Origin: Cordylochernes scorpioides
Lineage: Eukaryota; Arthropoda; Arachnida; Pseudoscorpiones; Chernetidae
Length of the DNA stretch: 64,000 nt
Reading direction: 5' to 3'
Assembly (NCBI GenBank): GCA_030710605.1
Contig: CP092869.1
Span: 8,157,854 to 8,221,853, forward strand
Shown one piece after another: positions 1 through 64,000 of this stretch; position 1 is the stretch's first letter; the number at the start of each line of letters is the position of its first letter. The notes under the pieces were generated by a model that saw only the letters and a list, made by a program, of their open reading frames with translations, was not told the origin of the DNA and searched no databases. The position numbers and the translations under genes are program-made.

Positions 1-981
1 AACAAACGCATGCACAGTCGTTAGTAACAATCATCTCGTCTACCCAAAACACTAAAAAAATGTTCACATTAAAAGGTGCCATATACACTAACAATAGAAA
101 TTTCGATATATGTTCGTATAACCAGCACCCATGACTTTAATAAATTTGTTGTTCATAGTGAGAACAGGTTAGATTTTGTACAAACAAGGACTTCGCGTGA
201 CACCTTTTCATTCACAATTTTTTTTTCGATTCGTGTCACAGGTCACCCCACAAAAGTTTTCATTTCAGGCCACAGACGCCTTTCACCACGCCTGTGACAC
301 GTCTCCACTCAAAACGTGTTCACGTCGTAAGCCTCATTTTCACTCAATTCCACTCTAATATCACTGAATAGCATTTTTTACTAAAGTCACAACGACCATT
401 CGATTTAATAAATGGATACAACGTCCGGATTTTCAAGATACAAATAATGCCGAAATTACACCACTCATCTTTTCACAATGTTATTGGCAGAACATAACAC
501 ACGACAATACAAAAACAGGTAAAAACCTGTCCCACCTGCCGATTATCTACAAATATCGATGAATCCAACACCGATAAAAAAGGTAGAGAGACAAGTAGAA
601 GATTCAAGTCGCACACAAAATCAATTAGGCGGACAGGAAACGTAGTTCCCCCACTTCCGGATCTAATTACGTGCAAACAAGGGAGGGTAATTTTTAGATC
701 GGTCACCGCTTTTCCCATCCACAGATTCCTCTCTCTCTATGCCACCAATCTTGGATTCCAATTCAAGCCTGCGCATCGACTTTTACAATGTCAATCAAAT
801 CGACTGTCATTCGAAAATCAAACAAGGTACACGCACACACATTTCTTACACAACAGACTTCTAACATTTTCCACAACACACACAAAGATAAAAAATTTAT
901 AGGGCATAATTGAGCAATTAAAAAATTTATAGGGCATGTAGATACAAAAGGGTTCAAAACAATACACCTTATTGTTCATAT
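1..981. other. Unannotated AT-rich flank of the gypsy insertion
   Basis: No gene, RNA or repeat family that recurs elsewhere in the window was recognised. Reading frames here are short and have no family motif. A short direct repeat (aaaaaatttatagggcat) occurs twice near 890-935. The last four bases (978-981, ATAT) are the left target-site duplication of the gypsy element. Confidence 0.6.
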
Positions 982-1224
982 TGTAGCGTAGAAATCAAGC
1001 CTTGAAATATCCTAAGATGTAAAAGTATTTATTGATGACGTCACGGCGACAAGTCGGCAATTATTAACAAGTCAGCAAAAAACTATTTACAGCTAGAGAA
1101 TCTTGAGCAAGCAAGCAAAGAGATATTTTGATAATTATTTTACATAAAATATTAATATATATTTATATAATCTGTTGAATAGTTTCATTGAATAATTTAA
1201 TTAATAAATTATTTCTTCGTCACA
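982..1224 (-). repeat. 3' LTR of the gypsy element
   Basis: It matches 6134-6376 along its length with one visible substitution. It starts TGTAGCG and ends GTCACA on the plus strand. It is AT-rich, with no clear TATA box beyond AT-rich runs. Confidence 0.93.
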
Positions 1225-1227
1225 TAG

Positions 1228-1236
1228 CCTCCTCCT
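1228..1236 (-). promoter_or_regulatory. Polypurine tract (plus-strand DNA primer)
   Basis: On the minus strand the purine run AGGAGGAGG sits directly upstream of the 3' LTR, the position where LTR retrotransposons prime plus-strand DNA synthesis. Confidence 0.7.
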
Positions 1237-1270
1237 ATAAAGAGCATCGACCCGATGCTCAGAAGGAGAC

Positions 1271-2509
1271 TTACATCCTCAGTCTCAAGGCTCGAGAACG
1301 GGTGATAGGGCCTGAGATCTCTACGCGGGTCTGTGGTTGTTGTGTTCGTTCAGTGGGGATGTCTTCTTCCTGGAAGTTTGTCGAGTCATCTTCTGGGTCC
1401 TCTTCTAGGTGGTCCTCCTGGTCCTCTGGGTTTAAATATGGTTTCATCCTACAAATGTGAACTAAATCTTTTGTTTTACGACGACCTTGCTGGTTTCCGA
1501 ATGTTTCAACTTCATAGGTCACATCAGATATTTTTCGGGTTACTTTGTATGGGCCGAAGTAACGTCTCATTAGTTTCTCCGAATATCCCACTTTACGCAC
1601 AGGGATAAAGATCCATACAAGATCTCCAGGCTGATAAATTATATTTCTGTGATGGGCGTCATAGCGTTGTTTATTGCTATCTTGAGATCTCATGGAGTGG
1701 ATACGTGCCAGTTTTCGTGCTTCTTCGGCTCTTGCCCCTAGAGTTTGGATGAAATCGTCGTCTTCTGGCAATAACTTGGGGAATAACACGTCCAGTGGAG
1801 TCTCGGCTTCACGCCCGTGTACAAGGAAAAATGGGGTGAACCCAGTTGACTCTTGTTTTGCTGTGTTGTATGCAAATGTAACGAATGGAAGAATCCTGTC
1901 CCAATCTTTCTGGTTGACATCTACATACATGGACAGCATGTCTGCTATGGTCTTATTCAACCTCTCCGTGAGGCCGTTTGTCTGGGGGTGATAGGCGGTC
2001 GTCTTCCGATGGGTTATTCTGCACTGGTTGTTCAGATCACTTATCATTGAAGATGTGAAGTTCCTTCCTCTATCCGTGATTAATTCCCTCGGCGCGCCGT
2101 GCTTTAAGATGACATCTTCAATGAAGAATTTGGCAACTTCCATGGATTCACTTGTGGGTAGGGCTTTAGTTATCGCATATTTCGTTAGGTAGTCCGTACA
2201 TACAATAATCCAACGGTTGCCACCTTCTGATGTTGGAAATCTCCCCAGGAGATCCATTCCTACCTTTTCAAAAGCAACTTCAGGAACAGGTATTGGCTGT
2301 AAGTGCCCTGAGGGGAGTTGGGGCTGATGTTTACGCCTCTGACAATCTGAACAGTGTGCCACATACTTTCTAACCGTTCTATACATTCCGGGCCAGTAAT
2401 ACTTTTTTCTTATTCGGTCATAGGTTTTAGTAAATCCGAGGTGACCAGCAGTGGGTGAATCATGGAAATTTTTCAGTAATTCCTGCCTTAAATGGCGTGG
2501 AACCACCAA
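1271..2509 (-). CDS. Gypsy pol, integrase part, behind an in-frame stop
   Basis: This is the integrase part of pol; it would insert the cDNA into the genome. The N-terminal HHCC zinc motif is visible (H in FHDSPTAGH, then HCSDCQRRK). The catalytic DDE core follows, with D in GMDLLG, D in TDRGRNF and E in TERLNKT. A C-terminal segment with GDLVWIF and YFGPYKVTRK is the usual post-core DNA-binding region. About 400 residues is normal for a gypsy integrase. It is in the same frame as the upstream RT/RNase H reading frame and separated only by a TGA at 2513-2515, so it was once one polyprotein. No natural ATG starts it; without readthrough it would not be made. Confidence 0.9.
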   Translation of the reverse strand: MVVPRHLRQELLKNFHDSPTAGHLGFTKTYDRIRKKYYWPGMYRTVRKYVAHCSDCQRRKHQPQLPSGHLQPIPVPEVAFEKVGMDLLGRFPTSEGGNRWIIVCTDYLTKYAITKALPTSESMEVAKFFIEDVILKHGAPRELITDRGRNFTSSMISDLNNQCRITHRKTTAYHPQTNGLTERLNKTIADMLSMYVDVNQKDWDRILPFVTFAYNTAKQESTGFTPFFLVHGREAETPLDVLFPKLLPEDDDFIQTLGARAEEARKLARIHSMRSQDSNKQRYDAHHRNIIYQPGDLVWIFIPVRKVGYSEKLMRRYFGPYKVTRKISDVTYEVETFGNQQGRRKTKDLVHICRMKPYLNPEDQEDHLEEDPEDDSTNFQEEDIPTERTQQPQTRVEISGPITRSRALRLRM

Positions 2510-2512
2510 AAG

Positions 2513-4771
2513 TCATGGTTTCCCCATTGGATCATAATTTTTTCTGTAGAGCGTGTTATCGATTTTTACAAAGGTATTATTAGGAGTACTTTGTAATTGG
2601 TCAGCAATTTTTCTAAGAGCTTGATCATTCATCTGCTCTTCGCTAAAGTTCTGCAAAGTCACTATGCTTGGAATATCTTCCTCCATATCTTCACTGTATT
2701 CTAATGGACTTCTTGATAAGCAGTCTGCGTCCTGATGTTTCCTTCCGCTCTTATACACGACAGTGACGTCAAACTCTTGCAGCCGAAGTGCCCATCTTGC
2801 TAACCTCCCACATGGGTCTTTGAGGTTGGTCAGCCAGCACAAAGAGTGGTGGTCTGTAACAATAGTGAACGGCTGTCCAAAGACATATGGTCGGAATTTA
2901 TTGATAGCCCAAATGATGGCAAGGCATTCCCTTTCTGTGGTTGAATAATTTTTTTCTGCCTTATTTAAGGTTCTGGATGCATAAGCAATGGCTCTTTCCT
3001 TTCCCTTTTGTATCTGCACTAATACTGCTCCTATTCCGTAGTTGCTTGCGTCAGTGTGTATTTCGGTTGGGGATGAGTAATCAAAATGTCCAAGAGCGGG
3101 TTCGGAAATTAACGCTGACTTGAGAGCTTCAAATGCATTTTGCTCTTCCTGGTTCCAATTAAATGCTGAGTCTTTCTTCAAAAGGTCATTCAAGGGTTGG
3201 GCTACGTGGGCATAATTGGGTATGAAGCGGCGGTAGTAGGATGAAAGGCCAAGAAAACTTCTAACTTCCTTCAATGACCTTGGCGTAGCGAAGTCGCGGA
3301 CTGCTCGAATCTTTTCTTGGTCGGGACGAATTCCATTTTCACTCACCTCATGTCCAAGAACCGTGATAGTTTTTGCACCAAACTTGCATTTCTTGGAATT
3401 GAGACATAATCCGGCTTTCTTAAGGCAATTTAATACAAGTTGAAGGCGTCTTAGATGTTCTTCAAAGCCATCTGAAAAAACGATGATGTCATCGAGGTAA
3501 CACAAGCAAATAGTCCACTTAAGACCCTTCAGAAGATTATCGATCATTCGTTCGAAGGTAGCTGGAGCATTACATAACCCAAATGGCATTACTTTGAACT
3601 CGTACAGTCCATCTGGAGTTATAAATGCTGTCTTCTCACGGTCCGATTCTTCTACGTCGATTTGCCAGTACCCTGATTGGAGGTCCATGGAAGAATAAAA
3701 TCTAGCTCCCCGTAAGCAGTCTAAAGTGTCGTCGATCCTTGGGAGAGGGTAGACATCCTTTTTTGTTATTTTGTTAAGGCGGCGGTAATCGACGCAGAAT
3801 CTCCAGCTTCCATCCTTTTTTCTTATCAATACTACAGGTGAGGCCCACGGACTTTCAGAGGGCTGAATGATGTCAAGTTTTTCCATCTTGTTTACCTCAT
3901 CCTGAATAATTTGGCGTTCTCTTGGTGCAACTCGGTAAGGTCTTTGTTTGGTCGGTAGGTGGTCTCCAGTGTTAATTCGGTGTTTAACATTGACGTCCTT
4001 GAATTGTTTTCTTTTATTAAATTCGAAAATATCTGTATAGTTTTTTAACAAATTTCTTAATTTTTCTTTTTGAGATTCATCAAGCGAATCATCTATAAAA
4101 AATTCCGAGGTTTTTGGGTCTTCAGAATGTTCCGCCTCTGTTTCAACTTGGTTACAATCGGCTAGAGTACATAATTGACTATCTTCGATGACAGCACTAT
4201 CGGCTACATGCATCCCCTGTGGGATTAGTTTCGGATATGGACTCCAATTCGCCACCCAAAGTTTACCTCGGTTATTGGTAAGTGAAATGACAGAGGAGGG
4301 ATCCGTTAGTTCTCTTTCCAGCAATAGCTCTTTTCGACATTCTGCCACCACAATTGCGTCATTAGGAATGTCATGACTTGCTACTTCTATTAACTGAATA
4401 GAGGCGGGTTCGATTCTATATTCCAATTCCGAGTAGAGAGGTGAGCTGTTCTTAGGGGTATCCTCAAAAAGACATTTTTCTAAGAAGAGTGTGTCGTCAG
4501 CTGAATCAATTATCGCCCTAGATAACTTCAAAAAGTCCCAACCAAGAATAACTTCGTGACTACAGTCTTCCATAACGACAAATTCAAAGCTTTCCTGTAG
4601 TCCATTCAAGTCCAGTTTCAGTGTGCAGCGTCCTTTTGGTCTTACAATTTTACCGTTGGCTACTCGTAATGTGACGTCAGTTTCGGCAAACATTATTTTT
4701 TTTAGTTTGAGTCTGAACCTCTCAGAAATGACAGAATATGAGGCTCCTGAGTCGACGAGGGCACGCGTCAT
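2513..4771 (-). CDS. Gypsy pol: protease, reverse transcriptase, RNase H
   Basis: This is the first part of pol, acting in the cytoplasmic particle to process the polyprotein and copy RNA to DNA. The aspartic protease motif DSGAS is about 7 residues from the first Met. The RT palm has FCVDYRRLN, MPFGLCNAPATF and the catalytic YLDD at 3488-3499 (about residue 425). RNase H follows with TDASNYGIGAVL, RECLAI and TDHHSL, then the linker to integrase. The frame is open upstream of 4771 into the 3' end of gag, in the -1 frame relative to gag, so pol is probably made by -1 frameshifting and the Met at 4771 need not be used. It ends at a single TGA (2513-2515) where related proteins usually read on into integrase, so this copy is interrupted by a nonsense change. 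Confidence 0.93.
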   Translation of the reverse strand: MTRALVDSGASYSVISERFRLKLKKIMFAETDVTLRVANGKIVRPKGRCTLKLDLNGLQESFEFVVMEDCSHEVILGWDFLKLSRAIIDSADDTLFLEKCLFEDTPKNSSPLYSELEYRIEPASIQLIEVASHDIPNDAIVVAECRKELLLERELTDPSSVISLTNNRGKLWVANWSPYPKLIPQGMHVADSAVIEDSQLCTLADCNQVETEAEHSEDPKTSEFFIDDSLDESQKEKLRNLLKNYTDIFEFNKRKQFKDVNVKHRINTGDHLPTKQRPYRVAPRERQIIQDEVNKMEKLDIIQPSESPWASPVVLIRKKDGSWRFCVDYRRLNKITKKDVYPLPRIDDTLDCLRGARFYSSMDLQSGYWQIDVEESDREKTAFITPDGLYEFKVMPFGLCNAPATFERMIDNLLKGLKWTICLCYLDDIIVFSDGFEEHLRRLQLVLNCLKKAGLCLNSKKCKFGAKTITVLGHEVSENGIRPDQEKIRAVRDFATPRSLKEVRSFLGLSSYYRRFIPNYAHVAQPLNDLLKKDSAFNWNQEEQNAFEALKSALISEPALGHFDYSSPTEIHTDASNYGIGAVLVQIQKGKERAIAYASRTLNKAEKNYSTTERECLAIIWAINKFRPYVFGQPFTIVTDHHSLCWLTNLKDPCGRLARWALRLQEFDVTVVYKSGRKHQDADCLSRSPLEYSEDMEEDIPSIVTLQNFSEEQMNDQALRKIADQLQSTPNNTFVKIDNTLYRKNYDPMGKP

Positions 4772-4871
4772 TTTTCCTTCTATTTTAATGTCTATGTAAT
4801 TTTCTTTTAATTCTAATGTAGTCGATAAGGGAGGATTTATAAATTTTGCGGCCTTACCTCCAAAATAGGAC

Positions 4872-4892
4872 GCATCTTCTAGTTTTCCTGAC
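4872..4892 (-). promoter_or_regulatory. Candidate -1 frameshift site between gag and pol
   Basis: The gag frame ends GAA AAC TAG at 4879; the pol frame is read one base back (GGA AAA CTA) and is open through this overlap into protease. The geometry fits a programmed -1 frameshift. The A-rich GGAAAAC is a plausible but non-canonical slippery heptamer. No downstream pseudoknot was worked out. Confidence 0.5.
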
Positions 4893-6057
4893 GGGAACGG
4901 CGAGGCGACTGGCTGGCTCTTCTATCAGGAGACGAATATTGTCCTTTTCGGCCAGTGTGAGGAGAGGGGCTTCGGTAGCGGCGTCTATTTTCTCTTGGCA
5001 GGTCGTCGTTGGGCTCTTGGCTGCTCCGAGAATTATAGAATGTTCTAGGCTCTAGCCTATCTCTCTGTTTGTAATTCCAAGTTTGTTCTCCTTCATATTC
5101 TCTCCTCCTGTCACGGCAGTAGCGCACGACGTGGCCAGGGCGTCCGCAGTGGAAACAGATTGGCTTACCTTCCGTGGTTCGCCATTCATTGGTATCGCGT
5201 CTTCCGTTTAATTGTTTTGGCTGCTGCAGTCTAGGTTGGAAATTTCTGGGTTGGAACTCGTACCTAGGGCTTGGTAATGGCCTTGGCGCTCTATTTTGAG
5301 GGACACTTCTAGAAATTGGCGCAATTGTTTTTTCAATTTCTTGCTGCACCATATGTTCAATTGCAGAAATTTCTGGTTCTTCTCTAGGAGAGGCTAATGC
5401 TCGCTGTACCTCCTCGCGAACTATTTGCCTAATCATAGATGACAGATCTGCCCTGTCATCATGATCACTGAGAGACGCCACATTTGGTAGTCGCTCGTAC
5501 CTGGTTGGGGTCACTCGCTTACAATGTAGCGCTTCAATGCGGCGACACTCGGTGACGAATTGTTGAGTGGTATGTGCATCTCTTGGGAGAAGTGCCTGGT
5601 AGAGCTCCTCTGCTATCCCTTTCATCAAATGGGATATTTTATCTTGCTCATTCATATGAGGGTCTACCTCTTTGCAGAGGCGCAGGACGTCTTGAATATA
5701 AAATTCGGTGCTTTCACCTTTTAATTGTGCGCGAGTTTTTAAGGTTTTCTCTGCTCGTAACCTCAAGTTTTCGTTTTTTCCGAAAATTGATTTTAACTGG
5801 GACATGAACTCCGTCCATGTCAGGATGCTCTCCTCATTGTTCTCAAACCATTTGAGAGCAGTGCCGGTCAAATAAAAGTAAACGTTGGCGAGACAAAGTG
5901 TTTCATCCCATTGGTTATGCTTCGCCACACGTTCATACTTTTTCAACCAGTTATGGGGATCTTCAGAACCCTCACCAGAGAACATTGAGGGGTTTCTAGG
6001 TAGATGTTGTATAAAAAATGAACCTACCTGATTTGTTGCTTCTTTCTTGATGGTCAT
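4879..6057 (-). CDS. Gypsy gag with CCHC zinc knuckle
   Basis: This is the structural protein of the virus-like particle. I chose the ATG at 6055-6057 because it opens a 392-residue gag-like protein; the frame also extends upstream into the LTR without an ATG. The N-terminal half has the retrotransposon gag signature (PSMFSGEGSEDPHNWLKKYE, then KWFENNE and WTEFMSQL). A CCHC knuckle CFHCGRPGHVVRYC lies at residues 301-314 (5116-5157), followed by an Arg/Ser-rich tail suited to RNA binding. The family is the gag-pre-integrase type common in arthropod gypsy elements. It appears intact. Confidence 0.93.
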   Translation of the reverse strand: MTIKKEATNQVGSFFIQHLPRNPSMFSGEGSEDPHNWLKKYERVAKHNQWDETLCLANVYFYLTGTALKWFENNEESILTWTEFMSQLKSIFGKNENLRLRAEKTLKTRAQLKGESTEFYIQDVLRLCKEVDPHMNEQDKISHLMKGIAEELYQALLPRDAHTTQQFVTECRRIEALHCKRVTPTRYERLPNVASLSDHDDRADLSSMIRQIVREEVQRALASPREEPEISAIEHMVQQEIEKTIAPISRSVPQNRAPRPLPSPRYEFQPRNFQPRLQQPKQLNGRRDTNEWRTTEGKPICFHCGRPGHVVRYCRDRRREYEGEQTWNYKQRDRLEPRTFYNSRSSQEPNDDLPRENRRRYRSPSPHTGRKGQYSSPDRRASQSPRRSRQEN

Positions 6058-6114
6058 GGTTGTTTCTTCTTGCTCAACCGAATCAATTTTACGTTTTTTT
6101 CTGAATGGGTATCG

Positions 6115-6133
6115 ATCCAGCTTCTTCACCAGT
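6115..6133 (-). promoter_or_regulatory. Primer-binding-site position of the gypsy element
   Basis: On the minus strand the bases just inside the 5' LTR read ACTGGTGAAGAAGCTGG. The TGG one or two bases from the LTR is typical of a site complementary to a tRNA 3' end (CCA). I cannot say which tRNA. Confidence 0.5.
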
Positions 6134-6376
6134 TGTAGCGTAGAAATCAAGCCTTGAAATATCCTAAGATGTAAAAGTATTTATTGATGACGTCACGGCG
6201 ACAAGTCGGCAATTATTAAAAAGTCAGCAAAAAACTATTTACAGCTAGAGAATCTTGAGCAAGCAAGCAAAGAGATATTTTGATAATTATTTTACATAAA
6301 ATATTAATATATATTTATATAATCTGTTGAATAGTTTCATTGAATAATTTAATTAATAAATTATTTCTTCGTCACA
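6134..6376 (-). repeat. 5' LTR of the gypsy element
   Basis: This 243-bp TG...CA repeat matches 982-1224. It should contain the promoter. The right target duplication ATAT follows at 6377-6380. Confidence 0.93.
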
Positions 6377-6599
6377 ATATTAATCATTTTTATTATTTTC
6401 TCTCAATTAAAATTTAAATATATAATCAATTTATCAATTTATTCAACTTATTATCACTTTTAATCATTAATTATCATTTTTTTACCCATTAGTTTATATT
6501 ATCATAGTTTCAAATCAACGAAAACTCATTGGTTTTCTTTTTTAAAATTGGATATTATATTTTACTTTGATTTACAAAAACATTCTTTTTTTTCTATTT

Positions 6600-7250
6600 T
6601 TTTTTTCACCATGCAACCAAGCATTCACTTTGATTTCTTCCAACTTTTTATTTTACTTTGATTTCTTCAAAACACCTTATGAAATTTCCTCGTTTTCTTT
6701 TCCCAAAATTCGAGCAAAAATTAGTTAGGCATTTTTCCTTTTTCTCACCATGCAACCAAGCATTCACTTTGATTTCTTCCAACCTTTTATTTTTATTTTT
6801 TGATTTCTCAAAAGACCTAATAAAAATCCCTCGATTTCCATTCCCAATTTCGAGCAAGAATATGGTTAGGCATTTTTCCTTTTTTTTTCTCACCATGCAT
6901 CAAGCATTCACTTTGATTTCTTCCAACTTTTAATTTTTATTTTTTGATTTCTCAAAAGACCTAATAAAAATCCCTCGATTTCCATTCCCAATTTCGAGCA
7001 AGAATATGGTTAGGCATTTTTCCTTTTTTTTTCACCATGCATCAAGCATTCACTTTGATTTCTTCCAACTTTTTATTTTTATTTTTATATTATTTTTGAT
7101 TTCTCAAAAGCCCTAATAGAACTCCCTCGATTTTTTTTCCAATTTCGAGTAGAAATTAGTTAGGCGCATTTTCTTTTCTTTTTAATCCACTATGTACCAT
7201 AGCATTCATTTTGATTTCTTACAATTAAAAAATTTTTGATTTCTATTAAT
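6600..7250. repeat. Tandem array, unit about 140 bp, five copies
   Basis: Units begin with CACCATGCA(A/T) and AAGCATTCACTTTG at about 6609, 6748, 6893, 7034 and 7187, giving spacings of 139, 145, 141 and 153. Units contain long T-runs and a CGAGCAA(A/G)AA block. Copies 2-4 are the most alike; outer copies are diverged. No coding potential. The flanks 6381-6600 and 7250-7420 are plain AT-rich DNA. Confidence 0.85.
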
Positions 7251-7429
7251 TATACTCAACCTATATCATCAACACCTTTCTATATATTACTTCTTATATC
7301 ACCACCAATGCTTGTATATAACCTCTCAATACCCACAACTAATTTTCCCACAAAATTATTTTTTACTTTACAGAATTCTCTCAGGCTAACCCCTTCTTGA
7401 ATTCTTCACATGTAGGGGGCGCATCTGTC

Positions 7430-8276
7430 ATAATTTGTATATAATTGTATGCACCCCCGACCCACTATGCATGTACAATGTATGATTTTCAAAGATTTAA
7501 TAAAGAATAAGGTAACTGGAGGAAAGAAAGTAGCAACAAGACATAGGAAGCAGGCTAAAAGCGGGCACAAGTATTAATAACTTGTACAGTCAATACTTCC
7601 TGACAAGAGGCCGGACGTATCTTGTGACCGCAAAAGTTATAAAAGTAGAGAGACGCCCAATATTTCCGGACAGGACCGGACGTATTTGATAACCGCGGAA
7701 GTAATAAGAGTCGAGCACACCCAATACTTCCTGACAAGATCGGCGGTATCTTCCACCAAAGAAAGCCGCAGAACCAATTAGAAAGTCTCCCCTAAATAGG
7801 TCAACCAATAGAAAAACGGGCACGTTCCATCCTTCGACCAATGGGAAAGAAGACGACTCGTGGTGTAAAATCGAGAAGCAAGAATAGTCAGTAACGTTTT
7901 CGCTCTCATAGGAACAACACCTAGAGTAGTGACTTGGCTCCCACCGAGTTCAGATCAGTAGTGATTTGGCTCCCAAGGAGGTGACATCGGCTCTGGACCT
8001 CTCTCCCTCTGCTCATCCCGTAGCTAAGTACAATCACCACCATGTGATCAGATAATTAACAATCAAAATCGCTCCGCTCTTCTCAAGCTTTCTTTCCTCC
8101 AATCCAGTTGCCTTTTATTTTCAAACCCCATCACGTGTCCTGATTATTCCTAACTGTATGCTTCACTTGCCACTCAACGACTGCGTTTCAACCAATCCTC
8201 ACCATTCAAATCGAACAACAAGAAATTCCGCAACGATATTGTCACAGAACGGTTAAGTCGACAGGATTCTACAACA
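7430..8276 (+). mobile_element. Solo-LTR-like repeat, family D, copy 1
   Basis: It shares most of its length with 51986-52874, where a 4-bp duplication defines an 889-bp TG...CA unit. Here it begins TGTCATAATTTG and ends near CGACAGGATTCTACAACA. It contains repeated short blocks (TACTTCCTGACA, GACCGGACGTAT) and a late pyrimidine/CCA-rich part. No internal retroelement coding follows, so it is read as a solo LTR. I could not confirm a target duplication for this copy. Confidence 0.6.
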
Positions 8277-8319
8277 GTGTAATACATCAAATATTGCAGT
8301 GTAATAACTTTGGATATAT

Positions 8320-8354
<35 letters not shown>

Positions 8355-8663
8355 TTAGAGAGAGGGGGGCACCTCTCCCTTCAATTATGCATCAGGACGA
8401 TAAATTATGTTCATAACCCGAGTGATAAACTTTACTAATAATGATAAAAAATATGGCACAACACCAATTTGGAAAATGTGTTTAAATTTGTGAAAAAAAC
8501 GATATTGTTAAAAATAATTATAATGATTAAATCATAAATATAGTTATGAAAAAATAGGATAAATAGAAGGCTTGAGCGTTTCAGTGAAAAAATAGACAAT
8601 TCGTTTGAAATGTTGAAATTTTGTTTAAAATATTTCAACAAGATTATTATTTTTTAAATTATC
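8277..8663. repeat. AT microsatellite and unannotated AT-rich DNA
   Basis: A (TA)n run occupies about 8323-8353, followed by GAGAGAGGGGGG. The rest to 8663 shows no gene or recurrent repeat. Confidence 0.6.
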
Positions 8664-8768
8664 CCTAGTACACGTGGTACAGGTCATGATAATCATGGTG
8701 GTTAGAAGTTGGTAATTGCTTTTACTGTAAGTACACCACATATCTACACATGTGAAAAGTAGATTTTT
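8664..8768 (-). mobile_element. SINE-A fragment (3' part only)
   Basis: It carries the 3' body of SINE-A (CCCTAGTACACGTGGTAC through the CACATGTG palindrome) on the minus strand and stops before the tRNA-like head. A fuller copy follows immediately at 8790. Confidence 0.8.
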
Positions 8769-8789
8769 GAAGGCAATTTTTATTATTAT

Positions 8790-9088
8790 TATCCGTAGTA
8801 CACGTGGTACTGGCCATGATAAACATGGTGGGTAGAAGTTGACGACTGCTTTTACTGTAAGTGCACTACATGTCTACACATGTGAAAAGCAGTTCGACTT
8901 TGCACTTACAAATGTGCCAGAGCCTCGTTTGTTTATTTGCATTCGCTGGTTGGGTTGGACTTTTGCAAGAATCGGGATTCATTATAGAATTTTTTTTTCA
9001 ATTTAAAAAAAAAAAGCCAATGCGGGATTCTATCCCGGGTCGTAGCGGTCGAAAACCAATGGTTTAGACTATCCTTCCTCCGACCCCA
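8790..9088 (-). mobile_element. SINE-A, tRNA-derived, full length
   Basis: Reverse complement: tRNA-like head starting GGGGTCGGAGGAAGGATAG, a B-box-like motif inside GATAGAATCCCGCATTGG, then an approximately 230-bp body ending TACTACGGATAA. The same roughly 300-bp unit recurs at 13584, 20456, 28826, 36445, 40376 and 61226. The tRNA-like head implies an internal RNA polymerase III promoter and LINE-dependent mobilisation. Confidence 0.88.
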
Positions 9089-9655
9089 TAAAGATTATTA
9101 ATTGAAATTGAAAGGTTTTTAAAGGGTAGGATATAATCAGTGGTACAGAGGTTTAGTTATGTGTTTAGTAATATATTACAAATAATTTTATTGTTTCATA
9201 CTTAATACCAAATATATTATAAAAAGAAAAAACCATGACGTAGAGAATTCCGGAAAATAAATATCTTGATTTTTATCAGACGAAGATATTAAATATAGAA
9301 GAAAAAATATTTTTGCCACCAAAAGATTCTAACTTTCTTTGACTTCCGGTGATAAAAACATTTATTACACAGACGATGTGTGAACGATTTGTCATCCAGT
9401 GGGATCTATCGTTTGGATCGATTTGGTGGATTCTAGAAGTAGGTTTCGACACTTATAAATGATGCCGTCATTTTGCTGAATATTGAAAGCTAGATATGTC
9501 GACAAGAAAGGTGAATAAAAGTCTATTGTGAATTTTCATCTATAAATGTAAAAAATGAAATTATAATAAATTTTGTAATGTGTCTGTGCAATGTTTATTA
9601 TTATTTATAAATTATTTAATTGCCATCTATCGATATAATTTGTAACGAATAAATT
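9089..9655. other. No gene seen
   Basis: AT-rich unique-looking sequence between SINE-A and the 82-bp satellite. No open frame or recurrent repeat was recognised. Confidence 0.5.
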
Positions 9656-10383
9656 TACTGGCAGTGTGTTTCTTTTTCAATAATATCATCAAATATTATC
9701 TCTACAGACCTTACTGCAATGATATTAGTTATTGAATGAGTGGCAGTGTGTTTCTTTTTCAATAATATCATCAAATATTATCTCTACAGACCTTACTGCA
9801 ATGATATTAGTTATTGAATGAGTGGCAGTGTGTTTCTTTTTCAATAATATCATCAAATATTATCTCTACAGACCTTACTGCAATGATATAAGTTATTGAA
9901 TGAGTGGCAATGTGTTTCTTTTTCAATAATATCATCAAATATTATCTCTACAGACCTTACTGCAATGATATAAGTTATTGAATGAGTGGCAATGTGTTTC
10001 TTTTTCAATAATATCATCAAATATTATCTCTACAGACCTTACTGTAATGATATAAGTTATTGAATGAGTGGCAATGTGTTTCTTTTTCAATAATATCATC
10101 AAATATTATCTATACAGACCTTACTGTAATGATATAAGTTATTGAATGAGTGGCAATGTGTTTCTTTTTCAATAATATCATCAAATATTATCTCTACAGA
10201 CCTTACTGTAATGATATAAGTTATTGAATGAGTGGCAATGTGTTTCTTTTTCAATAATATCATCAAATATTATCTCTACAGACCTTACTGCAATGATATA
10301 AGTTATTGAATGAGTGGCAAAGTGTTTCTTTTCAATAATATCATCAAATATTATCTCTACAGACCTTACTGTAATGATATAAG
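9656..10383. repeat. 82-bp satellite, about nine copies
   Basis: The unit boundary GAGTGGCA(G/A)TGTG recurs every 82 bp (for example 9738 and 9820), and copies are nearly identical. Each unit contains CAATAATATCAT and, about 35 bp later, ATGATAT(T/A)AGTTATTG, which can pair as an imperfect hairpin. The array changes directly into the LINE-tail array at 10384. It is a tandem array with no unique spacers. Confidence 0.95.
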
Positions 10384-10835
10384 GCAGCAGCTTTACACAC
10401 CCAAGATAGTGGACATTGCTGATGCTGTGATAGAGATGTATGGAGACATCGGAGCCTCTTCATCGGGCACAATAACAACAACATAAATCGACATGGACCC
10501 AGAGCAGCAACTTTAACCCACCCAAGATAGAGGACATTGCGACTGCTGTGATAGAGATGTATGGAGACATCTGAGACTCTTCATTGGACACGACAACAAC
10601 AGAAAATCGACATGGACCCAGAACAGCAGCTTTATACACCCAAGATAGAGGACATTACGACTGCTGTGATAGAGATGTATGGAGAAATCTGAGGCTCTTC
10701 ATTGGACACAGCAACAACAGAAAATTGACACGGACCCAGAACAGCACTTCACACACTCAAGATAGAGGACATTGCTTTGATAGAGGTGCAAGGAGACATA
10801 TGAGGCTCTTCATTGGACACGACAACAACAACTAA
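10384..10835 (+). repeat. Tandem array of a LINE C-terminus and 3' tail (four units of about 118 bp)
   Basis: Each unit starts near CAGCAGCTTTACACACCC and ends with GGACACGACAACAACA. The same sequence forms the last codons and CAA-type 3' tail of the minus-strand LINE at 48887-49685 (reading EQQLYTPKIVDIA). The array is thus made of repeated copies of a LINE 3' end; a second array is at 22689-23026. Units are 115-120 bp and diverged by a few per cent. A short GCGCGCGCGCGC run follows. Confidence 0.88.
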
Positions 10836-11409
10836 TGCGCGCGCGCGCAGTTATCAAAAGAGAAAGGTGCTTTACTCAAGAATGTATATCCTTTTTTAGT
10901 TATACACAATACTCATTTAATTCAGAAATATATTTGGGATACATATTCAAATGATTATACCAAAGTTACAAATTTTGATTATTAATTTTTTTTTTCCAAT
11001 AAAAGGCTACTCTATCCGTTAACATTTTCTCATTACAGAATAATAAGATCAGGCGTACCCAATAATACAAATACCTTATTTTCAGAAAGGGAATACAAAG
11101 TGACAATGTATTGAAAACAATATAATTAGCCAAAATGAGAGAAATACTGGAAATCGAATCCTCTATATCTGTTACTTTATTGGTAAACACAAATACTGAG
11201 AGAAAAATAGTGCGCACTGATTGGCTAATGATTTTAACGATGATTATCTGATTATGGTCACGTGATGGCAGAAAACCAATTGGAGAGCGAGTAGAATAGA
11301 CAACATGTAAACATTGAGACGTATAGCATTGTAGATATTGAATGTATTTTATTATCATATGTATCTTATTATGTTTTGCACAACACACACAATACATACA
11401 CAACACAAA
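10836..11409. other. No gene seen
   Basis: AT-rich. A 146-codon minus-strand open frame (10966-11406) has no recognisable domain and an amino-acid mix typical of translated AT-rich DNA. I do not call it. Confidence 0.5.
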
Positions 11410-11682
11410 AATTTATCCTGTACGCCGGGGCGCACGATTCAGGCTGGAGAGTTCCAAACCGCCGCTATCAATCTCCTGAACGGCGTAAGACAGGGCTGCA
11501 CCGTCAGCGCGGCGCACTTCAGCATCGCGACGGGGCCGCTGCTACGTCGCCTGGAGTCGATCCTCGGCGTGGGCAATGTCATCACCTACGCATACGACAT
11601 CGTTCTCCTGGTCCATCGCGACGAGCAGTTCGCGAGAGTGGCGGTCGTCATCGAGGACTTCCATCTAGCCTCGTCGGCAGAA
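11410..11682 (+). pseudogene. GC-rich reverse transcriptase relic
   Basis: This is a GC-rich island in AT-rich DNA. It translates to a reverse-transcriptase palm fragment: NGVRQGCTVSAAHFSI, then GPLLRRLESI, then TYAYDIVLLV, where the catalytic YADD-type box is expected but two residues are missing. EDFHLASSA then leads to the usual palm/thumb continuation. The GVRQGC motif fits non-LTR retrotransposons, but not the Jockey or R1 copies seen later in the window. Only about 90 residues remain and the active site is broken. It abuts a SINE-A head without a gap. The base composition suggests a different origin or age from its neighbours. Confidence 0.7.
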
Positions 11683-11756
11683 GGATGGTCTAAACCGTTG
11701 GTTTTCGACCGTTACGACCCGGGTTCGATTCCCGCATTGGGCACTTTTTTCTGATT
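11683..11756 (+). mobile_element. SINE-A head only
   Basis: The tRNA-like head (AAGGATGGTCTAAACCGTTG through GGTTCGATTCCCGC and GGGCACTTTTTT) is present without the body. It is joined directly to the RT relic. Confidence 0.8.
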
Positions 11757-11764
11757 AAAAAAAT

Positions 11765-12230
11765 ATCATATCATATCCGTGCTCACATGAGCATTTCTTG
11801 ATGGCAGAGCGCCATCTAGTGGAACAAAAATAAACTAAACGTTTATTTAACTTGTTCCGTGATATTTGGCTAATCTAATTTTTAATAAATCAAGAAAAGC
11901 CATCCACGAACGCGTTTCGGGCTGTTGGCCCTCGTCAGTGTGGTGTAATGTACATCAACGACCAAAATTTGGTCCTATAGACTTCCTGAGAAACCAAGAA
12001 ATGGGTATTTAAGGCCGAACTTGCGTAAATACGCTTAAGACATGAAAAAATAATAGAAAAAAGGCTTCAACAGCGTGAAACGCTTGATTTATCGAGAAAT
12101 TGGTTTGGACAAATATCAGGGAAAAGGCTAAATCAATGTTTAGTTGATTTCTGTTCCACTAGATGGCGCTCTGCCATCTGAAAAGTACATGTGCTCCTGA
12201 TCAAGATATGTCGTTTTATTTTTAATATCA
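11765..12230. mobile_element. Foldback element FB-1 with hammerhead centre
   Basis: The left arm (AGCGCCATCTAGTGGAAC, then AAACTAAACGTTTATTTAAC) is matched in reverse near 12110-12190 (CTAAATCAATGTTTAGTTG, GTTCCACTAGATGGCGCT). The interior holds a hammerhead-like core at 11904-11943 and the block ACGACCAAAATTTGGTC. Related copies are at 23832, 28143, 29874 and 31574. No coding capacity. Confidence 0.8.
11904..11943 (-). ncRNA. Hammerhead ribozyme motif in FB-1
   Basis: On the minus strand: CTGACGA, stem II GGGC / loop CAACA / GCCC, then GAAA, then a palindromic ACGCGT giving a GUU cleavage triplet. Stem I pairs CCACA with CGTGG except for one C-A at the base. All core bases are present. The short palindromic stem III would favour dimeric action. 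The A-C mismatch could be CpG decay. Confidence 0.7.
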
Positions 12231-12334
12231 AAACCTGACCTTTTTATTTTTTATTTTTTTCTATTATTTTTTCATATATATATATTATTAGATAATACAC
12301 AATAAAATCCTAAATAATTGCAATTAGATATTCA

Positions 12335-12532
12335 ATGAATGAAAGGAGGAAAAAATTGCAACGAGTTTCTTTATTTTGAATGTTGGCAAGCTTTCAGGCG
12401 TTAGCCTATCTTCAGGCCGATTTCGCAAAAATATATTTTTGCGAAATCGGCCTGAAGATAGGCTAACGCCTGAAAGCTTGCCAACATTCAAAATAAAGAA
12501 ACTCGTTGCAATTTTTTCTTCCTTTCATTCAT
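12335..12532. mobile_element. FB-5: 198-bp near-perfect palindrome
   Basis: Two 99-bp arms meet at 12433/12434 (CGCAAAAATA | TATTTTTGCG) with one mismatch that I can find. Each arm carries CTGAAGA, an AGGC/GCCT stem, GAAA and AGCTT, a hammerhead-like order with one extra base after CTGAAGA. An AATAAAG follows outward in each arm. A single transcript would form a long hairpin. Confidence 0.88.
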
Positions 12533-12589
12533 ATATATTATTGTTTAAAGGTTATATTATTTTCACTATTTATATTTACGGACAAGGCA

Positions 12590-13255
12590 CCTCAGTTGGC
12601 CAGTCCCGGACGGTTGGCGTTTCTTGCGCTCCAGGGGCCTGGGTTATCCTTATTTCTCTCTCTCTCAGTTGGCCAGTATCGTGATCAGGGTGCATGGACC
12701 GATCTGATCTGCTCCATGGACAAGACACCACCACTACCTCAGTTGGCCAGTATTGTGATCAGGGTGCATGGACCGATCTGATCTGCTCCATGGACAAGAC
12801 ACCACCACTACCTCAGTTGGCCAGTATTGTGATCAGGGTGCATGGACCGATCTGATCTGCTCCATGGACAAGACACCACCACTACCTCAGTTGGCCAGTA
12901 TTGTGATAAAGGTGCATGGACCAATCTGATCTGCTCCATGGACCAGACACCACCACCACCTCAGTTGGCCTGTATTGTGATCAGGGTGCATGGACCGATC
13001 TGATCTGCTCCATGGACAAGATACCACCACCACCTCAGTTGGCCTGTATTGTGATCAGGGTGCATGGACCGATCTGATCTGCTCCATGGACAAGACACCA
13101 CCACTATCTCAGTTGGCCAGTATTGTGATCAGGGTGCATGGACCGATCTGATCTGCTCCATGGACAAGACACCACCACTACCTCAGTTGGCCAGTATTGT
13201 GAACAGGGTGCATGGACCAATCTGATCTGCTCCATGGACAAGACACCATCTCCAC
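12590..13255. repeat. 74-bp satellite, nine copies
   Basis: CTCAGTTGGCC(A/T)GTAT recurs at 12590, 12664, 12738, 12812, 12886, 12960, 13034, 13108 and 13182, exactly 74 bp apart. The first copy is diverged and the second partly so. Units are richer in GC than the surroundings. Each full unit holds CATGGACCGATC and, after TGATC, TGCTCCATG, an inverted repeat able to form a hairpin. No coding evidence. Confidence 0.95.
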
Positions 13256-13537
13256 TATTTATGCATAATGTTAAAAAAAATTGACTTTAATTTGTATATA
13301 TACATCTATATGAGATTTGTGTATAATTCGGTAGACCACAAATCTCTCTTAAATTTTCTAATTGCCTCCGAATAAAATAAATAGGATAGGAAAGAATTCT
13401 GATAACTTCTATTGTTGATATACGTATATGATTGTCATATATTTCTGGGTAGAGAGAACCATAAATATGTTTACGCTTTTTCTTATTGGATTACAACACA
13501 GAAACTGTGGAATGCGCTGAAGAAATTAAGAGGTGAC

Positions 13538-14222
13538 TTCTTCTTCTTTCTTATCTCCACTCAATCATATTAGGGCATCAAGTGGGGGGTCGGTGGAAGG
13601 CTGGTTAAACCGTTTGGTTTTCGACCACTACGACCCGGGTTCGATTCCCGCATTGGACACTTTTTTCTGTTGAAAAAATGCTCCAATGGCTCCCCGAATC
13701 TTGCAAAAGTTCAACCCCACCAGCGAGTGCAAGTAACCAAACGGGACTCTGGCACATTTGTAAGTGCAAAGTCGAACTGCTTTCACATGTGTAGACATGT
13801 GGTGCACTTACAGTAAAAAGCAGTCGCTAACTACCCACCATGATTATCATGGCCTGTACCACGTGTACTAGGGATAAGCAAAAAAAAAAGGGTATCAAGT
13901 TGTGACCCTTGATGGTGTCTGTTTGACAACCATCATGACTGGGTGAAGTAGATTGCGTCTGCCTTTGTCATTAAAGACTGGGAGCACTACTCAGTGGCAG
14001 GCCACTGACTTAGCTCCAAAAGAAATGGCCGTCTCTGACATGAGGAACTGACGCCATGTGCAGCTGCTCCTAACATGGAGTACAAACGCTGCTCATCCTG
14101 TATCTCTGGAGCCCTTACAGGGTACTATCAGCCAGGCCAGCTGAACCTAGGTTTTTTAGTGAGCTTGTTACTGCTCCCCCTCCTCCTTTTTCATTTAGGC
14201 TTGGGACCGGCAAAGGCGGAGT
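13538..14222 (+). mobile_element. SINE-C, interrupted by SINE-A
   Basis: SINE-C is a roughly 345-bp repeat starting CTTCTTCTTTCTTATCTCC and ending GGGACCGGCAAAGGCGGAGTT. Other copies are at 16536, 24417, 29117, 32650, 38684 (minus) and 44416. In this copy SINE-A (13584-13888) is inserted between the two halves with a 12-bp duplication, AGGG(C/T)ATCAAGT. An imperfect outer duplication near AAATTAA(G)AG flanks the SINE. It carries a frame starting MEYKRCSSC in several copies, which I read as fortuitous. Confidence 0.85.
13584..13888 (+). mobile_element. SINE-A nested in SINE-C
   Basis: A full unit from GGGGGGTCGGTGGAAGG to CTAGGGATAAGC plus an A-run. It is flanked by AGGGCATCAAGT (13572-13583) and AGGGTATCAAGT (13889-13900). 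The insertion therefore post-dates the SINE-C copy. Confidence 0.92.
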
Positions 14223-15299
14223 TAAAATTAAAGAGAAGACTGAATTTCTTTAATTATACTCACTGTGCAACACTTCAATTTGCGAACAAATACGTCAACT
14301 TCTCTACATTCAAGCGAAATAAAATATTCACAAAATAATATTAATATTAAAACATATTTAAATCCAACTAAAATTACCACAAAAACAGAATATTTTTAGT
14401 ATGCGCAACCAAAAAAAGGGCACAAATTTTGTGATTGGAACTCACAATCCTTTATTCAATATCTCAATTTAGTTTATAGATATAAACACAAATCTAAAAC
14501 ATCACGCTCATTTTGAAACCAAACGATGATTGGCTGTTTAAAGTCATGTGACAGTAGAAACCCAATCAACAAGCGAAAAAAAACACCTATATACGGCAGT
14601 TAGTATGGATATGTGAAATAGAAAGATGAAACAATCCATTAGCCAAGGTAGCGTAAAGCACATAGGATAATAAAATACGAAATCTAAATAATAAATGGCA
14701 TTATAAACCATTCTCTCAGAGAACATTGCCTCAATTAGAGAATTCGATCTTTCCATTTTCTTAATAGACCCTCGAGGCTGTCAAATTACCAGAGCTTTAT
14801 AGAATTCCTCATCCTTTGTATCTCTCCACCTTTCAGCTATTGTCTTGTTTTCTCTGAATTCCATTTGGATATTTCTCTCTCAATTTTGAAATAATCTTTA
14901 TGAAAACTGGGGCTTTACTCTAATTGCACTTCACAAGCGTCTCATGGTCATCTGAATCCAGACCATCGCAAACTAGTGAATTATTGTCTGTGACAAATCC
15001 ACAACAGGATCTATTTTCATGGGAAAGGCGATCTCTATTTTCATAAAGTATAACTCATGTTAAATTTCAGTATTAAAGAAACTTAACTCATATACCACTC
15101 GTATATACCATTTTATACTCATATAAGATTTCAGTATGGCGACACTTAAACAAATTCTTGTTCTGGTATTTTTGATTGAAAATTATACACGCTAATTTAT
15201 TGCGAATACTTGTATATCAGAATAATATTCTAGGTATAAAAGAAATTGTATGCAAAGATATAATTCTATTTATTTTAAGATTTTTTTAGATAGTAATTG
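14223..15299. other. No gene seen
   Basis: AT-rich DNA with no recognised family and no supported open frame. Confidence 0.5.
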
Positions 15300-15930
15300 A
15301 ATACTTAATACCCCTAAGAACTTGTATGCAAACATGGTACCCTATGAATTTCAAGATTTATAAAGTAATTGAATAAATACCTAAACACTTATGTGTAACG
15401 CGGCATCCTATATATTTCAAAGTTTAGAAAATAATTGAATACCCAATATCTAATAACTTGTGTGCAAGCACACGGTACCCTATGTATTTCAAGATTTATA
15501 AAGTAATTGAATACCTAATTTTATTTTTGTGAAAATAGAGCAATCCATAAATAAATCTTTACATAAAAAGGCATATATTGGATCAAAATATCATTTATTC
15601 TACCAATATTTCAGTTGGCGTTCAGCTTGTTTGTGTGTAAAAACACGGAGTTCTATATATTTCAAGATTTAGAAATTAATTGAATACCCAATACTTAAGA
15701 ACTTATATGCCAACACGGTACCTTATGTATTCTAAGATTAAAAAAGTAATTGAATATCTAATATACTACTAAAACCTTTGTGTGGAAATTCGATACCTAT
15801 GTATTACAATAATTACAAAGTAGTTGAATACCCATAATATATGCTCCTCAGAACTTGTGTGCAAACACAATGTATGTAAACCCTAGGTATTTCAAGATTT
15901 AGAACGCAATTGATAAACTAATTTTATGCC
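15300..15930. repeat. Degenerate tandem repeat, unit roughly 80 bp
   Basis: Units share (A)ACTTGTGTGCAAACACGGTA, CCTATGTATTTCAAGATTTA and AAGTAATTGAATACC(T/C)AA, and recur about eight times with many substitutions. A fragment of foldback family FB-3 (about 15530-15630) interrupts the array. Confidence 0.75.
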
Positions 15931-16535
15931 ACAGAATAGATTTGTGTAGTACCTCGTTGAAGCACAAATCTCTTAATCTTCTAATTGCCTTTAAATAACT
16001 AAATAGTGTTAGGAGATAAAATGGCTTAACTTCATGCGGTTTATGGAAAATATTTTCGTTTATGAAAATAAAGTAAAAGTAAAAAAACGCCTCATAGAGT
16101 AATGTGTTTCAAACCTTCAGGATTCTGGCATACATACGTTCAGGAATAGGTTAAGTTCTGAATAGAAAGATTTTGTAAAACCGAAGTATTTAAATAGCTC
16201 TTTCCCCTTTTTATTATAATCTGGCATAAACTATTTAAAACACAAATTCCATGCAAATTTCGAAACTTCTAAAACTTTTAGAAATTTTTAAAACTAATGT
16301 TACGCAATTATCTACTCGTTATGTTAGATGACAAGAGTTGAAAGTTTTGTTTATTGAATTTCTAACTTTTCGTCTGGTTCTATTTAAAGGTTAGCCAGTT
16401 TATGTGTAACGTTGGTGTAAAGACTTGTCGAACATTTGAAATGAGGGTAAACTGTTTTTTTTTTTATATAGTCGTTAATGGATAACAGGATTCTGTTTTT
16501 AGCCTCAAAATGAGACATTATGAAAAGAGTGGTGA
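15931..16535. other. No gene seen
   Basis: AT-rich DNA without recognised repeats or coding frames. Confidence 0.5.
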
Positions 16536-16815
16536 TTGGTAAAGTAGAATGCGTCTTCCTTTGTCATTAAGACTGGGATCACTACTCAGTGGCAGGCCGA
16601 CTTAGCTCCAAAAGAAATGACCGCCTCTGACATGAGGAACAGACGCAATGTGCAGCCGCTCCTAACATGGAGTACAAACGCTGCTCATCCTGTATCCCTG
16701 GAGCCCTTACAGGGTACTATCAGCCGGGCCAGCTGAACCCAGGTTTTTTAGTGAGCTTGTTACTGCTCCCCCTCCTCCTTTTTCATCCGGGCTTGGGACC
16801 GGCAAAGGCGGAGTT
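16536..16815 (+). mobile_element. SINE-C, 5'-truncated
   Basis: It begins at the GTAGAATGCGTCT block and runs to GGCGGAGTT, lacking the first 80 or so bases of the family. It is otherwise close to the other copies. Confidence 0.88.
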
Positions 16816-17262
16816 ATTAAAAGAGTTAATAGCTGCAATGTCCTTCGGTTCCTATAAAATTACAATCCCACCTATATGTATGAATCACCATTTAACTGCC
16901 AATATATTCTTTAAACTTTGTACAAGAAGAAAAACCTCTATCTTAAAAAGGGTGATTTACAGATGTTCACAAACATTTCAAAGAGATCGGACCTTTAAAA
17001 GTACCTCTATGTAAAGTAATATGGGACCAGGTTGTCACGCCTATTTCTTGGGTCATCAGTTTTAACTTTATTGTTTCCATACAAGTTATAAAAATAGGGA
17101 TATTTTGATTTTGTTTCATGATAAGGCACAATTTTAAGAATAATATTCTGTGTTTATCGAATAACTATCTTATAATTTCTTCTTATCTGCTATCTTGTTT
17201 ACACACTTGATAAAAGTTACTATTTAAAACATGCTGTGGTAAAATTTCTCATTCAGTACTTT
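16816..17262. other. No gene seen
   Basis: AT-rich. The MEYKRCSSC-type frame of the SINE runs on into this stretch by chance. Confidence 0.5.
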
Positions 17263-17304
17263 TGTCTGAAAATGGTAACAACGCTGTTACCGAAACGTCA
17301 CACA
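17263..17304 (+). ncRNA. Hammerhead-like motif, one core base altered
   Basis: TGT, CTGAAAA (CUGANGA with G8 changed to A), one extra T, a perfect 7-bp stem II (GGTAACA / loop ACGC / TGTTACC), GAAA, palindromic ACGT with GUC triplet, then ACA pairing with TGT as stem I. The G8 change should abolish cleavage. Decayed, but the architecture is clear. Confidence 0.6.
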
Positions 17305-17851
17305 CTATTTATTTATTGGGATTTTGTCTTATTACCTTGGATTTTGTTTCATATAATTCTCAAATATATACATTAATATTAGGAATTATGACATTTTGAG
17401 ACCATGAATTTGGAGACGACATATTTTATTCATAAATTCATATATAAATTATAAATAGTAATATATACATGTTGTAATATATTCCAATATTATATCCCCA
17501 TGTAGTTATAGTGTAATTACCAAAACGACAAAAATAAAAGTCAGGAGGAAGGACTCCGAAAAACATGTCGGGATACCAGGTGTGCCCCTTTCTTGCTCAA
17601 AACAGATTAGTCCTCTTTGAGACACGATGATTGACAGACCTCTCTGAACAGATCTGTCTTGACCGGTGTCGTCTTCACTTACTCTCTCGCCATCTCTGTG
17701 GTGACATCCAACATGTCTTGTTCTTTTATGTAATTCATTCAACACCTGAAACCACTCTGAACATTGAGGCCACAACGACTGCATCTAACCAACCACACTA
17801 CAATCATCCTACAGCATAATGCACATTACAACATATATATAAAAATATAAA
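17305..17851. other. No gene seen
   Basis: AT-rich DNA with a more mixed-composition stretch at 17540-17820. No family was recognised. Confidence 0.45.
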
Positions 17852-17945
17852 GAGACAAAGGTTGCCTCTCCCGTCAAAACTAGACGCCATTTTTTGACCG
17901 TCGCCGCAACTAGCGGCCTCGGATCGTTGACAAAGCCACAACAAA
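17852..17945 (+). mobile_element. Half copy of foldback FB-9 (left arm)
   Basis: AAGAGACAAAGGTTGCCTCT, the TTTGACCGTCGCCGCAACTA block, CGGCCTCGG and GTTGACAAAGCCACAA match the left arm at 42668-42790. No central ribozyme or right arm is present here. Confidence 0.85.
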
Positions 17946-18429
17946 ATTTCTATCTATATTTTTTTACCTTTTTTTGTATAAATAATTATTTAGAATTAGA
18001 TTCCTAAATGGAAAGGCTTCAATCTGCCCACAAATATTCTAATCAGTTTGTTGAAAAACGAACAGTTGATTAAAAACAAAATTATTTATCTACTTCTTGA
18101 TAAGTATTTATGATTTTTTTTAAATTGTGAACCAATACATATAATATATATTAAGACTCCTATTTATATTAAATAATAATATATCAATATATCTCAGATT
18201 TTTCAAATAAAGTAAAGGGAATATATATGTATGATGGGGATGGGGGAATATTGATGGTAAAAGAATGAATGGTGAAGAGAAGAAAAGAAATAAATCAAAC
18301 AAAAGAAGAAGGAAGAGAAAAGTTAATCACATTAATGGAAAGATTACCTCAAGATCCCATATTCCCATAAGAGAATTTAGGCTTAGCTATCTCACGATGG
18401 CTATCGGATGGAACGGCTGAATGACTTCC
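17946..18429. other. No gene seen
   Basis: AT-rich flank between the FB-9 arm and the tandem array. Confidence 0.5.
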
Positions 18430-19290
18430 AACTGGGCTCTAATTGTCCGCCCAACGTTGGGCTTATTGTTCAATGTACCGTATTTCTTCATAGACTGCTT
18501 CACTATTGCGTTATATGTATTGTTTAAACTTCATTATATTCATTGATTTCTATATAGTTTACATCGATGGCTTGCAAGTGAATAAGTTTAAGGAACTGAA
18601 TTTGAATATTTTGTGTATAACTGTGCAAAACATGACATTTAGCGTTCCAACGTGGGCTCTAATTGTCCGCCCAACATGGGACTTATTGTCTAATGTACCG
18701 TATTTCTTCGTACACAGCTTCTCTACTGCGATATATGGCTTGTTTATTGTTCATTATTTAATGTTTACTATGTAACTATATTGTGTACATTATTGACTAA
18801 CAATTAAATTGGTATAAGAACCTGATTTTAAGAGTTTTGTGTATAACTGCGCACAACATGACGTTTAGCGTTCAAACGTGGGTTCTAATTGTCCTCACCA
18901 CATGGGGCTTATTGTACAATGTACCGTATTTTTTCTCTAGCTGCCTCACTATTGCTATATGGCTTGTTTATACTTCATTATTTAATGATTTCTATATAGT
19001 TTACATCGTTAGCTGACAAGTAAATAAGTATACAGAACTTATTATAAAAGTTTATTAGCGTCTCACCATGGGCTCTTAATTGTCCGCCCAACATGGGGCT
19101 TATTGTTCAATGTATCGTATTTTCTCTAACTCTGTTTGACTATTGCTATATGGCTTGTTTATTGTTCGATATTTATTGTTTTCTGTATAAACATTTGGGT
19201 ACATTATTGGCTGACAATAAAAAAGGTTTGAAGAACTGATATTAAGAGTTTTTTTATGTCAAACAACGCAACATGATGTTCAACGTTACC
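18430..19290. repeat. Tandem array, unit about 220 bp, four copies
   Basis: GGGCTCTAATTGTCCGCCCA or close variants recur at about 18433, 18654, 18879 and 19070, each followed by TTATTGTNCAATGTACCGTA and an AT-rich part with GTATAACTG. Spacings are 221, 225 and 191. The last unit is shortened. No coding evidence. Confidence 0.88.
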
Positions 19291-19424
19291 CGCTCTCTTT
19301 ATCTGCTTAGCATTTCTTTAGATAGACTTTTGCCATATTTCATCAGGATTCATTTTTGCTCTATTGTTAATTCACATAAAAATATTTGATAATGCGGTAA
19401 TAGATTGGCCGAATGTCTTGGTCC

Positions 19425-19560
19425 ATTTGGATGAGAAAAGCGAAGACTAGAACACGGCTGATTCCACACTCGCCTGTTCAGTGATACGCTAACCTTGAGG
19501 TATGTACGGTGGAATCTGTGGCCACTGGACATAGGTCGGATCTGAAGACTGCTGTGGGCT
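19425..19560 (+). repeat. Interspersed repeat E, copy 1
   Basis: The block GATGAGAAAAGCGAAGACTA through GGATCTGAAGACTGCTG recurs at 23602-23826 and 47573-47900. The fuller copies end with GGTCTTAATAAAGCTGTATG, like a polyadenylated retroelement 3' end, but no coding part is attached. Confidence 0.75.
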
Positions 19561-19615
19561 CAAAAATAGGTATTTAACCAATTCAGAAATAATTTTAAAT
19601 CAACGAAAAGTTGAT

Positions 19616-20222
19616 ATTTATTCCGATAGATGGCGCTAGCCATCAGAAACTTTTAGTTGCACAATAAGAGATGCCTTTTTTTCTTTTCATAATTTAGGTG
19701 CCTTATCCCAGTATAATATCATATTTGTGCCATTTCTTTTCACATTTCTTCAATAATTAGTGCTCTTTATTCATTAGACTATACATTTAACTATTATTAG
19801 TCATTATAAACCTTTTATTTATTCTAATTTATATAAATATAATTTTTACACTTATTTTCAGCAAATTGTTGATTCATTCTATTCAAACAGTTCGACATCC
19901 TGAATACTGCGACAATATCCATTCCAATTGATGGAGCTTTGATATCGATAAATGGCCATTTGACAGTTCGACTTTCAAACTTTTACAAGTATTATAAAAA
20001 AGGCATCTCCTTATGGTGCAACTGAAAGTTTCTGATAGCTTGCGCCATCTATTGGCATAAATAGCAACTATTCTCGTTGATTTTTAATTATTCCAGAATT
20101 GGGCCAAATACCCATTCTTGATTAATCAAGATAAGCTAACCAAAGACGCGTTTCGGTTTTTTTTTTTTCGGTACTTTCAGTAGCACGATAAGGAGATGCC
20201 TTTTTTCAGAATCTATGCACCT
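19616..20222. mobile_element. Foldback element FB-2, copy 1
   Basis: Arms carry GGCATCTCCTTAT and the reverse AATAAGAGATGCC; the interior repeats GATAGATGGCGCTAGCCATC and TTGATTAATCAAGATAAGC. A partial hammerhead 3' half is visible at 20134-20156 (minus strand GAAACGCGTCTTTGG, with GUC triplet), but the 5' half was replaced by a T-run. Other copies are at 27598, 30926 and 45025. Confidence 0.75.
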
Positions 20223-20455
20223 TATCTCAGTACAATATCATATTTGTACTATCTTTTTTTACAAGTATGCCAGAGCCTCACAGAGCTGTGTGGGTTTATA
20301 TCTTTGCAAGAATCGAGAGATATTGAACATATATTTTTTCAGCAAAAGTTCTCAATGCGGGATTTGATCCCGGGTCTTTGGTGCCGAAATTCAACAATTT
20401 GTACCTTTACTCTACCAACCCTCGCCAATTTCAGTCTTGAAATTAATGTTAATAA

Positions 20456-21071
20456 AGGGGTCGGTGGAAGGAGGGTCTAAACCGTTGGTTTTCGACCGCT
20501 ACGACCCGGGTTCGATTCCCGCTTTGGACTTTTTTTTTTTCCGATTAAAAAAAAAATCAAAATTTATTTTTAAGGAGAAATAATGACTATTTTAACCTTA
20601 GGGATGAGGTATGAAAGGATGAATTGTGAAGAGTAATGATAAACGGAAAAATAAAAGTGTCCAGGGATGGGAATCGAACCCACAGTGTTCCGCTTACCGG
20701 GCAGATGCCATGTCCACTAGGCTACCCTGGAGGTTAGAAATAATCGTTATTTATTCTTTAAAATAAATTTCGATTTTTCTTTTAAAATAAACACATGCGG
20801 GATAATTTTCAAATGTCGTTTTACAATCATAAACCCGCATTATATTGTATCATTAAAAAATGCTCCAATGGCCCCCGATTCTTTAAAAGGTTCAACCCCA
20901 CCAGCGAGTGCAAGTAACCAAACGGGGTTCTGTCACATTTGTAAGTGTAAAGTCGAACTGCTTTTCACATGTGTAGATATGTGGCGTACTTACAGTAAAA
21001 GCAGTCGCCTACTTCTACCCACCATGTTTATCATGGCCTGTACCACGTATACTAGGGATAGGCAAAAAAAA
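20456..21071 (+). mobile_element. SINE-A, split by a SINE-B foldback
   Basis: The head is at 20456-20545 (GGGGTCGGTGGAAGG to GGACTTTTTT) and the body at 20855-21071 (AATGCTCCAATGGCCCCCG to CTAGGGATAGGC). Between them sits a SINE-B/foldback unit. The element therefore pre-dates that insertion. Confidence 0.88.
20546..20854. mobile_element. SINE-B inside a foldback unit
   Basis: A minus-strand tRNA-like segment (CCAGGGTAGCC... to ...ATCCCTGGACAC in reverse) lies at 20655-20732. It is flanked by inverted copies of the TAACGATTATTTC / GAAATAATCGTTA arm and by the ATGCGG terminal block. The same family occurs at 40670, 43334, 46403, 47199 and 61836. Confidence 0.8.
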
Positions 21072-21134
21072 AAGATTTCAATAAAGCATCAAGACTTCAA
21101 AGATTGACCAATAGGAGGCGTTCTATGTGATATC

Positions 21135-21390
21135 CAGTTGGTCTCGAGGACCACGCCATCACCATCTCCTCAGCGGCGAAGTACGCGATCTACGTATTCT
21201 TCGTAGATCACCAAATACGTGGTGTCGCTGGAGACCCGCTGGTGATTCTCCACCAAACTCTGCAGTGATGACAGAGGCGCTATGTTCTTTGTACATAGTG
21301 TATATAATGCATATAATCTTTTTTTAAATAGTGCAGACTGTGTACTTTTCATGTATTGACAAGAAGTCAATGAAATTATTTTAATTTTCA
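21135..21390 (-). mobile_element. Repeat G, 256 bp with 10-bp target duplication
   Basis: It is flanked on both sides by ATGTGATATC (21125-21134 and 21391-21400). It matches 57062-57341, where it interrupts a LINE. On the minus strand it translates over about 55 residues as SLVENHQRVSSDTTY...VIYEEYVDRVLRR before a TGA; the other copy reads on through GDGDGVVLETN. I do not recognise the family. Confidence 0.75.
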
Positions 21391-21400
21391 ATGTGATATC

Positions 21401-21844
21401 AATTAATCACCAAAAGAGAGAGGTGTTGGAATTAGACCAGAATGGAGATCACGTGGTTCTGCAGGAAGTGCTAGATCGATTGATATTGGCAGAAATTCGA
21501 TTCCAGTTTTGGTCGACTGGTGTCACCATCTGGTGATACTTCTGTGGGAATGGTGACACATGGCTTTACACAGGGTTAGACAATGGCTATAGTGAGGTAT
21601 TGAGGTATTATCAATTCACCTATATTCTATAACGCTATACTAATATATTACCTCACAGTCTCTGACGATATTTTTCTTATTTTATTAAACGTTCTTTCAA
21701 ACTTTCAGGTACTGTAAACCTGTCTACAAGAGTATAAAACGAAATGAATATAAAATATTTAACTTTTTTCAAACCTTTATTTGAATAATCAACCAGGCGC
21801 GATATTGATATTAAAATACCCATTCCAAGAGTCTAGCAACAGCA
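21401..21844. other. No gene seen
   Basis: Ordinary-looking AT-rich DNA with no recurrent family recognised. Confidence 0.45.
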
Positions 21845-22060
21845 TCACTATAAAAGGAAGATCGAAATATACAATATAACAGAGGTATGGTAGATTAAAT
21901 TAGCGAAACCGCTGGGAGGGTTTACCACTGATGAACCAGGCCCTCACATTAATTTTTGCATTGCAGTAAGGGCAGTAAAAATTGTTTATTTTCAAAAAGA
22001 ATCTTACGTGTCTATAATAGTTTCGTATTTTGATATTGAAATATTTGCGCCTAATAAGGA
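21845..22060 (-). repeat. Interspersed repeat F, copy 1
   Basis: It contains the shared core (reverse complement) CTGCCCTTACTGCAATG, GGGCCTGGTTCATCAGTGG, CCCAGCGGTTTCGC and AATCTACCATACC. Other copies are at 26085, 30195, 32275, 48025, 63045 and 63345. In some copies the core reads as protein with CPYCNGK and VVNPPSGFA. Function unknown. Confidence 0.7.
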
Positions 22061-22126
22061 GGAAGCAAACAAAACAACAAACAAATTAAAACTTAGAATT
22101 AAATATTTACAAATTTACATGTATTA

Positions 22127-22411
22127 TTCGACAGAATTCATAAACTTATATAGACAAAGTGGTTGATGTAAGAGAGTTAAATCATTTAGATCAGGGAACA
22201 ATCGATGTCTCACTTCTGTAAAGTTCAGACAGTCATAGATAAGTTGAAGAGCAGTTTGTTCAGTTTCTCCGCAGGAACAATTTGATGTTTCTGATAGACC
22301 TCTTTTATATATGTATTTCTGGAATTTTCCGTGAAAAGAGACAAATTCAGTGACTATAAAATTTGGATGGAACTGTGTAGGAATTCCGTTTGGAAAACTA
22401 GTGCGAATTGT
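22127..22411 (-). pseudogene. LINE C-terminal fragment with zinc-type motif
   Basis: On the minus strand about 90 residues include CSCGETEQTALQLIYDC, the CxC...C motif typical of the end of RNase-H-bearing LINE ORF2 proteins, followed by a hydrophobic tail and a stop. Upstream coding is absent: at 22413 it abuts the end of a DNA transposon. Confidence 0.65.
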
Positions 22412-22412
22412 A

Positions 22413-23150
22413 ATACAGGGTGATCCAAAAGTCTTGTACAACTTCTAAAATTAATAACTCCGCGAATATTTGCGCTAGGGCAATGCGGTAAACACCATTA
22501 TGTTCAGGATGCAATGGGAAATTTTAGGGCAATTTAATGAAAAGTTCGAAATTGCTTTTAGTTACAATTTTATTCGTTAGATGAGGCTCTACCAGAATCA
22601 GAAATTAAGCGGCCAAATTATTTGATAAATTGGAATATATAACTGATCGTATTTTTCTTTTGAATACCAAGAAAGAACCCTAATAATATGTTGTTGTTGT
22701 CGTGTCCAAAAAAGAGCCTCAGATGTCTCCATACATCTCTATCACAGCAATCACATAGTCCACTATCTTGGGTGTGTAAAGCTGCTGTTCTGGGTCCATG
22801 TCAATTTTCTGTTGTTGTCGTGTCCAATGAAGAGCCTCAGATGTCTCCATACATCTCTATCACAGCAATGTCCTCTATCTTGGGTGTGTGAAGCTGCTGC
22901 TCTGGGTCCATGTCAATTTTGTGCTGTTGTCGTGTCCAATGAAGAGCCTCAGATGTCTCCATACATCTCTATCACTGCAGTCGCAATGTCCTCTATCTTG
23001 GGTGTGTAAAGCTGCTGTTCTGGGTAAGCCCTAATAATATCAAATGATAAATTAATAAAACACCATTTCGCCAAAAGTAGAAGAATTATATGATGATTTT
23101 TAAATGCAATTCGAGATATGTAAAATCATCGCTAGATGGCAAATCAATTT
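22413..23150 (+). mobile_element. DNA-transposon end fragment, split by LINE-tail array
   Basis: It starts TACAGGGTGATCCAAAAGTC, a Tc1/mariner-like terminus, and matches 48337-48740 and (reversed) 60590-60996. At 22678-22689 CCCTAATAATAT is duplicated on the far side (about 23029-23040) of an inserted array (22689-23026). No transposase coding is present in this copy. Confidence 0.82.
22689..23026 (-). repeat. LINE-tail tandem array (three units) with target duplication
   Basis: Three units of about 115 bp match the array at 10384 and the 3' end of the LINE at 48887-49685. On the minus strand the array ends in GGACACGACAACAACAACA. It is flanked by CCCTAATAATAT on both sides, so the multimer as a whole looks like a single retrotransposition product. 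Confidence 0.88.
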
Positions 23151-23601
23151 ATAACTCGTTTGTAATACATTTTTTTAAGGTTTGTTGAAAAAGAAATTTG
23201 GCCTTGAAACTGGCTAAGCAGAATTTAATGAAGAACTATGTTGATTTTAAAATGATGAATCGTATCAAATTTTGATATAGACTGGTGAAAAAAAAAAGTG
23301 AATTTCTGTTGATTACTTGAAGTTTTCGCCTTCAGGTTACCTTCTGCAGATAAAGAGGGACTGGCAATGGTTGGGCCATCTGCCAGTGATCATCTGCTCC
23401 ATATCGATCAGAGGAAGGTTCGATGCCGCCGCAATCAATGGAACAAAGTCTACCACAGAATGTCACTTTCTTCTGCCTGCTGGTAACTTTCTGACATTGA
23501 GCCATTCCTTTCTTTCACAACATTTCCTTCCTTCTTTTAAAGCAAAAGGCGTAGTCACTTTTCGAAGGAGATTAATAGAATCGCAGAATGTCGTGGTTGA
23601 T
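23151..23601. other. Unannotated, possibly the upstream part of repeat E
   Basis: A 102-codon plus frame ends at 23625 inside repeat E (ending LDEKSED). No known domain is visible. It may be the tail of a retroelement frame but I cannot support that. Confidence 0.4.
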
Positions 23602-23826
23602 TTGGATGAGAAAAGCGAAGACTAGAACGCGGCTGAATTCACACTCGCCTTTTCAGTGATATGTTAATCTTGTATGCACGGTATGGCTATTGGACATGCG
23701 TAGGATCTGGAGGCTGTTGTTGGGTTCTGTTCTGCCTGGAGTATAGGAGTTCCATCTATGCTTCCTTTCTTCTTGTGGTGAATCTGTATAAGACCGGTGG
23801 TCTTAATAAAGCTGTATGTGTGTAAA
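23602..23826 (+). repeat. Interspersed repeat E, copy 2 (fullest)
   Basis: It runs from GGATGAGAAAAGCGAAGACT to GGTCTTAATAAAGCTGTATG followed by TGTGT. The AATAAA near the end and the simple tail suggest a retroelement 3' end. Confidence 0.75.
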
Positions 23827-23831
23827 AACAA

Positions 23832-24100
23832 AATATGCATATCCTGACTGCGCTCATATTAGCATTTTAAATAGTAGAGCGTCATCTAGTGGAACAGAAA
23901 TCAACTAAACGTTGATTTAACCTGTTCACTGATATTTGGCCATTAATTTTCTTGATAAATCAAGAAAACCAACCTCGAACGCGTTTCGGGCTGTTGGCCC
24001 TCGTCAATGTGGTGCAGACTGTACCTCAACGACCAAAATTTGGTCTTAGAGGCTTCCTGAGAAATCAAGAAATGGGTATTTGAGACCAAATTTGAATAAA
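23832..24100. mobile_element. Foldback FB-1, left part only
   Basis: It has GCATATCCTGACTGCGCTCA, the GTCATCTAGTGGAACAG arm, the AAATCAAGAAAACCAACCTC block, a decayed hammerhead (23970-24014) and the GACCAAAATTTGGTC block. No right arm. Confidence 0.78.
23970..24014 (-). ncRNA. Decayed hammerhead motif
   Basis: The minus strand reads TTGACGA (C3 changed to T), stem II GGGC / CAACA / GCCC, GAAA, ACGCGT with GUU triplet. Stem I is poorly paired. Probably inactive. Confidence 0.5.
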
Positions 24101-24129
24101 TACGTTTTTTATTTTTAATTAAATTTTCA

Positions 24130-24312
24130 CATTTTTATGCATCTAAAAATCGAGCAGTCCATATTTAAATCTTTAGATAATAAAAAGCCATGTATTGAAT
24201 TGAATATATTTTTTTTTTTGCAATATTTTGGTTGGCTGACAAAATATTCCTTGACAAAGGTTGGCATTCAGCCAACCGAAATATTTCCAAATAAATCTTT
24301 TATTCAATCCAA
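24130..24312. mobile_element. Foldback FB-3 copy
   Basis: Inverted copies of AAATCTTTAGATAATAAAAA / TGTATTGAATTGAATATATT surround GTTGGCTGAC...GTTGGCATTCAGCCAACC. The centre (CTTGACAAAGGTTGGC, GCCAACC, GAAA) is hammerhead-like but lacks a proper CUGANGA and GUH. Related pieces: 15530, 26790, 27425, 43105. Confidence 0.65.
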
Positions 24313-24359
24313 TATATTTTTAAAATTACAAATATTTTCTTAGAATGAGTATGTTTTAA

Positions 24360-24602
24360 TTTATAAAAACGCTAGCTTTCAAGCGTTAATCGCTCTTCAA
24401 CGGGCTTACTATAATCTTCTTCTTCTTTCTTATCTCCATTCAATCATATCTGGGTGAAGTAGAATGCATCTGCCTTTGTCATTAAGACTGGGAGCACTAC
24501 TCAGTGGCATGCCGACTTAGCTCCAAAGAAATGACCGCTTACTATAATAAAATTGAAGAGCGATTTACTATTGAAAGCTAGCGTTTTTTTTAAAATAAAA
24601 AG
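24360..24602. mobile_element. Foldback FB-7, interrupted by SINE-C
   Basis: The left arm AAAAACGCTAGCTTTCAAGC and right arm TTGAAAGCTAGCGTTTTT pair. Each has TTGAAGAGCGATT plus GAAAGCTAG, a degenerate hammerhead order. SINE-C sits between the arms. Confidence 0.75.
24417..24536 (+). mobile_element. SINE-C, short deleted copy with 11-bp duplication
   Basis: It holds the 5' start and the CATCTGCCTTTGTCATTAAG block, lacks the segment between ATCATAT and GGGTGAAG, and stops at AAATGACCG. It is flanked by CTTACTATAAT on both sides (about 24406-24416 and 24537-24547). Confidence 0.88.
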
Positions 24603-24824
24603 ATAATCATTGTGAGTATTTTATACAATTACATTTATCATGAATCTAATATATATGTGGTAATTTAAGAATCATAAACACCTGTGTAAATACTCACCAC
24701 CTCTTCTAACACCCCCTTATCTAATATGGACTTTTAATCATTGTACCCAATCCTCCTTTAATCAATTTAACTTTGTATGTATCGTTTTTGAGTGTTGAAT
24801 TAAATAAAGAGGTACATATAGAGG

Positions 24825-25288
24825 GAACGTAGAAACCAAAAGGGCTTATCCCGCAGCCATGAGGTCAACCGTCGCGTCAACGCGGCGCCAATAAAATGAC
24901 GTAACAGAGCTTACCCGCAGCCAAATAAGGTCAAGCGCCCTGTCGACGCCATGGCATCAGACGTCCGGTGACGTAAGACTTGAGCATATAAAAAGGGCTT
25001 GTCCCGCAGTAGTTAGTCAGTTCAGTGGATGCCAGATAGCAGACAGCAGTAGCAGACAGATCGTTTGGATGGCCCACCGGACGCTACTTGGTCTCTTCGT
25101 TCCCTCTCTCTGATGCCTCGGATTCCCCTGTGATTCGTCTCTGTGTGCTTTATCACTCACCACCATCACGACTGCGCAATCATCATCTTTCCCCACGACT
25201 CAATACAACAGATCAGACCACCCAAATACCACAACTAAAAGAAGAAAATCGACAGGATTCGACATAGAGTTGACAGGATTCGACATAT
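24825..25288 (+). mobile_element. Solo-LTR-like block with TATA box
   Basis: GC-richer than its surroundings, with a duplicated GGGCTTATCCCGCAGCC / GAGCTTACCCGCAGCC, then CATATAAAAAGGGC (promoter-like, about 24985) and an end TCGACAGGATTCGACA that is itself repeated. The ending resembles that of family D at 8276. No terminus was proven by a target duplication. Confidence 0.5.
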
Positions 25289-25394
25289 ATATACCTTTTT
25301 TATATCTAAATATATACTTTGTTGAAAATTGAGCAATCCATTTTGAAATACATCATCGAAATATTGGAAATTGTATTAAACATTTTTGACCCAA

Positions 25395-25712
25395 ACTATA
25401 ATCATGTTATCGTGAAGATAGAGGCTGCGCCTGGCCGGCATTCATATTTATATGAAAAATAGACACTTCGGCCAGTTGGAGGTTTTTTTATTTTTTCAAC
25501 GTTTCAACAAAATTCTTTTGCCTTCGTCAGAATAAATAAGTAAAAAAAGGCAATTGGCAAGGTGCTAAAAAGAGAACTATTTTTAACGCTTTGCCAAATG
25601 CTTTATTTTTATTTACTTCTCCTAACGAATACAAAATATTTTTGTTGAAACGTTGAAAGAATAAAAAAAAAACCTCTAACTGGCCGAAGTGTCTATTTTT
25701 CATATAAATAGT
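25395..25712. mobile_element. Foldback FB-4, copy 1
   Basis: The arms GAAAAATAGACACTTCGGCC and GGCCGAAGTGTCTATTTTTC are perfectly inverted, with CAACGTTTCAACAAAAT / ATTTTTGTTGAAACGTTG further in. The copy at 44036 has the same plan with different bases. Each arm carries a hammerhead core. Confidence 0.85.
25494..25535 (-). ncRNA. Hammerhead ribozyme core in FB-4 (left arm)
   Basis: The minus strand reads CTGACGA, then a stem II of five A-U/C-G pairs (CAAAA / loop GAA / TTTTG) plus weak closing pairs and a bulge, then GAAA, palindromic ACGT and GUU triplet. Stem I is short and A/U-only. The right arm (25618-25660) has CTAACGA instead of CTGACGA. Confidence 0.6.
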
Positions 25713-26084
25713 GTTAATTATTTAAAATATATAATTATATTAGAGTATTTCTCCCAATAATCTATATATAGGCACTCACTCTCCAATTTAAAAAGAAGAT
25801 GCCCAAACTGTCAGTAGAACTAAAGGAAAATCTAAGGAATTCGAGAGATCAAAAGAAAATTAATTGGAGTTCAATTCACAACTACATCACGTCCAGGATG
25901 ACCTAATTCTCCATTTATAGTTTATCTCTAAAGTTGGGGAAAAGTTTTAGATGAATTTAATACCTTTTTTTAGATAGCTGCGATTTGAGAAAATCCAGCA
26001 TTTAAGTTTTAGTTCTCTTTTTAGATTGTATTTATTCTTATATATAATAATGCATTAGCGCGGCATCTGTTATGAAATTTTGAA
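25713..26084. other. No gene seen
   Basis: AT-rich. The end carries the upstream part of repeat F (GCGGCATCTGTTATGAAAT). Confidence 0.45.
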
Positions 26085-26225
26085 ACTATTATAGACGCGT
26101 ATAATTCTTTTAAAAAATAAAACAATTTCCAGTGCCCTTACTGCAATGGAAAAATTAATGGGAGGGTCTGGCTTATCAGTGGTGAACCTTCCCAGCGGTT
26201 TTGCCAGTTTAATCTACCATATTCT
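26085..26225 (+). repeat. Interspersed repeat F, copy 2
   Basis: AGACGCGTATAATTCTTTTA, the TGCCCTTACTGCAATGG core and CCCAGCGGTTTTGCC are present in plus orientation. Confidence 0.72.
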
Positions 26226-26309
26226 TATATGTATTTATATATTTATTTGAAAATAGAGTAATCCATATATAGATCTTTCATTAAAAAAGGCATATATTGG
26301 ATCAAAATA

Positions 26310-26555
26310 TATCAAATAATATTATTACGGCGAATACATAATATAATACATAATACAATTACTTTATACATAATACAAAGACATTATATATAACAGCGAA
26401 TAATATTATTACGGCGAATACATAATAATACAATTACTTTATACATAATACAAAGACATTATACATAACAGCGAATAATATTATTACGGCGAAAACATAA
26501 TAATACAATTACTATATACATAATACAAAGACATTATACATAACGGTGAATAATA
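26310..26555. repeat. Short tandem array, unit about 70-78 bp, three copies
   Basis: AATATTATTACGGCGAA plus AATACAATTACTTTATACAT and ACAAAGACATTATA recur three times with little divergence. Confidence 0.85.
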
Positions 26556-27424
26556 TTGGTATTTCAATTTTTTTGCAAGTGTTTATGAATTTTGCGACAA
26601 CCTTGTAATTCAAAATAAAAATAGCGTTGAAAATATAATTAGAATGATAGATTATCTCTAAATTTTAGGTAAGTTTGTGGGATTAATTTAATATTCTGCT
26701 ATAATATGTGGAATTTATGAGAATGGTTATCACATTCTTTTACAAGATACAAAATCAATTTTATTTTGAAAATTAAAGAAAATCTTTCTGAAAATAGAGA
26801 AATCCATATTCAATTTTATAGATAATAAAAAGGCATACGAGGCTCGTTGGATTGAATAAAATACTCGTATATATTTGCCAAAAAATTTTTGATTGAACAG
26901 GGGCGTTATTTAAAGGTGAAGATTTTAGTTTGAAAAAAGGTTTTTCGATAAATTTGCTTGGATAATTGTTGTTGTTTTTTAATTCACTGATTCTTTTTCT
27001 TAAATAAACATTTTATTTAATAAAATATATATCTTTTTATTATATGAAAATTATAGAAAATCGTCCACATATCCAGCATGGAATGTCTGTGTGATAGGTA
27101 AAAAAATCCTCTGCGTGGGACAAGTGGAAAGAGAGAACAAAACAATTAGAAATATTGCAACACCCTTCTGTAATGGAATTGTGTCGACTAAACCCACGCT
27201 CATTGTTTGCACCAATTGTTTCAGAAGAACAATGGTTCCTTTGATTGTTTATCTTCTAATTAATACAACTTTGTTAATTAATATTTATTCATTTATATAT
27301 ATAATCTTATTCTGATTATATATTTTATAATAATTTTGCATGCACAAATTTCCTCCACTTACTTTGTATTTTTAAAAATTATTTCAACTGTGATATTATA
27401 ACACTATGCGGCATTGAGTTTGTG
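26556..27424. other. No gene seen
   Basis: AT-rich. A scrap of FB-3 (GAAAATAGAGAAATCCATAT to AATAAAAAGGCATA) is at about 26788-26860. A 74-codon frame at 27091-27315 has no domain. Confidence 0.5.
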
Positions 27425-27535
27425 TATACAAAAATGTAATGCCTTGATAAAGGTTTGGCGTTCAGCCAACCGAAATATTGGCTAATAAATATTTTATTCA
27501 ATCCAATATATGCCTTTTTATTATCTAATATATAT
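27425..27535 (+). mobile_element. FB-3 single arm
   Basis: CCTTGATAAAGGTTTGGCG, TTCAGCCAACCGAAATATTG and AATCCAATATATGCCTTTTT match one arm of FB-3. The hammerhead-like order is degenerate. Confidence 0.65.
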
Positions 27536-27597
27536 TTATATATGAAAAAATAGTACAAATGTAATATTGTACTGGGATAAGGTTCATAAATTAAAAA

Positions 27598-27912
27598 AAA
27601 AAGGCATCTCCTTATCGTGCAACTGAAAGTTGCTGATGGCTTGCGCCATATATCGGAATAAATATCAACTATTCTCGTTGATTTTTAATTATTCCATAAT
27701 TGGCCAAATACCCATTCTTGATTAATCAAGAAAAGCTAACCACGGACGTGTTTCGGGCTGTTGGCCCTCATCAGCGTGGTGCAAGCTGTACCTCAACGAC
27801 CAAAAAATTGGTCATTAAGGCATCCTGAAAAATCATGAAACTGGTAGTTAAAGCCAGAATTGCGTGAGACCGCTACACAACTTTCAGTTGCACGATAAGG
27901 AGATGCCTTTTT
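27598..27912. mobile_element. Foldback FB-2, copy 2, with intact-looking hammerhead
   Basis: Terminal arms AAGGCATCTCCTTATCGTGC plus AACTGAAAGTTG are inverted at CAACTTTCAGTTGCACGATA through AGGAGATGCC. The interior holds the hammerhead (27734-27787). Length is 315 bp and there is no coding frame. Confidence 0.88.
27734..27787 (-). ncRNA. Hammerhead ribozyme, all core bases conserved
   Basis: On the minus strand: AGCT, TGCA, CCACG (stem I 5' side), CTGATGA, GGGC / CAACA / GCCC (stem II, 4 bp), GAAA, then C-AC-G as a 1-2 bp stem III, the GUC triplet, CGTGG (stem I 3' side, 5 bp), TT and AGCT (distal stem I helix, 4 bp). The predicted cleavage is after the C opposite 27745. The internal loop in stem I facing a 5-nt loop II is the usual place for the tertiary contact. 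Self-cleaving RNA of Penelope-like/retrozyme type; activity is inferred, not shown. Confidence 0.82.
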
Positions 27913-28142
27913 CTTAATATTTATATATATATTTATAGATCTTCCACTTTACAATATATGCTTTTTCGTATGATTAATTATGAGGTACTTTATTTATAAA
28001 TAGAATTAATCATAATTAAGTATTTTTATAAAAACATCTATAGTGAATTATATATATAAAGCATTTTATTTTTTATATATTTGGATTTCTAACACGCCAA
28101 TCTTAATCAAAGTCATAAAGATATAATAAAATATTATTAAAA

Positions 28143-28395
28143 ATGGCATATCCTGACCAGGAGCACATGTGCTTTACAGAAGGCAGAGCGCCATCTGGTG
28201 GAACAGAAATCAACTAAACATTGATTTAGCCTGTTCCCTGATTTTTTGCCAACCCAATTTTTTGATAAATCAAGAAAAGCCATACACGAATATCAGGGAA
28301 CAGGCTAAATCAATGTTTAGTTGATTTCTGTTCCACCAGATGGCGCTCTGCCTTCTGTAAAGCACATGTGCTCCTGGTCAGGATATGCCATTTTT
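28143..28395. mobile_element. Foldback FB-1, long-arm copy without ribozyme
   Basis: Arms of over 90 bp: GGCATATCCTGACCAGGAGC, ACATGTGCTTTACAGAAGGC, AGAGCGCCATCTGGTGG and ATCAACTAAACATTGATTTA are all repeated in reverse. The central hammerhead region is deleted between AAGCCATACACGAA and TATCAGG. Confidence 0.9.
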
Positions 28396-28589
28396 AATAT
28401 TGATTTCAACACCTGATCTTTTTATCTTTTTTTTTTTTCGTTTTTTCATAATAAAATGTGTGTTTTTGTTTGTGTTAGAAAGTAAGCTTGGTGTCTAAAA
28501 GAATTAAACAATAGCATTTTGAATTGGTTATATACACACATTTTTATGTGAGAAATAGTTATCCAGAAATTATTTGAAAGAGAAAAAAT

Positions 28590-28745
28590 AAAATCAGGTA
28601 AAAAGTTTCTTTTAATTTTGAATTATTAAGAGATTGTACATAGAGTATCAGCCCGTTGAAGAACAGTATATTTGCTCAAAAGCTTGCAAATTCAAAATTA
28701 AAACAAACTGTTTACCTGATTTTTATTTTCCTCTTTCAAATATTC
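28590..28745. mobile_element. Foldback FB-8, diverged
   Basis: CAGGTAAAAAGTTTCTTTTA / TTTTGAATT pairs with AATTCAAAATTAAAACAAAC and TGTTTACCTG. The centre GTTGAAGAACAGTATATTTG ... AAAAGCTTGC is a degraded version of the motif order in FB-5. Confidence 0.6.
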
Positions 28746-28825
28746 AACAGTAAACGAATCTTTATATGAAGAGTTTATTATTGTGGAAAAAGAATTTACT
28801 TACAACATATACTCGTACACAATCA

Positions 28826-29472
28826 TTTGGGGGGATCGGTGGAAGGATGGTCTAAACCGTTGGTTTTCGATCGCCACGACCCGGATTCGATTCCCGCATT
28901 AGGCACTTTTTTATCTGATTAAAAAAATGCTCTAATGGCCCCCGATTCTTGTTAAAGGTCCAAACCCAACCAGCGAGTGCAAATAACCAAACGGGGCTCT
29001 GACACATTTGTAAGAGCATAAGTCAAACTGCTTTTCACACGTGTAAACATGTGGTGCACATACAGTAAAAGCAATCGCCTACTTCTACCCACCATAATTA
29101 TCATGGCCTGTACAACGTGTTCCTTTCTTCTTCTTTCTTATCTCCACACTGGGTGAAATAGAATGCGTCTGTCTTTGTCATTAAGACTGGGAGCACTACT
29201 CAGTGGCAGGCCACTGACTTAGCTCCAAAATAAATGGCCGCCTCTGACATGAGGAACAGACGCCATATGCAGGAGCTCTTAACATGGAGTACAAACGCTG
29301 CTCATCCTGTATCCCTGGATTAGTAGCCCTTACAGGGTACTATCAGCCAGGCGAGCTGAACCTAGGTTTTTTAGTGAGCTTGTTACTGCTCTCCCTCCTC
29401 CTTTTTCATCCGGGCTTGGGACCGGCAAAGCGGAATTTGTACAACGTTTACTAGGGATAAGAAAAAAAAGAT
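28826..29472 (+). mobile_element. SINE-A, split by SINE-C
   Basis: Head and body run from GGGGGGATCGGTGGAAGGAT to CCTGTACAACGT, then SINE-C, then the last bases ACTAGGGATAAG after a second TGTACAACGT. Confidence 0.9.
29117..29437 (+). mobile_element. SINE-C nested in SINE-A
   Basis: It runs from TTCCTTTCTTCTTCTTTCTT to GGGACCGGCAAAGCGGAATT and is flanked by TGTACAACGT on both sides. The segment between TCTCCAC and ACTGGGTGAA is deleted. At 13584 the nesting is the other way round, so both families were mobile over overlapping periods. Confidence 0.9.
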
Positions 29473-29473
29473 T

Positions 29474-29873
29474 TGAGCGAACAGAAAGGAAACTGGTAAA
29501 CTGGTCTGTAGAGAGATTCAAATTATTAAATATCAAGAGAAACAACTAAAAACTAAATTCATAGAGTATTGCGTGACACCATTTTGTGTTTTTTTTTTGT
29601 CCTGATATCAATCGATATCTTTTTATTATTGTATGTGTGGTGTGGTGATTATTTTTATTATCTTTTTAAGGCCAACTAAATAATATATTAATACATTTTA
29701 TAAAAATGCGTTCAAATTTCACTGTATTTTAATATAGATGTTCATTTTTATTCCAGTGAATATATGGATTATTGTAATTTATTACAAAATACTGAATAAC
29801 AATTAGTGAATTTTGATTTGTACATGTTCAATAATTTGAATTATTCATTACACATAATATATTATAAATAATG
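29474..29873. other. No gene seen
   Basis: AT-rich, unannotated. Confidence 0.5.
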
Positions 29874-30190
29874 AAGGCATATCCTGAACAAAAGCACTTG
29901 TGATTTTTAGATGGCAGAGAGCCATCTAGTGGAGCAAAAATAAACTAAACGTTTATTTAACTTTCTCCGTGATATTTGGCTAAACCAATTTCTTAATAAA
30001 TCAAGAAAAGCCATCCACGAACGTGTTTTGCGCTGTTGGCGCTCGTCAGCGTGAAGTAGGCTGAACCACTGCGACCAAAATTCTTTTTGGTCCCAGAGGC
30101 TTCTTGAGAAACCAAGAAATAGGTATTTAAGGCCACTCTTGCGTAAATACGCTTAACACATTAGAAAACAATAGAAAAAAATAAGGCATA
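29874..30190. mobile_element. Foldback FB-1, left part with altered hammerhead
   Basis: GGCATATCCTGAACAAAAGC, the AGCCATCTAGTGGAGC arm, a hammerhead-like centre and the GACCAAAATTC...TTTTTGGTC block. The right arm is missing. Confidence 0.75.
30012..30056 (-). ncRNA. Hammerhead-like motif with compensated stem II
   Basis: The minus strand reads CTGACGA, stem II GCGC / CAACA / GCGC, then AAAA instead of GAAA, palindromic ACACGT-like stem III with GUU, and stem I CACG/CGTG. Relative to the GGGC/GCCC of other copies, both strands of stem II changed together and pairing is kept. The G12 change should inactivate it. Confidence 0.6.
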
Positions 30191-30194
30191 ATAT

Positions 30195-30403
30195 ATTATG
30201 AAAGGATTTAAAAGCACGGATGTTTCTTTTATACATAATACAAACTTCTACTGCCTTTACTGCGATGAAAAAAATATATTGGGAGGGCTTGGCTCATCAG
30301 TGGTGAACCCTCCCAGCGGTTTCGCCAATTTAATCCACCAGACCGCTTCTCAGACCTCTATTACTGTATTGGACGATTCTGCTTATAATACGCAACACTG
30401 AAG
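30195..30403 (+). repeat. Interspersed repeat F, copy 3 (open reading frame)
   Basis: A 67-codon frame reads through the core with CLYCDEK, VVNPPSGFANLIHQ and DDSAYNTQH. It is the longest protein-like version of family F here. No known domain apart from a CxxC pair. Confidence 0.6.
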
Positions 30404-30479
30404 GATGGAATCTCAGAAATGGTTTTCAAGAAAACTATGGACATAAGCTTATAAGACATAATATATTGCATAGCGAAGT

Positions 30480-30655
30480 ATTTATTATTTCACACTAGTA
30501 TTAACAGAGTATCATTTTTTTATGTTTATATTTTACTACTCTGTAGAATTCCCTCATTCCTTATCTTTTGTTTATCCTTCATAGTTTGTTCTTGCCTTAA
30601 ATAAATTGCTGTCTCATCCTCAAGTTGGTCTTCCCTAATTTTCTACGTGACAATA
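30480..30655 (-). repeat. Interspersed repeat H, copy 1
   Basis: It is the reverse complement of 43650-43850: AAAATTAGGGAAGACCAACTT, GACAGCAATTTATTTAAGGC and GATAAACAAAAGATAAG are shared. LTR-like in character but with no proven ends. Confidence 0.7.
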
Positions 30656-30925
30656 TGGATTACTAAAAATTCGAAACTATTATTGATGCGTATGATTCTT
30701 TTAAAAATTAAACAGTTTCTACTGTCCTTAAGAATCATATGCGTTTATAATAGTTTCGAATTTTCATAACAGATGGCGCACTAATGCATCATAATATAAA
30801 GTTTTTTACTAAAGAAATATCAATGAGAAAAAGTATTTGCAAATTTATAACAACGATAAAAAAATATTCTCAGTTTGTCCCCCAATCGTCAAAAATGTAG
30901 AAAAATTGGTCTATATATGTTATGA
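30656..30925. repeat. Repeat F arms in inverted arrangement
   Basis: AAACTATTATTGATGCGTAT and GATTCTTTT are followed within 100 bp by their reverse (AAGAATCATATGCG, TTATAATAGTTTCGAA). The family F core between the arms is almost entirely missing. Confidence 0.6.
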
Positions 30926-31176
30926 AAAAGGCATCTCCTTATCTTGCGCCATCTATCGGAATAAATATCAACTATTCTCGTTGATTTTTAATTATTCCAA
31001 AATTGGACAAATATCCATTCTTTATTAATCAAGAAAAGCTAACCACGGACTTGATTAATCAAGAATGGGTAATTGGCTAATTCTGGAATAATTAGAAAAC
31101 AAAGATAATAGTTTTTATTTATTCCGATAGATGGCGCAAGCCATCAGCAACTTTCAGTTGCATGATAAGGAGATGC
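30926..31176. mobile_element. Foldback FB-2, copy 3, ribozyme deleted
   Basis: Arms AAGGCATCTCCTTATC / GATAAGGAGATGCCTTAT and TTGCGCCATCTATCGGAATA are inverted. The centre has lost the hammerhead: the CCACGGAC block runs straight into TTGATTAATCAAG. Confidence 0.82.
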
Positions 31177-31573
31177 CTTATCACAATATCAATTTTGTAC
31201 TTTATTTTCACAATGGTCTAAATAGGTTATGAATATTTTGTTTTGTTGTTTAAAAAGATAGAGAACCGAAGGTGCAGTCATGAAAAAAGAAAGATAATTA
31301 TTTACCTTTCAAGTAGTTTTTATTTTGAATTACTTGAAAATAATTACACATTAATTATTTTTCACAGTAATATATAATTTATAAAATGAATTCTCTATAT
31401 TCTTGAATTAAAAAAGGTAGGTTAACTATAAATATTTACAACAATATTCAAAGTATTCTAAATCTATGGTCAAAAATTAAAAAAAATAGTCAATGATGAA
31501 AATAGAATTCATGTTTTTGAAAAATAAAATATTTGCATTTTAGATTATACAATATATATATTAAAAATAAAGA
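31177..31573. other. No gene seen
   Basis: AT-rich, unannotated. Confidence 0.5.
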
Positions 31574-31795
31574 AGGCATTTCCTGACCACGAGCACATGT
31601 GCTTTTTAGATGGCAGAGCGCCATCTAGTGGAGCAAAAATTTTCGAGGATGGCTTTTCTTGATTTATCAAGAAATTGGGTTGGCCAAATATCATGGAGCA
31701 AGTTAAATAAACGTTTAGTTTATTTTTGCTCCACTAGATGGCGCTCTGCCATCTAAAAATCACATGTGCTCGTGGTCTGGAAATGCCTTCTTTAT
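31574..31795. mobile_element. Foldback FB-1, copy without ribozyme core
   Basis: GGCATTTCCTGACCACGAGC, ACATGTGCTTTTTAGATGGC and AGAGCGCCATCTAGTGGAGC are repeated in reverse at the other end. The centre is short. Confidence 0.88.
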
Positions 31796-32274
31796 TTTTA
31801 ATATCAACACCTGACCCACTTATCTTTTATTTTTCTATTGTTTTTTCATAATATGTATATATATCAAATAAAGAATTCTAACTCGAATCAGTGTATATTC
31901 CGAATCGTTATTTAAAAAGTAAAATCTATGAAAATAAACCATTTTTCGAGGATACTTTGTAAGTACAAAGATATGTAATTCTACTATCTTAAAAGCTTAT
32001 GTTCATAGTTTTCTTGAATATTGTCGCGAAAATTGTTTAGAGTGAAATCAAAGTAATTGTTTATTATTAAGTGTTTGAATATTTTAATAGTTTGATGTTA
32101 TGTAAATTCTGTAACTATATTTCTTTCTTTTTAGATTAAAAGTGAGAAAGATATCACTCCATTTTCGAGCCTTAATTTAATAATAAAACCTGCTGAAATA
32201 TATCTTGTGTGAACCTCTATTCATTTAATTGCGACAATACCATTTCTTAGATTCCACCCTTCATTGCAGCATAT
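31796..32274. other. No gene seen
   Basis: AT-rich, unannotated. Confidence 0.5.
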
Positions 32275-32360
32275 ATAAGCAGAATTGTCCAATACAGTAT
32301 TAGAGCTCTAAGAAGGAGTCTGGTAGATTAAATTGGTGAAACTGCTGGGAGGTTTTCCCA
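32275..32360 (-). repeat. Interspersed repeat F, partial
   Basis: The CTGGTAGATTAAATTGGTGA, AACTGCTGGGAGG end of the family only, in reverse orientation. Confidence 0.6.
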
Positions 32361-32649
32361 TTGTTGTTTTATTTGGAAAAGAAAGATTCACGCTGATGGT
32401 TTCTTGTCTACATTTTGACGCATAAATTTTCTCTGTATCTAAAAAATTGATCTATAATAATTTAAAAAAATTCTTTCCTATAATTAAAGCCTTCAAGAAA
32501 CCAAACACGGCGTCAAAAGATCGTATAAATAATTAAAATATTCAAACAATTTGTTATTTTGTTTCTTATCCCCTTGTGTAAAGATTACACGAATTCCATG
32601 AGTTCATGCTCCTCGAGCTGTTTGATGATAAGCAGCGACCTCTCCCTTC

Positions 32650-33012
32650 TCTTCTTCTTTCTTATCTCCACTAAATCATATTACGGTGTCATGGTTGTAA
32701 AGCTGGTGTCTGTTGACAACCATCATGACTGGGTGAAGTAGAATGTGTCTGCCTTTGTCATCAAGACTGGGAGCACTACTCAGTGACAGGCTGACTTAGC
32801 TCCAAAAGAAATGGCCGCCTCTGACATGAGGAACAGACGCCATGTGCAGCCGCTCCTAACATGGAGTACAAACGCTGCTCATCCTGTATCCCTGGAGCCC
32901 TTACAGGGTACTATCAGCCAGGCCAGCTGAGCCCAGGTTTTTTAGTGAGCTTGTTACTGCTCCTCCTCCTCCTCCTTTTCATCCGGGCTTGGGACCGGCA
33001 AAGGCGGAGTTA
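32650..33012 (+). mobile_element. SINE-C, full length with target duplication
   Basis: It runs from TTCTCTTCTTCTTTCTTATC to GGGACCGGCAAAGGCGGAGT and is flanked by ACCTCTCCC (about 32638-32648 and 33011-33020). One of the two longest copies. Confidence 0.92.
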
Positions 33013-33389
33013 CCTCTCCCAAAGGTCCTGTTTAGTACATCTAATACAAGCCAAAATGTGTTCTGGAGCTTCAGGTGCCAAGCTACATTTTGGACAAGGT
33101 TAGATAATTTAGTACAAGGATAATGAGAAGGAAAACTTGTATATGATGATTTTGTTTCAATTTGTGATATATTTGGTTGAAAGAAAGTCAAATATAAAAA
33201 TATATAAAGAGAATATTATTTCTGAAAAGTATATTTTTGAATCAAAATATTTCATCTTCAAATATTACTATTGCCAATACTCCTGATTTCCTCGGGGAAC
33301 TGAAGTTAAAGGCTTTGTATCACTTCACATGCTCAAATTCGACTCTCTTTGCGAGCTTGACATGAAAAATAAACATTAAATTCTTTCAA
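33013..33389. other. Unannotated, possible upstream part of a Penelope-like element
   Basis: No clear coding continuity, though the downstream fragment at 33390 suggests decayed retroelement sequence. Confidence 0.4.
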
Positions 33390-33570
33390 ACATCTATGCA
33401 GAGCACTGGCCACACTTTAAACATCAAAAACCCCACCATACATTACAGGCACATACATATCTTACACCAAAGACTTATCCTTGAAAACATAGTATCTCAC
33501 AAACTGAACAGCATCAATAGAAAAATAGAGCTTCCAGAAGCTTATCATCCTCTTCTGTCCTTTATTTAAT
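33390..33570 (+). pseudogene. Penelope-like element, C-terminal coding fragment
   Basis: One frame reads STGHTLNIKNP, then HIHILHQRLILENIVSHKL, then NSINRKIELPEAYHPLLSFI and a stop. This order (TGH, IxILH, R-x-ILE, INR, LP-x-Y) is the pattern at the end of GIY-YIG endonuclease domains of Penelope-like ORFs, as I remember the family. Only about 60 residues are left; the RT and the GIY-YIG motif itself are not visible. A hammerhead-like motif and an AATAAA follow within 220 bp, as expected for a Penelope-like 3' end. Confidence 0.5.
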
Positions 33571-33725
33571 TAAGATTAATATTTAAATAAGATTAACATA
33601 TATAAATAGTTTATAATAAATATAAATTCAACCTATTTAATTAAGATTAACATATTTACATAGTTTAAAAACTTTCCTTTTTGTATATATATACTCCTTC
33701 CTACCATTTGTACCATAGTTCTTAT

Positions 33726-33772
33726 AAGTCACGCTCGCCTGTCGAAGGGTTTTTACCCGAAAGCTTGCACCT
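33726..33772 (+). ncRNA. Hammerhead-like motif downstream of the Penelope-like tail
   Basis: CTGTCGA (A6 changed), stem II GGGT / loop TTTT / ACCC, GAAA, palindromic AGCT and U; then GCACC, and AATAAA 15 bp on. The same AGCTT ending is seen in FB-5, FB-6 and FB-7 arms. Core altered, so probably inactive. Confidence 0.55.
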
Positions 33773-34239
33773 ATTCATCAATAAAAGAAACTAGTCTTCC
33801 TTCACCATGTTTTTCGTCTAATACATATGTTTATCTGAATTAAATAATTAATGTGTTAAATACTTTACATAAATAACAAAAATCTATATTAAGATATTTA
33901 AATCTTTTATAAGACAATATAGATTCTGCGAATAGAAGAGGGTATATACAAAAATTACAGTAATAGTAACAATAATCAGCAATGTTATCTATATAGATAA
34001 TACCGTAACAGAGTTTTCCATTGTAAAGTCCTGAGCCATCTCCTCCGAAGATTCTGAACTACACATAACGATCTATATACCAAAATTTTCGTTATTTTTT
34101 TCTTCATATGATAGGCCTGTTTTTATTTTCCTAATGTTAACAGCTATTTTTATTTTTTAATTTAATCTATTTTACAATCGTAGATTTTTGCATTTATCAT
34201 CATCAATTTTTTTGTTTTGAAATGCGTTCTTTTGTCTTA
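33773..34239. other. No gene seen
   Basis: AT-rich, unannotated. Confidence 0.5.
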
Positions 34240-35369
34240 TTACTACAACCAATCGTGATGAAACTTTGGGAAGAAGTTTAGTATACTACCGGGATGGTTT
34301 CTGGCTAATTACTCTTTAGAAATAACCTTTCGTTGCATTTTTATTTACGATAAAACGTAGATTCACTCGCAATCAGCGCCCCCTCGCGGTAGACGTATGA
34401 CCTTAAATAGCCTCGCATGATCTTATTTGTAACGTCAAGCTTAGCCTATACGTTAGGTACGCAGCTTCGTACCCCCGCAACCTAGGTTCGAGGCTCAGCG
34501 TGGGTTTTTTTTTTTTTTCATTTCTTTTATATTATTGTAGCAAATTATTAAAAATATTATTTTATTTAAAATGTAGGCTTTTTAAAATAAAAATTAACAT
34601 ACACAATTTTTTAATAATATTTTTAACAAACCTAGGTTCGAGGCTCAGCGTGGGTGTCTTTTTTTATTTTCGTTTCTTTTATATTATTGTAGAAAGGTCT
34701 GTTTTTACAGCATTATTATATTTTGATTGGTTTATTTTAAATATGTTTGTTATGAAGGCTCTATGTAATACTATTTAGAGCACATTTTACATTTTAAACA
34801 CCTAAGCCCCCCTCTTTTTAATATTGTAGCAAAGTATTAAAAGTATTATTTTATTTTAGATGTTTGCCATGAAACTTTGGGAAGTTGTTTAGTATACTAT
34901 CAGGACGATTTCTGGCGAATTATTTTAGAATAATATTTATAACAATAATTATAGCGAAATTAAGACATAGTTATTATATTCTGTGTTTGTGCATATATTA
35001 ATATTTAACAGAAAATGTTAGAACGTTCTATTAGAATATCTCGAAAACAAAAAACAATACATATAAACGAGTTCACTGACATTTATTAATGCAGTGATTA
35101 TAATCAATGATTACAATGAAGGCCTATATTATCGATATATATAAAAAAATCTCTTTCAAATTTTAACGTAACGTTCCATTCTCAATCCCGTAGGGCTTTA
35201 GATCGGCTAAAACATTTTTATCTTTATAAGTGAATATTAACTTTACTGTACTGAATAGTTTAGTATAATGTTAATTTAACATATTACAATTTAGCCACAG
35301 CAACGCCTGGCCGGGTTCGCTATTTATAATATATATTTCTGATTCATTTGATTATGATTATAATTTGTA

Positions 35370-36230
35370 AGTACTTTGTTATAGTTTTTCATTTAAAAAG
35401 AGCTCAAATTTTGTGTATGTTTTCTATTTGCAGTATCTTTCCTAATGTCTTTGGCAACGTTTTTTTTTCTCATAAATAGGCTGAGGTTATATTATTTTTC
35501 GAATTGTAGATTGAATTATTACTTTTATTCTATAATAATTATCTTTTATAAGTGTTTGTTATAGTTTTTAATTTGAATTTAGCACAATTTTTGTATCTGG
35601 TTATCTTTTTTGGCATCTTTTCATCTCTCTTTGGCATCTTTTTTTTCTCATTAATAAGACCTAATCCAAATAATTTAATAGTGTGTGACGTTTCAGCAAC
35701 AGCATCAGACAAAAGAATAAATGAACTAAAGAATAAAATCTCATTTTTTCTTTTGTCTGATGATGGTGACATTTGGATTAGGTCTTATTTTTTTTTATTA
35801 ATTTGTTATAGTTTTTTCATTTGAATTTAGCTCCATTTTTGTGTCTTATTTAATAAATGAACTAAAGAATAAAATCTCATTTATTCTTTTGTCTGATTTT
35901 TGTGTCTGATTTTCTTTTTTTACAGTATCTTTCATAATGCCTGATTTGATTACTTGATCTGTTATAGTTTTTCATTTAAATTTAGCTCCATTTTTGTTTC
36001 GGTCGTTTTTTTTTTTCTTCTCATAAATAGGCTGATGCTGTATTTGTGTACTCAATTGTTGCTTTTTGTGTCTGGTTTCTTTTTTGCAGTGTTTTTTTGG
36101 AATCCTTTTTTTTTCATCAATTGTTTCCTCACATGCTTGGAATTTTCTTTTTATGCCTGTCCTGGCTTTCAGTTTTATAGTTTTCCTCTGCTTGGTTCTT
36201 ATTTTACCTTTTTTTTTTCAGCGTCTTCTG
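35370..36230 (+). repeat. Repeated leader module ending in splice-acceptor-like sites
   Basis: GTTATAGTTTTTCATTTNAA, TTTAGCTCCATTTTTGT, a T-rich run, (G/A)CAGTATCTTTC and AATG(C/T)C recur about four times, the last ending TTTTTTTTCAGCGTCTTCTG before ATGCC. Each looks like a polypyrimidine tract plus AG just before a start codon. An inverted GACAAAAGAATAAATGAAC segment sits inside. Confidence 0.6.
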
Positions 36231-36395
36231 TCATGCCTCGAAAAGGCCGTGGAAGACTCACTCCCCTAACAGCTAGGCGTGCTAATTTGACTCGCCGCAG
36301 ACACAAAACCCCAATTGCTATTTCTCTTGTTTACTTTTTTACCAATGCCTATAATTTTTCACCTGAAAGATTTTTTATTTTATTTGTTATTCAAT
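36228..36395 (+). CDS. Short basic open frame at the Helitron-like leader
   Basis: The frame starts MPRKGRGRLTPLTARRANLT followed by RRRHKT and ends after 54 codons. A start with MPRK and an Arg-rich stretch is reminiscent of the N-terminus of Helitron-encoded proteins, which is why I list it, but no downstream domain exists. Probably a relic. The ATG follows a splice-acceptor-like TTTTTTTTCAG. Confidence 0.3.
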
Positions 36396-36444
36396 AAATT
36401 ATTATCACTTATTTTTGGTCTTCTTTTTACTTACTTATTTTACT

Positions 36445-36757
36445 GGGGGTTGGTGGAAGGATGGTCTAAGCCGTTGGTTTTCGACCGCTACGACCCGGGT
36501 TCGATTCCCGCATTGGGCACTTTTTTCTGAAAAATAAAAAAAAAAATGCTCCAATGGCTTCCGATTCTTGCAAAAGTCCAACCCCACCAGCAAGCGCAAG
36601 TAATCAAACGGGGCTCTGGCACATTTGTAAATGCAAAGTCGAACTGCTTTTCACATGTTTAGACATGTGGTGTACTTACAGTTAAAGCAGTCGCCTACTC
36701 TACCCACCATGATTATCAAGGCCTGTACCACGTGTACTAGGGATAAGCAAAAAAAAA
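36445..36757 (+). mobile_element. SINE-A with 9-bp target duplication
   Basis: Full unit flanked by TATTTTACT (36436-36444 and 36758-36766). It has a clean B-box GGTTCGATTCC in the head. Well preserved. Confidence 0.93.
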
Positions 36758-36810
36758 TATTTTACTCATTGATCTATACATACAATTATTTGCATACAAT
36801 TATTTACATA

Positions 36811-38455
36811 CAAATATATGCATACAATTATATACATACACTTTTCTACATTTTTGCACTCTGCAGTCTAATATGTTGTTAATAATAGGGGTTTTAGACA
36901 AATATCAACTGTTGAAATTTGATTTTCCAAAATAGTTGAATTATCGAAAGTGTCGAATTAGTTTGTCATATGATAGGCCGTAGGCCGAGACATCCAAAAA
37001 TGGTCGAATTATCGTGTGTTGAATTAATTAGATTATATTGTATATATAAAAATATAGAATTGTTGTTTTTAATGAGGTCTTTTAAATGAATTTATTCCTT
37101 TAATATGTTGTCATATCTGCAATTTTTTTTCATTTCCAAAATATTTATTTACACTTTCACCAATGCCTATAGGATCTTTGCGATGGAACAGGTATGGTGT
37201 TCTAGCGCATGTGCTCTCATGTCCTTGAAGCACATATACTGACAGTACCCAAAGTTGAACACACTGTATAATGTCTGAAATATATGACTATAAAGAGGGC
37301 TCAAGGCCAAACCTTTGCTACAAGAGCCTGTGTTTACGCACAGACGACTTTATGTTTTTAATGAGGTCTTTAAAATGAATTTATTCCTTTAATATGTTGT
37401 CATATCTGCAATTTTTTTTTCATTTCCAAAATATTTATTTACACTTTCACCAATGCCTATAGGATCTTTGCGATGGAACAGGTATGGTGTTCTAGCGCAT
37501 GTGCTCTCATGTCCTTGAAGCACATATACTGACAGTACCCAAAGTTGAACACACTGTATAATGTCTGAAATATATGACTATAAAGAGGGCTCAAGGCCAA
37601 ATACAAAATACAAATACAAATATATGCATACAATTATATACATACACTTTTCTACATTTTTGCACTCTGCAGTCTAATATGTTGTTAATAATAGGGGTTT
37701 TAGACAAATATCAACTGTTGAAATTTGATTTTCCAAAATAGTTGAATTATCGAAAGTGTCGAATTAGTTTGTCATATGATAGGCCGTAGGTCGAGACATC
37801 CAAAAATGGTCGAATTATCGTGTGTTGAATTAATTAGATTATATTGTATATATAAAAATATAGAATTGTTGTTTTTAATGAGGTCTTTTAAATGAATTTA
37901 TTCCTTTAATATGTTGTCATATCTGCAATTTTTTTTCATTTCCAAAATATTTATTTACACTTTCACCAATGCCTATAGGATCTTTGCGATGGAACAGGTA
38001 TGGTGTTCTAGCGCATGTGCTCTCATGTCCTTGAAGCACATATACTGACAGTACCCAAAGTTGAACACACTGTATAATGTCTGAAATATATGACTATAAA
38101 GAGGGCTCAAGGCCAAACCTTTGCTACAAGAGCCTGTGTTTACGCACAGACGACTTTATGTTTTTAATGAGGTCTTTAAAATGAATTTATTCCTTTAATA
38201 TGTTGTCATATCTGCAATTTTTTTTCATTTCCAAAATATTTATTTACACTTTCACCAATGCCTATAGGATCTTTGCGATGGAACAGGTATGGTGTTCTAG
38301 CGCATGTGCTCTCATGTCCTTGAAGCACATATACTGACAGTACCCAAAGTTGAACACACTGTATAATGTCTGAAATATATGGCTATAAAGAGGGCTCAAG
38401 GCCAAACCTTTGCTACAAGAGCCTGTGTTTACGCACAGACGACTTTATGTGACTT
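36811..38455. repeat. 806-bp direct duplication containing a 289-bp tandem repeat
   Basis: CAAATATATGCATACAATTA occurs at 36811 and 37617, and the 806 bp in between are repeated almost without change. Inside each copy AATGAGGTCTTT(T/A)AAATG occurs twice, 289 bp apart (37071/37360 and 37877/38166), so four roughly 289-bp units exist; the second is cut short at CAAGGCCAAA. A near-identical duplication of this size implies a recent event (or an assembly artefact). Confidence 0.93.
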
Positions 38456-38683
38456 TTTCAAGTGTGCGAACTTTGGATAGCATACATGTAAAGTTGAACC
38501 CAAGTATATATAAAATGTAGTTTTTAATGAGGTCATTTAAATGAATTCCTATTATAAATCGTCTCCTCTGAAATATAGTTTGTAAATTTATATTCTGATT
38601 TATTTTATCCTTTTTTTTTTCATTTCCAGAATATATATTTACACTTTTCACCAATGCCTAAAGTTTCTCACCTGAAAGAAAAA

Positions 38684-38975
38684 AAACCCCGCCTTTGCCG
38701 GTCCCAAGCCAGGATGAAAAAGGAGGAGGGGGAACAGTAACAAGCTCTCTAAAAAAACCTGGGCTCAGCTGGCCCGGCTGATAGTACCTTGTAAGGGCTC
38801 CTAATCCAGGGATACATTCTTTTGGAGCTAAGTCAGTGGCCTGCCACTGAGTAGTGCTCCCAGTCTTGATGACAAAGGCAGACGCATTCTACTTCACCCA
38901 ATCGTGATGGTTGTTAATTTCAAGCTTTACAAGCTTGACACTCTAATATGATTGAGTGAAGATAAGAAAGGAGAA
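38684..38975 (-). mobile_element. SINE-C, minus strand
   Basis: Reverse complement of the family from TTTCTTATCTTCACTCAATC to GGACCGGCAAAGGCGGGGTT. A segment around the GAGGAACAGACGCC block is deleted. Confidence 0.88.
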
Positions 38976-39675
38976 AAAAATATTTTTTGTATTTTTTTTG
39001 GCAATAATCTATTTATTATCAATTAATTTGATTTTGGTCTTTATTTATTATTCCCCTCCTCTATACATACATTTTGTACATTTACAATGTCAGCCATTTT
39101 CTCTGTAATACCTTTTTAGCAGTGAAGTTATATTTGAGCAACAAACAATTGTTGAAATTTAAAATGGTCGAATTATCGATAGTGTTGAATTACACTTTGT
39201 TATATGATAGGCTGTAGGTCAAGACAACAAAACATGGTCGAATTATCGAGGTTATATTGTATATATAAAACTAGAAATGTAGTTTTAATGAGGTCCTTTA
39301 AATATTTTCATTCCTTTTATATGTTGTCTTATCTGCGATATAGTAGCATTTTTTGCAATTTTATTTGCTGATTTGTGTCATTTTTTCACTCAAAATATAT
39401 TTATTTAAACTCTTCAACTAATGCCTATAGTTTCTTTCCTGAAATTGCTTAGCAAACATGAGTTGGTTGTATTGTTATGCTTCGGAGATATTTTAATCCT
39501 AAGCAGGGTCTTTACGAATGGTACACGTATGGTTACACAGTGCATGTGCTCTCATGTTCTTGAAGTAGTGTAGATGTGTTGTTTGCACTTTTATTTTCTG
39601 ATTTGTTAGTATTTTTCTTCTTTTTTCATTTTAAATAATTTTTTAGGCATAGGAACCAATGCCTATAGTTTCTCA

Positions 39676-39726
39676 CCTGCGGGCCCTTCGAGTAAACCCG
39701 GGGCGTTGCCCGGGTCACTCGGCTAG
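39676..39726 (+). other. Helitron 3' terminus
   Basis: CCCGGGGC / GTT / GCCCGGG hairpin (one extra G on the left) followed after 10 bp by CTAG and then T. This is the expected 3' end of a Helitron, which inserts before T without target duplication. The same end occurs at 42566-42595. Confidence 0.8.
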
Positions 39727-40151
39727 TTAATAATATATCTGTTGTGATATATACTATGCATTTTGTCTGTTTGATATGATTAACTATTTTAAAGAGTTTG
39801 ATATGTTTTGACAACATGTCGAGCATCTCTTTGATACTTGGATAAGTTTCATTTTCTTGTATGATAATTTACCCTTTATCACAACAGTATCAAAAAGGTG
39901 AAAGAAGAAAAAAAGGGACTTGGCATAAACTTATATACAAGCAAACGAGAACCAGCAGTTTCTTTTCTTACCCCATGGAACAATGGGCGGTTCTCCCGTC
40001 AAAATAAACGTCAGAATCTGACGCCATGCTTCCATGGATTAATTTCCTCCCGGCAAATTTTCCATCTATGTTCTTCTTTTTCTTAGTTAACAATAATTAG
40101 TAGTTGACTAAATTGAACACTTCGAATAAAAATAGCAAAATATAACGAGGA
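39727..40151. other. No gene; includes a scrap of FB-9-like sequence
   Basis: GGTTCTCCCGTCAAAATAAACGTC and ATTAATTTCCTCCCGGCAAA (about 39988-40065) resemble the outer part of FB-9 near 42640-42710. Confidence 0.5.
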
Positions 40152-40320
40152 TTGAAGAGGAGTGTCCTATAAGAACTTTATTCGCAAGTTTTCAGACGTT
40201 CTTCTACAGGCTTTACAATGACAAAATCTCATATTTCTTTCTTTTTGTCATTGTAAAACCTGTAGAAGGATGTCTGAAAACTTGCGAATAAAGTTCTTAT
40301 AAAACAGTTCTCTTCAATTC
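40152..40320. mobile_element. Foldback FB-6
   Basis: AAGAACTTTATTCGCAAGTT, TTCAGAC and TTCTACAGG are inverted at CCTGTAGAAGGATG and AACTTGCGAATAAAGTTCTT. The arms read CCTGTAGAAG..CGTCTGAAAACTTGCGAATAAA outwards, a degenerate hammerhead-like order. Central loop about 15 bp. Confidence 0.85.
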
Positions 40321-40375
40321 TCGTTATATTTTTCTAATAATTAGTAATTTATTTTATTTATTTATTTTTTTTACT

Positions 40376-40664
40376 TATCCCTAGTACACGTGGTACAGGC
40401 CATGATAATCATGGTGGGTAGTTAGCGACTGCTTTTACTGTAAGCGCACCACATGTCTACACATGTGAAAAGCAGTTCGACTTTGCACTTACAAATGCCA
40501 GAGCCCCGTTTGGTTACTTGCACTCGCTGGTGGGGTTGGACTTTTGCAAGAATCGGGGGCCATTAGAACATTTTTTTTAACAGAAAAAAGTGTCCAATGC
40601 GGGAATCGAACCCGGGTCCTAGTGGTCAAACAAAACGATTTAACCAGCCTTCCACCGACCCCCC
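40376..40664 (-). mobile_element. SINE-A, minus strand, full length
   Basis: From TATCCCTAGTACACGTGGTA to CCTTCCACCGACCCCCC; the head has ATCGAACCCGGGTCCTAG in reverse. Confidence 0.92.
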
Positions 40665-40669
40665 TTTAG

Positions 40670-40910
40670 TAATTTATAATACATTATAATATAATGCGGC
40701 TTGTGATTGTAAAACGACATTTTAAAATTATCCCGCATGTGTTTCTTTTCAACGAAAAATCAAAATTTATTTCAAGGAGAAATAACGATTATTTCATACC
40801 TCATCCAAAATGTTAAAAATAATCGTTATTTCTCCTTGAAATAAATTTTGATTTTTCGTTGAAAAGAAACACATGCGGAATAGTATTTCAAATGTCGTTT
40901 TACAATTAGT
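40670..40910. mobile_element. Foldback of SINE-B type without tRNA part
   Basis: Arms ATAATGCGGCTTGTGATTGT, AAAACGACATTTTAAAATTA, CGCATGTGTTTCTTTTCAAC and AAGGAGAAATAACGATTATT are inverted about a small centre (CATACCTCATCC). Same arms as 47199-47536 and 20546-20854. Confidence 0.9.
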
Positions 40911-41224
40911 AGTTTATTGACAGGAATTTAGTTGTACAAGTGAAAAAGTAATATACAACAATGTATTATACATAAATATCAGATATATATTCCGCAGTTT
41001 CATGCATGGATGGATCAAGGGTAGAGGATTGTCTATAGTTGGGATTTAAGTTGAATATATGCTAAATTAAACAATCCTGCTTTTTTAACTTTCTATATTT
41101 AAAAAAAAAATAGTTTTATGGTTTAATTATGTCCATGTAAGGTTATATAAGGTTGTATATACAAAATTTAATATATATATCGTAATTTAAACAATGTGAT
41201 ATGTAAGTAATAAATTATGACGTC
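40911..41224. other. No gene seen
   Basis: AT-rich, unannotated. Confidence 0.5.
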
Positions 41225-41640
41225 TTTTCTAGTCGTCTCAAAGTGACACCAGCTTGCCACCGGACACCCGGGGGATCCAGAGAGGGACAAAGAAGGGGCG
41301 TTGGTCCGGATGTTGACAGTTAGTCAGGTTACAGGGGATATTTCGGACAGGGCCCGCTCATTACTAGGTTCGTTGCCATCTCACGGCGGCCCTCGTGGCC
41401 GTCGTTTTGGTTCCTCCCTGCCTCCGCGGCTTCATGCAGGACGCCGAGCTTTCCTCAGTTAATCCTCAACTTTCCCCTGGTCCTGGTGCCACGTGAGACG
41501 TACTAGGAGAGCGTCTTTTGATCCAAAACTTTGTCCTTACTGTCCCGTGCGGACTTCCCACTCTGCACGCCTTGCCACTCAACCCCGACTGCTTCCAACT
41601 CACTTGTTGTCTTACCCTGGTTTACGACATATATATAGGT
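41225..41640. other. GC-rich block, LTR-like in character
   Basis: A 400-bp GC-rich island with CCGGACACCCGGGGGATCC and a CCACTCAACCCCGACTGCTT end resembling the CCACGACTGC ends of the family D LTR. No frame or terminus is proven; a solo LTR is the best guess. Confidence 0.35.
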
Positions 41641-41734
41641 AAAGATGATAGAAATATTATAAAAACGATGAAATATGAATGATAGATATTAAAAAGATTA
41701 TGATAAAAGATGATGGCAAGATGATATATATAAA

Positions 41735-41960
41735 ATATATATAAAAGTCAATTTCTGTCTGTCTGTCTGTTTCGCGATAAACTCAAAAACTACTGAACCA
41801 ATTGGTACCAAATTTTGCATGTCGCTTTTTATAAACCTGAGGAAAATTTGCGGCTGCATTTTGATTAGTATTTTTGGCTATTTCTTTTTTTCATTTGAAG
41901 AACTTTTTTTTACGCGGACTAATCCGGAATGGAATGAATACCTAAATATGGCCATTTTTT
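41735..41960 (+). mobile_element. Helitron 5'-end-like fragment
   Basis: AAAAGTCAATTTCTGTCTGT, CTGTCTGTTTCGCGATAAACTC and AACTACTGAACCAATTGGTA are typical of the 5' region of arthropod Helitrons (established pattern, from memory). No 3' terminus is paired with this piece. Confidence 0.55.
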
Positions 41961-41964
41961 TAAA

Positions 41965-42035
41965 GCATCGGTGGTAGAGTGGTAGAATGCTCGCCTGCCA
42001 CGCGGGCGGCCAAGGTTCGATTCCCGGCCGATGCA
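41965..42035 (+). tRNA. tRNA-Gly (GCC)-like, decayed
   Basis: This 71-nt sequence has acceptor GCATCGG/CCGATGC, anticodon stem CTCGC/GCGGG with loop CTGCCAC (anticodon GCC), B-box GGTTCGATTCC and a T-run terminator. From general knowledge of animal tRNA-Gly, the D stem (GTAG against GAAT) has two mismatches and the T stem (CAAGG against CCCGG) two more. It is either a pseudogene or a young SINE head rather than a normal gene. Confidence 0.6.
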
Positions 42036-42078
42036 TTTTTTTTTTTTACAATTTTTAAAACTCATTTATATTATATCT

Positions 42079-42595
42079 TCTATATATATAAAAATGAATG
42101 TTTGTTTGTTTGTTTGTTGGTTTGTATGTCCGGTATACAAATTCGCAGTAGTTCACTAATTCAAACCAAAATTTCGATACATAGGTAAAAAAAATACGGG
42201 GAAGACGATAGGCTATTTTAAAAATATATAAATCAATTATTAAAAAACTATATATTATTAGTCATAAAATGATGATGACGATATTGCTGTATCATGTAAG
42301 ATTATCAGATACAAAATTATATCGGGAAAAATTCCAAAAAGCAGAGACCACGGGTGAAACCAGCTCATTATTTTGTACGCAGGAACGAAATTCTAACAGA
42401 AAAACATTCATTCGAGCAGAAAACAAAAGCCAGATCATCTTTCTATAAAAATATCGCTTCTCAGACACAAAGTTTGGAGCGGGACGTTTCACAAGAGTGA
42501 CATCCACGCCGCCAATTTATAATTGTAACGAATAGTATTTAAATAAAAATATTTAATCGGGTAAAACCCGGGCGTTGCCCGGGTCATTCGGCTAG
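42079..42595 (+). mobile_element. Short non-autonomous Helitron, both ends
   Basis: It starts TC at 42079 (TCTATATATATAAAAATGAA) with repeated GTTT units, and ends with hairpin ACCCGGGC / GTT / GCCCGGGT at 42566-42584, then CTAG at 42592-42595 before T. 517 bp with no coding. The TC...CTRR structure and the absence of duplication fit the superfamily. Confidence 0.78.
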
Positions 42596-42667
42596 TATAT
42601 AAATAAATGAGATAAAATAAGGGTAAATATAAATATATATGGAAATTTTGCCGGGAGGAAATTGATC

Positions 42668-43080
42668 TAAAGAGACAAGGGTCGTCTCTCCCGTCAAAAT
42701 AGACGTCTAAAACCAGACGCCATCTATTGACCGTCGCCGCAACTAGCGGCCTCGGGTCGGTGACAAAGCCACAAAACCAGCTTTGGCAAACATATTTTAG
42801 CCATAGATTTGGCCCAGCCACTTTGCCAGTTAAACACCTCTTTGGCAGATTGTCAAGATTCTATTAGATCCCGTGTGGATCTCATGGAATAAAGTCCGCC
42901 CTAGACTGACGAGGGCCATTAGCCCGAAACCATGGTCTCTAGGTGGACGCTTTTCAGTTTGCCAAAGCTGGTGTTGTGGCTTTGTCACCGACCTGAGGCC
43001 GCTAGTTTCGGCGACGGTCAATAGATGGCGTCTGGTTTTAGACATCTATTTTGACGGGAGAGGCGACCCTTGTCTCTTTA
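42668..43080. mobile_element. Foldback FB-9 with intact-looking hammerhead
   Basis: Arms of about 123 bp: TAAAGAGACAAGGGTCG, TCTCCCGTCAAAATAGA, GACGCCATCTATTGACCGTC, GCCGC-AACTAGCGGCCTCGG and GACAAAGCCACA are repeated in reverse from 42958 to 43080. The 170-bp loop region carries the ribozyme at 42894-42948. A left-arm-only copy is at 17852. Total 413 bp with no coding frame. Confidence 0.9.
42894..42948 (+). ncRNA. Hammerhead ribozyme, best copy
   Basis: Order: GTCC (distal stem I), GC loop, CCTAGA (stem I), CTGACGA at 42906-42912, stem II GGGC 42913-42916 / CATTA / GCCC 42922-42925, GAAA 42926-42929, stem III ACC/GGT with an AT loop (together the palindrome ACCATGGT), GTC at 42935-42937, TCTAGG (six pairs with CCTAGA), T, GGAC (four pairs with GTCC). 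Every invariant core position is present and all three helices form. Predicted cleavage is between 42937 and 42938. The role would be processing of an element transcript into a unit-length or circular RNA; that is inference. Confidence 0.87.
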
Positions 43081-43104
43081 TATATATATATATATTATAT
43101 AGAG

Positions 43105-43310
43105 CAATCCATAAATAAATCTTTAATTAAAAAGGCATATATTGGATCAAAATATCATTTATTTTACCAATAGTTCAGTTGGCTGAACGCCAACCTTTAT
43201 CAAGGTGTTATAACATATTTAATGTGTGTCAACAATGTTGTTGTTACTAATGTTGATGACAGACATTAAATGATATAAATGATATTTTGATCCAATATAT
43301 GCCTTTTTAA
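43105..43310. mobile_element. Foldback FB-3, complete
   Basis: AAAAAGGCATATATTGGATC and AAAATATCATTTATT are inverted at AATGATATTTTGATCCAATATATGCC. The centre has GTTGGCTGAACGCCAACC and TTTATCAAGG. Confidence 0.82.
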
Positions 43311-43333
43311 TTAAAATATATATATTTATACAT

Positions 43334-43592
43334 ATATAGGCTACCCTAGTGTACATGGCATCTACCCGGTAAACGGAACACTGTGGGTTCGATTCCCATC
43401 CCTGAACACTTTTATTTTTCCATTCATCATTACTCTTCACAATTCATTCTTTCATATTTCATCCCTTAGGATAGAAATAATCGTTATTTCTTCTTAAAAT
43501 AAATTACGATTTTTCGTTTAAAATAAACATTTGCAGTAAAATTGTCAAACGTCGTTTTACAATCATTAGCCGCATTATATTGTGTTATAGGA
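43334..43592 (+). mobile_element. SINE-B, plus strand
   Basis: tRNA-like head (TAGTGTACATGGCATCTACC to GGTTCGATTCCCATCCCTG), then the TTTTATTTTTCC body, the AAATAATCGTTATTTC arm and the GCCGCATTATATTGT terminus. Best compared with 46403. Confidence 0.85.
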
Positions 43593-43649
43593 TATATATA
43601 TATATAGATAGATAAATATAAAAAATGATAAATATACAATAATAATATA

Positions 43650-44000
43650 TAATATTGCCACGTGGAAAATTAGGGAAGTCCAACTTCGGGATGCCACAGC
43701 AATTTATTTCAGGGAAGAACAAACTATGAATGATAAACAAAAGATAAGCAAAAGAGGGAAGTGTACAGAATATAGTAAAATATAAACATAAAATAAAATA
43801 CTCTGCTAATAGAATAATAAATACTTTGTTACAATATATACAAGATCTTCATTGCTGGCACCCACCGCGGAAAAGACTCCGCCACCGATGGACTGCGAGA
43901 GTTCACAGAGTGGGCAGGTCGATGTGATGGCTGGTGTTACCCACCTAAAGACCAAGATGGTACTTGTAGATGGTAGCCTTCAGCCTGAGAGATATTTATT
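43650..44000 (+). repeat. Interspersed repeat H, copy 2 (longer)
   Basis: It shares AAAATTAGGGAAG, ACAGCAATTTATTTCAGGG and GATAAACAAAAGATAAG with 30480-30655 (reverse). It continues into a GC-richer part (CACCCACCGCGGAAAAGACT). Possibly an LTR; no ends proven. Confidence 0.6.
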
Positions 44001-44122
44001 AACTTTTTTTTTATCAATTTAACCTACGCAAATTATAATGATACATCGTAAAGATAGAGGCTGTCTGGCCGGAATTCATAGTTCTTCAAATTAAAGATAC
44101 TTCGGCCAGTAAATCTTTTGTC

Positions 44123-44165
44123 TCGGCGTTTCGACAAAAATCTTTTGTCCTTGTCAGGAGTGAAC
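44123..44165 (-). ncRNA. Hammerhead-like motif, left arm of FB-4
   Basis: The minus strand reads CTGACAA (G8 to A, a CpG-type change), perfect 7-bp stem II GACAAAA / GAT / TTTTGTC, GAAA, then ACGCC in place of ACGTC. It complements the right arm, which keeps CTGACGA and ACGTC but has AAAA. Confidence 0.58.
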
Positions 44166-44177
44166 AAAAAAAAAACT

Positions 44178-44220
44178 GTCCTGACGAGGACAAAAGATTC
44201 TTGTCAAAACGTCGAGAAAA
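44178..44220 (+). ncRNA. Hammerhead-like motif, right arm of FB-4
   Basis: CTGACGA intact, stem II GACAA...TTGTC, AAAA for GAAA, palindromic ACGT with GUC, then GAG. One core change (G12). Confidence 0.58.
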
Positions 44221-44330
44221 TAAAAAAGATTTACTGGCCGAAGTATCTTTAATTTGAAGACCTATAATGATATATTTATTGAATATTCAAATTTAACCTT
44301 TTATACAATATAATATTATATTACATCGAT

Positions 44331-44349
44331 TTCTCTCTCTCTCTCTCTA
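44331..44349. repeat. TC microsatellite
   Basis: A (TC)n run of about 18 bp. Confidence 0.8.
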
Positions 44350-44415
44350 CTTTGCATATTGAACCGCAGACGAACATTATTGGATGATAATTAAATGAGC
44401 TGCAGTATATATATA

Positions 44416-44775
44416 ACTTATCTTTCTTCTTCTTCTTTCTTATCTCCAATCAATCATATTAGGGTATCAAGTTGTGACCCTTGATGGTGTCTGTTTGACA
44501 ACCATCATGACTGGGTGAATATAATGCGTCTGCCTTTGTCATTAAGACTGGGAGCACTACTCAGTGGCAGGCTGACTTAGCTCCAAAAGAAATGGCCGCC
44601 TCTGGCATGAGGAACAGACGCCATGTACAGCCGCTCCTAACATGGAGTACAAATGCTGCTCATCTTGTATCCCTGTAGCTCTTACAGGCCAGCTGAGCCC
44701 AGGTTTTTTAGTGAGCTTGTTACTGCTCCCCCTCCTCCTTTTTCATCCGGTATTGGGACCGGCAAAGACGAAGTT
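44416..44775 (+). mobile_element. SINE-C, full length with 12-bp target duplication
   Basis: CTTTCTTCTTCTTCTTTC to GGGACCGGCAAAGACGAAGT, flanked by TATATAACTTAT to the left and TATATAACTTAT to the right. A short deletion removes GGGTACTATCAGCC. Confidence 0.92.
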
Positions 44776-44925
44776 TATATAACTTATAATGTTGTTGATG
44801 ATAATGTTTATACGATTGTTAAAAAAGATAAAGCGTGAGTCGATGTGGTGTTTGTGTTATGTCCAATGGAAATGGAGAGTGCCATTGTCCCGTTAGTCAG
44901 CCACATTTCAGAGTTCCCTATAGGA

Positions 44926-45000
44926 CAGAGGTCAGCAAACTTTGAGCCACATGCGGCTCTTTGGATGTGAAGCTCTTTACATAGTTCCATACGTAAATAT
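44926..45000 (+). mobile_element. hAT-like transposon terminus (left end only)
   Basis: CAGAGGTCAGCAAACTTTGA and GCCACATGCGGCTCTTT resemble the ends of non-autonomous hAT elements known from many animals. A GTGGCTCTTTAAAAACC at about 45500 may be internal. No right terminus or 8-bp duplication was confirmed. Confidence 0.4.
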
Positions 45001-45024
45001 TATTTATGCGAGTACTATTTATTC

Positions 45025-45440
45025 AAGAAAAAGGAATCTTCTTATCTTACAAATGAGAGTTGCTGATGGCTTTTATCTTATCTCAGCTTTTAGTGGGAAG
45101 AATACTTTTTTCGTTTGTTAGTGAACAAATCTCTCCCGTCTTCTCATTGGACGAATGTGGCCATGTCTGTATATAAAAGGGGGGCTATGGTATTGCGAGA
45201 GAAAGTGTGGTAAATTATTTTGTGTAGACGCTTAAAGTGTTCTTCCCGGAATAAATATAAACTTTTCATTGATTTCTAATTATTCCAGAATTGGCCAAAT
45301 ACCTATTCTTGATTAATCAAGAAAAGCTAACCAAGTACGCGTTTCGGGCTGTTGGCCCTCGTCAGTGTAGTGCAAGCTGTACCTCAACGACCAAAAAACT
45401 GGTCATTCAGGCATCTTAATTTATGAACCATATCCCAGTA
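45025..45440. mobile_element. Foldback FB-2, copy 4, with internal promoter-like insert
   Basis: The arm start AAAAAGGAATCTTCTTATCTT, the hammerhead-bearing centre and the tail AACGACCAAAAAACTGGTCA are present. About 160 bp unrelated to other copies (45080-45240) separate the first arm from AATAAATATAAAC, including TATATAAAAGGGGGGC (about 45171), a TATA-like sequence. Confidence 0.65.
45325..45379 (-). ncRNA. Hammerhead motif, core intact, weak stem I
   Basis: The minus strand reads AGCTTGCACTACA, CTGACGA, GGGC / CAACA / GCCC, GAAA, palindromic ACGCGT with GUA, CTTGGTTAGCT. Core bases are all present and GUA is an allowed triplet, but stem I near the cleavage site pairs poorly. Confidence 0.6.
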
Positions 45441-46402
45441 CAATGTTACATTTGTACTATTTGTTCACAGTACTATTTATTGTTGGCAAAGAAAAAATTT
45501 GTGGCTCTTTAAAAACCTTTTTTTATGGACGTTAGCCAGTAACCTGGGAACGTGATTGATGTCGAGTCTATCATAGCAAAGTCTTCAGGATAGTAAGTTT
45601 TAGTAGGAAGGGTTTGTTATCTGTTTCGGAAAATCTTCAATAAATCAATGACATATACTTTTTTCATGATCATTCTTCAACTATAATTATAATTATAACC
45701 ATGGGTGATGGAAAATTTCTAATTGGAATTTTTAGTTCAGCATGAAAAGTTACACTAGAAACACCATCAGGTTCTCTTGGGCAAAAATGTTGTTGACCAG
45801 TTTTTTATTCACAAATACTTTGAAATTTTATATAAATTGGAATTTTTTCTCTTCCGACTCAAAAGTTTGCTGATACCTGCTGTAGGCTTTAATGGTTGCC
45901 GTAGCGGCTCGGGGCTCCCGACACCGTACTACAAGGCAGTCTCTTACTTATGCTGCTTCTCCCCACGTAGAGAAGGACTTCTGGGCAGGGCGTGAGTCGA
46001 TAAATCAATAAAAAAGAATGTATAGGAATGGCGACGTCCCCGTTAAATCCTGTCAAACGGCCATAAACCCGCTAGCCGCTAATGCGGTTAGATGTCGTTA
46101 AATCTGCTCCGGGCCACTTTTTTATATCCCAGTTGTCGTTATAGGTTGACGGTATCTGTGTCCATTTCTGACTTCTCTTCATTCACTCCGCCATTAATCC
46201 TATCTAGAGCCATCTCCAGGTGTCAAAAACATCTCATTTATTGTGGTGTAAGAAATAGATATATATTTTTTACCAAAGGAAGCTAAAATTTAATTGAAAA
46301 TGTTTGCCAGAGTTGGCTAAAAAGTCTAATATTTGGGCTGAGGTGTGCGGTCTTACATTATAATGATATATGGAATAAAAATTTTAAAAGAAACATATCC
46401 CT
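45441..46402. other. No gene seen; small GC-rich patch
   Basis: 45880-46120 is GC-richer (GGTTGCCGTAGCGGCTCGGG, AACCCGCTAGCCGCTAATGC) and may be a retroelement scrap, but no motif was recognised. The rest is AT-rich. Confidence 0.4.
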
Positions 46403-46660
46403 GGATCCCAGGGTAGCCTAGTGGTTATGACATCTGCCCGGTAAGCGGAACACTGTGGGTTCGATTCTCATCCCTGGTTACTTTTATTTTTCCGTTTATC
46501 ATTACTCGTCACAATTCATTTTTTCATACCTCATCCCTAAATCTAGGAAATAATCGTTATTTCTCCTTGAAGATAAATTTTAATTTTTCATTCAAAAGAA
46601 ACACATGCGGTATAATTTTCAAATGTCGTTTTACAATCACAAGCCGCATTATATTATACT
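46403..46660 (+). mobile_element. SINE-B, clearest tRNA-like head
   Basis: CCAGGGTAGCCTAGTGGTTA (A-box-like), GTAAGCGGAACACTGTGGG, GGTTCGATTCTCATCCCTGG (B-box region), then the body, the AAATAATCGTTATTTC arm and the GCCGCATTATATTA terminus. The acceptor-like ends CCAGGG/CCCTGG pair. Presumably transcribed by polymerase III. Confidence 0.88.
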
Positions 46661-47198
46661 GGTGGCTTGATATTTCACCCCTAATATAAATAGTTCTGCA
46701 AGGCAGTTGGAATCATAAACTTCCTTCCCTCTAACATTCAAATGTCCAGAGGAATTTCTCAATGACTAACAATTTTGTTTTCCCATTCAGACACAACTAC
46801 GCCATTTTCAAACAATGCTAAATGACAACAAAGACAATGGCTTCACAAAAAACTAAATTGTCGTTATCATAAGATAATTTGAAACATAAATTATATACAT
46901 AAATGTCTTTAAAATATACTTCTATTGTTATATCTTTATTTTTTACGATCCTTTTTATAGAGAGTTTCTCAATTTTTGAAATCCTTGGAACCTACAACAA
47001 CAAGATTTCAGGATTCGAACGTCTGTTTTGAAAGGTAATCGACAATTTTTTATTCTATGCGGTATAATGAATGAAGGCTTTTCTATCCAAGTCGATAAAC
47101 GAGTGGTTAAAACCCTCGATTCCCGACAGCCATGGACCAGGATTGAATCCCGTATTGGACACTTTGGTTTAATATGTGGATAACCTTCACATATAATA
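46661..47198. other. No gene seen
   Basis: AT-rich. A poor relative of the SINE-A head may lie near 47095-47165 (GAGTGGTTAAAACCCTCGAT, CCCGTATTGGACAC). Confidence 0.45.
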
Positions 47199-47536
47199 CA
47201 ATATAATGTGGCTTATGATTGTAGAACGACATTTGAAAATATCCCGCATGTGTTTCTTTTGAACGAAAAATCGAAATTTATTTTAAGGAGAAATAACGAT
47301 TATTTCTAACCTTAGAGATGAAGTATGAAAGGTTTAATGTTGATGAGTAATGATAAACGGAAAAATACCCATCCCTGGACACTTTATTTTTCCGTTTATC
47401 ATTACTCTTCACTATTCATCCTTTCATACTTCATCACTAAGGTTAGAAATAATCGTTATTTCTCCTTAAAATAAATTTCGATTTTTCGTTCAAAAGAAAC
47501 ACATGCGGGATAATTTTCAAATGTCGTTCTACAATA
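47199..47536. mobile_element. Foldback of SINE-B type, about 150-bp arms
   Basis: ATTGTAGAACGACATTTGAA, CGCATGTGTTTCTTTTGAAC, AAGGAGAAATAACGATTATT, AACCTTAGAGATGAAGTATG and GAGTAATGATAAACGGAAAA all recur in reverse. The centre is only TACCCATCCCTGGACACTT, the last bases of the SINE-B tRNA part. The structure shows that the SINE and the foldback share the same arm. Confidence 0.92.
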
Positions 47537-47572
47537 TTCACATATATTATTCATTTTTGTAAATATCAATCA

Positions 47573-47900
47573 CATTTGGATGAGGTAAGCGAAGACTAAA
47601 ACGCGGCTGATTCCACACTCGTCTTTTCAATGATACGCTAACCGATGCACTGTAGATTCTGTGGCCACTGGACATGTGTCGGACCTGGAGGCTGTTGTTG
47701 GGTTCTACGCTGCCTGGAGTATAGAAACTCCATCTATGCTTTCTTCCTGTGGTGAATCTGTATAAGACCGGTGATCTTAATAAAACTGTATGTGTGTATT
47801 CTGTTATAACGTCAGACCTGGAGGCTATTGTTGAGTTCTGTAATGTCTGAAGTATAGGAGCTACATCTATGCTCCCTTCCTTTGGTGAATCTGTAACAAT
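47573..47900 (+). repeat. Interspersed repeat E, copy 3 with partial duplication
   Basis: GGATGAGGTAAGCGAAGACT to GATCTTAATAAAACTGTATG, then a second partial copy from about 47808 (GTCAGACCTGGAGGCTATTG). Confidence 0.75.
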
Positions 47901-48024
47901 CAGCATCTGATCTTCTACATTTTCTCATTATTCTATTTTCGCATTATAAATAATCTATAATTAATTCTCAATTTGATAAAAAAAAATTACAGCGGTATCC
48001 ACTAATGATTCATGTGCTCTCCCA

Positions 48025-48125
48025 TTATTTTACCATTGCAGTAAGGGCAGTATAAAATTGTTTATTTCAAAAAGAATCATACCCGTCAAAAATAGCTCAA
48101 ATTTATTATCCTTATATTGTTATGA
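48025..48125 (-). repeat. Interspersed repeat F, partial
   Basis: CCATTGCAGTAAGGGCAGTA and AAAAAGAATCATACCCGTC match the start of the family in reverse. Confidence 0.65.
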
Positions 48126-48336
48126 AATATTTCAATCTAAAATATGAATTTCTGATATAATATATACCAATTTTTTATAAGACAGGTTTTGTCAGTGAAG
48201 CTGTATTTGTGTTTGTAAATATCATAAGCTAGGTTGCTCTTTTTGAGCGATACCTAGTAAAGTTATTTCGGAAGGTAAAAAGGTCTAGCTAGGTATAGAT
48301 AATTTAAAACATATTTATTGACTCATAGTGGCAATA

Positions 48337-48740
48337 TACAGGGTGATCCAAAAGTCCCGCACTATTTTAAAAATTAATAACTCCGCGAATATTTGCGCTA
48401 GAGCAATGCGGTAAACACCATTGTGTTCAGGATGCAATGGGATTTTTTATGGCAAATAATTAAAAATTCGAAATTGATTTTAGTTACAATTTTATTCGCC
48501 AGATGGCGCTCTACCAGAATCAGATATTCAGCGGCCAAATTGTTTGATAAATTGAAAAATATAACTGATCGACACGTATTTTTCCTTTTTGAATACCAGG
48601 AAAGAACCCTAATAATATCAAATAACAAATTAATAAAACACCACTTCGCCAAAAGTATGAAGAATTGGTTAACGATTTTCAAATACAATCAGAGATATGT
48701 AAAATAGGTAAATGCAAATTAAACATGTAGCAAAAAGAAA
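48337..48740 (+). mobile_element. DNA-transposon end fragment, copy 2
   Basis: Begins TACAGGGTGATCCAAAAGTC and matches 60590-60996 (reversed) and 22413-23150. It includes a 94-codon frame also open in the 60.6-kb copy. No transposase motif, so I read it as the shared non-coding end. Confidence 0.8.
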
Positions 48741-48886
48741 ATTGATATTTTAGATACGGTTTGTTTCCGAAGATAATAAATTTCTAATATTTTTAATTCA
48801 ACTCTCACTCAGCATCGATTATATTTATTTTAATTCATTTGAAAAATATGTATCTATCTCTGATAATTTATTTTACTCTGGAATGC

Positions 48887-49685
48887 CGTTGTTGTTGTCG
48901 TGTCCAATAAAGAGCCTCAGATATATCCATGCATCTCCATCACAGCAGCAGCAATGTCCACTATCTTGGGTGTGTAAAGCTGCTGCTCAGGGTCTATGTC
49001 AAATTTCAGCAAGGCTGCGGCCATTGCTGGCTATGAGAATATGTGGGTAGGTGTAAGTTCCACACCAGGACAATTGTTGCATGCCCTATAGGTTCTTGTG
49101 CCATCTGGATGTATTGTCATTCCTTTATAGTGTTTTGTTCTAAGTCTTGTTATAGTTTTTGTCATTTTTCTCTCAGAGTTTATTTCGCATTTTGATCTTT
49201 TCTTTTTTTTTATTTAATTATCTTGTATTTTGACAAAGAATCAGCGTCAAATAATGACATTTGTTCTTTCCTTTGGCTCAACTTTCTGGCTTCCTTTGCC
49301 AATTCAAATGCCATTTCATTACCCCCGATCCCAGCATGGGCAGGGATTCAATGTAGAATGCAGTTATTCACCAATGGTTCGAGTTGGGTAAGTAACGAGT
49401 GCATTTTCTGTGTGATTTTAGTATTGCCCTTCTGAATTGCTTCTAGAGCGGATATGGAGTCGCTGTATATTAAAATTCCTTCTGCTTGATGCAGGGATGG
49501 TTAGTTAAGGCATACATCAAGGGCTTTCTAGATAGCTGTCAGTTCACAAGTGAAGTTTGACGAAATCTGTCCTGCTCCTTCTTTGATTTTGATGTTTGTT
49601 CCATCTTGCAGTATTATGTTAATTCCGGCCCCTCCATTACTCAGGGTAAGGTCTGAAGATCCATCTGTATATGCTGTTAAAGGGC
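48887..49685 (-). pseudogene. LINE RNase H and C-terminus (source-like copy of the tail arrays)
   Basis: Reading the minus strand: RNase H with YTDGSSDLTLSNGGAG, SNFTCELTAI, YSDSISALEAIQ and IPAHAGIGGNEMAFELAK, then a C-terminal CNNCPGVELTPTHIFSC zinc-type motif and EQQLYTPKIVDIAAAVMEMH. It ends in GGACACGACAACAACAAC. Several stops and shifts break the frame. The order RNase H plus CCHC tail fits Jockey/I-type LINEs. The last 118 bp are the unit of the arrays at 10384 and 22689. Upstream RT is missing: at 49690 it meets a plus-strand LINE head to head. Confidence 0.82.
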
Positions 49686-49689
49686 GTGG

Positions 49690-50723
49690 CCTAGAATTTT
49701 TAATCAAGAATTTGTACTATGAGGACATAGCCGTTAATATTACAAACACATTAGACCTCGAAGCCCAAGGTATCAAAGTCTACCTCAATCAGAACAAAGC
49801 CATCAACATATACAATATGTATCACCCTCCAAACAATACATTTATTGACGATGGAACAATGGCTCAATTTCTTACAGACAATACTATTATTGTAGGTGAC
49901 CTTAATGCCAAACATAAAATATGGGGATGTTCTACGCCAAACCCAAGAGGCAAAATACTATCAAATATATTTGACGACAATGCCTTCATGTGCTTAAATG
50001 ATGGGAATCCTACCCATCATTCCTACAAGCTATAATACTGCACAAGCCCTTGATATAAGTTTTTACTATCCTGACATTTTCCACAAATGCAAATAGCAAA
50101 TATTAAAAAGTTTTGGAAGTGATCATTTGCCTAATTTGATAAAAATTAGCACGAAGACCAAAACTAGCTCAATTAAGAAAAATTCTGGAACTTCAAAAAG
50201 GCTAATATGATATCTTTCGAAAACACCATTATTAAAGCAGCCAAAGTTTCAATACCAAGAGGTAATATTAAGAAATGGATTCCAAATTATACGCACCAGG
50301 CAAAAAATATTCAAACACTTATAACTAAAAGAAATGAACTACAAAAAGTGCACCCAAAACCAAACAAATTGTAGAACTGAACTGAACATTGTGATTGCAA
50401 AAATAAAAAGATTATACGTAAATGTGAAAAGGAAAAAATGGAAACAAACTTGTGAAAACCTGAACCCAAGAAACCCAAATACAAAACTTTGGCATTTGGC
50501 AAAACAAATTGACAGAGGCCAGCCACAAACTGAAAACACAAATATGATAAAGAATACAGATGGTACACCAGCAACTAATGACAAAATTGCTGCCAATCTT
50601 TTAGGTAATTCATATCAAATAAGTAGTAAAATCAAGGTTGAAAAAAGGCCCGAAAGATTATTCATGACTGTAAAATGTCACCAGCACTCATAATATTTTC
50701 CATGAAAAAAATCAATATGAAAA
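49690..50723 (+). pseudogene. LINE-1 of cluster: endonuclease and linker
   Basis: Endonuclease part with INIYNMYHPPN, IIVGDLNAKHKIWG (the catalytic GDxNAKH-type box) and a stop after PTHHSYKL; then a lysine/asparagine-rich linker (KRNELQKVHPKPN, KLWHLAKQIDRGQPQ). It belongs with the RT at 51160-51985 and the RNase H at 52874-54150, all in plus orientation, making a broken 4.5-kb Jockey-like element. AT-rich, like the genome. Several frameshifts. Confidence 0.8.
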
Positions 50724-51146
50724 TGGCTACTTTTCCGCGAGGATATCACGGGAATTTGGAGCAGCGACCCTTTAAATTGCTACTTCTGCAATGTTGACAT
50801 CCAAGACAATTTGGTCCACTACCTATTCCATTGCCCATTCCTACATGAAAAGAGACAGGAAATTCGCGAAATTTCGGGGCCAACTCACTACAATGAACAA
50901 CATGTATATAAAATCTTCACTACTCTCCTGCTGGATAAAACATTTGTTTATAATTTTTTTAAATATTACAAGGCGATTGATAAAATGAGAGAAGAAGTGC
51001 TCAACTCCACAGACAACGGCTGATTGCTCCCCCTCCCCTCTAAATTGCTTTTCCTCCTCACTCATGTACATATATAACTTTTTAGGGGAATCCCCTTGTA
51101 AGACAATAGTGTCTTAATAAAGGTTTTTGTTGTTGTTGTTGTTGTT
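50724..51146 (+). mobile_element. 5'-truncated LINE inserted in LINE-1, 35-bp target duplication
   Basis: About 423 bp holding the last roughly 85 residues of a LINE ORF2 (CYFCNVDIQDNLVHYLFHC zinc-type motif, then KTFVYNFFKYY and a stop), a short 3' UTR with GTCTTAATAAAGG and a (TTG)n tail. The 35 bp beginning TCATAATATTTTCCATG occur immediately before (about 50689-50723) and after (51147-51181) it. Confidence 0.93.
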
Positions 51147-51985
51147 GTCATAATATTTTCCATGAAAAAAATCAATATGAAAGAGCTAGCTTATGCATTA
51201 GAAAACACTGACCTAAATAAGACTCCTGGGCCAGATGGAATCCATGGCCGAATGATATCAAACTTGGGCAAAATTGGCAAAGAAAGACTTCTTAATATTT
51301 TCAATAACTCCTGGAAAACTGGAAAATTGCCTCAAGACTGTAAAAATGCAACAATAATTCCCATTAAAAAACTTGACAAATCTGCTGATGACCCAAAAAA
51401 AAATACCGACCTATCTCCCTAACAAATATTTGCTGCAAATTAATGGAAAAAATTACACTCAGACGACTCACCTACCACCCTGACACAAGAAATCTCTTAC
51501 CAGAAGAACAATATGGATTTAGGAAAGGACATGGGACAATAGACCAACTCTTATTTTTCACACAAAAGGTAAAAGATGCACAAAACAAAAAACCTACTAA
51601 CCACACCATAGCTGCTTTTTAGACCTTACACAAGCTTTTGATAAGGTATGGAAAAACAAGTTACTTACAAAATTATACAAACATTTCAAAATTGATGGAA
51701 AAGCTATCACTTGGATAAATGATTTCCTTAAAAATAGATACATCAGGGTCAAATATAATGGCACTCTATCTAAAACCTTCAAATTGTACCAAGGATTACC
51801 ACAAGGATCAATCCTTAACCCAACTCTCTTCACCCTATTTATTGCAGGCATAGAAGAAAAAATTTCACATAAAACCAATATTGGACTTTTCGCTGATGAC
51901 ATTATTCTATGGAGCAGCAACACTAACTGGAAAAAATCTGAAAGAGATTTGAACTAGAAACCACCTAGAAAAATTTGCTAATAAA
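51147..51985 (+). pseudogene. LINE-1 of cluster: reverse transcriptase
   Basis: Palm motifs in order: LNKTPGPDGIHGRMI, RRLTYHPDTRNLLPEEQYGF, DLTQAFDKVW, YQGLPQGSILNPTLFTLFIAG and FADD at 51889-51900. One-base shifts break the frame near 51420 and 51600-51620, and a TAG follows near 51955. Jockey-group type by PGPDG and GLPQGS. It is cut at ATAAA (51981-51985) by a solo LTR. Confidence 0.85.
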
Positions 51986-52874
51986 TGTCATAATTTGTAT
52001 ATAATTAAATGCACCCCCGACCCACTATGCATGTACAATGTATGATTTTCAAAGACTTAATAAAGAACAAGGTAACTGGAGGAAAGAAGTAGCAACCAAA
52101 CATAGGAAATAGGTTTAAAGCGGGCACAATTATAAATAACTTGTACAGTCAATACTTCCTGACAGAAGGCCGGACGTATCTAGTGACCGCAGAAGCTATA
52201 TTAGTCGAGAAGCACTCAATACTTCCTGACAAAGCAGGACGTATCTGGTGACCAGAAGTTATAAAAGTAGAGAGACACCCCATACTTCCGACCCAAGACC
52301 GGACGTATTTGATAACGCGGAAGTAAATAAAGTCGAAATAGCACCCGACACTTCCTATCAGGCAGACCATATCTTTCACCAAAGAGAACCGCGGTCCACT
52401 TAGAAAGTCTCCCCTTAAGTAGGTCAACCAATAGGAAAACGGGGACGTTCCATTTTCGACCAATGGGAAGGAAGCTAACTCGTGGTGTTAAATGGAAAAG
52501 CTAGAATGGTCAGTTGTTCACTCGTTCTCGCCGAGTTCGGACCTAGTAGTGGTTCGATCGCTCCCAACAAGGTAACATCTGCTCTCGAGACCTCCCCGCT
52601 CATCCCATAGCTAAATCAATCACCGCCATGTGATCAGATAATTAATAAGTCATATCGCTCAGCTCTTCTCAAGCTTTCTTTCCTCCAAACCAGTTGCCTT
52701 TTAATTTCAATCCATCAAGTGTTCTGGCTTATTTCCCTTGTGTGTTATCCTTCCACTCAGCCACCACGACTGCATCATCCACCACGACTGCATCATTCAC
52801 CACGACTGCGTCATCACCACTTCAACAATCATCAATCTCAAGAGTAAGGTTTTCCAACATAGTAGAATACCACA
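51986..52874 (+). mobile_element. Solo LTR, family D, with TAAA target duplication
   Basis: The 889-bp TG...CA unit is flanked by TAAA (51982-51985 and 52875-52878). Removing it mentally rejoins the LINE-1 frame from FANK to KLEFNPQKFEICLF. It shares most of its length with 7430-8276. It contains a triplicated CCACCACGACTGCATCAT-like block (52761-52815). Confidence 0.85.
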
Positions 52875-54350
52875 TAAACATAAATTAGAATTTAACCCCC
52901 AAAAATTTGAAATCTGTCTTTTTACTACCGATAATAAACTATACAAAATAAGACCAAATATTATTCTGAAAGAACAACAATTGCAATATAATAAACATCC
53001 TAAATATCTCGGCTACACCCTGGATCCAGAAATTAACTCCAGTAAGCATATTGAAGGAGTTGTTAGAAAAGGAAGAGACCGACTAAAAATCTTGAAATAT
53101 ATTTCAGGAAGAGTGGGGAGCTGAAGCAACAATACTAAAATTAAATTACACATCTCTAATGAGACCTATCTTGGAATATGGATATCAAATCTATGGTACA
53201 GCATCTGAAACAAATCTAAAAACACTGGAAAGGATACAACTAAATGCAGCTAGAATTATTGCAAGTCTTCGAAAAACCTGCTCTAATAATATTGTACTTT
53301 ACGAGGCAGACATTATGCCCTTAAAGGATAGAATAAGCTACAATCTGCCAAAATATATAAACAAAATCAAGAGTTATGAAAACAAACACAGAACTTTCAA
53401 TTACATACTTAATTGGGAACCCAATATAAGACTCAAAAAAGAAGGCCCTCTCCACCTGGCCAAAAGAAATGGATTTTTTAAAATATAAAGTGGAAAATAT
53501 TATTTAGCTGAAAAAATATCTCCATGCGAACCACTAACAAAATGTTATTTTTAATGCCACTTTAAATGAACCCACCAACAGACAATACCAAAATCCAGAA
53601 TACTTAAAACAATTATCATTAGAAATAATTAATAAAATTCCTAAAAATGCAATAACTATCTATACCGATGGTAGCAGAGACGAGTTGGGACACACTGGCA
53701 GTGGCTCTCTCATTAAAACCACAAATGGCAATGAGAAAATAAACAGAAGAAACCCAGAATTTTGCTCAGTCTTCAGATCAGAACTTATAGCCATCTATGA
53801 AGTCTTAAAATCCATCAGAAACATTAAACATCACGTATATGGATTCTTACTGATAGTAGAAGTGCCATACAACACTTGAGTCACACAGGGGAACTTAGAG
53901 GCAAAGTAAGCAGGAACATAATTGGTTATCTCCAAAAACTCTCAATACCTCAAAAATTCACTTTCAATGGATACCCTTACATGTTAGCATTGAAGGCAAT
54001 GAAGCTGCTGATGCGCTAGCGAAAAAAGGCACAAAAGAACCCTTGCTACAGAAAAATAAACTTACTTTTAAAGAAATAGAAACAGTAGCCAAAATAAACA
54101 AGAACTGGAGGATCCCACCTAAGCACAGTTGGTATACCCTAGAAGCAGATGGCCACCCAGACCTTTCGGTCCACAAGCCGGCATGCGAAGCATGCCCTTC
54201 GCTGCTATTCTGTTCAACTCATAAGCCAAGTAACGGTATCCAAGCTAGTGCTTGGACATTGTACCTGGAAACACCACCTCCCAGACAACGTGTCTGGAAG
54301 GATTTCTATACCGGTGGCCTTTAGTAACAGCAAAATAGGAAACTATCTAC
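52875..54350 (+). pseudogene. LINE-1 of cluster: thumb, RNase H and C-terminus
   Basis: Frames in order: KYLGYTLDPEINSSKHI, LMRPILEYGYQIYG and LERIQLNAARII (post-RT region), then RNase H with IYTDGSRDELGHTGSG, FRSELIAIYEVL, LTDSRSAIQHL and SIEGNEAADALAKKGTKEP. After SWYTL at about 54140 a LVLGHCTWKHHLPDN-like segment may be the C-terminal domain. Multiple shifts. Confidence 0.8.
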
Positions 54351-56728
54351 TGTGTCTAGCAGGGACCGCGGGGAGGCGACCACCGGTGGACTCTGTTCAC
54401 TCACAGCTGAGGAAAAGCTCAGCTGCCACGTCGTGGGCTTTCTCAAGAAGTTTGCTGTGATTTCTCAGCAGCTTACTCTCGATCGCGCCCCTCGCCCTCC
54501 TTCTCTCTTCCTGCACACCCACTACCCTTGGACAATCCAAGATGTAGTGGCGTGCATCCACATCCCTTTCTCCATAGACGCAATCAGGGTTTCTCTTAAT
54601 TTCAAATCTGTGGAGACTTGGGGAAGAGCCCATGTTCCGAACTACCCTAGTGAGTTTGTGGGACATTACCTTACAGAGGTACTTGGGTGTTGTTACCCCC
54701 ATTGAATACCTCTCTCCCCTTCACACTGTTCCTCCATCTGTCCAACCATAAGTCCTGGACGTGCCCCCTGATCCTCCTATAAACTTCTTTCTTGGTCACT
54801 GGGGTCCTCAGTGATCTACCTCTAAAGCATCCTGCCTTAGCGATCCTGTCTGCGAACTCATTACCTTCGATTAGGCTGTGTCTCCTAAACCAAGGGAGCT
54901 CCGGAGCCCGCGTCATCATCTCCAGCTCCTGGATTATTTGATGCGCGAGTTGCCCTTTCTCCAGATTGATGGCGACGAGGACCGACATACAATCTGAATA
55001 GAGGCGGTCCGGGCTGAAGTTCTTCTCGGCACACACTCTGAGGGCTACCCTGATCGCAACCAGCTCGGCTGAAAAGACCAATTCGTCCACTCTGAGTGTT
55101 AAACTTTCTTGGAATATCAGCTCTCCATTAGTGAATATCACTACCCCAACTCCAGTATTGGTTCCAGACTTACTACCATCAGTGAAAACCTCCGTGCCAA
55201 TCCCTGTCGGCCCTCCAGGACTCTAATTCCACTTTGGCAACCACTGCGGAGGCTTCCTTGGATCCCTCTTCGATTCCAGGACCCCCGCTTCAAGTCCCAG
55301 GGCATCTTCCCCGTTTTTCCAGATCTTCTGTCTGATGGTCTCCTCCTCTAGTTTCAATCCCAGGGGAATAAGCCCAGCGAGGACCAATAAGGCCTCACTG
55401 CTGGCAGTGCGATATCCCCCTGTGATTCTGAGTGCCCCTGTCCTCTGCACTCTCTCTAGAGTTGTTGCCACCTTCTGATCCCTGTTTCGGCGCCACCAAG
55501 CCCCGGAAGCATATAGCAAGATTGGCTCGACACAGGAGAGGCAGAGGTTCCTAAAAATAGTACCCTCCTTCTCCCCCCCCCCCTGTTGAGAGCCAACCAG
55601 GACAGGCCTGCACAACGCCTCCCTGCCTCTCGCCACCATCTCCTCCGCCTAGTATTGCCAACCCATCTTGTCATCAATGACCACCCCCAGGATGGTCATC
55701 CTATTGACCAACGCTACCCTCCGTCCTTCCATCCGAATAGCCGGCTTGTGTTCCCATTTGATCCCTTTCCTTTTAGGTCTTATGTCCCTGGGATTAAAGC
55801 TGAGGGCTTTAGTTTTGGAGACATTGAACTTAAGGCCAGAGTCATGAGCCCAGATCGAGAGAATTTGGAGAGAAGTTTCAACACACTTCTCAGCCTTCGC
55901 TCTCGAAGCAGCCTCAATGATGAGGAACTGGTCGTCAGCATAGAGAACCAGCCTGGCTCCCTCAGGGAGCTCCTCCTGGAAAACGGTGTTTACCAGGATA
56001 TTCCACAGAATAGGTCCGCAGCAAGAGCCCTGGGGGCAACCCCTAGCACAGTTTCTTTCCAACTTCCGCCCACCAAAACTGAGGCTAATCCGTCTATCCC
56101 TCAGGAAGTCTCGAACCAAGCTGCACAAATTATCAGGACAACCCATGTCCATCAAATTTCTCGTCAGCTTGTTCCAGCTCATGGAGTTGAACGCGCCATC
56201 AATGTCCAGGGCCACGAGAAGAACCCAAGCACCCTTATTTAAGCCCATCTCAACCCCCTTTAACACATCGTTCAGAGCTGTGGTTGTGGACTTCCCTTCC
56301 CTAAAACCATGTTGGAAAGAGGAAAGGAGCTCATTACTCTCTAGCCAATGCTTCAGTCGCTGAGCTAGTAGGCTATCCAGGACCATACCTAGACACACTA
56401 GTAAAGAAAGCGGACGATAATCATTAGGAGAATTACCCTTTCTACCAGACCTTTCGAGAAGCACTACTCGGGCAACCTTCCATGCCTCAGGAAATGTACC
56501 AATGTCCAGGCACCTATTGAATAACCTGGAAAGAAGCGATGGGTGTATCCTTACCAGGGCTTTCACGACCGTGTTATCGATCCCTTCGGGACCAGGAGAT
56601 TTCCTTTTCCCGAACTTGAAAGCCGTCATTTTCACCTCATTCTCAGAAAAGGGCGGATCTACCAAACCACAAATGGTCAGAGAGATCTCGTCCTCTGGTT
56701 CCTCGTTTCCGAAGTGCCGATCCAAGTT
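54351..56728 (-). pseudogene. R1-like LINE, 5'-truncated, lightly damaged
   Basis: RT motifs: KRKSPGPEGIDNTVVKAL, NDYRPLSLL, HGFREGKSTTTAL, LVALDIDGAFNSMSW, RGCPQGSCCGPILWNILVN and YADD at 55931-55942. The same frame continues through post-RT (LCLSCVEPILLYASGAWWRR) and RNase H (VFTDGSKSGTNTG, FSAELVAIRVAL, LYSDCMSVLVAI, RHSLIEGNEFADRIA), interrupted by TAG at about 55649 and 55223. One frameshift near 54700 leads into the C-terminal CVYGERDVDARHYILDC motif, ending at 54397. GCPQGS and LWN point to the R1/LOA side of the LINEs. GC content is well above its surroundings. The 5' cut at 56728 lies in another LINE. Confidence 0.87.
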
Positions 56729-56732
56729 GTTT

Positions 56733-59203
56733 TTATTTTGTCTTGTGCTTTCGAGCGAGTAGGTCTAGAACACATTCTCTCTGAATTTTCTCATTGTTGG
56801 TGGATGAAACAGCACCAGTGATTATTTTGGCCGCTTTTGCTTGAACACTGTCTAGTCTTACTTTTAGTGATGGGCTTGAGGGAGCCCAGACCGGTGTTGC
56901 ATATTCCATTATCGGCCTTATTAAGGTGGTATATGTTGTTCTGAGAATTCTGGGTTTTGCTCCCCAATTTGTTCCACATAGCCTTCTCAGAATGTTTAGT
57001 TTTCTGATATCTCTATTTGAGGTGCTAATTATGTGTTCTGAAAATTCCAATTCCTCATCAATAATAATTAAAATAATTTTGTTGACATCTTGTCAATACA
57101 TGCACAGTCTGCACTATTAAAAAAAAGATAATATGCATTATATACACTATGTACAATGAATATGGCGCCTCTTCCAGCGCTGAAGAATTTGGTGGAGAAT
57201 CGCCAGTGTGTCTCCAGCGTCACCACGCATTTTGCGATCTACGATGAATACGTAGATAGCGTACTTCGCCGCTTAGGAGATGGTGATGGCGTGGTCCTCG
57301 AGACCAACTTGAAAGATCCAGGACTGCAGTATCACACCTAGGTATTATGGATTTATAATTTTATCAATTATTTGTTTGTTTATGCTTATTTTGTGGTTTT
57401 ATTTATGCCTTTTCCCCTGTGAGTGGAGAAGACGCATAGGTTTGGTTTTATTGGGTTTATGGTCATTTGGAGTTCCATTGCCCACTTCTCCAGTCCTCTC
57501 ATTGATGTGTTCAGTATTTTTTACGATTTTTCTATGCTGCTACTTGTGTGCCATATGGCTATATCATCTGCATAACAGGCAACCTTTGTGTCTTCAGTGA
57601 GGTAAGGATGGATGTCATTAATATATAGCAGATAGAGTAGAGGACTGACCACAGATCCCTGAGTTACACCAGTCCATGTTCTTCCTTCCTTGGAAAATTC
57701 TCCATTGACCCGAACCTTTAACCTTCTTTACCCTTAAGAAGTCTGCAATCCATATTAAGGTTTTTCCTCTTACTCCGATGTTGTGCAGCTTTTCACTTAA
57801 TTTCTCCCTCCACACTCGATCAAAAGCTGAGGTCATATCCAGGAATACGGCCGTTGTCTTCTTTGGCGGTTTTTCCTGGAAAGAATCTATTATTGATTGA
57901 CAGAAGTAGAACAGTTGATCAGTCGTACAGTGCTGGGATCTATAGGCAGTTTGGTAGAGGTTTATTTTATTATTGTTAGTGAGTCAGACTATGAGCCTAG
58001 AGTGGATAATTCGTTCTGGTATTTTACAAAGTATGCTGGTCAGAGCAATTGGCCGATAGTTCTTGTATTCCTTGGCATCTTTGTTTGGCTTCAGTATTGG
58101 CACTATAATTGATATCTTCCAATTCTTTGGTAGTTTACCAGTTTGCCATGAAATGTTCAGTATTCGTATAGGAGTTGTTTATTAGCTTTGTCTTCAAAGT
58201 GTTTAATCATTTGACCAAAGATTAGATTATCTCTTGGTGACCTCTTGGATTTTTTTATTGATAAGTTTAGCTCATTCAGTGTGAAGTCTCTCGATAAAAT
58301 ATCTTGTTGATGGAAGTTTCTTGCTTGTTTAACTAACTGGTTTATATTATTTTTAGAGTCCTGTCTTCATTCGTATAGTTGAGTATGGAAGTGCTTGAAA
58401 GATATTCAGCAATTATGTCAGCCATCTGTTTGTTCTCGTTCTCGCTGTTCTATTCATATCGGTTAGAGTATTGGAGTATTGGTGTTGGTTTTGATTGTTC
58501 TCTAACACTCTAATCATATTCCAGTGTTGGCTGTCCTTTCTTGGATCCATTTTTTCGCAGAATTCTGCCATTTTTCTTGTTTGCATATCCAAATTTCTTG
58601 TTCTATTTTGTGACTAATTTCAATGAGTTCCTTTCTGTTTTCTTCTGTTTTATTTTTTTAAGAAGTTCATTGATATTGTCTCTCTCTCTGGAATCATTGC
58701 CTCGATGTTGTGGTCCTTCCAGTAAGGTATCCACAGGTCTATACGTCTACTTCTAGGTATCGATGCTTTTGCAGCTTTTGAAATGTTCGAAGAGAATTTT
58801 TCCAAGTTTTTGTCAAGCGTTCTGTAATTCATTTTTCGTTGCACAGTTCTTCAAGCTTTTCTGTGAATTTTTTTCAAGTCGGCTTTCCTAAAGTTCCATG
58901 TTCTTTTATTCTAATGTAAATTCTCAATTTCTGTGGTCACTGATTGCACCTCTCAGGATTTTCCATTGTGTTGTGGGTGCGATGTTGTAACTTATCGCTG
59001 TGATGTCTATTGCGGATTCTGTGCCTGTGGACTTAGATAGGTAGGTGTTCTCTCCGTTATTTAACGGTGTAAGGTCGGTTAGCATGTCCTCAACCTGCTG
59101 ACTTTTGTTATCCTGGACAGGTGATCCCCAAATTGAACTTTTGGCGTTAAATTCGCCGAGTATGATTGTGATATCCGAAGACGCTTCACTTAATGTCTCT
59201 ATT
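56733..59203 (-). pseudogene. Jockey-like LINE (LINE-4), broken
   Basis: Minus-strand order from right to left: endonuclease (IILGEFNAKSSIWGSP, then AIDITAISYN and ISDHRN, 58924-59200), linker (SIPRSRRIDLWIPYW), RT (DMTSAFDRVWREKL at about 57830, YADD at 57563-57574), then thumb (EFSEHIISTSNRDIRKLNIL and TLIRPIMEYATPVWAPS, 56733-57050). Repeat G interrupts it between YLGVI and DEELEFSEHI. The 5' end is lost at a transposase junction and the 3' end at the R1-like LINE. Many frameshifts. Confidence 0.82.
57062..57341 (+). mobile_element. Repeat G, copy 2, inside LINE-4
   Basis: It matches 21135-21390 over about 250 bp. In plus orientation a frame reads LPALKNLVENRQCVSSVTTH, AIYDEYVDSVLRRLGDGDG and VVLETN. 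The LINE frame resumes on both sides, so it is an insertion. I could not define a duplication here. Family unknown. Confidence 0.78.
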
Positions 59204-60096
59204 GTGTGTACCCATACAAAATTCAAAGATTTCACGAGCTGAAAGTTGGCGATTTTGAGATGCGTCAAGAATTCGCTGCATGGGTTTTCCGGCAAATTGA
59301 TATTGATGAAAACTGGCTGTCGAATGTTCTGTGGACAGATGATGCTCACCTTTCTCTAAACGGAGAATTTAACATTCAAAACAGCCGCATTTGGGCAACA
59401 GAAAACCCTAGGGTTTATACAGAAATGCCACTTTACCAGCCTAGAGTTACAGTTTTGTGTGGGTTCATTCTTTTATTATTGGGCCATTTTTCTTTGAAAA
59501 ATCAATGGAAGAACTTTTAAAACCGTTTTTGTAACTGGTGAACGTTATGTTCAACTTTTGAGAGAAAAGGTATTTCCCATATTGCAGGGCAAAAGCACTA
59601 AGCGAAATAACATTCATGAAAGATGGAGGACCTCCTCATATCTCCCGAGGTGCCAAACAATTGCTGAAAGATACGTTCGGTGAAAATCGTGTGATAAGTC
59701 GCCACTTTATATGCCAGTGGCCTCCAAGATCACCAGACTTGACGCCTTGCGAATTTAGTTTATGGGGGTACATTAAATCGTGTGTTTATCGATGCTGGCC
59801 TACCACATTGGCCATGTTGAAGGCTTCTATCAGATGGCACGTTTTATCAATTTCAACAGATATGTTATTTAATGCTGTCCATTCTGTCATTTATCGTCTG
59901 CAGGCGGTGATTGAGAATGAAGGGTGCCACATTGAGCAAGGATTGTGACCTAATACGAGAGAGAAGGCAGTTACCTCATTTGTTATATAAGCTGCCATGT
60001 ATTATATTATCTACCAATATTTTGCAGCTCTTTATGTTGGGATATGGGGATAATAAATGCTGTCCTCACATCTTGACTCTTTTTTTTTTTTTGTGA
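59204..60096 (+). pseudogene. DD37D-type Tc1/mariner-superfamily transposase, N-terminus lost
   Basis: HELKVGDFEMRQEFAAWVF, NVLWTDDAHLSLNG (first catalytic Asp at 59338 or 59341), ATENPRVYTEMPLYQPRVTV, then after shifts KDGGPPHISRGAKQLL (second Asp, codon at 59622) and WPPRSPDLTPCEFSLWGYIK (third Asp, codon at 59736), with 37 residues between the last two. This is the catalytic core of the IS630/Tc1/mariner group. The DNA-binding N-terminus is absent and the sequence abuts a LINE endonuclease at 59203. Frameshifts near 59500 and 59610. Confidence 0.85.
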
Positions 60097-60589
60097 ACAG
60101 TACTTATAACACTTGTGCACACAATTTTTCCCCTTATGTTTAGTTTTTCGCTTTTCGCTCATTAGAAGAAATAGCATAAGGAATATTTTATGTACAAAAT
60201 GATTTTACTACCACGTTTTTCAACGCAAAAGGTCGATTTTAAAAATTATTTTTATTTGAGGGGACACATTTTTTAAAATTGTGTACAGTATAATAAACAA
60301 TGATAACATTTGACAAGCCCATAGGATATTTGGAATAAAGTACGACAAATATATTTTGTCACTTCCCTCTATATTTCATTTGTTGGATCATGACAAATAT
60401 CCAGTTAAATAGTCAAGTGTCGCCAATCAGTCAAGAAACTACACATTTCTTATAGCAAGAAATCCTATTAGAAGTGCCATCATAATTTTTGGTACTATAT
60501 TAACATTTTAAAAATTCGTGTATTGATATCAGCAGTGTTTTTCAAACATTTAATCTATTTCACAAAACTCCATATAAAATATAAATATT

Positions 60590-60996
60590 TTTGCTACATG
60601 TTTTAATTTGCATTTACCTATTTTACATATCTCTGATTGTATTTGAAAATCGTTAACCAATTCTTCATACTTTTGGCGAAGTGGTGTTTTATTAATTTGT
60701 TAATTGATATTATTAGGGTTCTTTCCTGGTATTCAAAAAGGAAAAATACGTGTCGATCAGTTATATTTTTCAATTTATCAAACAATTTGGCCGCTGAATC
60801 TCTGTTTCTGGTAGAGCGCCATCTGGCGAATAAAGTTGTAACTAAAATCAATTTCGAATTTTTCATTATTTGCCATAAAAAATCCCATTGCATCCTGAAC
60901 ACAATGGTGTTTACCGCATTGCTCTAGCGCAAATATTCGCGGAGTTATTAATTTTTAAAGTTGTGCGGGACTTTTGGATCACCCTGTATATAACAA
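60590..60996 (-). mobile_element. DNA-transposon end fragment, copy 3
   Basis: Ends GACTTTTGGATCACCCTGTA on the plus strand, the inverted counterpart of the 48337 and 22413 copies. It lies 500 bp downstream of the transposase and may be its right terminus, but the two other copies show that this fragment also moves or persists alone. Confidence 0.8.
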
Positions 60997-61225
60997 AAAC
61001 ATCAATATTTACATCTTAATTCTTCGATGGAGACTCCGTCATCTTGAGAGAGTCCTCCTCCAGACAAAGACTTCATGATACCTTCCCAGTTTTACCCCGA
61101 GGAAATAGTTGGAGATGTAGGTTTCACCAGACGTCAGGATGGTGTCATACTCAATGTCATGTCATAGATTCCAACCTTGCAGATTGGGGAGCCATTCGAT
61201 GATTAAGATCCAGGTATTTTTAATG
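60997..61225. other. No gene seen
   Basis: Mixed-composition unique-looking sequence. Confidence 0.4.
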
Positions 61226-61521
61226 TTTATTATCCCTAGTACACGTGGTACAGGCCATGATAATAATGGTTGGTAGTTAGCGACTGCTTTTACTGTAAGT
61301 ACACCACATATCTACACATATGAAAAGCAGTTCGACTTTGCACTTATAAATATGCCAGAGCCCCGTTTGTTTACTTGCACTCGCTGGTGGGATTAAACTT
61401 TAGCAAGATTCGGGAGCCATTGGAGAATTCTTTAATTATAAAAAGTGCCCAATGAAGGATTCAATCCCGGGTCGTAGCGGTCGAAAATCAATGGTTTAGA
61501 CCATCCTTCCAACAACCCCTT
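61226..61521 (-). mobile_element. SINE-A, minus strand
   Basis: From TTATCCCTAGTACACGTGG to ACCATCCTTCCAACAACCCC; head and body both present and slightly diverged. Confidence 0.9.
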
Positions 61522-61835
61522 TTGAGATCCAGATATAAATGAAATAACAAAAGTTTCAAAACAATGCCTGACAAGATGAGAAAAATACATTCCGGATAAT
61601 TAAATACAATTGAAAATAAATTTTCATTTTTATAATTTTAATTCTTTTTACTTCAAAAGAAGAATTCTAATGTGATTCTTTATAAAAAGAATGTAAACAT
61701 GTAAAAATATTATGTAAATACATGTTTTAAATCATTTACATGCCTTTGATTATCTCCAATAAAACAGAGTAAAGTAATAATATATCACTGAAATGATCAG
61801 ATCAGTGACTTATTGACACGCATTAAACAAATATG
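61522..61835. other. No gene seen
   Basis: AT-rich, unannotated. Confidence 0.5.
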
Positions 61836-62035
61836 TTCCCATCCCTGGACACTTTATTTTTCCGTTTATCATTACTCTTCACAATTCATCCTTTAATACT
61901 TCATCCCTAAGGTTAGAAATAATCGTTATTTCACCTTAAAATAAATTTCGATTTTTCGTTCAAAAGAAACACATGCGGTATAATTTCAAATGTCGTTCTA
62001 CAATCATAAACCGCACTATATTGTATTATAAAATA
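61836..62035 (+). mobile_element. SINE-B, head truncated
   Basis: It begins at CCCATCCCTGGACACTTTAT and contains the full body, the AAATAATCGTTATTTC arm and the ACCGCACTATATTGTAT end. Confidence 0.82.
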
Positions 62036-62262
62036 CGTCTATTGGTAGAATCTATTCACCAGACCATTACATCAATGTTTAGAAAAACAAGAATAAATCC
62101 ACACACAAACCAAACTTAGATGTTGGTGCCAAGTTTTAAACCGATTTGTTGACTTCACCTACTTTAGAAAACACTCGGATTATTGACTTGAAGGTTTTAA
62201 AAAACCTTTTTGTAAACTATTTTGTATCCCTCGATGGTAAAACTTTCTCATCAAATCTTTCA

Positions 62263-62560
62263 CATATAACAACAACAAGCTTTATTAAGACCTTCAAGTC
62301 TTATAGAGATTCTCCAAGCACAAAAATGTTGGGTACATACAGGAATACCAGTAATAGTACCAGTACAATAGACCTTTCATTCTTATACAGATTCTCCTAG
62401 TAGAAATGTAGGGTACATACAGGAATAACAGTAATATTACCAGTAATCATAAATGTGTATAACAACAACAAGCTTTATTAAGACCTTTAAGTCTTTTACA
62501 GATTCTCCTAGTAGAAATGTTGGGTACATACAGGAATAACAGTAATAATACCAGTAATAA
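62263..62560 (-). repeat. LINE 3'-end repeats, minus strand
   Basis: ACAACAACAAGCTTTATTAA followed by GACCTT(C/T)AAGTCTT and GATTCTCC occurs at about 62267 and 62460, with a further part copy of GATTCTCCTAGTAGAAATG at 62390. Read on the minus strand this is ...GTCTTAATAAAGCTTGTTGTTGTT, a LINE 3' tail like that at 51110. Units are about 95-100 bp apart. No coding remains. Confidence 0.7.
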
Positions 62561-63044
62561 GCATTGTTATTATTATGATTTTCAAAGCTAATTATATAAT
62601 TGTAATATGAAATTTATATATACTAAAACATAGACAATTAAGCTTAATAAATAGATTAGTCTGGGTAAATTGGAGGAAAATATTTTTTTTTATTACTGGA
62701 TTTTTCACGATGTCTCTGCAATTTAGAAAAAAAATTAAAACCTAATCATATACTTAATATTTTGCAATTTACTTTTATATATGTAAACATTTCCTTCTTT
62801 ATATATATATATTTTTTTTATGCAAAGCAAGCTGTTTTGCCTACTTGTTGTTGGTATTGGGTTATTTGTGCGATCGTCTAGGCTATGTTGGATTGGTAAT
62901 CTTTTACTAAGAATAAACCTTTACTTAATTTCAACATCATATTAATCTTCCACATACATGCAAATATACATTTATTCATATAATAGAGATTAATCCTTAA
63001 TTAAACCTTTATATATGATGCATTAGCCTGCCATCTGTTATGGG
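62561..63044. other. No gene seen
   Basis: AT-rich, unannotated. Confidence 0.5.
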
Positions 63045-63255
63045 AAAATCGAAATATTTTTGACGGCTATGGATCTTTTCCTTTTAAAAAAAAAAATCAA
63101 TTTTATACTGCCCTTACTGCAATGATAATCTGGCGAAACCGCTGGGAGGGTTCACCACTGTTGAGCCAGGTCCTCCCATTATTTTACCATTGCAGTAAGG
63201 GCAATAGAATTTTTTTTTTTTAAGGAAAAGAGCCATTCGCGTCAGAAATATTTCG
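63045..63255. repeat. Repeat F in foldback form
   Basis: ATCTTTTCCTTTTAAAAA and ACTGCCCTTACTGCAATG are inverted at CATTGCAGTAAGGGCA and AAGGAAAAGAGCC. The family F core lies between in reverse (CCCACGGTT-type, GAAACCGCTGGGAGGGTTC). The minus strand has CPYCNGKIMGGPGSTVV and NPPSGFAR in one frame. Confidence 0.75.
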
Positions 63256-63344
63256 AAAAAACCTTTATATAAAAAAGTATATTTTATTAAAGAAAAATTG
63301 ATATTTTTCATTGAAATATTTCATAAAAATATAGGGATGAAAAA

Positions 63345-63570
63345 TTTAAACTATTATACGTGTATGTTTCTTTTACAAATTAAACAAAATCTACTGTCCT
63401 TACTGCAATGGAAAAATTAATGGGAGGGCCTGGTTCAACAGTGGTGAACACTTTCAGTGGTTTCGCCAGTTCAATCTACCATACCGCTGTTATATTGCAT
63501 TTTTCGATCTTCCTTTTATATTGATACTGATGCTAGAATCTTGGAATGGGTATTTTAGAAGAACTATGGA
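63345..63570 (+). repeat. Repeat F, plus strand
   Basis: CTACTGTCCTTACTGCAATG, GGGAGGGCCTGGTTCAACA, GGTTTCGCCAGTTCAATCTA and then ACCGCTGTTATATTGCATTT, GATCTTCCTTTTAT, shared in reverse with 21845-22060. Confidence 0.75.
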
Positions 63571-63611
63571 CATAAGCTTTGAGGACAGCAGAAATACATA
63601 CTAATATAAAT

Positions 63612-64000
63612 ACAGTGGTACCTCGACATACGAGTTTAATTCGTTCCGCAACCTTGCTCGTATCTTGAATTACTCGTATCTCGAAGCAAATTTCCCCATA
63701 CAAAACAATTGAACTACCATTAATCCGTTCCAACCTCCAAAATGTCACCCCAGTTATTTTTGTTACGTGGTTTTAAATAATAAAAACGTATTTATAAATA
63801 TCAAATATTTATTGCGCAAAAACAAAAAAGAGAATGTAAAGAAATAAATTAGATATCCTCACTGGTCTTTGCCTTTTTCGATACATTTTTCTCGCTTTCA
63901 CCTGTAGGCCGTTTAGAAAAAAACATGTCCAAGGAGGTGTGTTTCTTCCTCCCTCTCAGAATGTTCTCCTCTGCCGTTATATATGTTCTATTCGGCATCT
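63612..64000 (-). mobile_element. pogo/Tigger-like transposon end, runs off the window
   Basis: TACAGTGGTACCTCGACATA, CGAGTTTAATTCGTTCCG and CTCGTATCTCGAA are the characteristic terminal sequence of Tigger-type pogo elements (established family pattern, from memory). TA precedes CAGTGG as expected for a TA target. The transposase C-terminus follows on the minus strand. Confidence 0.8.
63849..64000 (-). CDS. Tigger/pogo transposase C-terminus (partial)
   Basis: About 50 residues at the protein end: EENILRGRKKHTSLDMFFSK, then RPTGESEK and KKAKTSEDI, then TAA at 63849-63851. The TSLDxFF-type motif near the end is common in Tigger/jerky transposases. The catalytic DDD domain would lie to the right, outside the window. 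Not visibly broken in the part seen. Confidence 0.65.
   Translation of the reverse strand, partial: MPNRTYITAEENILRGRKKHTSLDMFFSKRPTGESEKNVSKKAKTSEDI

Follow-up and report, generated by a model that had tools for sequence, protein, structure and literature searches.

Complementary insertion ends in a hammerhead retrozyme family of the pseudoscorpion Cordylochernes scorpioides point to mobilization by a Penelope-type enzyme

Penelope retrotransposons provide the closest described parallel to the insertions considered here. In the excerpted account of Frangieh et al. (2024; PMC11167929), the Penelope protein cuts and extends both strands of its target, with a preference for AT-rich DNA, and reverse transcription begins internally, at two neighbouring positions of the RNA whose intervening sequence constitutes an optional tail of 30-40 bp; within that excerpt, no difference in start site was seen between the top strand and the bottom one. 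Arkhipova et al. (2013; PMC3846280) describe, in the relevant portion of their text, Penelope copies with inverted pseudo-LTRs, one of which may bear a 31-bp tail, together with target duplications of 8-10 bp, and a tail at one end only is thus already known for Penelope itself. The retrozymes of animals are less settled in this respect. The pertinent sections of Cervera and de la Pena (2020; PMC7229834) leave their mobilizer open among LINEs, Penelope-like elements (PLEs) and others, with PLEs as a strong candidate, and a passage of PMC8969392 likewise holds that animal retrozymes may rely on PLEs.

The locus described here lies in a 64-kb window, the whole stretch of DNA that was analysed, from the genome of the pseudoscorpion Cordylochernes scorpioides. 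It is centred on the following feature, assigned by base inspection, motif scan, covariation and covariance model:

42894-42948, plus strand: hammerhead motif, with predicted cleavage between 42937 and 42938

The initial annotation placed a complete hammerhead ribozyme at this site on the plus strand, and all of the core bases and stems that it named were found in place. The outer part of stem I pairs GTCC (42894-42897) with GGAC (42945-42948), and the inner part pairs CCTAGA (42900-42905) with TCTAGG (42938-42943). The core CTGACGA (42906-42912) is followed by stem II, GGGC-CATTA-GCCC (42913-42925), then GAA, stem III, ACC-AT-GGT (42929-42936), and C 42937, such that the consensus core CUGANGA...GAAA...UH and three stems are present, with a stem III of just 3 bp. 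A strict motif scan of both strands of the window returned this single site. Relaxed matches numbered two in the real window, and 150 first-order Markov windows gave none by the strict and one by the relaxed pattern. The covariance-model check proposed at the outset had a different outcome, as no Rfam 15 model scored a hammerhead at 42894-42948, even with E values of up to 10, nor for the same family in 12 further loci. The minimum-energy fold of 66 nt retains stems I and II, loses stem III and pairs core bases instead. Accordingly, the hammerhead claim rests on sequence, copy number and covariation.

Copies of this family, here termed family A, bear on the first and last of these. The initial annotation supposed that a false assignment would vary freely at its core positions, which was not seen: 11 of the 559 core cells are changed, 3 of these changes falling at the free position 7, as against 136 of 3,526 and 189 of 5,555 flank cells, in a set of 43 rows picked by similarity. 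The compensatory stem changes that it sought among genomic copies were found, for example the stem I pair CCTGGA/TCCAGG in one family A copy. A second family in the same window, family B, offers a further set of variants, with five more hammerheads, all on the minus strand, that have a stem III of AC/GT (2 bp) and a stem II of GGGC or GCGC, the latter including compensated GCGC/GCGC in some copies. These were assigned from sequence and covariance model:

45330-45371, minus strand: family B hammerhead
30014-30055, minus strand: family B hammerhead
27739-27780, minus strand: family B hammerhead with every stem I pair intact
23972-24013, minus strand: family B hammerhead
11903-11944, minus strand: family B hammerhead inside an inverted-repeat copy

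The rough map of family B comprises the inverted copy near 11.7-12.3 kb of the window and, in L062, a direct repeat with a length of roughly 346 nt. A covariance model built from family B alone scores the family A site at 25.5 bits (E 7e-5), and its single match outside both families reaches 12.4 bits (E 0.5); Rfam gives weak HH9 matches in 2 of 12 family B loci (E 0.05 and 3.7). When 7 A and 11 B variants are aligned, 95.4% of cells pair as the named structure requires and 33 cells are double-changed, neither value being matched in any of 500 shuffles, and slid versions of the structure pair in 13.6-37.4% of cells. Two of the five measures in this test are weak, namely pairs in which both partners change (6 against 4.2; 19 of 500 shuffles reach this) and pair types (11 against 10.7; 285 of 500), and the contrast is largely one of family A with family B. 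The 12 commonest A variants contribute 7 sequences to the alignment. Four more duplicate the first across the 44 aligned bases, and the remaining one, whose stem I is broken, was omitted, a choice that favours the structure; rarer A variants stand outside the alignment. All 11 distinct B sequences, collapsed from 14 matches, were used. Together, these data confirm 42894-42948 as a hammerhead motif with an intact core and pairing stems, from which self-cleavage is predicted.

The exact 32-base core of family A occurs 9,251 times in the genome with none in the controls, a bare count that lacks a matched control count and is no measure of constraint, and the terminal 24-mer has 19,095 matches with up to two mismatches, again with none in the controls. 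Copies map onto a monomer of about 320 nt, whose reference is the genomic copy L024, with position 1 directly following the expected cleavage site. Tandem multimers have terminal matches exactly 320 nt apart (e.g., C1:44009216, 44009536 and 44009856), and L039 spans about two units. The monomer has a folding energy of -119 kcal/mol (z -4.6), and 0 of 100 shuffles fold equally low. Retrozymes, in the sections of PMC7229834 that define them, carry a hammerhead in tandem repeats of about 150-450 bp, code for no protein, are expressed as circular RNA and have a GC content below 50% in the text or below 45% in a figure legend. Family A has a period of 320 nt, no open reading frame of at least 120 aa over 42631-43083 and, in L024, 48.75% GC. 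Penelope-like elements, by comparison, encode a reverse transcriptase (RT) and mostly a GIY-YIG endonuclease; family A encodes neither and is for this reason not classed among them. Phage records gave no match. The mobile unit is the tandem monomer of about 320 nt, an animal non-LTR retrozyme with a type I hammerhead, of which the foldback is an insertion product, and family A is a new family of a kind of retrozyme already known.

Within the window, the family is represented by a foldback insertion and by a truncated copy. In the list below, S and T denote the two sites at which outer ends fall (monomer 138-155 and 170-186, respectively; 32 nt apart). The outer edges of the insertion, delimited by mapping onto the monomer, are uncertain by several bases because both sit in AT repeats.

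about 42631-43083, plus strand: whole inserted family A element (foldback)
42631-42791, minus strand: inverted segment, monomer 180 down to 20, with its outer end at site T and a 32-nt tail
42792-43083, plus strand: direct segment, monomer 175 to 466 (=146), which crosses the hammerhead, with its outer end at site S and no tail
43049-43083, plus strand: start-site hairpin, 5' strand and loop up to site S, compared in geometry with the Penelope element L101
17833-17943, minus strand: truncated family A copy, arm only, from scan and sequence comparison

The inverted arms (42665-42791 and 42957-43083) are 127 nt each and 95% complementary, and the inserted element exceeds the span from arm to arm because the left arm has 32 nt more. 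Its left end is thus T (180) and its right end S (146), with a 6-bp target duplication, ATATAT, that is indistinguishable within the AT tract. The initial annotation assigned the short-stem-III hammerhead to a non-autonomous retroelement with affinities to retrozymes and Penelope-like elements, which stands, and took the 413-bp foldback to be that element, which does not: other copies are 320-nt tandems, simple truncated copies, or foldbacks with different inner junctions. Nothing was found to show that the hairpin RNA it envisaged, with the ribozyme in its loop, is a working form, and the inverted arms are best read as remains of the integration reaction rather than as the mobile unit.

A genome search for the foldback DNA gave 3,813 first-look candidates, 40 of which were scored. 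The first set of copies, the window with 39 others taken by BLAST score, had an inverted left part in 33 of 40. As ranking by BLAST is biased towards the form of the window's own copy, a second set was made up of the 40 clusters of terminal hits met first along contig 1, all within its first 33 Mb and limited to copies with the exact terminal 24-mer. It comprises 44 elements, 31 with both ends outward (head-to-head inverted) and 13 single-ended. Each of the 29 classifiable foldbacks among the 31 combines an S end with a T end (16 T/S and 13 S/T; Fisher 1.5e-8), the remaining two (L077 and L081) having no end class. The BLAST-ranked set contains 39 inverted elements among 50, of which 31 are complementary, two are S/S (L011 and L045), none is T/T and six are unclassified, so that the ends differ in 31 of 33 classifiable foldbacks. 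Flanking words of at least 8 bp, sought at lengths of up to 16, are shared across 24 of the 31 position-ordered foldbacks as compared with 164 of 930 mismatched pairs, and simple AT repeats are among these words. The flanks of these foldbacks are 79% AT, as against 66% at the locus ends. Both the inner junctions, which show microhomology, and the duplications, in their length, are variable. Two pairs of copies share an inner inverted junction at different insertion sites, L061 and L065 at 116/318 and L056 and L084 at 39/98-99, as would be produced either by junction hot spots or by re-mobilized foldback copies.

The inverted arm, the 30-40 bp tail that is optional at one end and the duplications that mark Penelope insertions are all found in family A. 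Long arms of 95% complementarity and duplicated AT-rich targets would also suit a DNA transposon of the MITE or Foldback type that had acquired a hammerhead and moves as inverted-repeat DNA. In such elements the termini are equal and every copy carries inverted repeats, a pattern that family A lacks: a 32-nt tail sets one outer end apart from the other in all 29 classified cases, the family includes 320-nt tandem copies as well as truncated single-ended ones (13 of 44), its inner junctions vary, and so does the length of its duplications. A DNA transposon is accordingly extremely improbable, and the foldback as a MITE was rejected on its unequal ends and the tandem copies.

The variable truncation and the microhomology at inner junctions would equally be expected if a LINE enzyme moved the retrozyme and the inversions arose by twin priming, as in L1, and R1-like and other reverse transcriptase ORFs do occur in the window. 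In twin priming, the inverted part is a 5' piece of the element. Both outer ends of family A instead derive from the same 3' region, starting within the monomer, and obey the tail rule known for Penelope, which makes a LINE enzyme very unlikely.

What was copied can be read from the 72 cDNA strands that start at S or T. Of these, 41 end ahead of the hammerhead junction and 27 continue beyond it, 13 of the 72 exceeding one 320-nt lap. Strands that pass the junction imply that the template was an uncut multimer or a religated circle and not a cleaved linear monomer. Strand ends at the cleavage site were considered as a trace of hammerhead use, and no pile-up was seen, with 4 of 72 stopping within 6 nt of the junction. 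S and T strands show no clear difference in length (medians 139 and 100; p 0.64). In the window's foldback, both strands copy monomer ~20-146, and the same stretch was therefore copied twice, from two RNA molecules or from one. Both the read-through and the scarcity of stops at the junction would fit a hammerhead that is a passenger in uncut tandem RNA, its cleavage having no role in mobility, as would the silence of Rfam, the energy fold and the finding, in the excerpt from PMC11167929, that Penelope RNAs with mutant hammerheads still insert in vitro. A religated circle, however, would be read through equally, and the core changes less than its flanks, the stems show compensatory changes and exact cores are abundant, if by a count without matched control. 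A passenger hammerhead is thus rather unlikely.

The same genome contains Penelope elements with which these ends can be compared. GIY-YIG matches were obtained in 146 of 150 sequences scored, out of 17,015 first-look candidates, and several form close minus-then-plus pairs. One of the elements, L101, encodes an RT with a C-terminal GIY-YIG and consists of two arms of 2,407 nt each, identical and placed head to head. One of its ends stops at TTTATATAA, the other extends 34 nt further, and both adjoin GATTCAGGTAAT as a 12-bp duplication, which is less certain than the tail because the flank is a repeat array containing the GATTCAGGTAAT word. The tail was found again at a second site, window 25530 on the minus strand. 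L101 and family A, a comparison with a single Penelope copy, are both head-to-head, tailed at one end and flanked by a duplication, and their start-site hairpins have similar spacing (21-S-10-stem-17-T in L101 and 23-S-7-stem-13-T in family A). Upstream in L101, CTGACGA...GAAACGTT resembles a small hammerhead and fails the strict scan, which returned nothing in L100-L102; the family B model likewise found nothing in 15 GIY-YIG loci. As a point against a Penelope mobilizer, BLAST revealed no autonomous Penelope sharing family A sequence among 12 GIY-YIG loci other than L100-L102, with matches of 11-12 nt only.

Further features of these loci and of the window are recorded here in their own right. 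Penelope-like copy ends with CTGACGA and a CTGGCCG hairpin strand lie at window 25530 (minus) and 44181 (plus), the former with the tail. L100 carries a head-to-head element (1248-3734, minus, and 6277-8764, plus) with an ORF in which GIY-YIG lies towards the N-terminal side, presumably resembling the permuted Penelope clade Naiad. A second foldback, with 41-nt arms of 100% complementarity, adjoins the family A element at window 43122-43315, and pieces related to it lie around 27.5 kb and 24.3 kb; we take its hairpin, TTGGCTGAACGCCAACC, to resemble a Penelope 3' end. L010:134-188 (plus) matches the Rfam twister-P1 model at 52.5 bits (E 4.5e-9), under the gathering score of 67.2. Sequences resembling tRNA-Thr(GGT) occur in dispersed repeats at window 20659-20731, 46407-46479 and 43338-43410, and perhaps represent a tRNA-derived SINE.

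The observations on family A are best explained, with good probability, by a hammerhead retrozyme that is moved in trans by Penelope machinery priming on both cut strands. Its RNA would be made as multimers, which the hammerhead would cut and perhaps recircularize. An RT/GIY-YIG enzyme of Penelope type, provided in trans, would cut both strands of an AT-rich target ~8-16 bp apart, and both cut ends would prime reverse transcription, one at S (monomer ~146) and the other at T (~178), sites that lie on either side of a single hairpin's 3' strand. Each cDNA would grow towards the RNA's 5' side to a varying extent, in many cases past the hammerhead junction, and the two would then be joined head to head. 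This would leave an insertion of inverted repeats in which one end alone is tailed, and of which the window's foldback would be an example. Beyond this, we incline slightly to the view that Penelope-type enzymes perform a coupled dual priming in which the two cut target strands are obliged to use different sites, S and T, on either side of one hairpin strand, so that every event would leave a tailed and a tail-less end, and that animal retrozymes parasitize exactly this reaction. An asymmetric enzyme dimer or an ordered priming would be the simplest ideas to account for the differing sites.

With the Penelope signature in nearly every classifiable copy, the suggested mobilization by PLEs becomes a testable statement, and family A insertions offer an extensive natural record of how both cDNA strands are started by an enzyme of this kind. 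Coupled dual priming, if true, would settle the mobilizer of animal retrozymes, by a rule that is testable on many thousands of natural insertions. At the level of titles and abstracts, chiefly of open-access literature, no report of such insertion ends in retrozymes was found. The main text of PMC7229834 on metazoan non-LTR retrozymes, in which "inverted" appears 0 times, leaves head-to-head insertions and a two-site tail unmentioned in the sections at hand; as compared with those published families, family A is new in sequence. The LTR retrozymes of plants (PMC4918200), as described in PMC7229834, are similarly non-autonomous and bear hammerheads, and differ in having LTRs, type III hammerheads and 4-bp duplications. 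With Penelope-like elements, as portrayed in the cited extracts, family A shares inverted pseudo-LTR-like arms, AT-rich targets, tandem copies and a hammerhead, along with a start-site hairpin, an optional tail of ~32 nt at one end and duplications of 8-16 bp. Unlike these elements, it codes for no RT or endonuclease, and could thus use such an enzyme only in trans.
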